Assembly: GCA_947172415.1 (NCBI GenBank)
Contig: OX359202.1
Span: forward strand, 3,446,001-3,510,000
DNA from: Chondrosia reniformis
Lineage: Eukaryota; Porifera; Demospongiae; Chondrillida; Chondrillidae
DNA: 64,000 bases
Reading direction: 5' to 3'
The notes under the pieces are model-generated. The model was not told where the DNA came from. It saw only the letters and a list, made by a program, of their open reading frames with translations, and made no database searches. The translations under genes and the position numbers were made by a program. Positions within the stretch are counted from its first letter, which is position 1. Each line of letters starts with the position of its first letter. Positions 1 to 64,000 of this stretch are shown here, in pieces.

Positions 1-26
1 CCCTGGTTCAATACCAGGCTGGGTCA
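1..26 (+). other. tRNA-like 3' end (tRNA gene edge or tRNA-derived SINE), cut by the window
   Basis: The first bases form a canonical T-arm: stem CCTGG (2-6), seven-base loop TTCAATA (7-13), stem CCAGG (14-18). This is followed by seven bases (19-25) that could be the 3' acceptor strand and an A at 26 as discriminator. GGTTCAATACC (5-15) fits a Pol III B-box. The 5' part of the tRNA lies outside the window, so the isotype and the acceptor pairing cannot be checked. An A-rich tail follows at about 31-44, which suits a SINE better than a functional tRNA gene. The AT-rich stretch 45-137 holds nothing recognisable. Confidence 0.4.
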
Positions 27-137
27 TTTGAAAAAAGAAAAAAGTATGCATCTTATATATGTATTATATCTGATATGTAATATATATTGTACATATCTTA
101 TATGCATATTATCTATATAGTACATTCAAATAGTATA

Positions 138-512
138 CAGTCAACCCTCGATTATCTGAACTTCGATTATCCGGATCCTCGATTATCCGGATCACAAAAT
201 TACCTTGCACGTGACACGTGGATTATGCAGTTATGATACCAACGTATGCGAATGTGACACGTTTCTGTCGCGCTAATGTTATTTGCTCGATCAAGGATGG
301 TGGAGTCTACTAGCGCTGCGAAGCCTAAGCGGAAGAGAAAAGTTTTAAGTATTGAATGTATACGTGTTTTGTTGGCGTGCTTGATCGTCCAAAGAAATCG
401 TTCTACTGTTCTACATATTTGATTGTATTTCACTTATCCGAACTTTTCACTTATCCAAACACAATTTTTGTGCCATTTGACCAATGGGGTTTGGATAACC
501 GAGGATTCACTG
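138..512 (+). mobile_element. Tigger/pogo-type MITE, 375 bp
   Basis: Terminal inverted repeats begin CAGTCAACCCTCGATTATCT on the left and, read inward on the other strand, CAGTGAATCCTCGGTTATCC on the right. TA lies on both sides (136-137 and 513-514), the target duplication of Tc1/mariner-superfamily and pogo elements. Subterminal copies of a TCGATTATCCGGATC-like motif (left) and ACTTATCC-like motif (right) may be transposase binding sites. The interior keeps only the first ~40 codons of a transposase (see 297-422), so this is an internally deleted, non-autonomous derivative. Its termini differ from those of the Tigger elements at 28484 and 51738, so it belongs to another subfamily. Confidence 0.85.
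297..422 (+). pseudogene. Tigger transposase N-terminal stub (41 codons)
   Basis: A short plus-strand frame starts at ATG 297 and stops at TGA 420-422. It has a basic KPKRKRK run followed by VLSIE, the usual opening of the psq/CENP-B-like helix-turn-helix of Tigger/jerky transposases. After about 25 residues the similarity stops, as expected where the body of the transposase has been deleted. It lacks the second DNA-binding domain and the whole DDE catalytic domain, so it cannot act as a transposase. The longer minus-strand frame over the same DNA (200-433) has no recognisable feature and is probably chance. I am fairly sure of the family and certain that the gene is not functional. Confidence 0.65.
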
Positions 513-2218
513 TATTCAAATAGTACATACAACTAGTATATACAACTAGTCCATACTACTACTACATACAACTAGTACATACAACTAGTACATAAAAGTC
601 CATGCAACTAGTACTACAACTAGTACATCAAAGTCCATGCAACTAGTACTACAACTAGTACATCAAAGTCCATGCAACTAGTACTACAACTAGTACATCA
701 AACTAGTACATATAACCAGTACATAAAACTAGTGCATACAACTAGACTACATACAACTAGAAACTAGTACATACAATTAGTAACTAGTACATAATACTAG
801 TACATACAACTAGTGCATTAGACTAGTACATATAACTTGAACATAAAACTAGTACATACAATTAGTACATATAACTAGTACATACAAGTAGTACATATAA
901 CCAGTACATACACATATAACTAGTACATAAAAAAGTACATACACATATAACTAGTACATACACACATTACAAAAACTAGAACGTACTACTAGTACATACA
1001 ACTAGTAAATACAACTAGTGCATATAACAAGTACATAAAACTACTACATACAACAAGAACCTACAACTAGTACATTACTAGTACATCCAATTAGTCCATA
1101 AAACTAGAACATACAATTAGCACATAACTAGTACAAACAATTAGTACATCCAATTGGAACATGCAACTACTACTTAGAATTGAGTACATTCAACTAGAAC
1201 CTCCAACTAGTAACCTAGTCCTAGTACATGCAACTGGAACATACAACTAGTAACGAGTACGAACAACTAGTACATACGACTAGTACATTCAAGTAGCACA
1301 TACAACTAGTACTACAACTAGTATATAACTAATACATAAAACTAATACCTTTATATACAATTAGTTACTAGTTTATACAACTAGTAGATATAACTAGTAC
1401 AAACAACTAGTAAATATATCTAGTACATACAACAATTTCACACAATTAGTAAATACAATTAGTACACATATAACTGGTACATACAACTAGTATATTCAAC
1501 TAGTAAATATTACCCAAAACTAGTACATACAACTAGTACATGGAACTAATACATACAAAAAGTACTACAACCAGAATATGTAACTAGTATATACAACTAG
1601 TAGATATAACCAGTACGTACAATTACACACACCTAGTACATACAATTAGAACTAATAACTACAAACAACTAGTACATACAAATTGTACATACAACTAGTA
1701 CATACAACTAGTATATACAACTAGTACATACAACTAGTTCATACAACTGGTACCTATATATACAACTGGTAGATAAAACTAGTACATACAACTAGAAACT
1801 ACAACTAGTAAATATAGCTAGGACATACAAATATTACACACAACTATAGTACATACATATAACCAGTACATACAACTACTATATTCAACTAGTATCTAAT
1901 ACATAAAACTAGTACATACAACTAGTAAATACAACTAGTACATACCACTTATACATACATTTAGTTACTAGGATATGCAACTAGTACGTACAACTAGTAC
2001 ATATAACTAGTACATATAGCTAGAACATACAATTAGTTACTAGTATATTTATACAACTAGTACATACACCTAGTACATACAAGTAGTCACTATAGACAAA
2101 ACTAGTTACTAGTACATACAACTAGTACATAAAACAGAAAACTACAACTAGTAAATATAACTAGCACAAACAAACATTACACACAACTAGTATATTAAAG
2201 TAGTACATATAACTAGTA
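513..2218 (+). repeat. 13-bp satellite, forward orientation
   Basis: Tandem copies of ACTAGTACATACA, degenerate but readable throughout. The unit contains the palindrome ACTAGT. Variant units (shortened, or with TAGTAACTAGT joints) are interspersed. At about 597-701 three units form a 35-bp higher-order repeat. No gene is visible. Confidence 0.95.
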
Positions 2219-2220
2219 TA

Positions 2221-2962
2221 TGTGGCAGTCGAGGTTAGAAACTCGACTTTATGTCAAGGGGTCGCATTTTAAGTTTCTTGCATTTTTGGAAAGAAGAACT
2301 ATTGGACTATCTTCGCTGAAAGTTTCAAAGCAATACCTTAATTTACGGCAGAGCTAGAGCCTCAGAAGTACCCACGATTGGACTCCAGCCGTCTCCTTCC
2401 ATATAATTTGCATATTAATAAGCTATAAAATGGCCGCCGCCACATTCACAGACAATCGGATTTCGTTCCGAAACAGCCCGATCCTGCATCGTAATTGGTA
2501 AGTTCCTTAGCAATTTACACCCCACAGTATTATAAGCAGCATTTTATTCTAGAGCAAAAGATTGACAAGTAGGAAAAAAATAGCTATTATTGTTTTCAGT
2601 TAGCTAGCTAGCTAGCATTCACTAGCTACCTTATCCTTAAATAGTCTTACTGATGAACGCAAAGCGACGTGTACCAAAATGCATGCAGAAAATCATACTC
2701 CACTAGGTAGCTAATACAAGCAGCATAAACAACATGTAGCTACATCTGACAAACCATATAGCTAATGTCACATCTTTGAGCGAGCATATCGTGGTCCAGG
2801 AACAAGACCAAAAGACAGCCCTTTGACTGGACAATACGCTGCAAGTAGTCAAACACGACTGCTGAGAACGCAAACAGTCGAATACTAACGAAAACTTTGC
2901 ACACGTCGTTCTCAAAACTAGTATTGCAACATAACGTCGAGTTTCTAATCTCGACTGCCACG
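2221..2962. mobile_element. Non-autonomous DNA element with ~33-bp TIRs, 742 bp
   Basis: Both ends carry the same ~33-bp inverted repeat, beginning (T/C)GTGGCAGTCGAG and running through TTAGAAACTCGAC to TTATGT, with about three mismatches between arms. TA (or TATA) on both sides (2217-2220, 2963-2966) fits a target duplication inside a satellite unit. There is no transposase frame. Two overlapping minus-strand frames of 83-88 codons (2703-2991) resemble no family I know and run past the element end into the satellite, so I do not call them genes. The interior has a TATA box and a splice-donor-like site (see 2424-2503) and a short TAGC microsatellite near 2600. The superfamily is unassigned. 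Confidence 0.75.
2424..2503 (+). promoter_or_regulatory. Possible promoter and splice donor inside the TIR element
   Basis: TATAAAA lies at 2424-2430, followed by GC-rich sequence containing ATGGCCGCCGCC (ATG at 2430-2432), and about 65 bp on by ATTGGTAAGTTC (2492-2503), a near-consensus 5' splice site. The spacing would suit a captured first exon. The ATG overlaps the TATA box, so it is not the translation start of that promoter. No acceptor or downstream exon was found. Weak evidence. Confidence 0.25.
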
Positions 2963-5900
2963 TATACAACTAGTACATATAACCAGTACATACAGATACA
3001 TAGAAATAATACATAAAACTAGAACATACTATTAGTACATACGACTAGTACATATAATAGGTAAATAAAACTAGTCTATACAACCAGTTCTTATATATAC
3101 AGATAGTAATTAGTACATATAACTATTACCTAGAACTAGTACATTCAACTAGTTCAAACTATAACTAGTATATACATACAAAAATTACACAACTTGTACA
3201 TACAAGTAGTACATATAACTACATACAACTAGTTAAAACAACTAGTACATACAACTAGTACATACATTGAGTACATAAAACTAGTACTTAAAACTAGTAC
3301 ATATAACTAAGACATCCAACTACTTAATAGTACGTACAATTAGTACATACAATTAGTTCATACAACTAGTACACATAACTAGTAATTACAACTAGTACAT
3401 AAAACCAGTACTAGTACATATAACTAAAACATACAACTACCTAATAGTACATACAACTAGTACATACAACTAGTACATACAACTAGTAAATACAACAAGT
3501 ACATAAAACTAATACACACAACTAGTACATACAACTAGTATATATAACAAGTACATAAAACTATTACCTACAAGTAGGACATACAATAGTACATAACTAG
3601 TATATAAAACTAGTACATACAACCAGTACATACAACTATAAAGTACACACAACCGGTAATACAACTAGGACATTAAACTAGTACATAAAACTGGTACATA
3701 CAACTGGTACATACAACAAGAACATACAACTATTACATACAACTAGTACATACATCTAGGTACTAGTACATACAACTAGTACATACAACTAGTGCATAAA
3801 ACTAGTAACTAAAACTAGTAAAAATATATAGTACATACAAAAATTACACACAACTAGTCCATACAATTACTACATATAACAAAATACGCCTAGTTCAAAC
3901 AACTAGTACATACAACTAGTAGATACAGCTAGTACATAAACTACTACTTAGAATTGAGTACATACAACTACAACTTCCAACTAGTAAATATAACTAGTCC
4001 TAGTATATACAACTACAACATACAACTAGTAACGAGGACTTACATCTAGTACATACAACTAGTACATACAACTTCTACTTACAACTTGTACATACAACTA
4101 GTTCATACAACTAGTACTATAACTAGAACATAAAACGCATACATACAACTAGTACATATAACCAGTGCACACACATATAACTAATACATATAACTGGTAC
4201 ATATACCTAGACTACATACAACTTGAAACTAGTACATACCACTATTGCATACAACTAGTTCATACAACTAGTCCACACAAATAGTACATAAAACTAGTAA
4301 GTATAATTAGTACATAAAACGGGTACATAAAATTAGTACATATAACTAGTACATACAACTAGTACATATAACCAGTACATACACATATAACTAGTACATA
4401 TAAACAGTACATAAATCTAGTACATACAACAAGAACATATAACTAGTACATACAACTACTTACTAGTACATAAAACTAGTACATACAATTATTACAGACG
4501 ACTAGTACATGCAACTAGTACAAAGACCTAATACATACAATTACTTAGTAGAAAATATATACAACTAGTACATACAACCTTACATACAACAAGTACACAC
4601 AACTAGTATATACAACTAGCACCTACCACTTGTACATACAACTGGTACATACAATTGGTACAAACGACTAGTTTATACAACTAGTACATACATCTAGTTA
4701 CTAGTACATGCAAATATAAATAGTACATACAAAAATTACACACAACTAGTACATACAAGTACTGCATATAACTAAATACACCTAGTTTAAACAACTAGTA
4801 CATACAACAAGTACATACAGCTAGTTCATAACCTACTACTTAGAATTGAGTACATACAACTGGAACTTCCAACTAGTAAATATAATTAGTGCTAGTACAT
4901 ACAACTAGAACATACACCTAGTAAAGAGTACTTACATCTAGTACACCCAACTAGTACATACAACTAGTACATTTACCCAGTACATACACATTTAACTAGT
5001 TCATATAAAGATTACATAAAACAAGAATAAACTACTAGTACATACCAATAGTACATACAACTAGTACTACAACTAGGACATAAAACTAGTACTTACAACT
5101 AGTACGTCAAACCGGTACATACACAAATAACTAGTATATATACGCAGTACATACACATATAACTGGTACATATAACTGGTACATACACCTAGACTACATA
5201 AAACATGAAACTAGTACTTACAACTAGTACATACAACTAGTAACTAGTACAAAGTATTAGTACATACATCTAGTTCATACAACTAGTAAACACAACTAGT
5301 ACATTAAACTAGTAGATATAATTAGTACATAAAACTAGTACATACAACAAGTACATATAACCCGTTTATACATATATAACTAGTACATACATATAAAAAT
5401 TACATAAAACTAGTAGATACAACAAGAACATATAACTATATAGTATTTACAACTATTTACTCATATATACAACTAGTATATACAATTAGTACATACAACT
5501 AGTACATACATCTAGTACATACAACTAGTACATAAAATTAGTAGATACAACAACTTACTTGAACATACCCACAACTAGTACACACAGCTAGTACAGAAAC
5601 TACTACTTAGAAATAAGTACATACAACTAGAACCTCCAACTAGTGAATATAACTAGTCCTAGTACATACAACTAGAACATACAACTAGTAATGAGTATTT
5701 ACATCTGGTACATACAACTAGTACATTAAAATAGTACATACAATTAGTACATACAACTAGGACATATGACTAGTACATAAAACTACCACATATAACCAGT
5801 ACATACAACTAGCAACTACAACTAGTAAATATAACTAGTACATTCAGCAATTGCACACAACTAGTCCTCACAACTAGTACATATAACTACATACAACTAG

Positions 5901-8900
5901 TTCATACAACGTATAAATACAATTAGTAAATATAACTAGGGCTTACAACTAGTCACTAATATATACAATTAGTACATACAATTAGAACATACAACTAGTA
6001 CTTACAACTGGTACCTATATATACAACTAGTTCCTAGAGGATACAACTAGTGCATACAATTAGTACATACAACTACTAACATCAACTTGTAAATATAACT
6101 AGTACATTGAAGAAGTACATATAACTACATACAACTAGTACATACAACTAGTATATCCAATTAGTACATAGGGATAATTATTAGTACATGCAATTAGTTC
6201 ATATAATTAATAAATACAACTAGTTACTAGTACATACAATTAGTACAAACAACTAGTACCTACAACTAGTAAATAGAACTAGTACAGAGAACTAGTACAT
6301 ACAACTAGTTCATATAAATAATACATACAACTTGTTACTAGTACATACAACTTGTACATAGAACTAGTACACAGAAGTATTGCATACAACTAGTGCATAT
6401 ACATACAGTTAGTTACTAGTACATATAACTAGTACATAGGACTAGTTACTAGTACATATATACAACTAGTACATACAATTAGTACATGCAACTAGTTCCA
6501 ATATATACGACTAGTTACTAGAACATACAACTAGTGCATACAACTAGTACATCCATCTAGTACATAAAACTGGTAACTACAACTAGTAAATATAACTAGT
6601 ACATACAAAAATTAACCACAATTAGTACATATAACTAGTACATACAACTAATACATATAACTTCATACAACTAGTACATACAATTAGTACATACAACTAA
6701 TTCCTATATATACGACTAGTTACTAGAACATACAACTAGTGCATACAACTAGTCCATCCAACTAGTACATACATCCAGTTACTAGTGCATGCAACTTGTA
6801 CATACAACTAGTACATAAAACTGGTAACTACAACTAGTAAATATAACTAGTACATACAAAAATTACCCACAATCAGTACATACAACTACAACATACAACT
6901 AATACATATAACTAAATACAACTAGTACATACAAATAATACATATAACTACATACAACTAGTACATACAACTAATACATTCAACTAGTACATACAACTAT
7001 TTAATACAGATTTTCACTATTACATACACCTAGTACATAGAACTAGTAACTACAACTAGTACATAGAACTAGTAACTACAACTAGTAAATAGAACTAGTT
7101 CATGCAAAAATACACACAACTAGTAGATATAACTGGTCCATATAACCACATCCAATTAGTACATACAACCAGTACTTACAACTGGTAAAACAGATTGTTA
7201 CTAGTACATACACCTGGTATATACAATTAGTACATACAACTACAACCTACAACTATTACATGAAGCTAGTACATACCACTAGTACATACAACTAATACAT
7301 AAAACTAGTAAATACAATAAGTACATAAAACTAGTACTTGCAGCAAGTACATAAAACCAGTACATACAACCAGTACATACATCTATAAAGTATATAAAAC
7401 TAGCACTACAACTAGGTCATAGAACTAGTACACATAACCAATACATTTAACTAGTACATATAACTAGGACATATAACTAGTCCATACAACTAGTACATAT
7501 AACCGGTACATACACATATAACTAGTACATATAACTGGTACATAATACTAGAACATACAACTAGTACATATAACTAGTACATACGACTAGTTACTAGTAC
7601 ATATATACAGCTAGTACATACAATTAGTACATACAACTAGTTACTAGAACATACAACTAGTGTATACAACTAGTACATCCAACTAGTACAGACATTCAGT
7701 TACTAGTGCATACAACTATTACATACAACTAGTACATAAAACTGGTAACTACAATGCCTACAAAAATTACCCACAATTAGTACATACAACTAGTACAGAC
7801 AACTAGTACATACAACTAGTACATACTACTAGTACACACAGCTAGTACATACAACTATTACATATAAGTACATATAACTAGTTCAAACATGCCGTACATA
7901 CAACTAGTACATACAGATAATTACTAGTGTATATAACTACTCCATACAACTTCTACATACAAGTCGTCAACTAGTACATAGAACTAGTACACACAACTAG
8001 TACACTAAACTAGTAGATATAATTAGTACATAATACTAGAACATACAACGAGTACATATAACTAGTACATACGACTAGTTACTAGTACATATATACAGCT
8101 AGTACATACAATTAGTACATACAACTAGTTACTAGAATATACAACTAGTGCATACAACTAGTACATCCAACTAGTACAGACATTCAGTTACTAGTGCATA
8201 CAACTAGTACATACAACTAGTACTTAAAAGTGGTAACTGCAACTAGTAAATATAACTAGTACATACAAAAATTACCCATAATTAGTACATACAACTAGTA
8301 CACACAACTAGTACATACTACTAGTACATACAGCTAGTACATACAACTATTACATATAAGTACATATAACTAGTTCAAACATGCAGTACATACAACTAGT
8401 ACATACAGATAATTACTAGTGTATACAACTAGTCCATACAACTTCTACATACAAGTCGTCAACTAGTGCATAGAACTAGTACATACAACTAGTGCATAGA
8501 ACTAGTACATACAACTAGTACATAAAACTTGATCATACAACTAGTAACTACAACTAGTAAATAGAACTAGTTCGTGCAAAAATTACCCACAATTAGTACA
8601 TAAAACTAGTACATATAACTACATACAATTAGTACATAAAACTAGTACATATAACTACATTCAATTAGTACATACAACTAGTTCAAACATGCCGTACATA
8701 CAACTAGTACATACAGATAATTACTAGTGTATATAACTACTCCATACAACTTCTACATACAAGTCGTCAACTAGTACATAGAACTAGTACACACAACTAG
8801 TACACTAAACTAGTAGATATAATTAGTACATAATACTAGAACATACAACGAGTACATATAACTAGTACATACGACTAGTTACTAGTACATATATACAGCT

Positions 8901-11900
8901 AGTACATACAATTAGTACATACAACTAGTTACTAGAATATACAACTAGTGCATACAACTAGTACATCCAACTAGTACAGACATTCAGTTACTAGTGCATA
9001 CAACTAGTACATACAACTAGTACTTAAAAGTGGTAACTGCAACTAGTAAATATAACTAGTACATACAAAAATTACCCATAATTAGTACATACAACTAGTA
9101 CACACAACTAGTACATACTACTAGTACATACAGCTAGTACATACAACTATTACATATAAGTACATATAACTAGTTCAAACATGCAGTACATACAACTAGT
9201 ACATACAGATAATTACTAGTGTATACAACTAGTCCATACAACTTCTACATACAAGTTGTCAACTAGTGCATAGAACTAGTACATACAACTAGTGCATAGA
9301 ACTAGTACATACAACTAGTACATAAAACTAGATCATACAACTAGTAACTACAACTAGTAAATGGAACTAGTTCGTGCAAAAATTACCCACAATTAGTACA
9401 TAAAACTAGTACATATAACTACATACAATTAGTACATAAAACTAGTACATATAACTACATACAATTAGTACATAAAACTAGTACATATAACTACATTAAA
9501 TTAGTACATACAACTAGTGCATATAGCTGGTAAATACAGATTGTTACTAGTACATACACCTGGTACATACAACTAGCACATACAACTTGTACATACAACT
9601 ATCATTTACAACTATTACATAAAGCTAGTACATACCACTAGTACATACAACTAATACATAAAACTAGTAAATACAACAAGTACATAAAACTAGTACATGT
9701 AGCAAGTACATACAACCAGTACCTACAACTATAAAGTATATACAACTAGTGCTACAACTAGGTCATAGAACTAGTACATAAAACCAGTACATATAACTAG
9801 TACATAAAGCTAGTCTATACAACTAGTATATATAACCGGTACATACACATATTACTAGTACATATAACTAGTACATATAACCGGTATATACACATATAAC
9901 TAGTAAAGATATATAGTACATAAAACTAGAACACACTACTAGTACATACAACTAGTTTATACATAGAACTAGTATATATAACAAGTACATGAAGCTGTTA
10001 TATACAACTAGTACAAAACAACCATTACATAACTAGTAAAAACAATTAGTACATACAACTGGAACATATAACTAGCACAAAACTAGTACATACATTTAGT
10101 ACAAACAATTAGAATATGCAACTACTACTTACAATTGAGTGAATACAATTAGAAGCTCCAACTAGTAAATTTAACAAGAGCTTGTACATTCAACTAGAAC
10201 ATACAACTAGTAACGTGAACTTACAACTAGTGAATACAACTATATAGTACATTCAACTATTACATTCAATTAGTACATAAAACTAGGACATATTACTAGT
10301 ACCACAACTAGTACTAAAACTAGTACATAAAACTAGTACTTACAACTTGTACGTAAAACCAGTACCTACACAAATAACTAGTATACATAACCAGTACATA
10401 CACATATAACTAGTACATATAACTGGTTCATACACCTAGACTACATAAAACATGAAACTAGTACATACAACAAGTAACTAGTCCACACTACTAGTACATA
10501 CATCTAGTTCATACAACTAGTAAACACAACTAGTACATTAAACTAGTACATATAACTAGTACATACACCACTTACTCGTACCTACAACTAGTATATACTA
10601 TTAGTACATACAACTAGTACATACAACTAGTATATATCTAGTACATCCAACTAGTACATACAACTACTTACTAGAAAATATATACAACCAGTATATACAA
10701 CTAGTACATACCACAAGTACATACAACTAGTACATACAACTAGTACATACAACTAGTACATACAATTAGTAGATACAACAACTTACTTGAACATACCCAC
10801 AACTAGTACACACAGCTAGTACATAAACTACTACTTAGAATGAGTACATACAACTAGAACCTCCAACTAGTGAATATAACTAGTCCTAGTATATACAACA
10901 AGAACATACAACTAGTAACGAGTATTTACATCTGGTACATACAACTAATACATTAAAATAGTACATACAATTAATACATACTACTAGGATATATGACTAG
11001 TACATAAACCTAGCACATATAACCAGTACATACAACTAGCAACTACAACTAGTAAATATAATTAGTACATTCAGCAATTGCATACAACTAGTCCTCACAA
11101 CTAGTACATATTACTATATACAACTAGTTCATACAACTTAAACATACAATTAGTAAATATAACTAGTACTTACAACTAGTCACTAGTATATACAATTAGT
11201 ACATACAATTAGAGCATACAACTAGTACCTACAAGTAGTAAATATAATTAGTACATTGAAGAAGTACATATAACTGCATACAAATAGTACATACAATTAG
11301 TAAATTCAATTAGTACATAGGGATAATTATTAGAACATGCAATATAATTAATAAATACAACTAGTTACTAGTACATACAACTAGTACATACAACTAGTAC
11401 ATTTAACTAGTACATACGACTAGAGTACATACAACTAGTCCATTCAACTAGTACATACAATTAAAACATGCAACTAGTACATACATCTAGTTACTAGTAC
11501 ATAGAACTAGTCTGCACAACTAGTACATAAAACTAGTAACTAAAACTAGTAAATAAACTAGTACATAGAAACATTATACACAACTAGTACCTACAAGTAC
11601 TACATATAACTACATTCAACTAAGTCAAACAACTAGTATATACAACGAGTCCATACAGATAGTTACTAGTACATACAAGTAGTACATACAACTTCTACGT
11701 ACAACTAGTACATACAACTAGTACATAGAACTAATACATACCACAAGTAACTACAACTAGTAAATAAACTAGTACGAACAACCATTACACAAAACTAGTA
11801 CATACAACTAGTACATATAACTACATACAACTAGTTCAAACAACTAGTAAATACAGGTTGTTACTAGTACATACACTTAGTATATACATCTAGTACATAC

Positions 11901-12578
11901 AACTAATACATTCAAAAAGTACATAAAACTAGTACATACAACTAGTATATACTATTAGTACATACAACTAGTACATACATCTAGTACATACAACTAATAC
12001 ATACAACAAGTACCTACAACTAGTACATACAACTAGTACATACACTGAGTACATCCAACTAGTACATACAATTGGTGCTTGCAACTAGTTCATACATCTA
12101 GTTACTACTACATACAACTAGTACTTACAACTAAGACATAAAACTAGTAACTAAAACTAGTAAATATAACTAGTACACACAACTAGTAAATACAGATTGT
12201 TACTAGTTCATACAACTAGTACATATAACTAGTACATACAACCACTTACTAGTACATACAGCTAGTACATACAATTAGTACATAGAACTAGAACATACAA
12301 CTATTACATACAGCTAGTACATACAACTAGTGCATATGTCTAGTACATACAACTACTTACTAGAACATATATACAACTAGTACATACAACTAGTACATTT
12401 AAAAAGTACCTAAAACTAGTACATGCAACTAGTACATACAACTAGTACATGCAATTAGTACATACAACTAGTACATACAACTAGTAGATACAATTAGTAC
12501 ATACAACTAGTACATACATCTTGTTACTAGTTCACACAACTAGTACCTACAGCTAGTCCATAAAACTAGTAACTAAAA
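2963..12578 (+). repeat. 13-bp satellite, forward orientation, with higher-order duplications
   Basis: Continuous ACTAGTACATACA-type array of 9.6 kb with no gene. A recurring variant block contains AAAAATTACCCACAATTAGT or AAAAATTACACACAACTAGT, seen every few hundred bases (for example near 6600, 6850, 7755, 8270, 8580, 9070). A stretch around 6470-6900 is locally duplicated, and the clearest large duplication is at 7881-9480. Units drift by substitution and by 1-5-bp indels, so the phase changes often. Confidence 0.95.
7881..9480 (+). repeat. Two tandem 800-bp satellite copies, nearly identical
   Basis: Sequence from 7881 (GTTCAAACATGCCGTACATA) recurs at 8681 with an offset of exactly 800 bp, followed by eye to about 9440. 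Only a few differences were seen (for example C/T at 8457/9257, T/A at 8530/9330, A/G at 8563/9363). Neighbouring 13-bp units differ from each other far more than that, so the duplication is recent. Inside each copy a ~490-bp sub-duplication (7881 against about 8371) is more diverged, and an older related block starts at about 7550. Confidence 0.9.
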
Positions 12579-12963
12579 CAAGTATTTTGAGTTTAAAAAG
12601 TCGTGGGGAGCCAGGCGCCCCTAAGTAAATTCCAACTACTTGGCTGGTTCTCATGGATATCCTGTAACCGATTTCAATCGACTCTTGTTGGCCGTCAATT
12701 TTTCAAGGCCATATCTCATAGAAAACGCTTTTGGGCAAACTTTATGTTACATAGTATTAGTAAGGGTTCTTTTTAAGTCCATTTTGTTCATTCAATGTTC
12801 TACTCTAAGGAAGAGAAAGCTAATTTTAAGCTAGAAAACGAAAGCTAGCCGAACATCCTACAGTTTTTGACAGATATATACAAGACTACGAACAGGAACC
12901 AGCGCTGGTTCAAGGCATTGTCCACAACAGAAACTGAATCGCAACCGAGATCTACTACGAGAC

Positions 12964-13275
12964 TTGGCAGATGGAGCAGACTTGGTGGCTATAAACACCC
13001 AACTCCAAAAACCTAGGTACCATTTAGTCACCTACAATGGATTTAGAGGCAGACAGGCATATCTAGAACACATTTTTGTACGGCGAAAGTGGTGCTCATC
13101 TTTCCTTGACTGTGAGAGTAAGCAAGTGCACAATGTTAAGTCTGATCATGCAGCCCTGATTGTCAAGTGCCACTGGCGCTTAGTAACAAAGAAGACCAAA
13201 GTTAAAGCCAAGAACACCATGCTAAATTTATTAGTCATGTCAAGGGTTCGTGTCGTGGAGCCAACGGAGAGGTAA
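12964..13275 (+). pseudogene. LINE endonuclease C-terminal fragment
   Basis: About 100 codons give the last part of an APE-type endonuclease. It has a DHI/EHI-like turn followed by VRRKW (EHIFVRRKW, residues 35-43) and SDHAAL (residues 60-65), the conserved SDH motif that closes the APE active site. The N-terminal catalytic Asn, Glu and Asp motifs are absent because the element is 5'-truncated. The frame ends at TAA 13273-13275 before the RT. The region 13276-13386 between this and the next open segment is the decayed linker of the same polyprotein. Not functional. Confidence 0.7.
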
Positions 13276-13386
13276 ACTATTCGCTGTTTACCAAAGCCAT
13301 CAGAAGCGCTACCACAGCTATTCCAGCTCTAACAGCCAGGCAAAGAGCAACACTTTTGGCTGAGGACCAAGACATCCAAGCATCTA

Positions 13387-15186
13387 GTGGATGCCCGCAG
13401 AGCCTTGCAAGAAAACAGGAATAGTGCAACAGCCAGGAAGAAGGTTGAAGTTACAGCTCGATCTCTATCTGATCTTCACACTGAAAAGCATAAAGAGTCC
13501 TATCAATCAATGTTGAGCGAAGTCGAGTGCTGCCTGGAACTTGATCAATACTCTCGCTGGAAGGAAGGCGAGAGCTTGGGGTATCATTCCTGCTGATTCC
13601 CCTACTGAACGACTTCATGGGTGGCGGAATCATTTTGAAACTCTCTTGTCACCTCCTGATTCTAATGCCACCACAATATCCTTCTCCTGGGAGCCAGTGT
13701 TTGAAGTATCCCCTCAATTTGAGCAAGATCCAATCACCATTGAGGAACTGGATTCAGCAGTGAAAGCACTCAGGACTGGTGTGCGCCTGGCTTGGACCAA
13801 GTCACAGCTGAGTCATTGAAGTTGCCTGAGCTACGTGAAGAGCTCCTCGAAGTACTCAATGCTGTTTATGCGTCTGGCACACTGTCTGAAGAATGGCACT
13901 TGAGTGCTTTGATCCCCATTCCCAAGAAAAGTGATTTATCTATGCAAACCAACTACAGAGACATAGCCCTGATGTCCATCCCTGCAAAACTGTACAATCG
14001 CATCCTTCTAAGTAGAATCTGCAGTGTCCTGAACTCCCACCTCAGAACCAACCAGAATGGCTTTCGACCACACAGATCCACTACACAGCATGTGCTCGCA
14101 CTGCGACGGCTGATAGAGGGTTGTCAGACCAAGCAGGTCAACCTTGTTATCACTTTCATTGACTTCAGAAAGGCGTTTGACTCCATCAGATGGCCAGCCC
14201 TGAACAGCATACTGGCTGCATACGGTATCCCACAGAAGCTGAACAATGCGATAATGGCACTCTGTTACAGAGCTAAGGCAGTAGAGACCACCAAAGATTG
14301 AGAGGCAGACCCATTTGAACTATCTGCTGGGGTACTGCAAGGAGACACTCTGGCACCATACTTGTTTGTACTGGTGGTGGACTACATTTTGAGATGTGCC
14401 ATACCAGACAACACTCGCGGCTTTACCATCAGTCCACGTGTGGGTACTCGATCACGTACAACTTTCCCCACATATGCAGTATCAGACCTGGACTTTGCGG
14501 ATGACAATGCTTTGCTCTCACACAATCATGTGGACCCTCAATCTCTACTCACTGCTGTGGAACAGGAGGCTCTGCCTGCTGGTCTGAAGATCAATCGGAA
14601 GAAGACAGAGTACATGCTAGTGGGTGGCTTCAAGTGTGACCCAGGGCTAACCGTGATTGAAGGTCCCATTGCCCGTGTGGATGACTTCAAATACCTAGGC
14701 AGCTGGGTAGTGTCTTCGCGCAAAGATATCGAGGTACAACGAGCTCAAGCTTGGCAGGCATGCAAGTGAATGTACAGGGTCTGGCAGTCAAGAGTGTCCC
14801 GCAAAATGAAGGTACGTCTTTTTCAAGCCACCGTAGAGACTGTTCTGCTCTATGGAGCAGAAGCATGGACACTGACTAAGAGGCTAGAGAGAGCACTGGA
14901 TGGCACCTACACTCGGTTGCTAAGATATGCACTAGGGATCAAATAGCAAAACCACCAGACCAATGTCCAAGTGTATCGAAGCATCCAACCAGTGACAGAG
15001 AGGCCTCGAGCTAAGAGACTCAAGTTTGCTGGCCATTGCACTCGCATGAACAGCTATGCTCCACAACCAGTATGTCAGCTGGTCATGTGGGAGCCAAAAG
15101 CAAAGACTAGACGTGGCAAGGGGGCTAAGCAAACTTACTCTGACCCCATCCTGAGAGACTGTGGCATGAGGAGAGAGGATCAATAA
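13387..15186 (+). pseudogene. LINE reverse transcriptase, decayed
   Basis: Open segments at 13387-13596, 13541-13819, 13792-14301, 14362-14769 and 14971-15186 form one reverse transcriptase and its C-terminal region. All are in one frame except 13541-13819, so two compensating shifts are needed. RT motifs in order: FIDFRKAFDSI (motif A, ~14155), GVLQGDTLAP (motif B, ~14331), LDFADDN (motif C with the catalytic DD, ~14490), AGLKINRKKTE (motif D) and FKYLGS (motif E, ~14686). LLYGAEAWTLT (~14846) is typical of the C-terminal region of such LINEs. In-frame stops at 14299, 14767, 14944 and 15184 show it is dead. The catalytic residues themselves survive. Confidence 0.85.
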
Positions 15187-15327
15187 GACTTATGGAAGGC
15201 AATGCATGACAAGGACTGCTGGAGATACTTCTCCCAGATTTAACTGAACTAATGTATGTATGTACGAACAGGAAGCTATACGTTAAAATAATTTCTGAAA
15301 ACATATAGGGGCGTCTCTGGCACCCCA

Positions 15328-18300
15328 ACTAGTAAATATAACTAGTACATACAAAAAGTACACACAACTAGTACATACAAGTACTAAATATAACTAAATA
15401 CAACTAGTTCAAACAACTAGTATATACAACTAGAACATACATATAGTTATTAGTACATACAACTCGAACATACAACTTCTACGTACTACTAGTACATAAA
15501 ACTATTACAAAGAACTAATACATACAACTAGTTACTAGTACACACAACTAGTACATAAAACTAGTACATACAACCAGTAATTACAACTAGTAAATATAAC
15601 TAGTACGTACAACAATTTCACACAACTAGTACATACAACTAGTCCATAGAACAACATAAAACTAGTACATACAATTAGTACATACAACTATTACATAAAG
15701 CTAGTTCATACAACTATAAAAGACCTACAACTAGTTAATAGTATATACACATAGTACATAAAACTAGTACATACAACTAGTAACTACAACAAGTAAATAT
15801 AACTAGTACGTACAACCATTTCTCACAAATAGTACATAAAACTAGTACATATAACTACATACAACTAGTACATACAACTGGTAAATACAATTAGCACATA
15901 CAACTAGTACATACAACTATTACATACAGCTAGTACATACAACTAGTACATATAGCTAGTACATCAACTACTAACTAGTACATACAACTTGTACATACAA
16001 CTAATAAATACAACAAGTTCATACAACTAGTACAAACAACTAGTACACACAACTAGTACATAAAACTAGTTATTGCTACATAAAACTAGTAAAATTAACT
16101 GCATTCAACTAGCACTAACAACTAGTACATACACCTAAGACATGCAGATAGTTACTAGTACATAAAACTAGTACATACAAGTAGTCCATACAACAAGTCC
16201 ATATAACTTGTACATATGCCTAGTTACTAGTACATATATACAACTAGTATATACAACTAGTTCCATTATAAACAACTAGTTTTAGGTACATACAACTAGT
16301 ACGTACAACTAGTGCATGCTTCTAGTTGCTAGGAGATACAACTAGTACAAACAACTAGTGCATACAATTAGTACATAAAACTAGTTATTAGAACATAAGA
16401 CTAGTAAAAATAACTGCATACAACTAGCACTAACTACTAGTAAATACAACTAAGACATGCAGATGGTTACTAGTACATAAAACTAGTACATACAAGTAGT
16501 ACATACAAAACGTCCATATAACTAGTACATATGACTAGTTACTAGTACATATATACAACCAGTATATACAACTAGTTCCATTATATACAACTAGTTATTA
16601 GTACGTACAATTAGTACGTACAACTAGTGCATGCTTCTAGTTGCTAGTAGATACAACTAGCACTTACAACTAGTATATACAAAAATTATCCACAACTAGT
16701 ACATACAAGTAGTACATATAACTAAACTAGTTCAAAAACCTACTACATACAACTAGTACATACAGATAGTTACTAGTACATACAACAAGTCCATAACACT
16801 TCTAATTACAACTAGTATGAAACTAGTACATAGAACTAGTACATACAACTAGTACATTCTACTAGTTACTAGTACATACAAGTAGTACATATAATTAGTT
16901 CCTACAACTACTTACTAGATACCTACAACTAGTACATTCAATTAGTACATACAACAAGTACATCAACTGTTACATACAGCTAGTACATACAACTAGTACA
17001 TATAACTAGTACATTAACTACTTACTAGTACATACAACCAGTACATGCAACTATAAAGTACATACAACTAGTACTACAACTAGGACATAGAACTAGTTCA
17101 TACAACCAGTACATATAAGTAGTACATATAACTAGTAAATACACATATAACTAGTACATATTATATAGTACATAAACCTAGAAAATACTACTAGAACTAC
17201 AACTAGTACATAAAACTAGAACATACTACTAGTACTTTCAACTACTAAACACAACTAGTACTTATAACAAGTACATAAAACTAGTACATACAACTTGTGC
17301 ATAATACTAGTACATACAACTAGAAACTAGTACATACAGCTAGTACACTCAACTAGTACATAACTAGTACATACACCTGGTATATACAAACAACTAGTAC
17401 ATACAATTAGTACATAACTAGTATATACAACAACTACATACAACTAGTATAGACACTTCGTACATACAACTACTACATAGAACTACTATATACAACTACT
17501 ATAATTAGTGAATATAAATAGTACTAGTACATACAACTGGTACATACATCTAGTACATACAATTAGTAGATAGAATTAGTACAAACAGCTAGGAAATAGA
17601 CCTAGTAAATACAAGTAGTAAATACAACTAGTACCAACAGCTAGTACATACACTAACATCATACAATTAGTACATACAACTAGTACATAGAACGATTACA
17701 TAAAACTAGTACACACAACTACTACATATAACTATTACATACACATATATATACAACTATTACATACAACTAGTACATAAAACTAGTGCATAGAACGATT
17801 ACATAAAACTAGTACATACAACTAGTACATAAAACTAGTACATACAACTAGTACATATAACTAGTACAAAAAAATAGCTAGTACATACTACTTCTAGAAC
17901 TAGAACCTATAACTATCACACACAGCTAGTGCATACAACTAGTACATATAACTAGTATATACAACTAGTACATCTACCTAATAAATACATATAAAACAAG
18001 TATATATAAATAGTTCATACATCTAGTTCATACAACTAGTATATACAATTAGTACCCACAACATATATATACATGTAGTACATGCAACTACTACACATCA
18101 CTAGTACATACAACTAGTACATGCAACTAGTACATATAACTAGTACATAGAAGGAGTACGTAAAACTATTTCATACAACTAGTACTTTCAACTGGTACAT
18201 ATCCAGTTCATACATCTAGTACATACAATAAGTACAAAAAATTAGTTCATACAACTACCATATACATCTAGGGTACATACACATAGTACCTACAACCAGT

Positions 18301-19326
18301 GAATATACCTGGCACTAGTACATACAAAAAGAACATACACCCAGTTTATACAACAAGTACATACAACTAGTAAATATAAATTGAACATACAACAATTACA
18401 CACAACTAGAGGAAACAACTAGTAAATATACTAGTACATGCAACTAGTACATACAACTAGCCCATACAACTAGTAAATACAACTAGTACATAAAACTAGT
18501 ACATGTAACTAGTACATACAACTAGTCCATACAACTAGTCCATACAGCTAGTACGTACAACCAGTCCATCCAACTAGTACATAAAACAAGAGCATACATC
18601 TAGTATACAACTAGTACATAAAACTACTACATACAACTAGTACTCACAACTGGTACATAACCAGTACATACATCTAGTACATACAATTAGTACATACAAT
18701 TAGTTCCTACAACTACCATATACACCTAGAGTACATACACGTAGTACCTAGAGCCAGTAAATATACCTAGTACTAGTACATACAACTAGTGCATACAACT
18801 AGGACATACAAATAGAACATACACCCAGTTCATACAACACGTACATACAACTAGTACATACAACTAGTAAATATAAATAGAACATACAATAATTACACAC
18901 AACTAGAGGAAACAACTAGTACATATACTAGTACATGCAACTAGTACATACAACTAGTCCATACAACTAGTACATACAGCTAGTCCGTACAACTAGTACA
19001 TACATCTATAAAAACAACCAGTCCTTTCAACTGGTGCATAAAATAAGTGCATACATCTAGTACATACAAGTAGTTCATTAAACTAATACATAAAACTAAA
19101 ACATACAACTAGTACATACAATTAGTACATACACCCAATACATAAAAGTATTACATACAACTTGTACATACACATATAAAGACTACATATAAAGAGTACA
19201 TACACATAGTACATACAACTAGGAAATATAACTAATACATATAAATAGTACATACAGCTAGAACATACAACTGGTACATACAACTTGTAACTAATATATA
19301 CAACTAGTACATACAACTAGTACATA
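15328..19326 (+). repeat. 13-bp satellite, forward orientation
   Basis: Four kilobases of ACTAGTACATACA-type units without a gene. A ~300-bp block with the marker ACTAGCACTAAC followed by CTAAGACATGCAGAT appears twice here (about 16100 and 16420) and again at about 20280 beyond the next insertion, showing segmental duplication across that distance. A 17700-17840 stretch repeats GAACGATTACATAAAACTAG. Confidence 0.93.
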
Positions 19327-20030
19327 CTTAACAAACAAAAGCCTTAATGGAGAACCTTGTTACTGCTTGTCTTAGTTTATTAAGGAAAGTAGTGTCTGAC
19401 TTGGACATCCCTCAGTCAGTGATGTTTTCCCTTGTTTGGGTTTTTAGCCTGAAGCTTCGGCTTTGCCTCCTTCCGGCAGCAGCAGACAGATGCACGTCAG
19501 GACAAAGTTGACCTCCATACACCAATCCACCACTATTTTCCAGTGGTCAAAAGGAAAGGACTGGGACAGGACTACTTATCAGCGAGGCCCCTATCCATCA
19601 ACAGCTGGATGTTTCCTCCATATCCTTACAGCTGAACAGAAAACAGCTCTCTGCATGGCTCTCATCACTTCTACTGCACTTTTGACAGCTTTGGAATTCC
19701 CCTAAAGTCTTCCAGGAGGGTTACCACAGTCCCAAAAGCTCCAATTATCATCGCGACCACCTTAATTCGGTAGCCCCTAAATTGTTTCCTCATCTCAGCC
19801 GACAGATTATGGTTCTTTTGGGACGTCTGTTGTCATCTTCCATTAAGATTAAGTGAGTAGTTCTGATACAGTGTATGCTGTAACAGCTTTGTACATTGTG
19901 TTGGGACATGCAATTGGTCGGTAGTTGGCCGCACGTTTCGGGTCATCCTTTTTGGGGATGAGTAGAGTGCGACCCCTTCTGACAGATCTCCGCTCACCAC
20001 CCTCCATAGTACATCTGCCAAGAAATCAAT
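19327..20030 (-). mobile_element. R2-like non-LTR element, internally deleted copy (704 bp)
   Basis: Read on the minus strand, the last ~520 bp (19850 down to 19327) match the 3' end of the element at 36917-39690, including the end of the endonuclease domain, the 3' untranslated region and the terminal TTTTGTTT(G)TTAAG-like end. The first ~180 bp (20030 to 19850) encode the start of an RT domain that the larger copy has lost. The two parts are joined near 19850 within a TTAATGGAAGATG segment also present in the longer copy, so everything between RT motif 1 and the endonuclease is missing. No clear target duplication. Confidence 0.8.
19850..20030 (-). pseudogene. R2-like RT finger fragment
   Basis: In one minus-strand frame this encodes RRGRTLLIPKKDDPKR followed by AANYRPIACPNTMYK. 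This is the classic RT segment around motifs 1-2 (IPK...NYRPI..NT.YK). The frame then reaches a stop where the deletion joins it to the C-terminal part of the element. Polymerase motifs A, B and C are absent. The corresponding region is deleted from the copy at 37 kb, so together the two copies cover more of the family's protein than either one alone. Non-functional. Confidence 0.7.
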
Positions 20031-20429
20031 TACGTACAACTAGTACATACAACTAGTACCTACAACTAGTAAATATAACTAGTACATACAACAATTACAC
20101 ACAACTAGTTCATTCAACTAATACATATCACTAGTAAATACAAATAGTTCATATATCTAGTTTGGAGTACATACAACTAGTACATACAATTAGTACATAC
20201 AATCAGTATATACAACTAATACAGCTAGAACATATAACTAGTTATTAGTACATAAAACTAGTAAAAAACTGCATACAACTAGCACAAACTACTGGTACAT
20301 ACAACTAAGACATGCAGATAGTTACTAGTACATGCAACTAAGTATTAGTATATACAACTAGTAAATAGAACTAGTACATGCAGCTAGTACTTACAACTAG
20401 TAAACATAACTAGTACATACTACAATTAT
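20031..20429 (+). repeat. 13-bp satellite, forward orientation
   Basis: Short satellite segment between two retroelement insertions. It carries the ACTAGCAC...CTAAGACATGCAGAT block also seen at 16.1 and 16.4 kb. ACAATTAT at 20422-20429 is repeated at 21202-21209 and may be the target duplication of the next element. Confidence 0.9.
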
Positions 20430-20561
20430 GAAGTTATAAGGGTTTTTTGTTGCGATCATGTTTTAATCCAGAGGTATTATTGAGTAATTGCAACATGATA
20501 AAATGAGGAATGGTTGGGCTTTATATGGAAGTTGGAAGATACAGAAGAAGAAGGGATACAG

Positions 20562-20985
20562 TGTCCGCCGTACATCAAGGGTGTCAGTGAAATTCTCCAA
20601 AGAACCTAAAGACTACTCAATGTCAAAGTTGTTTACAAAGACCCCACAACTCTACGTTCCCTCTTAACAAAAGTAAAAACTCCAATACCCTAATCTAGCT
20701 GACTGGTGTTAAATTCCCTGCTAGTGTGGGGACACATACATTGGAGTAACCTCCAAGACATTGGATGAAAGACGGAAGGAACATCAAAGAGCTGTGAGGA
20801 GATTTGATAACAACAACTCAGTTGCCACCCATGTGAGGTGCACAGGACGTAACATCGCCTGGAAGGATGCTAAAGTAATCCTAAAGAAAGACACAAGACC
20901 AGAAGGAAGGCAAACGAAACCATCAAGATCAAGACTCCCACCTGCTTCAAGGGAATCTCCCTTCATCCTATTTGGAATGACCTAG
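20562..20985 (+). pseudogene. Penelope-like RT C-terminus and GIY-YIG endonuclease, frameshifted
   Basis: From 20562 one frame reads QCPPYIKGVSEILQR, a stop, then RLLNVKVVYKDPTTLRSLLTK to about 20690. This matches the segment that joins RT and endonuclease in Penelope-like proteins (YVKGVSE...KVVYKPTTTLRSLL). After a frameshift the endonuclease follows: CGDTYIGVTSKTLDERRKEH, with YIG at 20737-20745 and the conserved Arg and His-rich helix, then HQRAVRRF...SVATHV and NIAWKDAKVI, ending at TGA 20983-20985. The RT core is missing. At least one stop and one frameshift make it inactive. Family assignment is firm, the subclade is not. Confidence 0.8.
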
Positions 20986-21119
20986 TCAATTAACTCTCTT
21001 AGCCTAGAATTCACATTTATCTTAATTTAATATTCAGAGCAATTTATGACATCATCTTTTCACACCTCCCATCAAACTTCTATCTAAACCCCAACCATTC
21101 CTAATTTTATCATGTTTTG

Positions 21120-21143
21120 CTGATGAAGACCTATGGTTAAAAC
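21120..21143 (+). ncRNA. Degenerate hammerhead ribozyme core in the Penelope-like terminus
   Basis: CTGATGA (21120-21126) is followed by A, a GACC-TAT-GGTT hairpin (stem II, one G-U pair) and AAAAC where the hammerhead core has GAAAC. The first core box is perfect and the second has one substitution. Stems I and III were not resolved by eye. Hammerhead motifs in the terminal repeats of Penelope-like elements are established, so the position supports the call. The GAAA change suggests it no longer cleaves. Confidence 0.5.
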
Positions 21144-22150
21144 GTTCTATAATCGATAATTTATGTTGCTGTTGCTCAATAATACCTCTGGATTAAATAC
21201 AACAATTATATACACACAAATAGTACATAAAACTAGTACATATAACTAGTAAATATAGCCAATACCAGTACATACAACTACTACATACACCTAGTATATA
21301 CAACACGTACATACACCTAGAACATACACCTAGTACATACAACTTGTAAATACAAGTAGTACATACAACTAGCACATACAATTATTACATACAACTAGTA
21401 CTAATCCATACAACTAGTACATATAACTAGTAAATATAACCAGTACTAGTTCATACAATTACTACATATACCTAGTACCAACAACTAGTACATACACCTA
21501 GTACGTACAACTAGTTAATTAATTAGTACATAAAAGTAGTACATAGGACGAGTACGTGAAACAAGCACAAACCGAGTTTCTAGAATGACTAGTACCAGAA
21601 CCTACAACTATTACATACAACTAGTACTTACAACTAGTACATACAACTAGTACATACAACTAGTAAATATAACCAGTACTAGTTCATACAACTACTACAT
21701 ATACCTAGTACCAGCAACTAGTACATACAACTAGTACATACAACTAGTACTTACAAGTAGTACATACAACTAGAACCTACCTAGTACCCAGTATAACTAG
21801 TACTACAACCTACAACTAGCTCTTACAACTAGTACATACAACTTGTAAACACAACTAGTACATACAATTGGGACATACGACTAGTACATACAACTAGTAC
21901 CTACAACAATTACACACAACTAGTACATACACCTAGTACATGCAACTTGTACATATAACTTGTTCAAACACAAAAACTAGAACATATTAATACTACATAG
22001 AACTAGTACATACAACTAGTACATACAATTAGTATATACAACTAGTGCATACAACTGGTACATAGAATTATTACAAACAATTTGTACATAAAACCAGTCC
22101 AAACAATAAGTACATAAAACTAGCAAATATCACTAATACATACAACAATT

Positions 22151-22477
22151 ACACTCAAGTGGGATAGTGGAAACGGTATAAATGGCCAAAACTGTGAAAA
22201 TGGTGAGTAGGTTTGTCATGAAACCGTCAAGCTAACATTCAGATTTCTAACTAAGAGTGTAAACAGCGACTGAGACCGAAAATTGGCTGCACGAAGGCGA
22301 AAATGGCAAACATTATGGCGACCTAAAACAGGTCAGCCCAAGGCCTATCATACCTAATGACAGTGTAATAATTCAGCTATATATTGTAATAGTATAACTA
22401 ACTAACTAACGTCAATTGATAAGCTAGCTGGCTAATATGCATACTTGAAGTTAGTAGGAATCAAAGTTTAGAAGAAC
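22151..22477 (+). repeat. Unknown ~320-bp unit, copy 1
   Basis: Non-satellite DNA beginning ACACTCAAGTGGGATAGTGG and ending near AAAGTTTAGAAGAAC. It matches 23019-23330 over its whole length, with many substitutions and a ~15-bp stretch (around AACATTATGGCGACC) absent from copy 2. There are no terminal repeats or target duplications of its own. Flanking satellite is similar in both copies, so the unit was probably copied together with its surroundings. Function unknown. Confidence 0.8.
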
Positions 22478-23018
22478 CTAGTACATACAACTAATACATA
22501 GAATGGGTTTATAAAACTAATTCATACAACTAGTACATACAACTAGTACATACAACTAGTACATACAACTAGTACACAACTACTACATACAACTACTACA
22601 TACAACTACTACATACAACTAGTACACACAACTAGAACATACAACTAGTACATACGACTAGTAAATATAATTAGTACTAGTCCATACAACTAGTACATAC
22701 AACTAGTACCTACAACTAGTAAAATATCACCAGTACTAGTGCATACAACTACTATATACACCTACTGCATACAACTAGTACATAAACCTAGTACATACAA
22801 CTAGTACCTACAACTAGGAAATATTACCAGTACTTGTGCATACAACTACTATATACACCTACTGCATACAACTAGTACATACACATAGTACCCACAACTA
22901 GTACATGCAACTGATACATACAACCAGCACTACAACTAATACACAGAACCAGTACATAGAATGAGTACATAAAACTGGTACCAACAACTAGTAAATATCA
23001 TTTGTACATACAACAATT

Positions 23019-23330
23019 ACACTCAAGTGGGATAGTGGTAACGGCGTAAATGGCCGAAACTGTGAAAATGGTAAAGGAGGTTTGTCACGAAGCCATCAAG
23101 CTAGCATTCAGATTTCTAACTAAGAGTGTAAACAGCAACTGAGACTTAAAATTGGCTGCGCGAAGGCGAAAATGGCTAAAACAGGTCAGAAAACGGCCTA
23201 TCATACTTAAAAGCAGTGTAATAATTCAGCTATATATTGTAATAGTATGACTAACCAACTAACGTCAATTGATAAGCTAGCTGGCTAATATGCATACTTG
23301 CAGTTAGTAGGAATCAAAGTTTAGAAGAAA
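23019..23330 (+). repeat. Unknown ~310-bp unit, copy 2
   Basis: Second copy of the unit at 22151, offset 868 bp. It shares GGCTAATATGCATACTTG and AGTAGGAATCAAAGTTTAGA blocks exactly or nearly so. It carries a 30-codon open frame (23050-23142) that a one-base difference breaks in copy 1. No transposon hallmark is visible. Confidence 0.8.
23050..23142 (+). other. Possible 30-codon peptide or exon remnant
   Basis: ATG at 23050 in an AAATGG context opens a 30-codon frame beginning MAETVKMVKE and ending SVNSN before TGA 23140-23142. In copy 1 the matching frame starts at 22182 but a one-base deletion soon takes it to a stop, so the frame is not conserved between copies. The composition (mixed charged and hydrophobic) looks more protein-like than the satellite frames, but no family is recognised. 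It may be part of an old exon or pure chance. Confidence 0.2.
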
Positions 23331-24395
23331 CTAGTACATACAACTAGTACATAGAACAAGTTTATAAATCTAGTTCATACAACTAGTACATATAACTAGT
23401 ACATACAACTAGTACATACAACTAGTAAATACAACTAGTTATACAATTAGTACATAGACCTAGTACAGAGAACTAGTATATAGAACTAGTACAAAAAACT
23501 ACTACCTACAACTAATACATACAACAAGTAAATACAACTAGTACATACAACTAGAAAATATAACCAATACTAGTACATACAACCACTACATACAACTAGT
23601 ACATACAGGAAGTACATACACCTAGTACATACAAGTAGTACATACAAGTAGTACTACAATTAGTACATAGAACTAGTACATATAACTAGTACATAACCAG
23701 TACATACAATAAGTATATAGAACTAGTACACATACCTAGTTCATAGAACTAGTACATTCAATTAGTACATATTCACAGAACATACACATATAACTAGAAC
23801 ATATAAATAGAACATATAACTAGTAGATACAACTAGTACATAAAATTAGTACATACAACTAGTACATACAATTAGTACATACAACAAGTACATTCAACTA
23901 GTACAAGCCTCTTCTAGGTACAACTAGTACATACAACTAGTACATACAATTAATAAATATAGATAGTACATACAAGTAGTACATACAACTAGTACATACA
24001 CCAACTAGTAAATATAAATAGAACATACAACAATTACACACAACTAGAAGAAACAACTAGTACATCTAACTAGTACATACAACTAGTTCCTACCTTGTAC
24101 CTTGTATAACTAATACTAGATCCTACAACTGGTACTTACAACTAGAACATACAACTAATACATAAAAATAGTGTATACAAATAGTACACTCAACTAGTAC
24201 ATACAACTAGTACATACAACTAGTACATACAACTAGAAACTAGTACATACAACTAGTTCATACAAGTAGCACCTGCAACTAGTACAAAAACTAGTACATG
24301 CAACTAGTACATATCTAATACCTCATATAACTAGTACTATAACCTAAAACTAGTACTTACAACTAGTACATACAACTACTACATACAACTACTAG

Positions 24396-24940
24396 TTAGT
24401 AGTTGTATGTACTACTTCTATGTACTAGTTGTAGGTACCAGTTGCATGTACTAAGTGTATGTACTATTTAAATGTACTAGTTATATGTATATGTACTAGT
24501 TATATGTACTAGTTGTATATACTAGTTGAATGTACTAGAACTAGTTATATTTACTAGTTGTAGGTACTAGTTGTATTTAGTAGTCGTACGTAGTAGTCGT
24601 ATATAATAATTTTATTTACTAGTTGTATGTACTAGTTGTAGGTACTAGTTATGTACCAGTTGTATGTACTAGTTGTATGTATATATTAGTTTTATGTAAT
24701 CGTTCTATGTACTTGTTGTATGTATTAGTTTCTAGTTGTATGAAGTGGCTGTATGCACTAGTTGTATGTACTAGTTGTATGTTCCACTTTTATGTACTAG
24801 TTGTGTGTAGTGGTTTTATGTACTCATTCTATGTACTAGTTGTAAGTACTAGTTTCTAGTTGAATGTACTAGTTGTATGTAGTAGTTGTGTGTACTAGTT
24901 GTATGAACTACTTTTATGTGCTAATTGTGTGTTCTAGTAC
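24396..24940 (-). repeat. 13-bp satellite, inverted block
   Basis: About 545 bp in which the unit reads TGTATGTACTAGT on the + strand, opposite to both neighbours. The left junction is a near-palindrome centred at 24395-24396. The right junction is the palindrome GTTCTAGTACAAGAAC, centred near 24940. The open frame at 24623-24859 (MYVLVV..TSCMY-type sequence) is just translated satellite. Confidence 0.92.
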
Positions 24941-25244
24941 AAGAACCTAGTACGTATATCTAATATACAACACTACTACATATTACTAGTACATACACAT
25001 ATAACTAGTACATATATATATGATATAAAACTAGTAAACACAACTAGTATATACAACTATATAATACATACAAGTGGTACACACAACTAGTACACACAAC
25101 TAGTAAATACAACTAGTACACCCAACAAGTACATAACTAGTACATTCAACTAGTAAATAGAACTAGTACTTACAACTAGTTCATATTACTTGTGCTTACA
25201 ACTAATACATATTACTGGAACATACACATATAAATAGTACATAA

Positions 25245-25626
25245 CAAGGAGTTCGAGTTTAAAAAACTCGTGGGGCGCCAGGCGCCCCTAAGTAAACTCG
25301 AACTACTTGGCTGCTTCTCATAGATATCCGGTTAACCGATTTCCGATCGACTCTTGTTGACCGTCAACTTTTCAAGGCCATATCTCGTAGAAAACGTTTT
25401 TACGCAAGCTTTACGTTACATAGTATTAGTAAGGGTGGTTTTTAAGTCCATTTTGTTCGTTCACTGTTCTACGCTAAGGAAGGGAAAGCTAATTTTAAGC
25501 TAGAAAACGAAAGCTAGCCGAACGTCCGCCATTTTTTGACAGATATATATATACAAGACTACGAACAGGAAGCCATACGTTAACATAATTTCTGAAAACA
25601 ATATAGGGGTGCCTGCGGCGCTCCAA
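25245..25626 (+). mobile_element. Hairpin-ended MITE, copy 2 (intact)
   Basis: About 380 bp. The left ~65 bp fold into a terminal hairpin: GAGTTCGAGTTTA pairs with TAAACTCGAACTAC around an internal GC palindrome GGGGCGCCAGGCGCCCC (25272-25288). The right end has a related GC palindrome, GGGGTGCCTGCGGCGCTCC. The body contains a CGAAAGCTAGCCGAACG stretch and an ACGAACAGGAAGCC stretch, the latter being the LINE target in copy 1. There is no coding capacity and no certain target duplication. It is homologous to 12579-15327 (minus the LINE) and to 46051-46422 in reverse. Confidence 0.85.
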
Positions 25627-26416
25627 AAATAGTACATACAAATAGTACATACAACTAGTACATACATCTAGTACATTAAACTAGAAATACACCCAGTACA
25701 TTGAACTATTACAAACAACTAGTACATACATCTAGTACATACAACTAGTACATATAACTACTACATATAACTACTACATATAACTACAACATAAAGCTAG
25801 AACACACAACTAGTACATAACTAGTACATACAATTAATACATACAACTAGAACATACAACTAATATGTAACTAGTACATACAACTAGTACATACAACTAG
25901 AACACACAACTAGTACATAACTAGTACATACAATTAATACATACAACTAGAACATACAACTAATATGTAACTAGTACATCAACTAGTACACACAACAAGT
26001 ACATAACTAGTACATTCAACTTGTACATAGAACTAGTACTTACAACCAGTTCATATAACTTGTGCTTACAAGTAATACATATTACTAGAACATACACATA
26101 TAAATTGTACATATAAATAGTACATACCACTAATACATACATCTAGTACATTAAACTAGAAATACACTCAGTACATTGAACTATTATAAACAACTAGTAC
26201 ATCTAGTACGTACAACTAGTACATAACTAGTGCATACAATTAATACATAGAACTAGAACATACAACTAGTATATACAACTAGTACATATAATTAGTACAT
26301 ACATCTAGTACATTTCAACTACTACTTACAACTAGTACTTACAACTAGTGAATATATCTAGTTCTAGTACATACAAATAGTAAATACTACTAGTACATTC
26401 AACTAGTACATGCAAC

Positions 26417-26795
26417 ATAATGCAAACAATATGAAACAAATAAGGGAACTTCAGCATCGATGTCATCATCATATAACTCTGGGTATTACCCCTGCCCTAC
26501 TATTCGTGGGCTGCCATACTTTTGGCTGTACCCATTATCTTCTGATAAGGAAAACACAGGCTTTTATGCTTCTGGGAGTACATATTAGCAGACAAGCCAC
26601 TCAAACTTCCATCATATGCCACACGGATGAGTCCTAATAAGGACGAAACAGCTGTCTATTGCTTGACCATTTTTTTGAGTGGATATGGGGAAACTCTGGT
26701 TCCCATCAAGCAATCTTCAGTTCCGCCCATTAGCTCATTGCACTCCTCAGAGGACATGAGTGACCAGGGGTAAAACCCAGAGTTAAATGATGATA
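26417..26795 (+). mobile_element. Inverted-repeat element carrying a hammerhead ribozyme motif
   Basis: About 380 bp of non-satellite DNA. Inverted arms of 29 nt (26466-26494 and 26765-26793; ATAACTCTGGGTATTACCCC against its complement with two mismatches) enclose the interior. A hammerhead-like motif lies at 26597-26682. The organisation, inverted partial termini plus a hammerhead, matches the Penelope-like element at 20430, but no protein remnant is recognisable, so a Penelope-derived or retrozyme-like non-autonomous element is inferred. A 75-codon plus-strand frame (26410-26637) starts in the satellite and is not convincing as a gene. Ends are uncertain by ~10 bp. Confidence 0.65.
26597..26682 (+). 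ncRNA. Hammerhead ribozyme (type I-like), one core change
   Basis: Core: CGGATGA (26624-26630, consensus CTGATGA with one change), stem II GTCC-TAATAA-GGAC (26631-26644), GAAAC (26645-26649) and a GTC cleavage triplet at 26654-26656. The bases between GAAA and the triplet form the palindrome ACAGCTGT, giving a minimal stem III. Minimal stems III are described for Penelope-like hammerheads. Distal stem I is a perfect 9-bp pairing of CCACTCAAA (26597-26605) with TTTGAGTGG (26674-26682), and the sequence between could form the internal loop. Proximal stem I pairing is weak by eye. Probably descended from an active ribozyme, and activity now is uncertain because of the core change. Confidence 0.65.
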
Positions 26796-27910
26796 ACATG
26801 TACAAACAAGTACTACATATAACTAATACATACAACTAGTACATAGAACTATTACATACAACTAGTATATACAACTATAACTACAACTAGTACATAGAAC
26901 TAGCACATACAATTAGTACATACCCAGTACATACAATTAGTACATACAAGTATTACATTCAAATAGTACATACAACTAGTTCCTACAACTAGTAAATATT
27001 ACTAGTACTAGTACATTCAACTCATAAATACAACATGTAAAAAAAGTTGTACATATAAAAAATACATACAACTAGTACATACATCTAGTACTACTTAGAT
27101 TATATAAAACTACTACAAGAACTAGTACTTTTAAAAAGTTTAATAAACTGGAAACACAACTAGTACATAGACCTATGACATACAGCTAGTATGTACAACT
27201 AGTAAAACAGCTAGTAAATAGAAATAGTACATACAACTAGTACTACAACTAGTACATACAACGAGTATATACAACTAGTACATACAACTGGTACCTACAA
27301 TTAGTAACTACTTTATACAACTAGTACATAAACTAGTATATACAAGTAGTACCTACAACTAGTAAATATAACTTGTACTAGTACATATAATCGGTACATA
27401 CAACAAGTACACACAACAAGTACAAAACCAATACACACAACTAGTGCATAGAACTAGTACTTACAACTAGTAGATATCACTTGTGCCTACAATTAATACA
27501 TATTACTAGAACATACACATATAAATAGTAAATATAAATAATAAATACAAGGAGTACATAGAACTAGTACATACATCTAGTACATTATAGTAGAAATACA
27601 CCCACATCTTTGAACTATTACTAACAACTAGTACATACATCTAGTACTCACAACTAGTACTTTAACTAGTAAATAGAATTAGTAAAACAACTGGTGCATA
27701 CAACTACTACATACAACTAGTACATATAGCTAGAACATACAACTGGTACATAACTAGTCCATACAATTAATACATACAACTAGTACATACAACTTGTACA
27801 TAATAGAATAAGGATTCCTTATAACTGCGTCGAACTTATCTTTGGGATGGTACATCCTTCGACTTTTGTGCGTTTAAAAACGCAGTTGGTTTTTCGATTC
27901 TTGGTCAAAC

Positions 27911-27936
27911 GTTTCGACCCTGGGGGTCTTCCTTAG
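27911..27936 (-). ncRNA. Degenerate hammerhead core, left arm
   Basis: On the minus strand this reads CTAAGGA, then stem II GACCC-CCA-GGGTC, then GAAAC. Stem II and the GAAA box are perfect, and the first box differs from CTGATGA at two positions. Inverted partner of 28148-28173. Confidence 0.45.
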
Positions 27937-28147
27937 TGACTGATGGTTGATTGGAAGAATTGCTTCTATTTATAGAGGATTTTGAATGAATTTAGATCAA
28001 GGCATTGTGTTACATCAAGCCTGGAGACGATTTAATATTCATACTTGCTGTTTTTCTCATCCTGCTGAGGGTCACATGACAGGAAGTAGAAATGGCGGGA
28101 AAAATCCTCTATAAATAGAGGCAATTCTTCCACTCAACCATCAGTCA

Positions 28148-28173
28148 CTGAGGAAGACCCCCAGGGTCGAAAT
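28148..28173 (+). ncRNA. Degenerate hammerhead core, right arm
   Basis: CTGAGGA (one change from CTGATGA), then A, stem II GACCC-CCA-GGGTC, then GAAA followed by T. The perfect 5-bp stem II between both core boxes is hard to explain otherwise. Probably inactive because of the U-to-G change in the first box. Confidence 0.5.
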
Positions 28174-28914
28174 GTTTGACCAAGAATCGGAAAACCAACT
28201 GCGTTTTTAAACGCTCAAAAGTCGAAGGATGTACCATCCCAAAGATAACTTGTACATAACTAGAAGATATAACTAGTACATGCAACTAGTACATATAATT
28301 AGTACATACAACTCTTACATCCAACTAGTACATACAACTAGTACATATAATTAGTACATACAACTCTTACATCCAACTAGTACATACAACTAGTACATAT
28401 AATTAGTACATACAACTCTTACATTCATCTAGTACATACAACTAGTACCTACAACATGTACAAACAAGTCGTACAGAGAAATACAGTCGAACCTCCCATA
28501 ACGGACCCGCTGAGAAGCGGACAGCCTCCCTTCAACGGACAGGCTCTATGGTAAGGATTGAAAACGGCATAGTTGTAATATTAAACCAACCTCCGAGAAG
28601 CGGAGGCTTCTAAATTCCGGACAATGTACAAGATTCCAACTCCCAACGTGATTTTTCAATACAAAATTACCTCTGAATAACGGACACCCAGGAAAGCTCA
28701 CCCTTAAAATGACACGTGGCTCGAACGTGTCACATTTCTTCCGGTAACTACATAGGAACGGGTGTCGTTTATCGCTTCTAGTTTTAATGGTGCAAGATGT
28801 GTTAAAATCGTATTACGCTTGCACAGTAACGGATGCACGTTCACGTACTGGTGACTCTACCTAAATCTCTATCCAGAAACTGGACGCCGGTACCTCTATG
28901 TTCGAAATAAATCG

Positions 28915-28987
28915 AATTTGGTGAGGAATTAAATTTGGCGAGCCTCAAACTACTTGCCAAATCAACAAATTTAAGTCCTCACAAATT
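28915..28987. repeat. Hairpin repeat (possible nested micro-MITE)
   Basis: GTGAGGAATTAAATTTGG pairs with the complementary CAAATTTAAGTCCTCAC across a short loop, inside longer AATTTG...CAAATT ends, giving a ~73-bp imperfect hairpin. It may be a tiny palindromic MITE remnant or a transcription-terminating structure of the Tigger element. Confidence 0.45.
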
Positions 28988-29128
28988 TTCCCACTATATG
29001 TTATATTAATAATTGTCATTAATTGTCAGTTTTTAGGATGTAGAACTATAAATTTACAATGACACAAGTCAAGATGATATTAATGAGTCCACTAATTCCT
29101 TCATCTTATCTATGTAAGGCTTCGGTCC

Positions 29129-29455
29129 TTAAAGATGATATATACATGGGATTTCAAGTACATATCCCGCTCCTCTGTTAACTTTCTCTCCAACAACTTT
29201 GGCAAATGCCTTGTTAATGTCTCTTTTCAAAAAGAGTGAAATACTGGGGGCTAGGTTGAAAGGAACATGACCAACCACTTGATCTTGTTTGTATACTTCT
29301 ACAGCATTTTTATCAGCTACATTGGTAGGTTCACGTTTCAGAATCAGCATTTCATCTTGAACTGGTGTCCATAGTTCCATGTATGCATGATAGCCTCTTA
29401 CATATGAGCTAATTTGTAAAAGTTTAAGATTTTCACCTACAATTTGACCCACCAT
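29129..29455 (-). CDS. HIRAN-domain protein encoded inside a Tigger transposon
   Basis: An intact 108-codon frame from ATG 29455-29453. Most of it is a HIRAN domain: GYHAY (residues 21-25), LILKREPTNVADKNAVEV (37-54) matching the REP.N..D.NAV signature, and VGHVP (61-65), then a helical C-terminus. HIRAN domains bind DNA, including 3' ends at stalled forks in HLTF-type proteins, and also occur alone. Here there is no helicase or nuclease partner. The gene lies wholly between the Tigger ends and starts 97 bp from the transposase ATG on the other strand, so it appears to be cargo or an accessory factor. It is uninterrupted although the transposase has decayed, which may reflect its small size or selection. 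A role in transposition or repair of donor breaks is inference. Confidence 0.75.
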   Translation of the reverse strand: MVGQIVGENLKLLQISSYVRGYHAYMELWTPVQDEMLILKREPTNVADKNAVEVYKQDQVVGHVPFNLAPSISLFLKRDINKAFAKVVGEKVNRGAGYVLEIPCIYHL

Positions 29456-29552
29456 TTTATTATGCTAATTTAGCAATCTGCATTAAAAACCGTAATATTT
29501 TGATTGAGATAGCTGCATGTAAAACCACGTGGTTGCTAATTTGAGCTTAAGT
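29456..29552. promoter_or_regulatory. Divergent intergenic region between HIRAN gene and transposase
   Basis: Only 97 bp separate the two divergent starts (HIRAN ATG at 29455, transposase ATG at 29553). The interval is AT-rich (TAATTTAGCAATC, CGTAATATTTTGATTG) without a clear TATA box and contains the palindrome CCACGTGG (29526-29533). It would have to act as a bidirectional promoter if both genes are expressed. Confidence 0.4.
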
Positions 29553-31191
29553 ATGGCTTCAAGAGCAAGCGCTAGTGGCTCACAGAAGAGGAAGTATTTA
29601 TCATTAGAGAAGAAGGTAGAAGTTATCAAGCATTTACAGAAGAATCATGGAACATCTATCAGAACTCTTGGGGAAATCTTTGGATGTGGAAAAACACAGA
29701 TTGCCTATATCCTTAAGAACAAAGAATCAATACTATCTCTTTACCAGGCTAATACTTCAGGCAGCAGAATCCATTCAGGGAAGTCTCGCACATCAGAGTA
29801 TGTTGAAGTCAATGATACTCTCTACAAATGGTTCACTCTTGCTTGCTCTAAGAATATTTATCCCGGAGGGCCAGAATTAATGGAGAAGGCTAAAGAGATG
29901 GCAGAAAAGCTAGGGAAACCAGATTTCAAAGGCTCTAGGGGATGGTTAGATAAGTGGAAGAAGAGGTACAATGTGAAGTAGTTGAGAATTTGTGGGGAGT
30001 GTGTTGATGTGCAAGGAGAAACTCTAAAATCTTGCAAGGCAAGAATCCCAGAAATTGTTCAAGGGTATGAAAATGAAGATATATGGAACATGGATGAAAC
30101 CGGCATATATTGGTGTGCTTTACCAGAACATGGATTTGGCCAGAAGAGTAGAAGCTGTAAAGGAGGGAAAAAAAGCAAGCAGTGTATCACAGTTGCCTCT
30201 TTTATATCTGCATCAGGTCAAAAAGAGAAACCTGTTGTCACCTGGAAATCTGACAATCCTAGATATATGAAAAATTTTGAAAATCTTTTTTGCCAGTTTG
30301 TTATTACAGCCAAAGAAAAGCATGGATGACTGGAGAAATACTAGAAGCTATTTTAACTCAGTTGAATTGCCGCTTGTCCAGCTCAAACCGCAAAATTTTG
30401 CTCCTTATGGATAATGCAGGCTGTCACCCAGGCGATTTGTCTGTAAAATTCTCCAACAACAAGATTTGCTTTCTACCACCAAATACAACCTCAACTCTGC
30501 AGCCTTTGGACCTAGGAATAATTCAAAATTTCAAGGTCCATTATCGTCGATATTTTTTGAGATATGTTCTCTCAAAAATTGATGAGTTTGATTCGGCTTC
30601 TGATGTTGTAAAATCAGTCAACATATTGGTCACAATCAGATGGGTTGCTCTAGCGTCGACTCAAGTAACAGTTGAAACCATAACAAAATGTTTTAGAATG
30701 GCAGGCATCTTGGACATGGGGTTGGATGTGGTCAACCGTGGAATTGAAGATGATTTGGACCCCTTCTTAGAGGCTGATAAACGCATGGAATTGCAAACTC
30801 AAATAGAGCAAACTGGTTGTGAAAGCTGCACTGTAGATCAGTTTTTGACTGGTGATAGTGATCTCCTGTGTGCATGGAAATGGACGATGACAATTGGGAA
30901 GCAGCATTCCTTGAAGAGCTTGAGGACCATCAGCAAGTAGAAGATTGTGGACAAGTAGATGGAGATAGTGATGCTGAGGATGACTCTACTGCTAACACAG
31001 AAGAGCCCTTTCCCAAGTTGAAGACATACAAGGAAGCCATAACTTCTTTGGAGGAAGTGTCCCGATTTTTGGAATATAAAGGACATGGAGATGAAGCCTT
31101 ATCTATTGGTTCCACAATTGAGAGGATTGTGAACCTAAAACACACATTTGCAAGACAGGCAACACCACATGACTATTTCACTCAACAATGA
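29553..31191 (+). pseudogene. Tigger/pogo transposase, one stop and two frameshifts
   Basis: Starts at ATG 29553 (MASRASAS). Domains in order: psq-type helix-turn-helix (KRKYLSLEKKVEVIKHL to about residue 60), CENP-B/Tc5-type DNA-binding domain ending WLDKWKKRYNVK, then a DDE_1 catalytic domain. Catalytic aspartates are D in NMDETG (30093), D in LLMDNAGCH (30410) and D in LQPLDLGII (30509), the usual pogo DDD pattern. Defects: TAG at 29979, a frameshift near 30310 and another near 30870. The acidic C-terminal tail (MDDDNWEAAFLEELED...) ends at TGA 31189-31191. The family acts by cut-and-paste at TA sites. Only three lesions suggest fairly recent inactivation. Confidence 0.88.
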
Positions 31192-31452
31192 TCATTACGG
31201 GTAAAACTAACAATCCAATAATTTTATTGATTCATGCATGCATCCATGGCATTCACAACACTTAATCCAAAATCACTGTTTTTCAACTTTCACTACTCAC
31301 AACCATACATTTTATTAAATTGTCTACCATATCTAAACATTATAGAGGATGATACAATCAAAATTTGATTAACCTCTGAGATGGGGACAACCTCCGAACA
31401 AAGGACAAAAGGCCCAGTCCTAAAGTGTCCTTTCTTCAGAGGTTTGACTGTA

Positions 31453-34165
31453 GTACATACAACTAGTATATACAACTAGTACATACAACTACTACTTACA
31501 ACTAGTATTTACAACTACTACATAAAGCTAGTACTTGCAACTAGTTCATTAAACTAGAACTTCAACTAGTACATAAAATTGTTACATTCAATTAGTATAT
31601 ACAACTAGTACTACAACTAGTACATAGAACTAGCAAATTCAACTAGTACTACAACCAATACAAAGACTTAGTATATACAACTAGTACACATAACTAGAAC
31701 ATACTAGTTCATACAATCAGTACTTTCATCTAGTATATAAGACTTGTGCGTACAGCAAATACATATTACTAGAACATACACTTATAACTAGCACATATAT
31801 ATAGTACATACTACTACTGCATACACCTATTACATTAAATTAGAACTAAAACTTCTACATAGAACAATTCCATACAACTAGTACCTACAACAGTTACAAA
31901 CAGGTCATATACATATAAATAAAGCACACAACTACTACATACAACTAGAACCTACAACTAGTAAATATACCTAGTGTATATACCAATTACACACAACTAG
32001 TTCATACGACTAGTACATACAACTAGTATGGAGTACATACAACTAATATTTACAACTAGTAAATACAACTGGTATGTACAACTAATACATACAGCTAGTA
32101 TCTACTATAGAGAATTAGTAACTAGCACATACAACTAGTATATGCACCCAAATAGTACATACAAGTAGTAATTAAAACAATTACACACAACTAGTACATA
32201 CAACTAGTTTATATAACTAGCTCATACAACTAGTATATACAACTAGTATCTAGTACATACAACTAGTACCTACCTAGAACCTAATCTAATTAGTACTAGA
32301 ACCTACAGCTATGACATACAACTTGTACATTCAACTAGAACAAACAAGTAGCACATATCAGTAGTACAAACTTACATAACTAGCAGATAAAAATAGTTCA
32401 TACAACTAGTATATACAACTAGTATATATAATTAGTTAGTAGAACATACAACTATTACAAACATCAATTATATACAACTAGTGCATACAATTAGTACATC
32501 AACTAGTATCTAATAAATACAACCAGTACAAATACCTGGTACATGCAATTAGTACATACAACTAGTAAATGCAGAAAGTACCAACTACATACAACTAGTA
32601 CCTACCTAGTACCTAGTATAACTAGTACTAGAACTTACAACTAGTACATACAACTAGCACACAAACCTAGTACATACAACTAGTACATACAACTAGTACC
32701 TATAACTAGTACACACAACTATTACAAATAACTAGTATATACACATATAACTATCACATATTAATAGTACATACAAGTAGTGCATACAGCTAGTACATAC
32801 AATTGATGCTTACAACTAATACATAGAACTATGTACATACACCTAGTACCTAAACTAGTAAATATAACCAGGACTAGTACAAACACCGAGCACATACAAC
32901 TAGTACATTCAACTTGTACATACAAGAAGCACATAGAACTAGTACACAAACCAGTACATACAAATAGTACATGCAAGTAGAAACTAGTACATAGAACTAG
33001 TACATAGAAAGAGTACATAAAGTACATAGGTAGCACATACAGTTACTACATACAACTAATACATGCAATTGGTATACACAACTAGTGCATACAATTAGTA
33101 CATAAAACTACTACACACAGCTAATACATACATTTAGTACCTACAAATAGTAAATATAACCAGGACTAGTACATACAACTAGTACACCCAACTAGTTCAA
33201 ACAAGTTGTACATACAACCAATACCTACCTAGTACCTAGTTTAACTAGTACTAGAACCTGCAACTATTTCATACAACTAGTACATACAACTACTAAATAC
33301 AACTAGTCCACACAACTTGTACATACAGCTAGTATGTACAACTAGTTCATATTACTAGTAAATACAACTAGTATCTACTGCATTTAACTAGAACCTATCG
33401 AGAATTTAGTTTAATTAGTACTAGGACCTACAACAACTATTACACACACATATAACTAATACACACAACTAGTATATACAACTAGTACATACAATTAGTA
33501 CCTACAACTAGTAAATATAACTAGAACTAGTATATACAACTAGTGAATACAACCAGTTATAATAACTAGTACATGCAACTAGTACATAGAACAAGTACAT
33601 GAAAGTAGTACAACCAACTAGATTATACAATTAGTACCTACAACTAGTAAATATAACTAGGACTAGTACATACAATTAGTGAAAACAACCAGTTATTATT
33701 ACTAGTACATGCAACTAGTACATAAAACAAGTACATGCAAGTAGTACATCTAACTAGATTATACAATTAGTACCTACAACTAGTAAATATAACTAGGACT
33801 AGTACATACAACTGGTAAAGTACATACAACTAGTAAACCCAATTAGTACATACAACTAGTACTTACAAGTAATAGATAGAACTAGTAGCTATAACTAGTA
33901 CACAAGTTCTACATATATCTAGCACATAGACATATAACTAGTACATACAAGTAATACATACAACTAGTACACAAAACTAGTACATTCAACTTGAACATAC
34001 AACGAGTACAAACAAGTAGTGCAAATAACTAGTACATACAAATAGTTCATACAACTAGTACTTACATTTAGTAGATACAACTACTCCATATAGCTACTAC
34101 ATACAACTGGAACCTACAACTAGTAAATATAACTGGTACTAGAACATACAACTACTAAATACAGC
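31453..34165 (+). repeat. 13-bp satellite, forward orientation
   Basis: Array of 2.7 kb with no gene. The forward version of a compound motif (CCTAGTACCTAGTATAACTA then GTACTAGAACCT) occurs near 32270, 32610 and 33225. A 136-bp tandem duplication (marker AACCAGTTAT...CTAGATTATACAATTAG) lies at about 33530-33800. The frame at 32761-33036 (minus) is translated satellite. Confidence 0.92.
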
Positions 34166-35603
34166 ATAGGGCTATGACTATAGGGTATATTATTGGATAT
34201 ACTTAGAAAAATATGGGATATATATGGCAAAACAATGGGATATATATGGCAAAAACAATGGGATATATTGGGCTAAGACAATGGGATATAATGGGAAAAA
34301 AATATTATATATATTTTGTGGTATATTGGTTAAAAAGTGTTGGAAATAATTGGAAAAAGCTTTGGGATATACTGGTCCATTGGATATATTAAATAAAAAA
34401 TAAGTAATATATTAGGCGGGATGTACTATAGGATGTATTTGTCAAAAGCTATGGGATATATTTGACAAAACTAAGGGATATATTGGGTAAAACTATGGGA
34501 TATATAAAGGGATATAATTGCATTAATTTTAAATAACTGGATATATTAAGCAAAAAATAAGGGATATTTTGGGCAAAATTATGGGATACATTGGCAAAAA
34601 TTATGGGATATATTTGCAAAACTATGGGATATATTCAGAAAAACTATGGGACTTATTGGGATAAAACTATGGATTATATTGGGCTAAGACTATAGGTTAT
34701 ATTATGGAATATTTTCTAAAATTATGGGATATATTTGAAAAATATGGGATATATTTGGCAAAAACTATGGGATATATTGTGCTAACACTATAAATTATTT
34801 TGTTGGATATATTCGGCCAAAGCTATGGGATATAGTTGGCAAAAATTATGGGATATATTACGGGATATATTTGTTAAAAATTGTTGAATATATATGGAAA
34901 TACTATGGGATATACTGTTCCAATAGATATATTAAGTAAAAACTAAGGGACATATTAGGCAAAATTATGGCATATAAAGGGCAAACATTATGGGATATAG
35001 TTTGGGATATATTGGTCAAAAGCCATGGGATATATTTGACAAAAATTAAGGGGTATATTGGGTGAAACTATGGGATATATTATTGGATATAATTGGCAAT
35101 ATTTTAAATAAATGAATATATTAATCAAAAATGAGGGATATATTAGGCAAAAGTATGGGATATATTTGGCAAAAATTATGGGATATATTTACAAAAACTA
35201 TGGGATATTTTGGGAAAACTATGGGATATATTGGGCAAAAACTATGGGATATTTTGGGCTAAGATTATAGGTAATATTATGGGATATATTTGGCAAGGTT
35301 TATAGGATATAGTTGAAAAAATATGGAAATTATATTGATAATACTATGGGATATATTGGACTAAGACTATAGGTTATTTTATGGGATATATTCGACAAAA
35401 ACTATGGGATATATTGGGACAAAGTTATGGGATATATTGGTTAATAATTGTTGGATATATTTGGCAAGAGTATGGGATATACTGGTCCATTAAATATATT
35501 AAGCAAAAACTAAGGGATACATTAGGCAAAATTATAGGATATACGATGGCATATATTTTGGGATATAATTAGCAATATTTCTAAATAATTGGGTATATTA
35601 AGC
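34166..35603 (+). repeat. Second minisatellite, ~23-bp GGGATATATTGGGCAAAAAC type
   Basis: 1.4 kb of AT-rich tandem repeats with approximate unit ACTATGGGATATATTGGGCA followed by AAA, unit length varying about 20-26 bp. It shares no units with the 13-bp satellite. A higher-order structure is visible: GATATACTGGTCCATT and its variants followed by an AAGCAAAAACTAAGGGA-like block occur at about 34366, 34910 and 35475, about 545-565 bp apart. It sits exactly where the flanking 13-bp satellite changes orientation. The 63-codon frame at 35381-35572 is translated repeat, not a gene. Confidence 0.93.
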
Positions 35604-36916
35604 AACTAGGTAAGTACAAGTTGTAGGTACTACCTGTTTGAACAATTTGTATGTACTAATTACATGTCCTATTTGTATGTACTAATTGTATACACTAATT
35701 ATTTGTTCTAGTTGTATGTACTAATTGTATGTACTATGTGTATATACTATTTGTATGTACTAGTAGTAGCTATAGTTTTAAGTTGTGTGTACTAGTTGTA
35801 TCCACTAGTTGTAGGTGCTAACTGTATACACTAGTTGTATGTATTAGTCTTATGTACTAGTTTGTATGTACAAGTTGCATGCAGTAGTTGTATGTACTAG
35901 TTGTGTATACTAGATTTAAGAACTAGAACTAGTTATATTTGTTAGTTGTAGGTACTGGTTATATTTCCTTGTTGTAGGTTCAAATTGTATGTTCAAGTTG
36001 TGTGCACTAGTTGTTGTTTCTAGTTATATGTACTATATGGACTAGTTGTGTGTACTAGGTGAATGTACTAGTTGTATGTACTAGTTGTATGTACTAGTTG
36101 TGTGTACTATAGATGAATTTACTAGATGTGTAGTTTGTACCAGTTCTATGTATTATATACTTGCATGTGCTAGTTTTATGTTCTAGTTATATGTACTATA
36201 TACTTGCATGTACTAGTTTTATGTTCTAGTTATATGTACATACTAGTTATATTTATTAGTTTTAGTTAATAGTTGTATGTACTAGTTTTATGTTCTAGTT
36301 GTATGCACTAGTAACTAGTTGTGTTTACTAGTTCTATGTACTAGTTTTATGTACTAGCAACTAGTTGTATATACTAGTTCTATGTACTAGTTCTATGTAC
36401 TAGTTTTATGTACTAGTTGTATGTAGAAGTTGTATGTACTAGTTATATGTACTAGTAACTATCTGTATGTACTAGTTGTAAGCACTAGTTGTATGTACTA
36501 GTTGTATGTAGTTTATATATACTAGTTGTGTGTACTAGTATTATGTATTAGGTGTATGTCCTAGTAACTAGTTGTATGTACTAGTTGTATGTACTAGTTC
36601 AATGTACTAGTTCTATGTACTTCTTTAATGTACTAGTTGTATGTAGAAGTGGTATGAACTAGTTGTGTGTAATGTTTGTATGTACTAGTTATATTTACTG
36701 GTTTTAGTGACTAGTTTTATGTACTAGTTGTATGTACAAGTTGTAGTACTAGTGTTATGTACTATATAGTGGTATGTACTAGTTTTATGTACTAGTTCTA
36801 TGTACTAGTTGCTAGTTGAATGTAGTAGTTTTATGTTCTCATTCTATGAACTAGTTCTATATAATATTTGTAGTTCTGGTTGTATGAACTAGTTGTATTT
36901 ACTAGTTGTATGTATA
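35604..36916 (-). repeat. 13-bp satellite, reverse orientation
   Basis: Units read TGTATGTACTAGT on the + strand. Contains the first occurrence of the higher-order marker GCTATAGTTTTAAGTTGTGT (about 35769). Ends in TATGTATA (36909-36916), duplicated at 39691-39698 after the R2-like element. Confidence 0.93.
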
Positions 36917-37038
36917 GTCGTGGGAATTGGAGGCTGTGGTTCCGAGCTGACAAGAGGATGGGTATTGTCCAGTTCAACCCCCCGACGGAGCAGGGTGCTT
37001 AGCCCTTCATGTGGCATCCTGTGGCTAAATCAGCCTCC
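36917..37038 (+). ncRNA. HDV-like self-cleaving ribozyme at the 5' end of the R2-like element
   Basis: Hand fold in the order of an HDV ribozyme: P1 GTCGTGGG (36917-36924) with CCCCCGAC (36979-36986), one mismatch. P2 GGAGGCTG (36929-36936) with CAGCCTCC (37031-37038), perfect. A P3-region hairpin GAGCT.ACAA (36944-36953) with TTGT..AGTTC (36965-36975). P4 CAGGGTGC (36991-36998) with GCATCCTG (37014-37021), one G-U. J4/2 contains CTAA (37025-37028), fitting the catalytic C in the CNRA strand. The first base of P1 is the first base of the element, where R2 ribozymes cleave. P1.1 could not be placed and P3 is longer than usual, so this needs confirmation. Confidence 0.55.
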
Positions 37039-37235
37039 CTGCCAGTATGGGCTAACCCCCCGTCTGGCAGTTTCACTGGGTTACGTTGCGCCATGAGAAT
37101 GACAATTTTCAAGACAGGCTGTGGCCTAGGTGCACCAGTGGAGAAGAAAACCCTGGGTCAACCAGAATAGGCGATTCCACTGGTGCCTCACAGGTAGATG
37201 TACCTGAATGTAATAACCCTTCTTCGGTCCCCGTG

Positions 37236-39421
37236 ATGGGCCAACCAGCCCTATGGACCGAGGAAATGGTTAGGGCACTAATTGATTGCTTTGAGCGATC
37301 TGAACCCAAAAGAGGTGGCTATCAGAAGCATTTAGAGCGGGAATGTCTGAGCAAATACCCACATTTGCCTCAGACCGGTCGAACCCTTGCCTTCCAAGCC
37401 AAAAGGAGCTTGGTAGGGGACGGAGTACTGCAAGTAACTGGTAGCCGAGATTTAGATTTGGTTAATGATGCACCGCAAGGTGCCTCTAGAAGGAGAAGGA
37501 TCCAAGGGGTGATCTGGAACCTTCAGAGGGATAATATCCTCATGGAGCTCTACCGAGAAAGTAAGCCCATGGAAAAGGGGTATGCCGAGCGGTTGTACCA
37601 GGCTTGGAATGCTGCAATGCCAGACCATAAAACCACAAAGGTAGCGCTAACTACAAGACTTAGTAGAATCCGCAGAGGTCAAGGTCTCGACTCTTCCAAG
37701 GAGACTCCTTATCGCCACTCCTCTTTTGTCTGGCCATAGCTCCCATATCCCAAGTTCTTAACAGAACCAAGGGATATGCCCTCTGGCATAATGGGGAAAG
37801 GAACACCATGTCACACTTGTTGTACATGGATGACCTTAAGATATATGCTGGAGGGCCTGATAAACTCAGGGAAGCCATGGAATGTGTGGAGAAAACCTCA
37901 AATGCCATTGGCATGAGGTTTGGAGTGAGAAAGTGTGGAACAGCTCACATGCAAAAGGGGAAAGTTCTGGCTGGCCCAGACAACCCTGAACGCAGTGAAG
38001 AATCCATAAGGAGCCTTGAAAAAGGTACTACTTATAAGTACCTAGGGCTAGAACAACTGTTTGAGGTAGATGACAGCAAGGTCAAAGCTTGCTTGATCAA
38101 CGAATTGAGGAGGAGACTCCACAAGGTGTGGGGCTCTCACCTCAATGGTAAGAATGCTGCAGAAGCCTCTAACATGTTGTGTGCCTCTCTAATGAGATAC
38201 TCTTACCCAGTTTTGAAGTGGACTCAAAGTGAGCTTCCAAAACTGGACCGAATGGTGAGAAAGATCATGAGAAAGTACCAGTGTCATCACTATAACTCTG
38301 CCATTGAAAGAGTGAATTTGCCTCGCTCTCAAGGTGGTAGAGGGCTCTGTAGTTTTTCTTTGGATCACGACAGGGCTGTTGTGAATCTGGCAAGATACCT
38401 CCATACTGCCAATGATCCACTCATAGCTGTGGTGGTTAAACACCAAAAGTGGCTGGAGTGCTCAAAGCAGAGGAGGACTGTCTTGAAAGAAGCCAGATTG
38501 ATACTGAGAAGCCACGGAATAGAACTAGAACCGGAAATGTGGCTGAAGACAGATCCCTCACAAAATAGTGTAAGAGAATGGAGGAGAGTGGCACGTGAGC
38601 TCCGGGAGGCTCAGACTGAAAGGTTAAAAAGTAACCTAGCCGAAAAGTCTCACCAGGGCTCATACCACAGACAAGTCACAAATAGGGAGTCTTATGTGTG
38701 GCTTTCTGAGGGGAGACTCAGACCTCAAACTGAGGCTCTGATTCTCGCAGCCCAAGATGATGTGCTGCACACTAGGTGGTACCAAAATAGGATTCTGAAG
38801 AATTCTAGCCTCCTAATGTGCAGAGAATGTGGCAAGGCTATGGAAACGGTCAAACACATACTAAACATGTGTGAGCCCAAGGGATTTTCTCTCTACAAAG
38901 AGAGACATGACCGGGCAATACTGATAGTGTTGTGGAGACTGTTGAAAGAATATGGATTCAGGCAGGAAGAGCCCTGGTACAAACTAGAAGCAAAACCAGT
39001 CTATGAGAATAGGTCTGTCAAAATCTTGTGGGATCCTAGTATCCCTACAGATGATGAAATGACAGAAAGAAGGCCAGACTTAGTGGTTGAGGATCGGCTA
39101 AGTAAGTCCATCTTCATTATTGAGATGTCAGTTCCTACTGACAGCAATATTAATGGAAGATGGCAAGAGAAGTTCCAAAAGTACCAGAAGCTGGCAGCTG
39201 ATATGAGGAAACAATTTAGGGGCTACCGAATTAAGGTAGTCCCGATGATAATTGGTTCTTTGGGGACTTTGGATACACTCCTGGAAGACCTTAGGGGAAT
39301 TCCAAAGCTGTCAAAAAGTGCAGTAGAAGTGATGAGAGCCATGCAGAGAACTGTTCTCTGTTCGGCTGTGAGGATATTGAGGCGACATCTATCTGTTGAG
39401 GGATTGGGGCCTGGACGATAA
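37236..39421 (+). pseudogene. R2-like polyprotein: Myb-like repeats, partial RT, CCHC, RLE
   Basis: First in-frame ATG is 37236 (an open stretch begins at 37086). Two tandem Myb/SANT-like units follow, each with W...L...Y or F, then GY...L and a P-containing turn (LWTEEMVRALIDCFE... and IWNLQRDNILMELYRE...). At about 37670 the frame changes and RT motif B appears (LFQGDSLSPLLF, 37691), then motif C YMDDLKIYA (37823) and KYLG. The 537-codon frame 37808-39421 continues with a CCHC knuckle (C338, C341, H350, C355) and a PD-(D/E)XK-like endonuclease (RRPDLVV at 421-427, FIIEMSVP with E439, EKFQKYQKL), ending at TAA 39419-39421. RT motifs 0-A are missing, so it cannot reverse-transcribe. The endonuclease half is open throughout. 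Confidence 0.82.
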
Positions 39422-39690
39422 GTAGTCCTGTCCCAGTCCTTGCCTGTCGACCTCTGGAAAGCAGTGGTGGATTGGTGTATGGAGGTACTCCCTCCTATTA
39501 TGACGGTCAACTTTGGCCCGACGTGCACCCGTCTGCTGCTGTCGGAAGGAGGAAAAGCCGAGGCTTCTGGCTAAAACCCAAAGAAAGGAAAACATAACTG
39601 ACTGAGGGTTGTCCAAGCCAGATACTCCTTGCCTTAGTACACTAAGGCAAGAAGTAACAAGGTTCTCCGTTAAGGCTTTTGTTTTTCAAG

Positions 39691-42600
39691 TATGTATATC
39701 CTATTTTTTGTACTATTGTATGTACTAATTGTATGTACTATTTGTATGGACTATTTGTATGGACTAGTACTAGCTATAGTTTTAAGTTGTGTGTACTATA
39801 TAGTTGTATCTACTAGTTGTAGGTGCTAATTGTATATACTAGTTGTATGTACTAGTTGCATGCAGTAGTTGTATGTACTAGTTGTGTGTACTAGATTTAA
39901 GAACTAGAACTAGTTATGTTTGCTAGTTGTAGGCACTGGTTATATTTCCTTGTTGTAGGTTCTAGTTGTGTGTACTATTTGTACGTACTAGTTGTAGTGA
40001 CTGATTGTATGTACTAGTTGTATGTACTTGTTGTATGTACTAGTTCTATGTACTAGTTCTATGTACTGGTTACTAGTTGAATGTACTAGTTTTATGTTCT
40101 CATTCTATGAACTAGTTCTATATAACATTTGCAGTTGTAGTTTTATGAACTAGTTGTATGTACTAGTTGTATGTATATCCTAGTTGTTTGTACTAATTGT
40201 ATGTACTATGTGCATGTACTATTTGTATGTACTAGTACAAGCTATAGTTTTAAGTTGTGTGTACTAGTTGTATCTACTAGTTGTAGGTGCTAATTGTATA
40301 CACTAGTTGTATGTATTTGTCTTATGGACTAGTTGTATGTACTAGTTGCATGCAGTAGTTGTATGTACTAGTTGTGTGTACCAGATTTAAGTACTAGAAC
40401 TAGTTATGTTTGCTTAGTGTTGGTACTGGTTATATTTCCTTGTTGTAGGTTCAAGTTGTATGTTCCAGTTGTATGCACTAGTGGTAAGTAACAGTAACTT
40501 GTTGTGTGCACTAGTTGTTGTTTGTAGTTATATGGACTGGGGGTATGTACCAGTTGTATGTACTAGTTACTAGTTGTATATACTAGATATATTTTCTAGT
40601 TATCTGTACCTTTTGTGTGTATTAAGAATATGTACTAGTTATTGGACAAGTTGTATGTACTAGGTGAATGTACTAGTTGTATGAACTAGTTGTGTGTACT
40701 ATAGATGTATGTATATACTAGATGTGTACTAGTTTTAGGTACTAGTGGTTTGGACCTGTTGTATGTATTATATACTTGCGTGTACTAGTTTTATGTTCTA
40801 GTTATATGTATTAGTTGTATGTACTATGTTTATATACTAGTTTAATGTTCTAGTTGTATGAAATATTTGTATGTACTAGTTGTATACACTACTAGTTGTG
40901 TGTACTTGTTGTGTGTACTAGTTGTACTAATACTTGTTATATTTACTAGTCGCAGGTAATAGTTGTGTATACTAGTTGTATGTAGTACTACTAGTTATAT
41001 TAACTAGCTTTATTTATTAGTTGTATGTATTACTTGTAATTAATAGTTGTATGTACTAGTTGTACTAGATGTATTTACTAGTTATATGTACTCGTTACTA
41101 GCTGTATGTGCCAGTTGTATGTTCTAGTTGTATGTACTAGTACTAGTTTTACTTACTAGTCATAGGTACTAGTTGAATGTACAAGTTGTATGTACTGGTA
41201 CTAGGTATATTTAATATTTGTAGGTACTATATGTATGTGCCAGTTGTATGTACTAGATTTATGTTCTAGTTGTATGGAGTAGTTGTTTATAATAGCTGTA
41301 TCTACTATTTGAATGTACTAGTTGTATGTATTAGTTGTATGTACTAGTGTTTCTGTACTCGTTACTAGTTGTTTGTACGAATTGTATGTACTACATGTAT
41401 GAACTAATAACTAGTTGTATGTACTGACTGAATGTACTAGTTGTATGTATATATTACTTGTATGTACTAGCTGTGTACTAGTTGCATATACTAGTTTTAT
41501 TTGGTAGTTTTATGTTCACTTTCTATGAACTAGCTGTATGTACTAGTGTCTTGTTGTTCGTACTAGTTGTATTCATGGGTTTTAAAATCTCTTTCTATGT
41601 ACTAGTTGCATGTACTAGTTTCTAGGTAGTTGTGTGCACTGGTTGCGTGTACTAGTTGCAAATATTACTTGTATGTCCGAGTTGTATATACTAAGTGTAT
41701 GTACTATTTATATATACTAGTTATATGTGTATGTACTAGTTATATGTACTAGTTATATGCAGTACTTGTGTGTACTAGTTGTATGTACTAATTTTATGTA
41801 CTAGGTGGATATACTAGTTGTACGTATATATTACTTGTATTTACTAGCTGTGTACTAGTTGTATATACTAGTTTTATGTGGTAGTTTTATGTTCACGTTC
41901 TATGAACTAGCTGTATATACTAGTGTCTTGTTTTTCGTACTAGTTGTATGTATAAGTTTTATGTCCTCTTCTATGTACTAGTTGCATGTACTAGTTTCTA
42001 ATTGTATGTACTAGTTGTATACACTGGTTGTGTGTACTAGTTGTTTATAATACTTTTATGTCCTAGTTGTATGTACTAGATGTATGTACTATTTATATAT
42101 ACTATTTATATGTGTGTGTACTAGTTATATGTTCTCGTTGTGTCTAATTGTTGTATGTACTAACTGATTTTGTCTATTTGTACTTACTGGTTGTTCGTAC
42201 GAGTAAATAGTTGAATGTTCTAGTTGTATGTACTAATTGTATGTATTAGTTGTATGTACTAGTTGTATGTTCTAATTGTTTGTATTTGTTGCATGTACTA
42301 GTTCTATGTACGAGTTATATGTACTAGTTGTAGGTACTAGTTTCATGTATTAGTTGTATGTACTACTTCAATGCTGTAGTTGTAGGTTCTAGTACTAGTT
42401 ATACTAGGTACTAGGTAGATCCTAGTTATATGTACTGCATACAAATTGTATGTACTAGTTTTATATACTAGATGTGTGTAATTGTTGTATGTGCTAGTTT
42501 TTATGTACTACTTGTATGTCCTATATAGTTGCATATAGTAGTTGCATGTATTACTTGTATACACTATTTTTATGTACTAGTTGTATGTACTATTTGTAAG

Positions 42601-45162
42601 TACTAGTCGTATGTTCTAGTACTAGTTATACTAGGGACTAGGTAGGTACTAGTTGAATGTACTAGTTGTATGGACTAGTTGTATGTATTAGTTGTTTGTA
42701 CTAGTTGTATGTACTCGATACTAGTTGTCTGACTAGGTGTAGATACTAGTTGTAGGTTCTAGTACTAGTTGTACTGCACACTAGGTAGCTTCTAGTTGTA
42801 TGTACTAGTTGTATGTACTAGTTGTATGTTCTAGTTTATGTTCTAGTTGTATATACTATTTATATGTACTAGTTATCTGTGTATGGACTAGTTTAATGTA
42901 GTAATTGTGTGTACTAGTTCTATGTACTAGATGTATCTACTATTTATATGTACTAGGTATATGTGTATGTAGTGATTGTGTGTACTAGGTGCATATACTA
43001 GCTGTATGTACTTGTTATATGTACTAGTTGTATGTACTGGTTGTAGATTCTACTCCAAGTTATATTAGGTACTAGGTAGATCCTAGTTGCATGTACTAGA
43101 TACAAGTTGTATGTACTATTTGTATATACTACTTGTGTGTAATTGTTCTAGGTACTAGTTGTATGCACTAGTTGTATGTCCTAGTTGTATTTTCTAGTTG
43201 TGTGTACTAGTTTTATGTACTAGTTGTCTGCATCATTTATATATACTACTTGTATGTACTACTTGTATGTACTAGTTGTATGCACTAGTTGTAGGTCCTC
43301 GTTGTATTTTCTCTTGGTGTGTACTAGTTTTATGTACTAGTTGTATGCATCATTTATTTGTACTAGTTGTAGCTACTAATTATATGTACTAGTTGTAGAT
43401 TCTAGTACTCGTTATACTAGGTACTAGATAGGTAGAAGTTGTATGTACTAGTTGTATGTACTAGTTGTATATACTACTTGTATGTACTAGTTGTTTGTAC
43501 TAGTTGTATGTACTCAATACTAATTGTATGTACTAGTTGTATCTACCAGTTATATGAACTAGTTGTATGTACTAGTTGTGTGTAATTGTTGAATGTACTA
43601 GTTGTATGTAATAGTTGTTGGTTCTAGTACTAGTTGTATCTACCAGTTATATGAACTAGTTGTATGTACTAGTTGTGTGTAATTGTTGAATGTACTAGTT
43701 GTATGTAATAGTTGTTGGTTCTAGTACTAGTTGTACTAGGTACTAGGTAGGTTCTACTTGTATGTACTAGTCGTTTGCACTGGTTGTGTGAAATTGTTAT
43801 ATGTACTAGTTATATTTACTAGTTGTAGGTTCTTGCACTAGTTATTCTAGGAACTAGGTGGGTACTAGTGGTATGTACTAGATACTAGTTGTATGTACTA
43901 GGTGTATGAACTTTTGTGGGTAATTGTTGTATGTACTAGTGTGTGTACTAATTGTATGTCCTGGTTGTATGTACTAGTTGTATGTCCTAGTTGTATGTAC
44001 TAGTTGTATGTCCTTGTTGTATGTACTAGTTCTATGTACTAGTTACTAGTTGAATGTACTAGTTTTATGTTCTCATTCTATGAACTAGTTCTATATAATA
44101 TTTGTAGTTCTAGTTGAATAAACTAGTTATATGTACTAGTTGTATGTATATCCTAGTTGTTTGTACTAATTGTATGTGCTAATTGTATGTACTATGTATA
44201 TGTACTATTTGTATGTACTAGTACTAGCTATAGTTTTAAGTTGTGTGTACTAGTTGTATCTACCAGTTGTAGGTGCTAATTGTATACATTAGTTGTATGT
44301 ATTAGTCTTATGTACTAGTTGTGTGTTCTAGTTGCATGCAGTAGTTGTATGTACTAGTTGTGTGTACTAGATTTAAGTACTAGTACTAGTTATGTTTGCT
44401 AGTTGTAGGTAGTAGTTATATTTCCTTGTTGTAGGTTCTAGTTATATGTACTAGTTGTAGTTACCGATTGTGTGTACTAGTTGTATCTCCTTGTTGTATA
44501 TACTTGTTGTATGTACTAATACTAGTTATATTGACTAGTAATAGGTTGAAGTTGTATGATCCAGTTGTATGCACTAGTGGTAAGTAACAGTAACTTGTTA
44601 TATGCACTAGTTGTATTTTCTAGTTATATGTACTGGTTGTATGTACCAGTTGTAAGAACTAGTTACTAGTTGTATATACAAGATATATTTTCTAGTTATA
44701 TGTACTTGTTGTTAGTATTAAGTATATTTACTAGTTAATGGACTAGTTGTAGGTACAAGGTGAATGTACTAGTTGTATGAACTAGTTTTATGTACTAGTT
44801 TTATGAACTTGTTTTAAGGACAAGTTCTATGTACTTGTTGTGGTACTAGTTTTATGTGCTAGTGGTATGCACTAGTTGTATGTATCAGTTGTATATATTA
44901 TATACTTACGTGTACTAGTTTTATGTATAGGTTATATGTATTAGTTGTATATACTATGTATATATGCTAGTTTAATGTTCTAGTTGTATGAACTATTTGT
45001 ATGCACTAGTTGTTTGTACTAGTTCTATGTACTCATTAGTAGTTGAATCTACTAGTTGTGTGTACTTGTTGTATGTACTAGTTTTATGAACTAATACTTG
45101 TTATATTCAATAGTCGCAGGTAATAGTTGTGTATACTAGTTGTATGTACTACCACTAGTTAT
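39691..45162 (-). repeat. 13-bp satellite, reverse orientation, with higher-order structure
   Basis: 5.5 kb of TGTATGTACTAGT-type units. The marker GCTATAGTTTTAAGTTGTGT occurs at about 39774, 40241 and 44227. The compound motif TTCTAGTACTAGTTATACTA then GGTACTAGGTAG recurs about every 100-300 bp from 42390. A ~97-bp tandem duplication (ATCTACCAGTTATATGAACT) lies at 43541 and 43638. No gene. Confidence 0.93.
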
Positions 45163-45928
45163 CAGAGAGTACGGTAGTACTCTCTATGTAGGGATGGTAC
45201 GGGTTGTTTTGTTTTCCCCATACATTGGTATAGGAGCGAAATTCCGAATTAGGCTGAAAATCGCCGAAACGAGACTATGTAGAGTTAAATATAGAACAAC
45301 CATGCTATAAATTGGCCTTGAAGGCAAGCGACCGTGTATCGTTGGCAAATGAACGAACTTTGAAATCTCCCATTTTCGTTTTCTTCTTCTTCATCTTCTT
45401 CTTCACCTTCTTCTTCATCTTCTTCGCCCGCTGTAACTAAAAAACAAAATAAGCCTTCGGACTACTTATTAAGCGAAAATACTCTAAATTTTCCGAGCTG
45501 TATTCTTTTGTAGAAGCGAGAGCGATAACGCTATTATTGAGTATGACAGTTTTCATGGCCCCAGAGTCAAGACCTTAAAATATTCGCCATTTTAATGACG
45601 TCATATTCAGTCGAACATTGCAAAACCAAAGTGGTTTAAAATACACGAATTCCTAGCTTATGCTCCATAAAAAGTACAGAAACTAGAGAACAATAAAAAT
45701 TTTCTACAAAAATAGTAAAGATGTAGGGATGGCACAAAAAGCAGAGAAACAAGAAAGGGATGTTACACAGTGAAGCATTAGCTATGCATGAATCCTACAA
45801 GCAAGGGTGTTGTATGATTCATGCATATATAGCTAATGCTTCACTGTGTAACATCCCTTTCTTGTTTCTCTGCTTTTTGTGCCATCCCTACATCTTTACT
45901 ATTTTTGTAGAAAATTTTTATTGTTCTC
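45163..45928. mobile_element. Foldback-type element with a long terminal palindrome, 766 bp
   Basis: The flanks read GTTAT | element | TATATTTACTA, and related uninterrupted satellite at about 40990, 54970 and 62740 reads CTAGTTATATTTACTA. This gives a 3-bp TAT target duplication and exact ends. It starts with a 9-bp-stem hairpin (45164-45185) and ends in a 245-bp palindrome (45685-45929). The sequence GTAGGGATGG(T/C)AC appears near the left end (45188) and on both palindrome arms, inverted in the right one. 45382-45427 is a CTT-rich microsatellite. The rest of 45200-45680 has no frame or motif I recognise. Confidence 0.75.
45164..45185. repeat. Perfect terminal hairpin
   Basis: AGAGAGTAC, loop GGTA, GTACTCTCT: a perfect 9-bp stem at the left end of the foldback element. 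Its AGAGA start resembles the inward-read right end (AGAGAACAAT), so it may form part of short terminal repeats. Confidence 0.75.
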
Positions 45929-45929
45929 T
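45685..45929. repeat. 245-bp near-perfect palindrome
   Basis: Left arm 45685-45794 and right arm 45816-45929 are inverted copies with essentially one 4-bp indel (ATAT in the right arm), separated by a 21-nt loop. Transcription would give a ~110-bp hairpin RNA. The 70-codon frame across it (45760-45972) follows from the palindrome and is not a gene. Confidence 0.9.
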
Positions 45930-48900
45930 ATATTTACTAACTTTAGTTATGAGTTGTACGTATTGCTTGTAATTAATAGTTGTATGTACTAGTTGTATGT
46001 ACCAATTATGTAGTAGTTGCTTGTGCTAGTTGTCTTAACCAGTTTTATGCCATAGGCAGCCCCTTCTATTGTTTTCATAATGCGATTTATGTATGGCTTC
46101 ATGTTACGGATATATATATATAATACGCGTCCATACGCAACTATTATAACACATCTTATACGTCAATATATGTATAATATGGTTTGATACACAACTATTG
46201 TAACACTTAATTTATACGTCAATACATTGTTTTTGCAAGTGGCGGCGTTCAGGAAGCTTTAGTTAACGAAGCTTTTCTGTCGCTATTTATAATTTTCAGG
46301 ACACTTAAGCGTCCTCAATCGTTAGGATTAAGAATAGTATATCAAAGCCTGACGATGCGGCCAAGTAGTTTGGGTAAATTTGGGGGCGGAAGCCCCACAA
46401 GTTTCTAAACTCGAACTACTTGTTATGTACTAGTTGTATGAACTGGTTGTGTGAACTAGTTGTAGGTACTATTACAGGTAATATTAAATAGTTGCAGGTA
46501 CTACTTGTATGTACTAGTTATATGTACAAGTTTTATGTACTATTTACTAGTTGTATGTACTAGTTGCATGTTCTGGTTGTATGTACTAGTTGTATGTACA
46601 AGTTATATGTACTAGTTATATACTAGTTCTGTGTACTAGTAGTAGGCACTAGTTATAGGAACTAGTACTAGTATTATTAACAAGTTGTAGGTACTACTTG
46701 TATGTCCTAGTTATATGTAATAGTTGTATGTACTATTTACTAGTTGTATTTACTGGTTGTATGGTCTGGTTGTATGTACTAGTTGTATGAACTAGTAATA
46801 TGTACTACTTGTGTGTACTAGTTGTATGTACTAATTTTAGGTCTAGTTTTATGTACTAGTTGTAGATACTAGTCGTATGTACTAGTTGTAAGTTATAGCT
46901 ATATGTACTAGTTGAGTGAAGTAGTTTTATGTACTAGTTGTGAGTAATCGTATGTACTCGTTGCTAGTGTTATGTACTAGTTGTATGTACTAGTTGTATG
47001 AACTAGTACTAGTTATATTTACTCGTTGAAGATCCGAAATGTACGTAGAAGTTGTATGAACTAGTTTTATGGACTAGTTCATTGTACTAGTTGTATATAG
47101 TAGTTATATTTACTAGTTGTATGAACCAGTTACATGGACTAGTTGAATGGAGTAGTACTTTGTTTATTTACTAGTTGTAGGTACAAATTGTATGTACAGA
47201 TTTAATGTAATGGTTGTGTGTACCAAATATATGTTCTAATTGTATATACTAGTTGTATGTACTAGGTATGTTTTAATTGTTTGTGCTAGTTGTGTTAACT
47301 AGTTGCATGCACTATTTATGTCCTAGTTGTATGAACTAGTTGTATGAAATAGTTGTAGGTACTATTACTGGTAATATTAACTAGTTGTAGGTACTACTTG
47401 TATGTACTAGTTATATGAACTAGTTGTATGTACTACTTACTAGTTGTGTGTATTATTTACTAGTTGTATGTACTAGTTGTATGTACTTGTTGTAAGTACT
47501 AGTTGTATGTACTAGTAATATGTACTAGTTGTGTGTACTAGTTGTATGTACTAGTTGTAGATACTAGTCGTATGCACTAGTTGTAAGTAATCGTTATATG
47601 TACTAGTTGTATGAAGTTGTTTTATGTACTAGTTGTATGAACTCGTATGTCCTCATTGCTAGTTTTATGTACTAGTTGTATGTTCAAATTGTTTTTACTA
47701 GTTGTGTGTACTATTTACTAGTTGTATGTACTCGTTGTGTGCACTTGTTGTATGTACTAGTTGTACGTACTACTTATATGTACTAGTTGTGTGTAATCGT
47801 TGTATGTCCTAGTTATATTTAGTAGTTGCATGTACTAGTTGTATGTACTAGTTGTATGTACCTGGTGTATGTACTATTTATATGTACTAGAAGTATATGC
47901 TAGTTTAAGGTTCTAGTTCTAGTTACACTAGGTACTAGGTAGATCCTAGTTGCTTGTACTAGATACAAGTTGAATTACTATTTGTATGTACTTGTACTAG
48001 TACTAGTTATAGTGGTTACTAGGTGGGTACAAGTTGTATGTACTAGCTGTATGTATACATTACTTGCATGTCCTAGCTGTGTACTAGTTGTATATACAAA
48101 TTTTATGTGGTAGGTTTATGTTCACTTTCTATGAACTAGCTGTATGTACTAGTGTCTTGTTGTTCATCCTAGTGGTATGTATGAGTTTATGTACTCTTTC
48201 TATGTAATAGTTGCATGTACTAGTTTCTAGTTGTATCTACTAGTTGTATGCACTGGTTCTTTGTCCTAGTTGTATGTACTAGGTTTATGTACTATTTATG
48301 TATACTAGTTATATGTGTATGTACTAGTTATATGTCCTACTTGTATATACTAGTTGTAGGTTCTAGTTCTGGTTATACTAGGTACTAGGTAGATCCTAGT
48401 TGCATGTACTAGATACAAGTTGATGTACTTTTATGTAAGTACTAGTTATATGTGTTGCAATAAGTATATTTACTAGTTGAATGTACTAGTTATATGTACT
48501 AGTTGTATGTACTAGCTGTATGTAATAGTTACAGATTCTAGCACTAATTACAGTGGGTACTAGATAGACACAAGTTGTATGTACTAGCCGTTTGTACTAT
48601 TTGTATGTACTAATTGTACATACTAGTTGATTGTACTAATTGCATATACTAATACAAATTATATATATATACTAGTTGTAGGTACTAGTTGTATGTAGTC
48701 CTTGTATGTAATAGTTTTATGTACTAGTTATATGTACTAGTTGTATGTACTAGTTATGTACCAGTTGTATGCACTAGTTTTATGTACTAGTTTTATGTAC
48801 TCGTTCTATGAACTAGTTGTCTGTACTAATTTTATGTACTAGGTGTATATATTAGTTTTCTCTACTAGTTGTATGTACTAGTATTAGTTATATTTAATAG

Positions 48901-51737
48901 TTTTTGGTATAGTTGTATGTTGTAGTTGCATGTAGAAGTTGCATGTACGAATTTTATGTACTAGTTGAAGAACTAGTTGCATGTACTAGTTATGTACCAA
49001 TTGTATGTACTAGTCGTATGCATTTATTACTTGTATGTACTAGCTATGTACTAGTTGTATGTATATACTAGTTTCTAGTTCTATGCACCAGCTGTTTATA
49101 ATACTTGTATATCTTAGTTGTATGTACTAGGTGTCCTAGTTATATGTTCTAGTTGTGTCTGATTGTTGTATGTACTCACAATATTTACTCTTTGTAGTTA
49201 CTAGTTGTATGTATTAGTTGTTGTATCAGTAACTAGTTGTAGGTTCTGGTTGTACGTACTAATTGTATGTATTATATGTATGTACTAGTTTTATGTTCTA
49301 ATGTTTTCTACTAGTTGTATGTACTAGTTATATTTACTAGTTGTAGGCACTAGTTGTATGTATTAGTTGTATGTACTATTTCTATGCTCTAGTTGTTGGT
49401 TCTTGTACTATACTAGGTATTAGGTAGATCCTAGTTGTATGTTCTGGATAGAAGTTGTATGTACTAGTTATATATACTAGATGTGTGTATTTGTTGTATA
49501 TACTAGTTGTATGTCCTAGTTGTATGTCCTAGTTATATATACTAGTTGCATATATTAGTTTTTTGTCTATATGTACTAGTTGTGTGTAATAGTTGTAAGT
49601 ACTAGTTGTTTGTTCTAGTACTAGTTATACTAGGTACTAGGAAGGTACTAGTTGTATGTACAAGTTGTTTGAACTAGTTGTGTGTACTCGATAATAGTTG
49701 TATTACTAGGTATAGATACTAGTTGTAGGTTCTGATACTAGTTGTACTACGTACTAGGTGGCTTCTAGTTGTATGTACTTGTTGTATGTACTAGTTGTAT
49801 GTTCTAGTTTATGTTCTAGTTGTATAAACTATTTATATGTACTAGTTATATGTGTTTGTTCTAGTTATATGTAGTAGTTGCATGTACAAGGTGTATATAC
49901 TAGTTGTCTGTACTATTTATATGCACTAGTTGTATTTACTATCGGTATGTACTTGGTGTATGTACTATTTGTATGTACTAGTTTTATGTACTAGTAGTAC
50001 GCATCATTTATATGTACTAGTTTTATGTACTAGTTGTAGTTTCTAGTACTAGTTATACTAGGTACTAGTTGTTTGGACTAGTTGTATGTACTACTTATAC
50101 GTACTAGTTGTTTGTACTAGTCCTATATACTCAATACTAGTTGTATGTACTAGTTGTATGTACTAGTTATGTATAATTGTAGTATGTACTAGTGGTATGT
50201 AATTGTTGTTGGTTCTAGGGCTAGTTGTACCAGGTACTAGGTGGGTTCTAGTTGTATGTACTAGATACTATGTAGTTGTATGTACTAGGTGTATGAACTA
50301 GTTGTGGGTAATTGTTGTATGTACTAGTGTATGTACTAATTTTATGTCCTAGTTGTATGTATGTTGTGTGTACTAGTTGTATATACTTGTTGTCTGTACT
50401 GTTTACAGGTACTAGTTGTGTGTACTAGTTGTATGCACTAATTATATGTACGAGTTGTAAGTACTAGTTATATGTACTAGTTGTTAGTACTAGTTGTGTG
50501 GACTAGTTGTATGTACTAGTTGTGTGTTGTAGTCTTACGTACTACATGTACTTACTATTTGTATGTACTAGTTGTAAGTAGTAGATATATGTACTAGTTG
50601 TAAATATGTTCTAGCTGTATGTAATAGTTATAGGTTCTCTATGGTACTAGTTATAGTGGGTACTAGGTAAGTACAAGTTGTATGTACTACCTGTTTGTTC
50701 TATTTGTATGTACTAATTGCATGTATTATTTCTATGTACTAATTGTATGCACTAATTGTATGTACTAGTTGTATGTACTAGTTATGTACCACTTGTATGT
50801 ACTTCTTGTATGTAGTAGTTGTAAGTGCTATTTATATGTACTAATTATATGTGTATGTACTAGTTTTATGTAGTAGTTGTGTGTACTAGTTGTATGTACT
50901 AGTTGTATGTAGTAGTTGTATATACTAATTGTATTTACTAGTATTTTGTACTAGTACTAGTTGTATTAACTAATTGTAGGTACTGGTTGTGTGAACTAGG
51001 TGTATGTAGTCATTATCAACCAATTGTATATACTAGTTGTATGTATATACTAGTTGTATGTATTAGCTGTGTACTAATTGTATGTACTAGTTGTTTGTAC
51101 TAGTCTTATGTACTAGGTGTACTTATTATATATATGTACTAGTTATATGTGTATGTACTGAATATATGTATTAGTTTTGTGTAATTGTTGTATGCACTAG
51201 TTGTATGCACTAGTTGTATGTCATCGTTGTATTTTCTAGTTGTGGGTACTAGTTTTGTGCACTAGTTGTACCCATCATTTATATGTACTAGTTGTATGTA
51301 CTAGTTGTAGGTTCTAGTACTAGTTATACTAGGTACTAGTTGTATGTACTAGTTGTATGTATTACTTATATGTACTAGTTGTTTGAACTAGTTCTATGTA
51401 CTCAATACTAGTTGTATGTACTAGTTCTATGTAATTGTTGTTGGTTCTAGTGCTAGTTGTACCAGGTAATAGGTGGGTTCTAGTTGTATGTACTAGTTGT
51501 TTGTACTATTTGTATGTACTACTTGTGTGTACTAGTTGTGTGTACTAGTTGTATGAACTAGTTATATATACTAGGTGTATATAATATTTATATGTAGTAG
51601 TTATATGTGTACGTACTTTTTATATGTACTAGTAATGTGTTGGATATAATAGGTGTATTTACCAGTTGAAGTTACTATTTGTATGTACTTGTTGTATGTA
51701 GTAGTAACTAGTTGTATGTACTAGTTGTTTGTGTCTA
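45929..51737 (-). repeat. 13-bp satellite, reverse orientation
   Basis: Array of TGTATGTACTAGT-type units, interrupted by the MITE at 46051-46422. The compound motif TTCTAGTACTAGTTATACTA then GGTACTAGG is frequent (about 47910, 48370, 49610, 50040, 51310). Local segmental copies of blocks seen at 41-43 kb are recognisable, for example CTAGTGTCTTGTTGTTC at about 41545 and 48150. No gene. Confidence 0.92.
46051..46422 (-). mobile_element. Hairpin-ended MITE, copy 3, reverse orientation, diverged
   Basis: Read on the minus strand it matches 25245-25626. The terminal hairpin is at 46361-46422 (CCAAGTAGTTTGGG...CTCGAACTACTTG around GGGGGCGGAAGCCCC), and the opposite end carries TTCTATTGTTTTCATAATGC, matching the far end of copy 2. 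The middle has diverged strongly, with more AT-rich and duplicated sequence (ACACAACTATTGTAACAC-like pairs). It is older than the other two copies. Confidence 0.7.
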
Positions 51738-52593
51738 CAGTGAAACCTTCGAATAACGGACACGCTCGGACCCACCATTTTGTCCTTTATTCAGAGGTTG
51801 TCCTCTTCTCGGAGGTCTGCCCATAATCACCCTATAAACAACTAATTGTGTAATAGCAACTAGCTACCAGTTATATGTGTCATGCGCAAAGTACGGATTC
51901 GGACAATCCACGGATTGGCCTGCGCAAAGCGTTAATCCACACTATATTAAGGCTCATGATCAAGATCCAAGAGATGCAATAAATACACACCAAAAAGTTA
52001 TAGGAAGCTACAAACACTAACATTTTACTAACATAACGGTTTACTAACTTAAAGGTTATGCTGGGCACGATACTCAGAAGCAGGACTTCCTATTAGATGG
52101 TTTTGGTACGAGTGGTTTTAGGACAGTTAAAATGAACAACTACCAAATGGATAAATCATTCACTTTGACCAATCAGGTTTAAGGCCACTTTTATCGACCT
52201 TTGAATAGTTGAAAAATAGGAGCGCAATGAGCTAGCGGGCGGAACCGAAATGCAGTTGAGACTACTGTACGTACGATCCGCTGGACATCTGCAGCTATTT
52301 TATATAGCTAGATACTTATGACTTACGTTAATTTTGTTCACTGTACTATTATCATTTTATCGTATTAGTTTCATCTCGTCTTTAGTTTAACTGTCCGCTT
52401 TCGGAGGTTAGTATGTATTGTCAGAGATCAGTCTGAGGCTTGGTCAGTGTCCGTTGTCCGGAGTTCGGAGGTGCCGCTACTCGGAGGTTCGAAATGTACC
52501 AGTTCTATGGGAAAGTCAATTGGGGGCGTAAGATTTGTCCGCTGTACAGAGGTTGTCCGCTTTTTGGAGAGTCCGCTAATAGAGGTTTTACTG
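51738..52593. mobile_element. Tigger-family non-autonomous element, 856 bp
   Basis: Ends CAGTGAAACCTTCGAATAAC (left) and, read inward, CAGTAAAACCTCTATTAGCG (right), with TA on both sides (51736-51737, 52594-52595). Near both ends are repeated (T)GTCCGCT or TGTCC blocks followed by (A/G)GAGGTT (about 51770-51815 and 52391-52590, at least six on the right), like the subterminal regions of the element at 28484. There is no transposase. Short frames (51880-52068 minus, 52440-52622 plus, the latter running into satellite) have no recognisable features. 51830-52390 is unassigned interior sequence. Confidence 0.8.
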
Positions 52594-52918
52594 TAGTTGT
52601 ATATACTCGTTGTATATACTAGTTGTATGTAATTGTTGCATGTTCTAGTTGTATGTACTAGTTGTATATTCTAGCTGTTTGTACTAGTTGTACGTACTAG
52701 TTCTATGTACTAGTTTTATGTTCTCATTCTATGGACTAGTTTTATATAATATTTGTAGTTCTAGTTGTATGACCTAGTTGTATGTATTAGTTGTATGTAA
52801 ATCCTAGTTCTTTGTACTAATTTTATGTACTAATTGCATGTACTATTTGTATGTATATACTCTTTGTATGTATTAGGACTAGCTATAGTTTTAGGTTGTG
52901 TGTACTAGTTGTATCTAC
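52594..52918 (-). repeat. 13-bp satellite, reverse orientation
   Basis: Short array segment between two insertions. It contains the marker AGCTATAGTTTTAGGTTGTG (52881) and is cut by the next element inside GTATCTACTAG. Confidence 0.9.
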
Positions 52919-54228
52919 ACAGGTGCCATATGACTGATCTGCGTGTTTTTACGTTTTTTTATAAACACATTTAAGAGCAAGTTTCGTTCTAACAGAAATG
53001 ATTTGCTACCTTAAACTGGTATATATCAAAGCGCTTATTTAAATGTCAGCAATATCTAAAGTTTGAGCGAGATTGAACAACCAATATCAAAGATATAACG
53101 TGTTAAAAAGGGCCGATTTTAAAACTCTCAGACACTATGCGCTTAGCCTAGGAAAAAGCAAGAACCACATTCTATACTTCATTAAAAAGGTTACAATGTA
53201 TTCTAACAAAATTAAGAAGTCCATTTCGATTCGCCTATCCGTTGAGAAGAAAACTGTGAAAATACCCTTTTAATAGATTGGTAAATACTATTTAATCTTT
53301 CATATCTTGGGAAATAATGCTCAGACGACAACAGACTTCTTAATTCTTACTAAATGACACTCACTGAATCCATTGAAGCTGACTACACGACTATGAGGAT
53401 CTTCTAACTTAAGCGCAGAGGCAATTTTCCTTCACTTCTGCAACAGACGCCATTTCTCAACATTTAAATCATATTCATTAGCAAATAAGTTTATTCATGG
53501 GATGATTTACACATTTGAAATGCAAACGGTGAAATTTTATAGCCGGATGTTAATATTGCGCAAATCCTAAGTTTTGTAACTGGGATATTATATACAGGTA
53601 TACTATACGTTGACGCAAGTGATCGAGGATCGCCGTAAGGTGTTATTCACACTAAGGATCGCCAATTTTCGAATTTTCGTCTACAACAGAGAAGATTTGG
53701 CCCCCAAAAAAGCCAAGAGGGATATCAGTCGATAATCAGATTGCTCTGAAGTTCAACTGCGGCTTTGCAAGAGTTGCTGCATACGAACTATTTGTTAACA
53801 AAAGGTACGTAAAAGATAAGTAGTCGACGATAGCTAGAGAAGTGAATCATGTTATAGCTACTATGCAAAGAGCCCTGAAAAGCCGTTTTCACGCTTAAGA
53901 CTTATATTAGACATTAATTGTATAATACAATACGTACGAAGTGAGACGATTAAATAAAACATTAATAAGATCCGAAGTGAGACGATTATAAGACAATGAT
54001 ATGAAGCGAGATGATTATATACGATATGTAAATCAATTAAGCCAAAGGATGCTATAACCAATTTAACAATGGACGGTTTTAAATACCTTCCGGTGTGTAA
54101 CCGATAACACTAAATAACGCATTCACTCTTAATGATTGAAAACGAAAATTCTTTATTAATTAGCGCTTGTTACGTGTTGATCGCTATATAGCAGCCTATC
54201 CCTAAGGAACAGCCATCAGGTACCAGTG
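52919..54228. mobile_element. Unclassified insertion, 1310 bp, possible 3-bp target duplication
   Basis: The flanks GTATCTAC | element | TACTAGTTGTAGG rebuild the uninterrupted satellite GTATCTACTAGTTGTAGG seen at about 35800, 39810 and 40270, implying a TAC duplication. The ends are weak inverted repeats (ACAGGTGCCATATGACTG against CACTGGTACCTGATGGCTG). No transposase is visible. The 66-codon frame at 53073-53273 (plus, lysine-rich) and the frame at 53861-54061 (minus) match nothing known. It contains a small direct repeat at 53938-54017. PIF/Harbinger would fit a 3-bp duplication, but there is no other support. Confidence 0.6.
53938..54017 (+). repeat. Three direct copies of GAAGTGAGACGATTA
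   Basis: At 53938-53952, 53974-53988 and 54003-54017, the last with two substitutions. They lie in the right part of the unclassified insertion and could be protein-binding iterons. Confidence 0.7.
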
Positions 54229-57200
54229 TACTAGTTGTAGGTTCTAATTGTATACACTAGTTGTAGATATTAGTCGTATGTACTAGTTGTATGTACTAGT
54301 TGCATACAATTGTTGTATATACTAGTTGTGTGTTCTAGATTTAAGTACTAGTTGTAGGTACTAGTAATATTTCCTTGTTGTAGGTTCAAGTTGTATGTTC
54401 CAGTTGTGTGCACTAATGGTAAGTAAGAGTAACTTGCTGTATGCGCTATATAGTTGTGTTTTCTAGTTATATGTATTGTACCAGTTGTATGTACTAGTTA
54501 CTAGTTCTAGTTATATGTACTTGTTGTATGTTTTAAGTATATGTACTAGTTAATGGATTAGTTGTATATACTAGGTGAATGTACTAGTGGTGTGTACTAG
54601 TTGTATGAACTCTAGATGTATATACTAGATGTATACTAGTTGTATGTACTAGTTGTGGTTCTAGTTTTATGTGAAAGTTGTATGTACTAGTTGTATATAC
54701 CAGATGTATGTATTATATATTGCGTGTACTAGTGTTATGTACTAGTTATATGTATTAGTTGTATGTACTATGTATATGTACTAGTTTAATGTTCTAGTTG
54801 TATGAACTATTTGTATGTACTAGTTGTATGCACTAGATGTGTGTACTACTTCTATGTACTCATTAGTAGTTGTATCTACTAGTTGTGTGTTCTTGTTTTA
54901 TGTACTAATCCTTGTTATATTTACTAGTCGCAGGTACTAGTTGTGGATACTAGTTGTATGTACTACTACTAGTTATATTTACTAGGTTTAATTATTAGTT
55001 GAATGTATTACTTGTAATTAATAGTTGTATATACTAGTTGTATATACTAGATGTATTTACTAGTTATATTTACTCATTACTAGCTGTATGTGCCAGTTGT
55101 ATGTTCTAGTTGTATGTACTAATACTAGTTTTATTTACTAGTTATAAATACCAGTTGTATGTACCAGTTGTATGTACTGGTACTAGGAATATTTAGAATG
55201 TGTAGGTACTATATGTATGTACTAGTTGTGTGTACAGGATTTATGTTCTAGTTGTATGTAGTAGTTGTATGTAGTAGTTGCATCTACTATTTGAATGTAC
55301 TAGTGGTATTTATTAGTTGTATGTACTAGTTTTTATGTACTCGTTACTAGTTGTTTGTACGAATTGTATGTACTACATGTATGTACTCATAACTAGTTGA
55401 ATGTACTTGTTATATGTACTAGTTGTATGCATTAGTTGAATGTATATACTAGTTGTATGTTCCAGTTGTATGTACTAGTTGTATGTTCTAATTGTTTGTA
55501 CTAGTTGTATGTATTAGTTGTATGTACTCGATACTAGTTGTGTGTACCAGTTGTACGTCCTAGTTATATGTACTGGTTGTATGTTCTAATTGTTCGTACT
55601 AGTTGTGTGTACTAGTTGTACGTCCTAGTTATATGTACTGGTTGTATGTTCTAATTGTTTGTACTAGTTGTATGTACTAGTTGTATGTACGCCATACTAG
55701 TTTTGTGTACTACTTGTATGTACAAGTTATATGTACTAGTTGTATGTTTTATTTGTGTGTAATCGTTGTATGTAATGGTTATATTTAGTAGTTGTCTGTA
55801 CTTGTTGCATGTACTAGTTGTGTGTACTAGTTGTATGCACTATTTATATATACTTGTTTAAGTACTAGTTGTATGTTTTAGTACGCGTTGTACTAGGTAC
55901 TAGGTGGGTTCTAGTTGGATGTACTAGTTCAATGTACCAGTTGTATATTCTAGTTTATGTTCTAGTTGCATACACTATTTATATGTACAAGTTACCTGTG
56001 TATGAATTAGTTTTTTGTTGCAATTGTGTTTACTAGTTATATGTACTAATTGTGTGTACTAGTTGTAAGTACTAGTTGAACGTTCTAGTACTAGTTATAC
56101 TAGGTACTAGGTGGGTACTAGTTGTATGTACTAGTTGTATGGACTAGTTGTATGTACTACTTGTTTGTACTAGTTGTATGTACTAGTTGTATGTACTCGA
56201 TACTCGTTGTATTTACTAGTTGTAAGTACTAGTTGTAGGTTCTAGTACTAGTTGTACTAGGTTTTAGATAGGTTCTAGTTGTATGTACTAGTTCAATGTG
56301 TTAGTTGTAGGTTCTAGTTTATGTTCTAGTTGTATATACTATTTATATGTACTAGTTCCCTGTGTATGGACTACTTTTATGTAGTAGTTGTGTGTACTAG
56401 TTATATGTGTATGTAATAAGTATATGTAGTAGTTGTATGTACTAGCTGAATTGAATAGTTATAGGTTCTAGTACTAGTTATAGTGGTTACTAGGTGGGTA
56501 CAGGTTGTATGTACTAGCTGTTTGTTCTATTTGTATGTACTATGTATATGTGTATGTACTAGTTATATTTAGTAGTTGTGTGTACTACATGTATATACTA
56601 GTTGTATAAAGTAGTTATATGTACTAGTTGTATGTACAAGTTATAGGTTCTAGTACTAGTTATACTAGGTACTAGGAAGATTTTAGTTGAATGTACTAGA
56701 CACAAGTTGTATATACTATTTGTATGTATCAATTGTGTGTTATTGTTGTATGTACTTGTTGTATGTACTATTTATATGTATTAACTGTATGTACTAGTAG
56801 TAAGTACTAGTGGTATGTTCTAGTACTAGTTATACTAGGTACTAAGTAGGTACTAGTTGTATGAAGTCTTTGTATGTACTAGTTGTTTGTACTAGTTGTA
56901 TGTACTCGATACTAGTTGTATGACTAGGTGTAGATACTAGTTGTAGGTTCTAGTACCAGTTGTACTACGTACTAAGTAGCTTCTAGTTGTATGTACTAGT
57001 TTTATGTACCACTTGTAGGTTCTAGGTTATGTTTTAGTTGTATATACTATTTATATGTGCTAGTTTTCTGTGAATGCACTAGTTTAATGTAGTAATTGTG
57101 TGTACTAGTTTTATGTACTAGTTGTGTGTAGTAGTTGTATGTACTAGTTGTATGTACTATTTACATGTACTAGGTGTATGTACTAGTTATATGTAGTAGT

Positions 57201-58173
57201 TGTGTGTACTATGTGTATATACTAGCTGTATGTTCTAGTTATATGTACTAGTTGTATGTACTGGTTGTAAGTTCTAGTCCTAGTTATACTAGGTACTAGG
57301 TAGGTCCTAGTTGCATGTACTAGACACAAGTTGTATGTACTATTTGATGTACTAGTTGTGTGTACTAGGTTTATGTACTAGTTGTGTGTAGTAGTTGGAC
57401 GTACTACATGTACTTACTTTGTGTATGTACTAGTTGTATGCATTAGTTATATGTACGAATTGTAAGTACCACTTGTATGCACTAGTTGTATATATGTTCT
57501 GGCTGTATGTAATAGTTATAGGTTCTTTATAGTAGTAGTTATAGTGGGTACTAGGTAATTACAAGTTGTATGTACAATCTTTTTGTACTATTTGTATGTA
57601 CTAATTATATGTACTAGTCGTATGTACTAGTTATTTACCACTTGTATGTAATAGTTGTATATAGTAGTTGTAAGTACTATTTATATGTACTAGTTATATG
57701 TGTATGTACTAGTTTTATGTAGTAGGTGTATGTATTACTTGTAATTAATAGTTGTATGTACTAGTTGTAAATACTAGATGTATTTACTAGTTATATGTAC
57801 ACATTATTAGCTGAATGTGACAGTTGTACGTTTTAGTTGTTTGGACTAATACTAGTTTTATTTACTAGTCATAGATACTAGTTGTTTGTAGTATTTGTAT
57901 GTACTGGTACAAGGTATATTTAGTATTTGTAGGTACTATATGTATGTACTAGTTGTATGTACTAGATTTATGTTCTAGTTGTATGTATTAGTTGTATGTA
58001 TTAGTTGTATGTATTAGTTTTTTTGTACTCGTAAATTGTTGTTTGTACTAATTGTATGTACTACATTTCTGTACTCATAACTAGTTGTGTGTAGTAACTG
58101 TATGTACTAGTTGTATGTATTAGTTGTATGTACTAGTTGTGTGTACTGTTTGCATGCACTAGTTATATGTACT
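54229..58173 (-). repeat. 13-bp satellite, reverse orientation
   Basis: Nearly 4 kb of TGTATGTACTAGT-type units without a gene. Large-scale similarity to 40.4-43.5 kb and 62.0-63.2 kb is visible through shared variant strings such as TTACTTGTAATTAATAGTTG (about 41030, 55010, 57735, 62790). A 55540-55670 stretch is locally duplicated. Confidence 0.92.
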
Positions 58174-61100
58174 TCACATTGTATAGATAAATAATTCGAT
58201 ACATACTAAACAGATTAAATAACAATGCATATAAGAAAAAAAAAGTTTTTATGTATAGTCAATAAAAACCATGCAAGCATAGTTACAATAGTTGGATTGA
58301 AGGTAGGACACATGACCTGCAGTCATTATTGGCAAGTGTAAATGAGTCAAATCTGACGGGTCTCCCTTGACGAGATCTGTATCCTCTGATTGCATTGATC
58401 GAGGATTTGAGGAGGGCAAAGTTGATCTTGATGCGAATCCATAAAATCACCTGACCATATGGTTCGCCTCGCTTCGCTGAGATCAGGTCAGCCAGATGCT
58501 TGTATGCCACTGCTGTAGACTTGCTCATCCCTCCAAAGATCGAGAAGACAAGGGGAGTGAAGGAGCTCATCTCTACCTCTCTGATGCGTTCTTCATATTG
58601 CCTACGCTTTCCCCGCTCTTGCAATTGGTATACTACTTCCAGGGAGGATTTGCGATAGCTTTGGGCAGTTGGATTACAGATCCTTATGTCAAAAAATGCC
58701 CTTTGACTATCGTTGCCCCAGAAGCCCTGGGCACAGATGTCTGATCTCGCATTGTCCTCAGTGATTGCACTTGCGTAGGAGAACCGCTCGCCACTCAGGG
58801 GTGGCAATGGCGGTTCAATAGCAAATCCCTCACACACTTCTGTCATAAGATTGGCTGTTATGTCACGAATGAGGTTGTGGCGCTTACTTGGGAATCCTCC
58901 CCTAGGACAGTCCATGGCGTGTGAGACACTAAAGCCCTGCCCGCAAGCACATTGTGAGGGCAATCTAGGGGGTGTCCATTGGTATCAAATGCACAGTGCA
59001 TCCCTGAAATCGCCTTTGTGCAGAGCAAAGTCATAGTCTGCCCTTGGAATTGCTGTTAGCCATGCTGATGCTCCCTTCTCCTGTGCCATGTCCACGTTTC
59101 GCTTCATCTCCTGGGGTATCTTCAATCTAACATCCGCAACTTCTTGCTCACGTTTCACTTTTCTTTGCTGTCTTAGTTTGTTCTTAGCTTCTTTCTGCTC
59201 AGCTTCAACCCGTGCATCATAATTCGACTCTTTGTTGATGATGGCTGCAACCAAGGGTTGAGTAACAGTTGTTGAGGCATCATACTCATCCCTTGATTTA
59301 CGAGTGGGAATGGAGATGTCAAGTCCTCCCAATCTTGCAGGTAGGGCCAATAGCTCTCTGACTTCATCTGTGACTTCTCTTCCTTTTAATGCTGGCAGGA
59401 AATCTCCCACAATTGTTTCCTCAAGGGGATGCAGCAAATCTTCCAGGTCAGGTGTTGTTCTCATTAGATAGGACCATTGATTGCGGATCCCATGAACAAA
59501 CGCTGCATACGCAGAATGGGGCTGAATGTTGGCCATATCTGATAGCTTCTTCATGGTTCCTGACCACTTCCTCACCTCCCTTCTTAGCATGTCCTGAACT
59601 GAAGCCTCAGTACCCAAAGCTGACCCAAGATATCTGTTCGCATCAGTTGTCACCTTTACTCCACTGTTCCTAAACAGGGCTCGTGCTTCTTCCAATTTCT
59701 CCTTCTTCACAATAATCACAGTCTTTGAGGGATTGGCATAGTAACCATACGATGGTCCCGATTCAATTATTTTATCCCACCATGATCGAAGATTATTCAG
59801 GGATCCAGTTGCGGAAGCATCATCAGCAAACCATATCTGGTGTTGTTCATCCCAGTCCACCTGCAATCTCCATATCAGGGGCATGATCCCAACGGCATAG
59901 ATGGCCATAGCCAAAGGGTCCCCCTGTGTAACACCCTCTTGTGAGAGAAGTATCTCACCATCGATGAACAACTTGAACTCTTCCCGATATAGGTTGGTTG
60001 CAACTATTGCCAAGGTAGGGCAGATACTTTGGAAGTTTCTCAGAGCGACTTGTCGGTTCAGACGGTTAAACGCATTGCTTGCATCAACAAGTAAGGCTGC
60101 ATCAGTTGATTCATCTTGAAAGAGGGTACGAATGGCATGGACAGCGGCTTCAGCACCCGCTTCTTGACCTGCGCATAGCTGTAGATTTCCTGTGACCCTC
60201 AAGACATCTGGCTTTATCACCTTGAGTATGGCCTTCCGAATTATTCTGCGTGCTGCTTTGCCAACTCCAATTGGCCGGACGCCAGGATTCTTATTCAAGG
60301 CAATAAGGCGGCAAGCTGTATAGGCTGCTAGTCCATTCGGGTCAACATTTGAGGTTGCAATCTTTCTTGCCACACAAGCCAGTGCACTGCATAGGTCATC
60401 AGAAGCCACACCAAAGGAAGTAGCAAATCGCTTCCAAGCCTGGGCATCTGCACCAGAAGGACCAGCAGCACCATTTGCACGAAGCGCAGCCTGCTTTATG
60501 GACAAAGCATCAATGGAGTCAAAAATCACTGGGTGGACCTCAGTGTAGTCCATGTCTTCATGTGCTCTTATTACACTTTGGTGGAGCTGGCTTCTCTGTG
60601 GTAGTCGTTGCTGGATGGTGCACCCCTCTCGAAGGAGATCTATTATCTCTCCGTTCTTCCATTTCTGCAGCCTACGCCTTCACGTGATCAGCTGATCTTG
60701 ATCTGGGGTGAGGCTTCTGTAGGATAAGGCTGGGTAGGATCATGGCACACTTCAGCGCAATCCTCTTAAGGGGAGAGCTTTCACCATAAAATCGAAACAT
60801 CTTTGCCAATTCGCATATAAATGCCTGTCCCTCCCTGCCACTTGGTAGCATAAACAGGTTCTGTCTCCAGTGCACAACTTCTTTATAGGCTTCATCAATG
60901 TTGGCAACAAAAGCCGCTGTATCCTCAACTGCTACCCACTTGAAGTCACTACAGGACATCTTCACAAAGCTTGGCAGTGCCTGCACAGTTTCCTTTCTGT
61001 AGGCTTCGTCTCGAATCGTTTCACCATCATCATTTGTTACTGACTGTGACTGTCGATCTTTCAAGCGCTGATTTTGGCATTGATTTAGCCTAGATGGTAG

Positions 61101-61281
61101 GCAATTGGTACAACTCTTCTGTGTCTTCACGCAGATACACTTCTTACACTGGCCGCTGCTATTACACTTGCAGCAAAACATGATCAGAATATACGGCTCG
61201 AATCTACGACTCAATCTTAGAAATCACGTTGAATCCATCAGCCATTTTTTTTCGATCTTGTGTTATTGTTAGTGTTACATG
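58174..61281 (-). mobile_element. RLE-type non-LTR retroelement, nearly intact, 3108 bp
   Basis: Minus-strand element with one broken polyprotein frame (58283-61181). TAGTTATATGTACT lies on both sides (58160-58173, 61282-61295). It may be a 14-bp target duplication, though this string is also ordinary satellite. The 3' end (58174-58282) is AT-rich with an A/T-run but no poly(A). The leader before the first ATG is about 100 bp and shows no ribozyme-like fold. The RT carries FADD rather than YxDD and is distinct from the R2-like family at 37 kb. Confidence 0.82.
58283..61181 (-). pseudogene. Retroelement polyprotein: Cys-rich N-terminus, RT, zinc knuckle, endonuclease
   Basis: First ATG at 61181-61179, near an alternative TTG-initiated frame from 61214. 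The N-terminus has a Cys-rich cluster (CCKCNSSGQCKKCICVK...CTNC), then an uncharacterised region. A frameshift near 60675 leads into the RT frame (58985-60553). There LLVDASNAFN (motif A), EGVTQGDPLA (motif B), WFADDASATG (motif C, DD) and RYLG are present. After one in-frame TGA (58985-58987) the frame continues with a CACG...H..DC knuckle, RHN, and a likely restriction-like endonuclease (ARSDI...FFDIRICNP...K), ending near 58283. Only one frameshift and one stop separate it from an open frame of roughly 960 codons. Similar proteins are common in sponge and cnidarian genomes (from memory). The clade is uncertain. Confidence 0.82.
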
Positions 61282-63230
61282 TAGTTATATGTACTAGTTT
61301 AATGTACTAGTTGTACGTACTAGTTCTATGTACTAGTTTTTTGTATTAGTTGTATGTACTAGTTGTATGCACTAGTTTCTGCTTGTATGTACTAGTTGTA
61401 TGAACTAGTTATATGAACTAGTTATATGAACTAGTTGTAAGTACTAGTTGTACATACTAGTTTAATGTACTCATCCTATGTACTAGTTCTATGTGTTAAT
61501 TGTATGTACTATTTGTAACTTCTCCTTTCTATTTGCATGTACTAGTTTTATGCCCTAGTTGTATGTACAAGAACAAGTTATATTTACTAGTTTACGCACT
61601 AATCATATATATTAGTTGTATGTACTGGTTACTAGTTGAATGTACTGGTTTTATGTTCTCATTCTATGAACTAGTTCTATATAATATTTGTAGTTCTAGT
61701 TGTATGTACTAGTTGTATGTACTTGTTGTATGTATATCCTAGTTGTTTGTACTATTTGTATGCACTAGTACTAGCTATAGTTTTAAGTTGTGTGTACTAG
61801 TTGTATCTACTAGTTGCAGGTGCTAATTGTATACATTAGTTGTATGTATTAGTTTTATGTACTACTTGTATGTACTAGTTGCATGCAGTAGCTGTATGTA
61901 CTAGTTGTGTGTACTAGATTTATATACTAGTACTAGTTATGTTTGCTAGTTGTAGGTATTAGTTACATTTCCTAGTTGTAGGTTCTAGTTTTATGTAGTT
62001 ACTGATTGTACAAACTAGTTGTATCTACTTGTTGTATGTATTAGTTGTATGTGCTAATACTAGTTATATTTACTAGTAATTGGTTCAAGTTTTTTGTACC
62101 AGTTGTATGTACTAGTTACTAGTTGTATATATTTTCTAGTTGTATGTACTTGTTGTATGTATATCCTAGTTGTTTGTACTATTTGTATGCACTAGTACTA
62201 GCTATAGTTTTAAGTTGTGTGTACTAGTTGTATCTACTAGTTGCAGGTGCTAATTGTATACATTAGTTGTATGTATTAGTTTTATGTACTACTTGTATGT
62301 ACTAGTTGCATGCAGTAGCTGTATGTACTAGTTGTGTGTACTAGATTTATATACTAGTACTAGTTATGTTTGCTAGTTGTAGGTATTAGTTACATTTCCT
62401 AGTTGTAGGTTCTAGTTTTATGTAGTTACTGATTGTACAAACTAGTTGTATCTACTTGTTGTATGTATTAGTTGTATGTGCTAATACTAGTTATATTTAC
62501 TAGTAATTGGTTCAAGTTTTTTGTACCAGTTGTATGTACTAGTTACTAGTTGTATATATTTTCTAGTTATATGTACTTGTTGTATGTATTAAGTATATGT
62601 ACTAGTAAATGGACTAGTTGCATGTACTAGTTCTATCTACTAGTTGTGTGTACTTGTTTTATGTATTTGTTGTATGTACTAATACTTGTTATATTTACTA
62701 GTCGCAGGTATTAGTTGTGTATACTAGTTGTATGTACTACTACTAGTTATATTTACTAGGTTTAGTTATTAGTTGTATGTTTTACTTGTAATTAATAGTT
62801 GTAAGTACTAGTTTTATATACTAGATGTATTTACTAGTTATATGTACTAGTTACTAGCTGTATGTGCCAATTGTATGTTCTAGTTGTATGTACTAGTGCT
62901 AGTTTTACTTACTAGTCATAGGTACTAGTTGTATGTACCAGTTGTATGTACTGGTACCAGGTATATTTAATATTTGTAGGTACTATATGTATGTACTAGT
63001 TGTAAGGACTAGATTTTTGTTCCAGTTGTAGGTAGTAGTTGTATGTATTAGTTGTATGTAACAGTTTTTATGTACTCGTTACTAGTTGTTGGTATATACA
63101 AATTGTATGTACTACATGTATGTACTCAGAAGTAGTATGTACTTCTGTATGTACTTGTTGTAAGTAATAGTTGTAAGTATTAGTTGTGTGTACTAGTTGC
63201 ATGCACTACTCATATGTACTAGTTATATGG
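61282..63230 (-). repeat. 13-bp satellite, reverse orientation
   Basis: TGTATGTACTAGT-type array including the 427-bp tandem duplication (61711-62564). No gene. Frames such as 61500-61712 are translated satellite. Confidence 0.92.
61711..62564 (-). repeat. Two tandem 427-bp satellite copies, nearly identical
   Basis: 61711-62137 and 62138-62564 match with an offset of 427 bp, with no clear difference seen by eye. Each contains the higher-order marker GCTATAGTTTTAAGTTGTGT (61774 and 62201). 427 is not a multiple of 13, so it is a segmental event rather than unit slippage. Confidence 0.88.
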
Positions 63231-63310
63231 ACTAGTACATACACCTAGTACATACAACTAATACATACAACTTCTAAATAACTAGTACAAACAACTAGTA
63301 AATATAAATA
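63231..63310 (+). repeat. 80-bp forward-orientation flip in the reverse array
   Basis: GACTAGTACATACACCTAGT and following units read in the forward direction for about six units, between reverse units on both sides. The left junction (TATGTACTAGTTATATGGACTAGTACATA, in two parts) is quasi-palindromic. Confidence 0.85.
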
Positions 63311-64000
63311 GTTGTAGGTACTAATTTTATGTACTAATTGTGTGTAATAGTTGTATGTACTGGTTTAGGGACTACTTGTATGTACTCGTTACTAGTTGTA
63401 TATACTAGTTGTAAGGACTAGTTGCATGTACATACAGGTTGAATGTACTAGTTGTGTAAAGTAGTCATATATACTAGGTATATATACTAGTTATATATAT
63501 TTAATAGTTATATACTACTTGTATGTACTAGTTGTATGTACTATTTGAATGTACTACTTGTAATAACTGTTTGTATGTAATTTACTTGTTGTATGTACCA
63601 GGACTAGTTACATTTTCACGTTGAAGAGCCTAAATGTACGTGCTAGTTGTATGAACTAGTTTTATGGACTAGATGAATGTACTAGTTGTATGTTCTGGTT
63701 ATATTTACTAGTTATATGAACTAGTTATTTTTACTTGGTGTATGGACTAGTTGTATGTACTAGTATATACTAGGTTTATTTACCAGTTGTAGGTACAAGT
63801 TTATGTAATAGTTGTTTGTACTGATTGTATGTACTAGTTGTATGTAATAGTTGTAAGTACCAAATATGCGGTAGTTGTTTATGCTAGTTATATTAACTAG
63901 TTTTATGCACTTTTTATTGACTAGTTGTATGAACTAGTTTTATGAACTAGTTGGAGGTAATATTACTGGTAATATTATAGACTTGTAGGTACCACTTGTA
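63311..64000 (-). repeat. 13-bp satellite, reverse orientation, to window end
   Basis: Reverse units continue to the edge. The last ~400 bp resemble 47000-47400 (shared variant blocks such as AACTAGTTTTATGCAC and GGTAATATTA), another sign of segmental copying. No gene. Confidence 0.9.

What the first reader, a model, noticed from the sequence alone, without database searches (positions are those of the whole stretch)
36917..37038. HDV-like ribozyme exactly at the 5' end of an R2-like element in a satellite
A nested P1/P2/P4 fold with a perfect 8-bp P2, an 8-bp P4 and a CTAA strand in J4/2 begins at the very first base after the TATGTATA duplication. R2 elements are known to start with HDV-like ribozymes that cut their own 5' end out of a co-transcript. 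Here the host transcript would be satellite RNA rather than 28S rRNA. P1 has one mismatch and P1.1 is not placed, so it could be inactive.
Basis: partly seen in the sequence, partly recalled or inferred. Interest (0 to 1): 0.75.

Follow-up and report, generated by a model that had tools for sequence, protein, structure and literature searches.

The report
Self-cutting RNA heading a sponge retrotransposon
A jumping gene in a sponge genome appears to begin, at its very first base, with a small RNA that folds like the hepatitis delta self-cutting RNA and probably trims the element's own transcript out of whatever is transcribed around it; this is a known trick of related elements, here in an unusual shape and in an element with no fixed landing site.

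Summary
P1, P2, P4 and J4/2 (GGCTAAA) start at base 36917, directly after the TATGTATA duplication, and P1.1 can be placed. An HDV-topology score at 36917 is the best in 152,730 bases scanned; 0 of 456,020 shuffles reach it. The element is an internally deleted copy of a 4.36-kb R2-like retrotransposon with 189 heads in the genome, which fits the kidney sponge Chondrosia reniformis. In 45 copies, nt 1-124 differ far less (1.95%) than nt 125-200 (6.59%), the change coming just past the ribozyme's 3' end. This supports a functional 5' ribozyme.

Against it: no significant covariation among copies, an internal P1 defect, an extra hairpin in P3/L3, no Rfam HDV match, and no cleavage assay. The element is not satellite-specific: target duplications differ and 7 of 20 upstream flanks are poor in satellite motif. 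A satellite co-transcript is untested.

Side result: the genome holds a second HDV-like ribozyme family of canonical anatomy, 418 places.

The parts
36909..36916 (+). 5' copy of the 8-bp target-site duplication TATGTATA
36917..39690 (+). R2-group-like non-LTR retrotransposon copy with an internal deletion: 1588 nt of the 4363-nt full copy are missing between 37688 and 37689
   Evidence: alignment to L009 and others; 12 copies with both ends are 4353-4363 nt
36917..37038 (+). HDV-like ribozyme (predicted); cleavage expected before 36917
36917..36924 (+). P1 5' strand GTCGTGGG
   Evidence: pairs with 36979-36986
36979..36986 (+). P1 3' strand CCCCCGAC (T5.C66 mismatch, or T5 bulged using the extra C)
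36929..36936 (+). P2 5' strand GGAGGCTG
37031..37038 (+). P2 3' strand CAGCCTCC
36941..36946 (+). L3-like UCCGAG: U and G five apart as in the HDV L3 trans GU pair; CC (36942-36943) pairs with 36987-36988 as P1.1
   Evidence: U23/G28 pair from PMC3386971 (start of abstract)
36987..36988 (+). P1.1 3' side GG, directly after P1'
36937..36939 (+). possible 3-bp P3 5' strand TGG, with TCA 36974-36976 (one G.U, one unpaired A before P1')
   Evidence: inference; weak
36947..36972 (+). extra hairpin (called P3.1 here) inserted between L3 and P1'; 7 pairs with one bulge
   Evidence: mean pair probability 0.80
36991..36998 (+). P4 5' strand CAGGGTGC
   Evidence: pair probability 0.997
37014..37021 (+). 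P4 3' strand GCATCCTG
37022..37030 (+). J4/2 TGGCTAAAT; candidate catalytic C at 37025; identical in the 23 rows of A3
37056..37739 (+). N-terminal part of the open reading frame (frame open from element nt 140; first in-frame ATG at nt 350 in L009), cut short by the deletion
37808..39421 (+). C-terminal half of the reverse transcriptase (YMDD), CCHC knuckle and PD-x-E endonuclease-like motif
   Evidence: motifs located in L009
39422..39690 (+). 3' UTR ending ...TTTTTCAAG
39691..39698 (+). 3' copy of TATGTATA

Best explanation
The first 122 nt of this sponge retrotransposon are an HDV-like self-cleaving ribozyme. When a copy is transcribed from an outside promoter, P1, P2, P1.1 and P4 fold into the nested double pseudoknot. 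The C of J4/2 (37025) acts in cleaving the bond just before G 36917, and the released RNA starts exactly at the element's first base. That RNA is then translated without an upstream AUG and copied by target-primed reverse transcription, so most full-length insertions begin at the same base next to a target duplication of their own. Shown: the fold, its position, its improbability by chance, its constraint between source lineages, and the nearly constant 5' end. Inferred: cleavage, the outside promoter, non-AUG translation, and the place of P3 (3 bp, with an extra hairpin after L3).
For: Best score in 152,730 bases scanned and 0 of 456,020 shuffles. 33 of 47 heads score best at nt 1, and 21 of 47 have the full score. 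Of 20 copies fetched with both sides, 18 start at nt 1. Nt 1-124 versus 125-200 in 45 copies: 1.95% against 6.59% substitutions; 40 higher downstream, 1 lower, 4 tied; variants shared by 4 or more copies at 4 of 124 sites against 14 of 76, Fisher p 5e-4; private changes per nt differ less (0.355 against 0.50). With one copy per flank (41 copies): 1.82% against 6.30%, 37 higher, 0 lower, 4 tied, 4 of 124 against 11 of 76, p 0.005. The shared stem variants (18T, 67T, 70T) keep G.U pairs. J4/2 is invariant in 23 of 23 rows. R2 and R4-clade elements are known to carry such ribozymes at or near the 5' end (PMC3774820, abstract, sections 12, 15, 16, 18, 19 and half of 17 read). Intact reading frames (1317 aa) exist in other copies, so the lineage was active recently.
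Against: No significant covariation (2 doubly changed cells; reached by 57 of 500 shuffles for pairs and 59 of 500 for cells; all four changed bases lie in CpG). Between P2 and P1' there are 42 nt, against 14 in the canonical second family of this genome, and P3 is not contiguous with P1'. The P1 defect is present in 21 of the 23 rows of A3 (L047 lacks T5; L043 has G66, a possible U.G pair); PMC3774820 section 12 reports HDV-like ribozymes with P1 mismatches that are inactive or weak. 14 of 47 heads score zero at nt 1, as decayed copies would. No Rfam HDV match at E <= 10. The nested fold prefers other pairing for the P2 strands. No cleavage assay or transcript.
Confidence: 0.78

Rival explanations
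1. A degenerate ribozyme: the lineage once had a working HDV-like ribozyme, but the P1 defect and the hairpin inserted in P3/L3 leave it inactive or very slow; the conserved RNA now serves another step such as protein binding or translation.
For: The P1 defect is near-universal (21 of 23 rows). PMC3774820 section 12 describes a horseshoe crab R2 with a P1 mismatch and no cleavage. P3 is not canonical.
Against: J4/2, P1.1 and P2 are kept across source lineages, as expected while cleavage is selected. Section 16 of the same paper says about a quarter of R2 ribozymes have 1-2 P1 mismatches at the top of the stem.
Confidence: 0.12
2. The constant 5' end is a transcription start of an internal promoter, and the conserved 124 nt are promoter or structured 5' UTR for RNP formation; the HDV likeness is a coincidence.
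For: A fixed 5' end and a conserved 5' region are also expected from a promoter or an RNP-binding RNA. No Rfam HDV match; no significant covariation.
Against: 0 of 456,020 shuffles reach the HDV-topology score at nt 1; the conserved stretch ends within a few nt of the P2 3' strand.
Confidence: 0.08
3. Chance complementarity in a GC-rich head.
For: The scoring rule was written after seeing the sequence; nested folding energy is ordinary (z -0.21).
Against: controls; exact coincidence with the element's first base; constraint.
Confidence: 0.02

Closest known systems
HDV-like ribozymes at the 5' end of R2 (28S rDNA) and R4-clade (R4, Dong) retrotransposons
   Same: Position at the 5' end; P1, P1.1, P2, P4; catalytic C in J4/2; element protein related to R2; no AUG near the start of the frame (for R2 this last point is recalled)
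   Different: No 28S target seen and no single target; extra hairpin between L3 and P1'; whole ribozyme inside the element, as reported for R4, Dong and Drosophila R2 but unlike most R2, where P1 uses 28S sequence (PMC3774820)
[quoted passage not shown]
   Same: Sponge host, R2-like reverse transcriptase, variable flanks
   Different: No C2H2 pattern found here and a Myb fold not demonstrated; that paper does not appear to analyse 5' ribozymes (the word occurs twice, both in its reference list as far as shown), and Chondrosia is not in its main text
HDV antigenomic ribozyme (sequence recalled, not fetched)
   Same: J4/2 GGCUAAA against GGCUAAG; L3 U-C-C-N-N-G spacing; GG directly after P1'
   Different: P3 not adjacent to P1'; 26-nt hairpin inserted; P1 defect
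Second ribozyme family of the same genome (L029-L036 and others)
   Same: HDV class, same genome
   Different: Canonical core CCUCCUCGUGG, conserved sequence upstream rather than downstream, mostly on chromosome arms, no linked reverse transcriptase seen in the loci read

Membership tests
HDV-like ribozymes | P1 starting at the cleavage site and crossing with P2 (pseudoknot) | tested here: met
   P1 7 of 8 pairs, P2 8 of 8
HDV-like ribozymes | P1.1 formed by L3 C residues with G directly after P1' | tested here: met
   CC 36942-36943 with GG 36987-36988; paired in 97.5% of cells
HDV-like ribozymes | P3 of about 3 bp continuing P2, its 3' strand next to P1' | tested here: inconclusive
   only a weak 3-bp option (TGG with TCA), and a hairpin is inserted
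HDV-like ribozymes | Catalytic C in J4/2 followed by N-A | tested here: met
   GGCTAAA, invariant in 23 of 23 rows
HDV-like ribozymes | Recognised by Rfam HDV models | tested here: not met
   no HDV hit at E <= 10; the models' recall for R2-type ribozymes was not tested
HDV-like ribozymes | Compensatory changes in stems | tested here: inconclusive
   2 doubly changed P1 cells, not significant; copies too similar
HDV-like ribozymes | Self-cleavage 5' of P1 | not testable with these tools
   needs RNA
R2 group of non-LTR retrotransposons | Reverse transcriptase related to R2 | tested here: met
   phmmer to R2 protein 9nl2, E 2.6e-22, best stretch residues 526-852; Pfam RVT_1 E 1.5e-30
R2 group of non-LTR retrotransposons | C-terminal CCHC plus PD-(D/E)XK endonuclease, no N-terminal APE | tested here: inconclusive
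   CCHC at 1118 and PD-x-E motif at 1202 by pattern; weak alignment to R2 CCHC (E 0.24); no Pfam family, so no APE detected, in the N-terminal 487 aa; AlphaFold model unusable (pLDDT 34.7)
R2 clade in the strict sense | 28S rDNA target | tested here: not met
   20 flanks read vary, mostly satellite
R2 clade in the strict sense | N-terminal zinc finger(s) | tested here: not met
   no C2H2 pattern in the 1317 aa (pattern only)
R2 clade in the strict sense | Myb domain | tested here: inconclusive
   no Pfam hit; model pLDDT 39

The most novel reading that the evidence does not exclude
A non-site-specific sponge R2-group element keeps a working 5' HDV-like ribozyme of a new shape (a hairpin inserted between L3 and P1'). 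This would mean that the ribozyme was not invented for release from 28S rRNA. It would define RNA 5' ends and start translation wherever the element lands, and may be older than rDNA targeting.
Probability: 0.35. Interest if true: 0.68.

Novelty: new variant of a known kind. Interest (0 to 1): 0.52.

Why it matters
R2 ribozymes are usually explained by the need to escape from a 28S rRNA co-transcript. An R2-group-like element that lands in many places and still starts exactly with an HDV-like fold separates the ribozyme from rDNA targeting. It makes testable whether the ribozyme came first, and whether its main task is 5'-end definition or translation. The extra P3/L3 hairpin would also widen what HDV folds tolerate. 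Sponges, where R2-homologous elements were recently reported as non-site-specific (PMC13188248), are a good place to ask.

Tried and rejected
Rejected: (1) site-specific insertion into the satellite: the target duplications seen are 8-16 bp and differ. (2) 'Giant reading frames' of 1931-5044 aa: in the one such place that I hold (L017) the stretch is open in all three frames, read as N, not a real frame. (3) Two of the several other reverse-transcriptase families as relatives for covariation: their N-termini carry a region that I read by eye as an APE-type endonuclease, so they are not of the R2 group; the other families were not examined. (4) Covariation inside the family: too little divergence. 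(5) AlphaFold of the C-terminal 397 aa (pLDDT 34.7) and of 200 N-terminal residues (39.3): both unusable, so no fold search was made. (6) Reading the second HDV-like family as coding at the ribozyme: its length changes are often not multiples of three, and changes look mostly non-synonymous in the only open frame (by eye).

Not done: a tree of the reverse transcriptase (no reference set at hand); other sponges (none held; G000 has no relatives here); the viral contigs and genome-contig scans were not used.

Full report
WHERE IT IS. The host is inferred to be the kidney sponge Chondrosia reniformis: its published assembly spans 117.37 Mb in 14 chromosomes, with longest scaffold 10.41 Mb and a mitochondrial genome of 17.45 kb (PMC12181767, abstract and passages read). 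Contig C1 here is 10,409,357 bases. This rests on sizes only.

THE OBSERVATION. Numbering from G 36917 as nt 1: P1 1-8 with 63-70 (position 5 mismatched or bulged); J1/2 9-12; P2 13-20 with 115-122; P4 75-82 with 98-105; J4/2 106-114, TGGCTAAAT. P1.1 can be placed as C26-G72 and C27-G71, directly after P1' as in HDV (recalled). The bases U25-C26-C27-G28-A29-G30 keep the U...G spacing of five that forms the trans GU pair in HDV loop III (U23/G28 in the antigenomic ribozyme; PMC3386971, start of abstract only). Between this L3-like segment and P1' sits an extra hairpin (31-37 with 49-56). P3 is reduced to a doubtful 3-bp helix, U21-A60, G22-C59, G23.U58. This is the main departure from the canonical fold.

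IS IT MORE THAN CHANCE. I wrote an HDV-topology score: hydrogen bonds of P1 with at most one mismatch, perfect P2 of 5-8 and P4 of 4-8, with P1.1 and a J4/2 C[TGA]A required. At nt 1 it gives 62. In 152,730 bases (both strands of the window and of L029, L034, L037 and L039, cut in chunks that overlap by 160) the top value is 62 at 36917; the next place that does not overlap it scores 54. With the start fixed at nt 1, 0 of 456,020 dinucleotide shuffles of the first 135 nt reach 62; the maximum is 58, and 24,004 give some match. The rule was made after the sequence was seen and does not test P3. The canonical family found later scores 52-54. Of 47 heads examined, 33 score best with the start at nt 1, 21 have the full 62, and 14 score zero at nt 1. 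Against: the nested minimum-energy fold is ordinary (z -0.21) and gives P2 a mean pair probability of 0.18 (P1 0.61, P4 0.997). Such programs cannot draw pseudoknots. No Rfam family of the HDV kind matches at E <= 10.

THE ELEMENT. The window copy, 36917-39690, lacks 1588 nt found in other copies, so its reading frame is broken. The 12 copies with both ends are 4353-4363 nt, with a frame of 1317 aa open in several, for example L009, L010, L013, L015 and L019. The protein matches R2 proteins of solved structures (best E 2.6e-22, best stretch residues 526-852) and Pfam RVT_1 (E 1.5e-30). It has YMDD where the two R2 proteins aligned have FADD or YADD, a CCHC knuckle at 1118, a PD-x-E motif at 1202, and no C2H2 pattern. 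The endonuclease fold could not be confirmed. The first in-frame ATG lies at element nt 350, while the frame is open from nt 140 (L009), so no upstream AUG is available. The R2 group fits; the clade is not settled, and strict R2 membership fails on target and zinc fingers.

COPIES AND ENDS. The 26-nt head occurs at 189 places with up to 3 mismatches (control 0); 91 of the 100 listed are exact. Of 93 of the 100 listed heads (7 on C7 left out), 88 lie at 0.25-0.65 of their chromosome's length. Of 20 copies fetched with flanks, 18 begin at nt 1, one at 2 and one at 3. Of 20 windows placed where older copies should begin, 13 gave a head, 10 of them starting at nt 1. Target duplications are clear in 4 of the 12 copies with both ends (9-16 bp), doubtful in 2, not found in 6; by eye also in the window copy (8 bp) and in L024/L028, which share one flank and so are one insertion. 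Upstream flanks (480 bp) are rich in the 13-bp satellite motif (over 50 per kb) in 13 of 20 and poorer in 7 (0-23 per kb), though L015 and L026 of those 7 look satellite-like next to the junction; non-satellite control DNA has 0.5-1.6. The element therefore lies mostly, but not only, in pericentromere-like satellite and has no single target.

SELECTION ON THE HEAD. Of 53 loci tested, 45 gave a usable head (7 no match, 1 too short). In these, nt 1-124 differ from the window copy at 108 of 5551 letters (1.95%) and nt 125-200 at 224 of 3397 (6.59%). Without CpG sites the figures are 1.65% and 6.25%. In 40 copies the downstream rate is higher, in 1 lower, 4 tied. Variants shared by at least 4 copies fall at 4 of 124 sites upstream (18, 67, 70, 90) and 14 of 76 downstream (Fisher p 0.0005), while private changes are 0.355 and 0.50 per nt (shared against private, p 0.019). 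Some copies share a flank and are not independent; with one copy per flank (41) the figures are 1.82% and 6.30%, 37 higher, 0 lower, 4 tied, and 4 of 124 against 11 of 76 sites (p 0.005). Dead copies decay at fairly similar rates in both parts, but source lineages have hardly changed the first 124 nt. Three of the four shared variants are C-to-T changes that keep G.U pairs (67 and 70 lie in CpG and may recur), and the fourth is in loop 4. Smaller earlier counts on 34 heads gave weaker results (second allele in 3 or more: 4 of 124 against 12 of 124 sites, p 0.067; minor allele in 6 or more: 1 of 124 against 12 of 216, p 0.036). Within nt 1-124 of those 34 heads, stem positions vary more often than loop positions (23 of 53 against 13 of 71), as expected for decay of GC- and CpG-rich dead copies but no sign of stem protection after insertion. 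Covariation is not shown: on 20 distinct heads there are two doubly changed P1 cells (3-68 in L054, 4-67 in L058), reached by 57 of 500 shuffles for pairs and 59 of 500 for cells, and all four bases are CpG transitions.

HOW IT PROBABLY WORKS. The likeliest mechanism is that of R2 and R4-clade ribozymes, for which cleavage at the element's 5' junction or upstream in 28S is documented (PMC3774820, abstract, sections 12, 15, 16, 18, 19 and the first half of 17 read): a longer transcript folds, cuts before G1, and the released RNA is translated and reverse transcribed. That paper notes that elements cut at their own 5' end have variable junctions. Here most junctions read are exact at G1; L016 carries two extra 19-nt heads and L091 one of about 21 nt. 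What transcript carries the element is unknown; satellite RNA is one option among several. The P1 defect could slow cleavage: section 12 of that paper describes inactive or weak mismatched P1 stems, and section 16 says about one fourth of R2 ribozymes have 1-2 P1 mismatches at the top of the stem.

WHAT IS KNOWN. Sponge R2-homologous, non-site-specific elements were reported in 2026 (PMC13188248, passages read). The word ribozyme occurs twice there, both in the reference list as far as shown, and Chondrosia not at all in the main text. Three searches for HDV-like or self-cleaving ribozymes with sponge terms listed 3, 2 and 0 papers, none with a title on such ribozymes in sponges; of these only PMC13188248 was opened. 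Subscription journals are mostly missing from this library. I therefore call it a new variant of a known kind.

A SECOND FAMILY. A search of the genome with the Rfam HDV model gave 81 sub-threshold matches, best E 0.49; 4 of 14 control genomes also gave sub-threshold matches. Reading 30 of the 81 showed 29 of one family with the core ACCUCCUCGUGG (variant CCUCCCCGCGG in two, CCUCCUCGCGG in one), matching the R2 core CCUCCUCGUGG quoted in PMC5035012 (passages read), and one different candidate (L078). A 23-mer of the family occurs at 418 places with up to 2 mismatches (control 0). Of 92 listed places (of 100 listed, 8 on C7 left out; the listing covers C1-C7 only), 12 lie at 0.25-0.65 of chromosome length, so it is mostly on the arms. 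On 27 sequences (of 30 read; L032, L035 and L078 left out), 97.8% of cells pair, and 15 cells are changed on both sides against 6.0 in shuffles (0 of 500); P4 pair 46-71 is C-G in 15 and U-A in 11, and P1 pair 4-35 is A-U in one (L064). The measures that count pairs are not exceptional (3 pairs, 51 of 500; 9 further types, 500 of 500), and P4 pair 47-70 is unpaired in 13, so the covariation is suggestive, perhaps one main event. About 1.1 kb upstream is conserved; in 6 of 7 comparisons with L030 the match ends at or near the ribozyme's 3' end, in one it runs about 130 nt further, and L081 and L082 match beyond both limits. This is the reverse of the R2 layout. What this unit is remains unknown.

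Noticed in passing
L029-L036, L061-L077, L079-L082 (e.g. L030:1503-1574); 418 places genome-wide: A second HDV-like ribozyme family of canonical anatomy (core ACCTCCTCGTGGT), with a suggestive compensatory change in P4 and one in P1, about 1.1 kb of conserved, seemingly noncoding sequence upstream and mostly divergent sequence downstream; mainly on chromosome arms. The nature of the unit is unknown.
   Followed up: partly
L078 / L083 (G000:C10:1258136-1258203, minus strand): Another HDV-like candidate, GGGGACATTGTCGACAACCTTCTCGTGGTGGCCCCGGG..., right after a (TG)n run and different from both families; no frame over 90 aa on that strand in the 3.35 kb read.
   Followed up: partly
L030 827-846 and 1479-1498: In the second family GGCCTCCGG...CAACTC upstream is complementary to GAGTTG...CCGGAGGCC just before the ribozyme, which would close a domain of about 670 nt.
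   Followed up: no
L016 and L091, 5' flanks of the element: Extra tandem partial heads precede the full head: two of 19 nt (GTCGTGGGAATTGGAGGCC) in L016 and one of about 21 nt in L091; they cover the 5' strands of P1 and P2.
   Followed up: partly
L017 (G000:C6:7716864-7726363): Elements stand head to tail, joined by TAAAAGTCGT; further along the stretch is open in all frames (read as N), which produces a false giant reading frame.
   Followed up: partly
L009 protein, residue 786: The reverse transcriptase has YMDD where the two R2 proteins aligned have FADD or YADD.
   Followed up: no
window 34207-35485 and 24400-24938: A second tandem repeat (unit about 22-23 bp, ATGGGATATATT...) lies inside the 13-bp satellite domain, and the 13-bp satellite is on the other strand at 24400-24938 (listing cut at 150 of 264 rows).
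   Followed up: no
L084, L085, L093 (G000:C1 2.14-2.26 Mb): Three copies share the same flank next to the head, so they probably arose by duplication of the host segment, not by separate insertions; L024 and L028 likewise.
   Followed up: no
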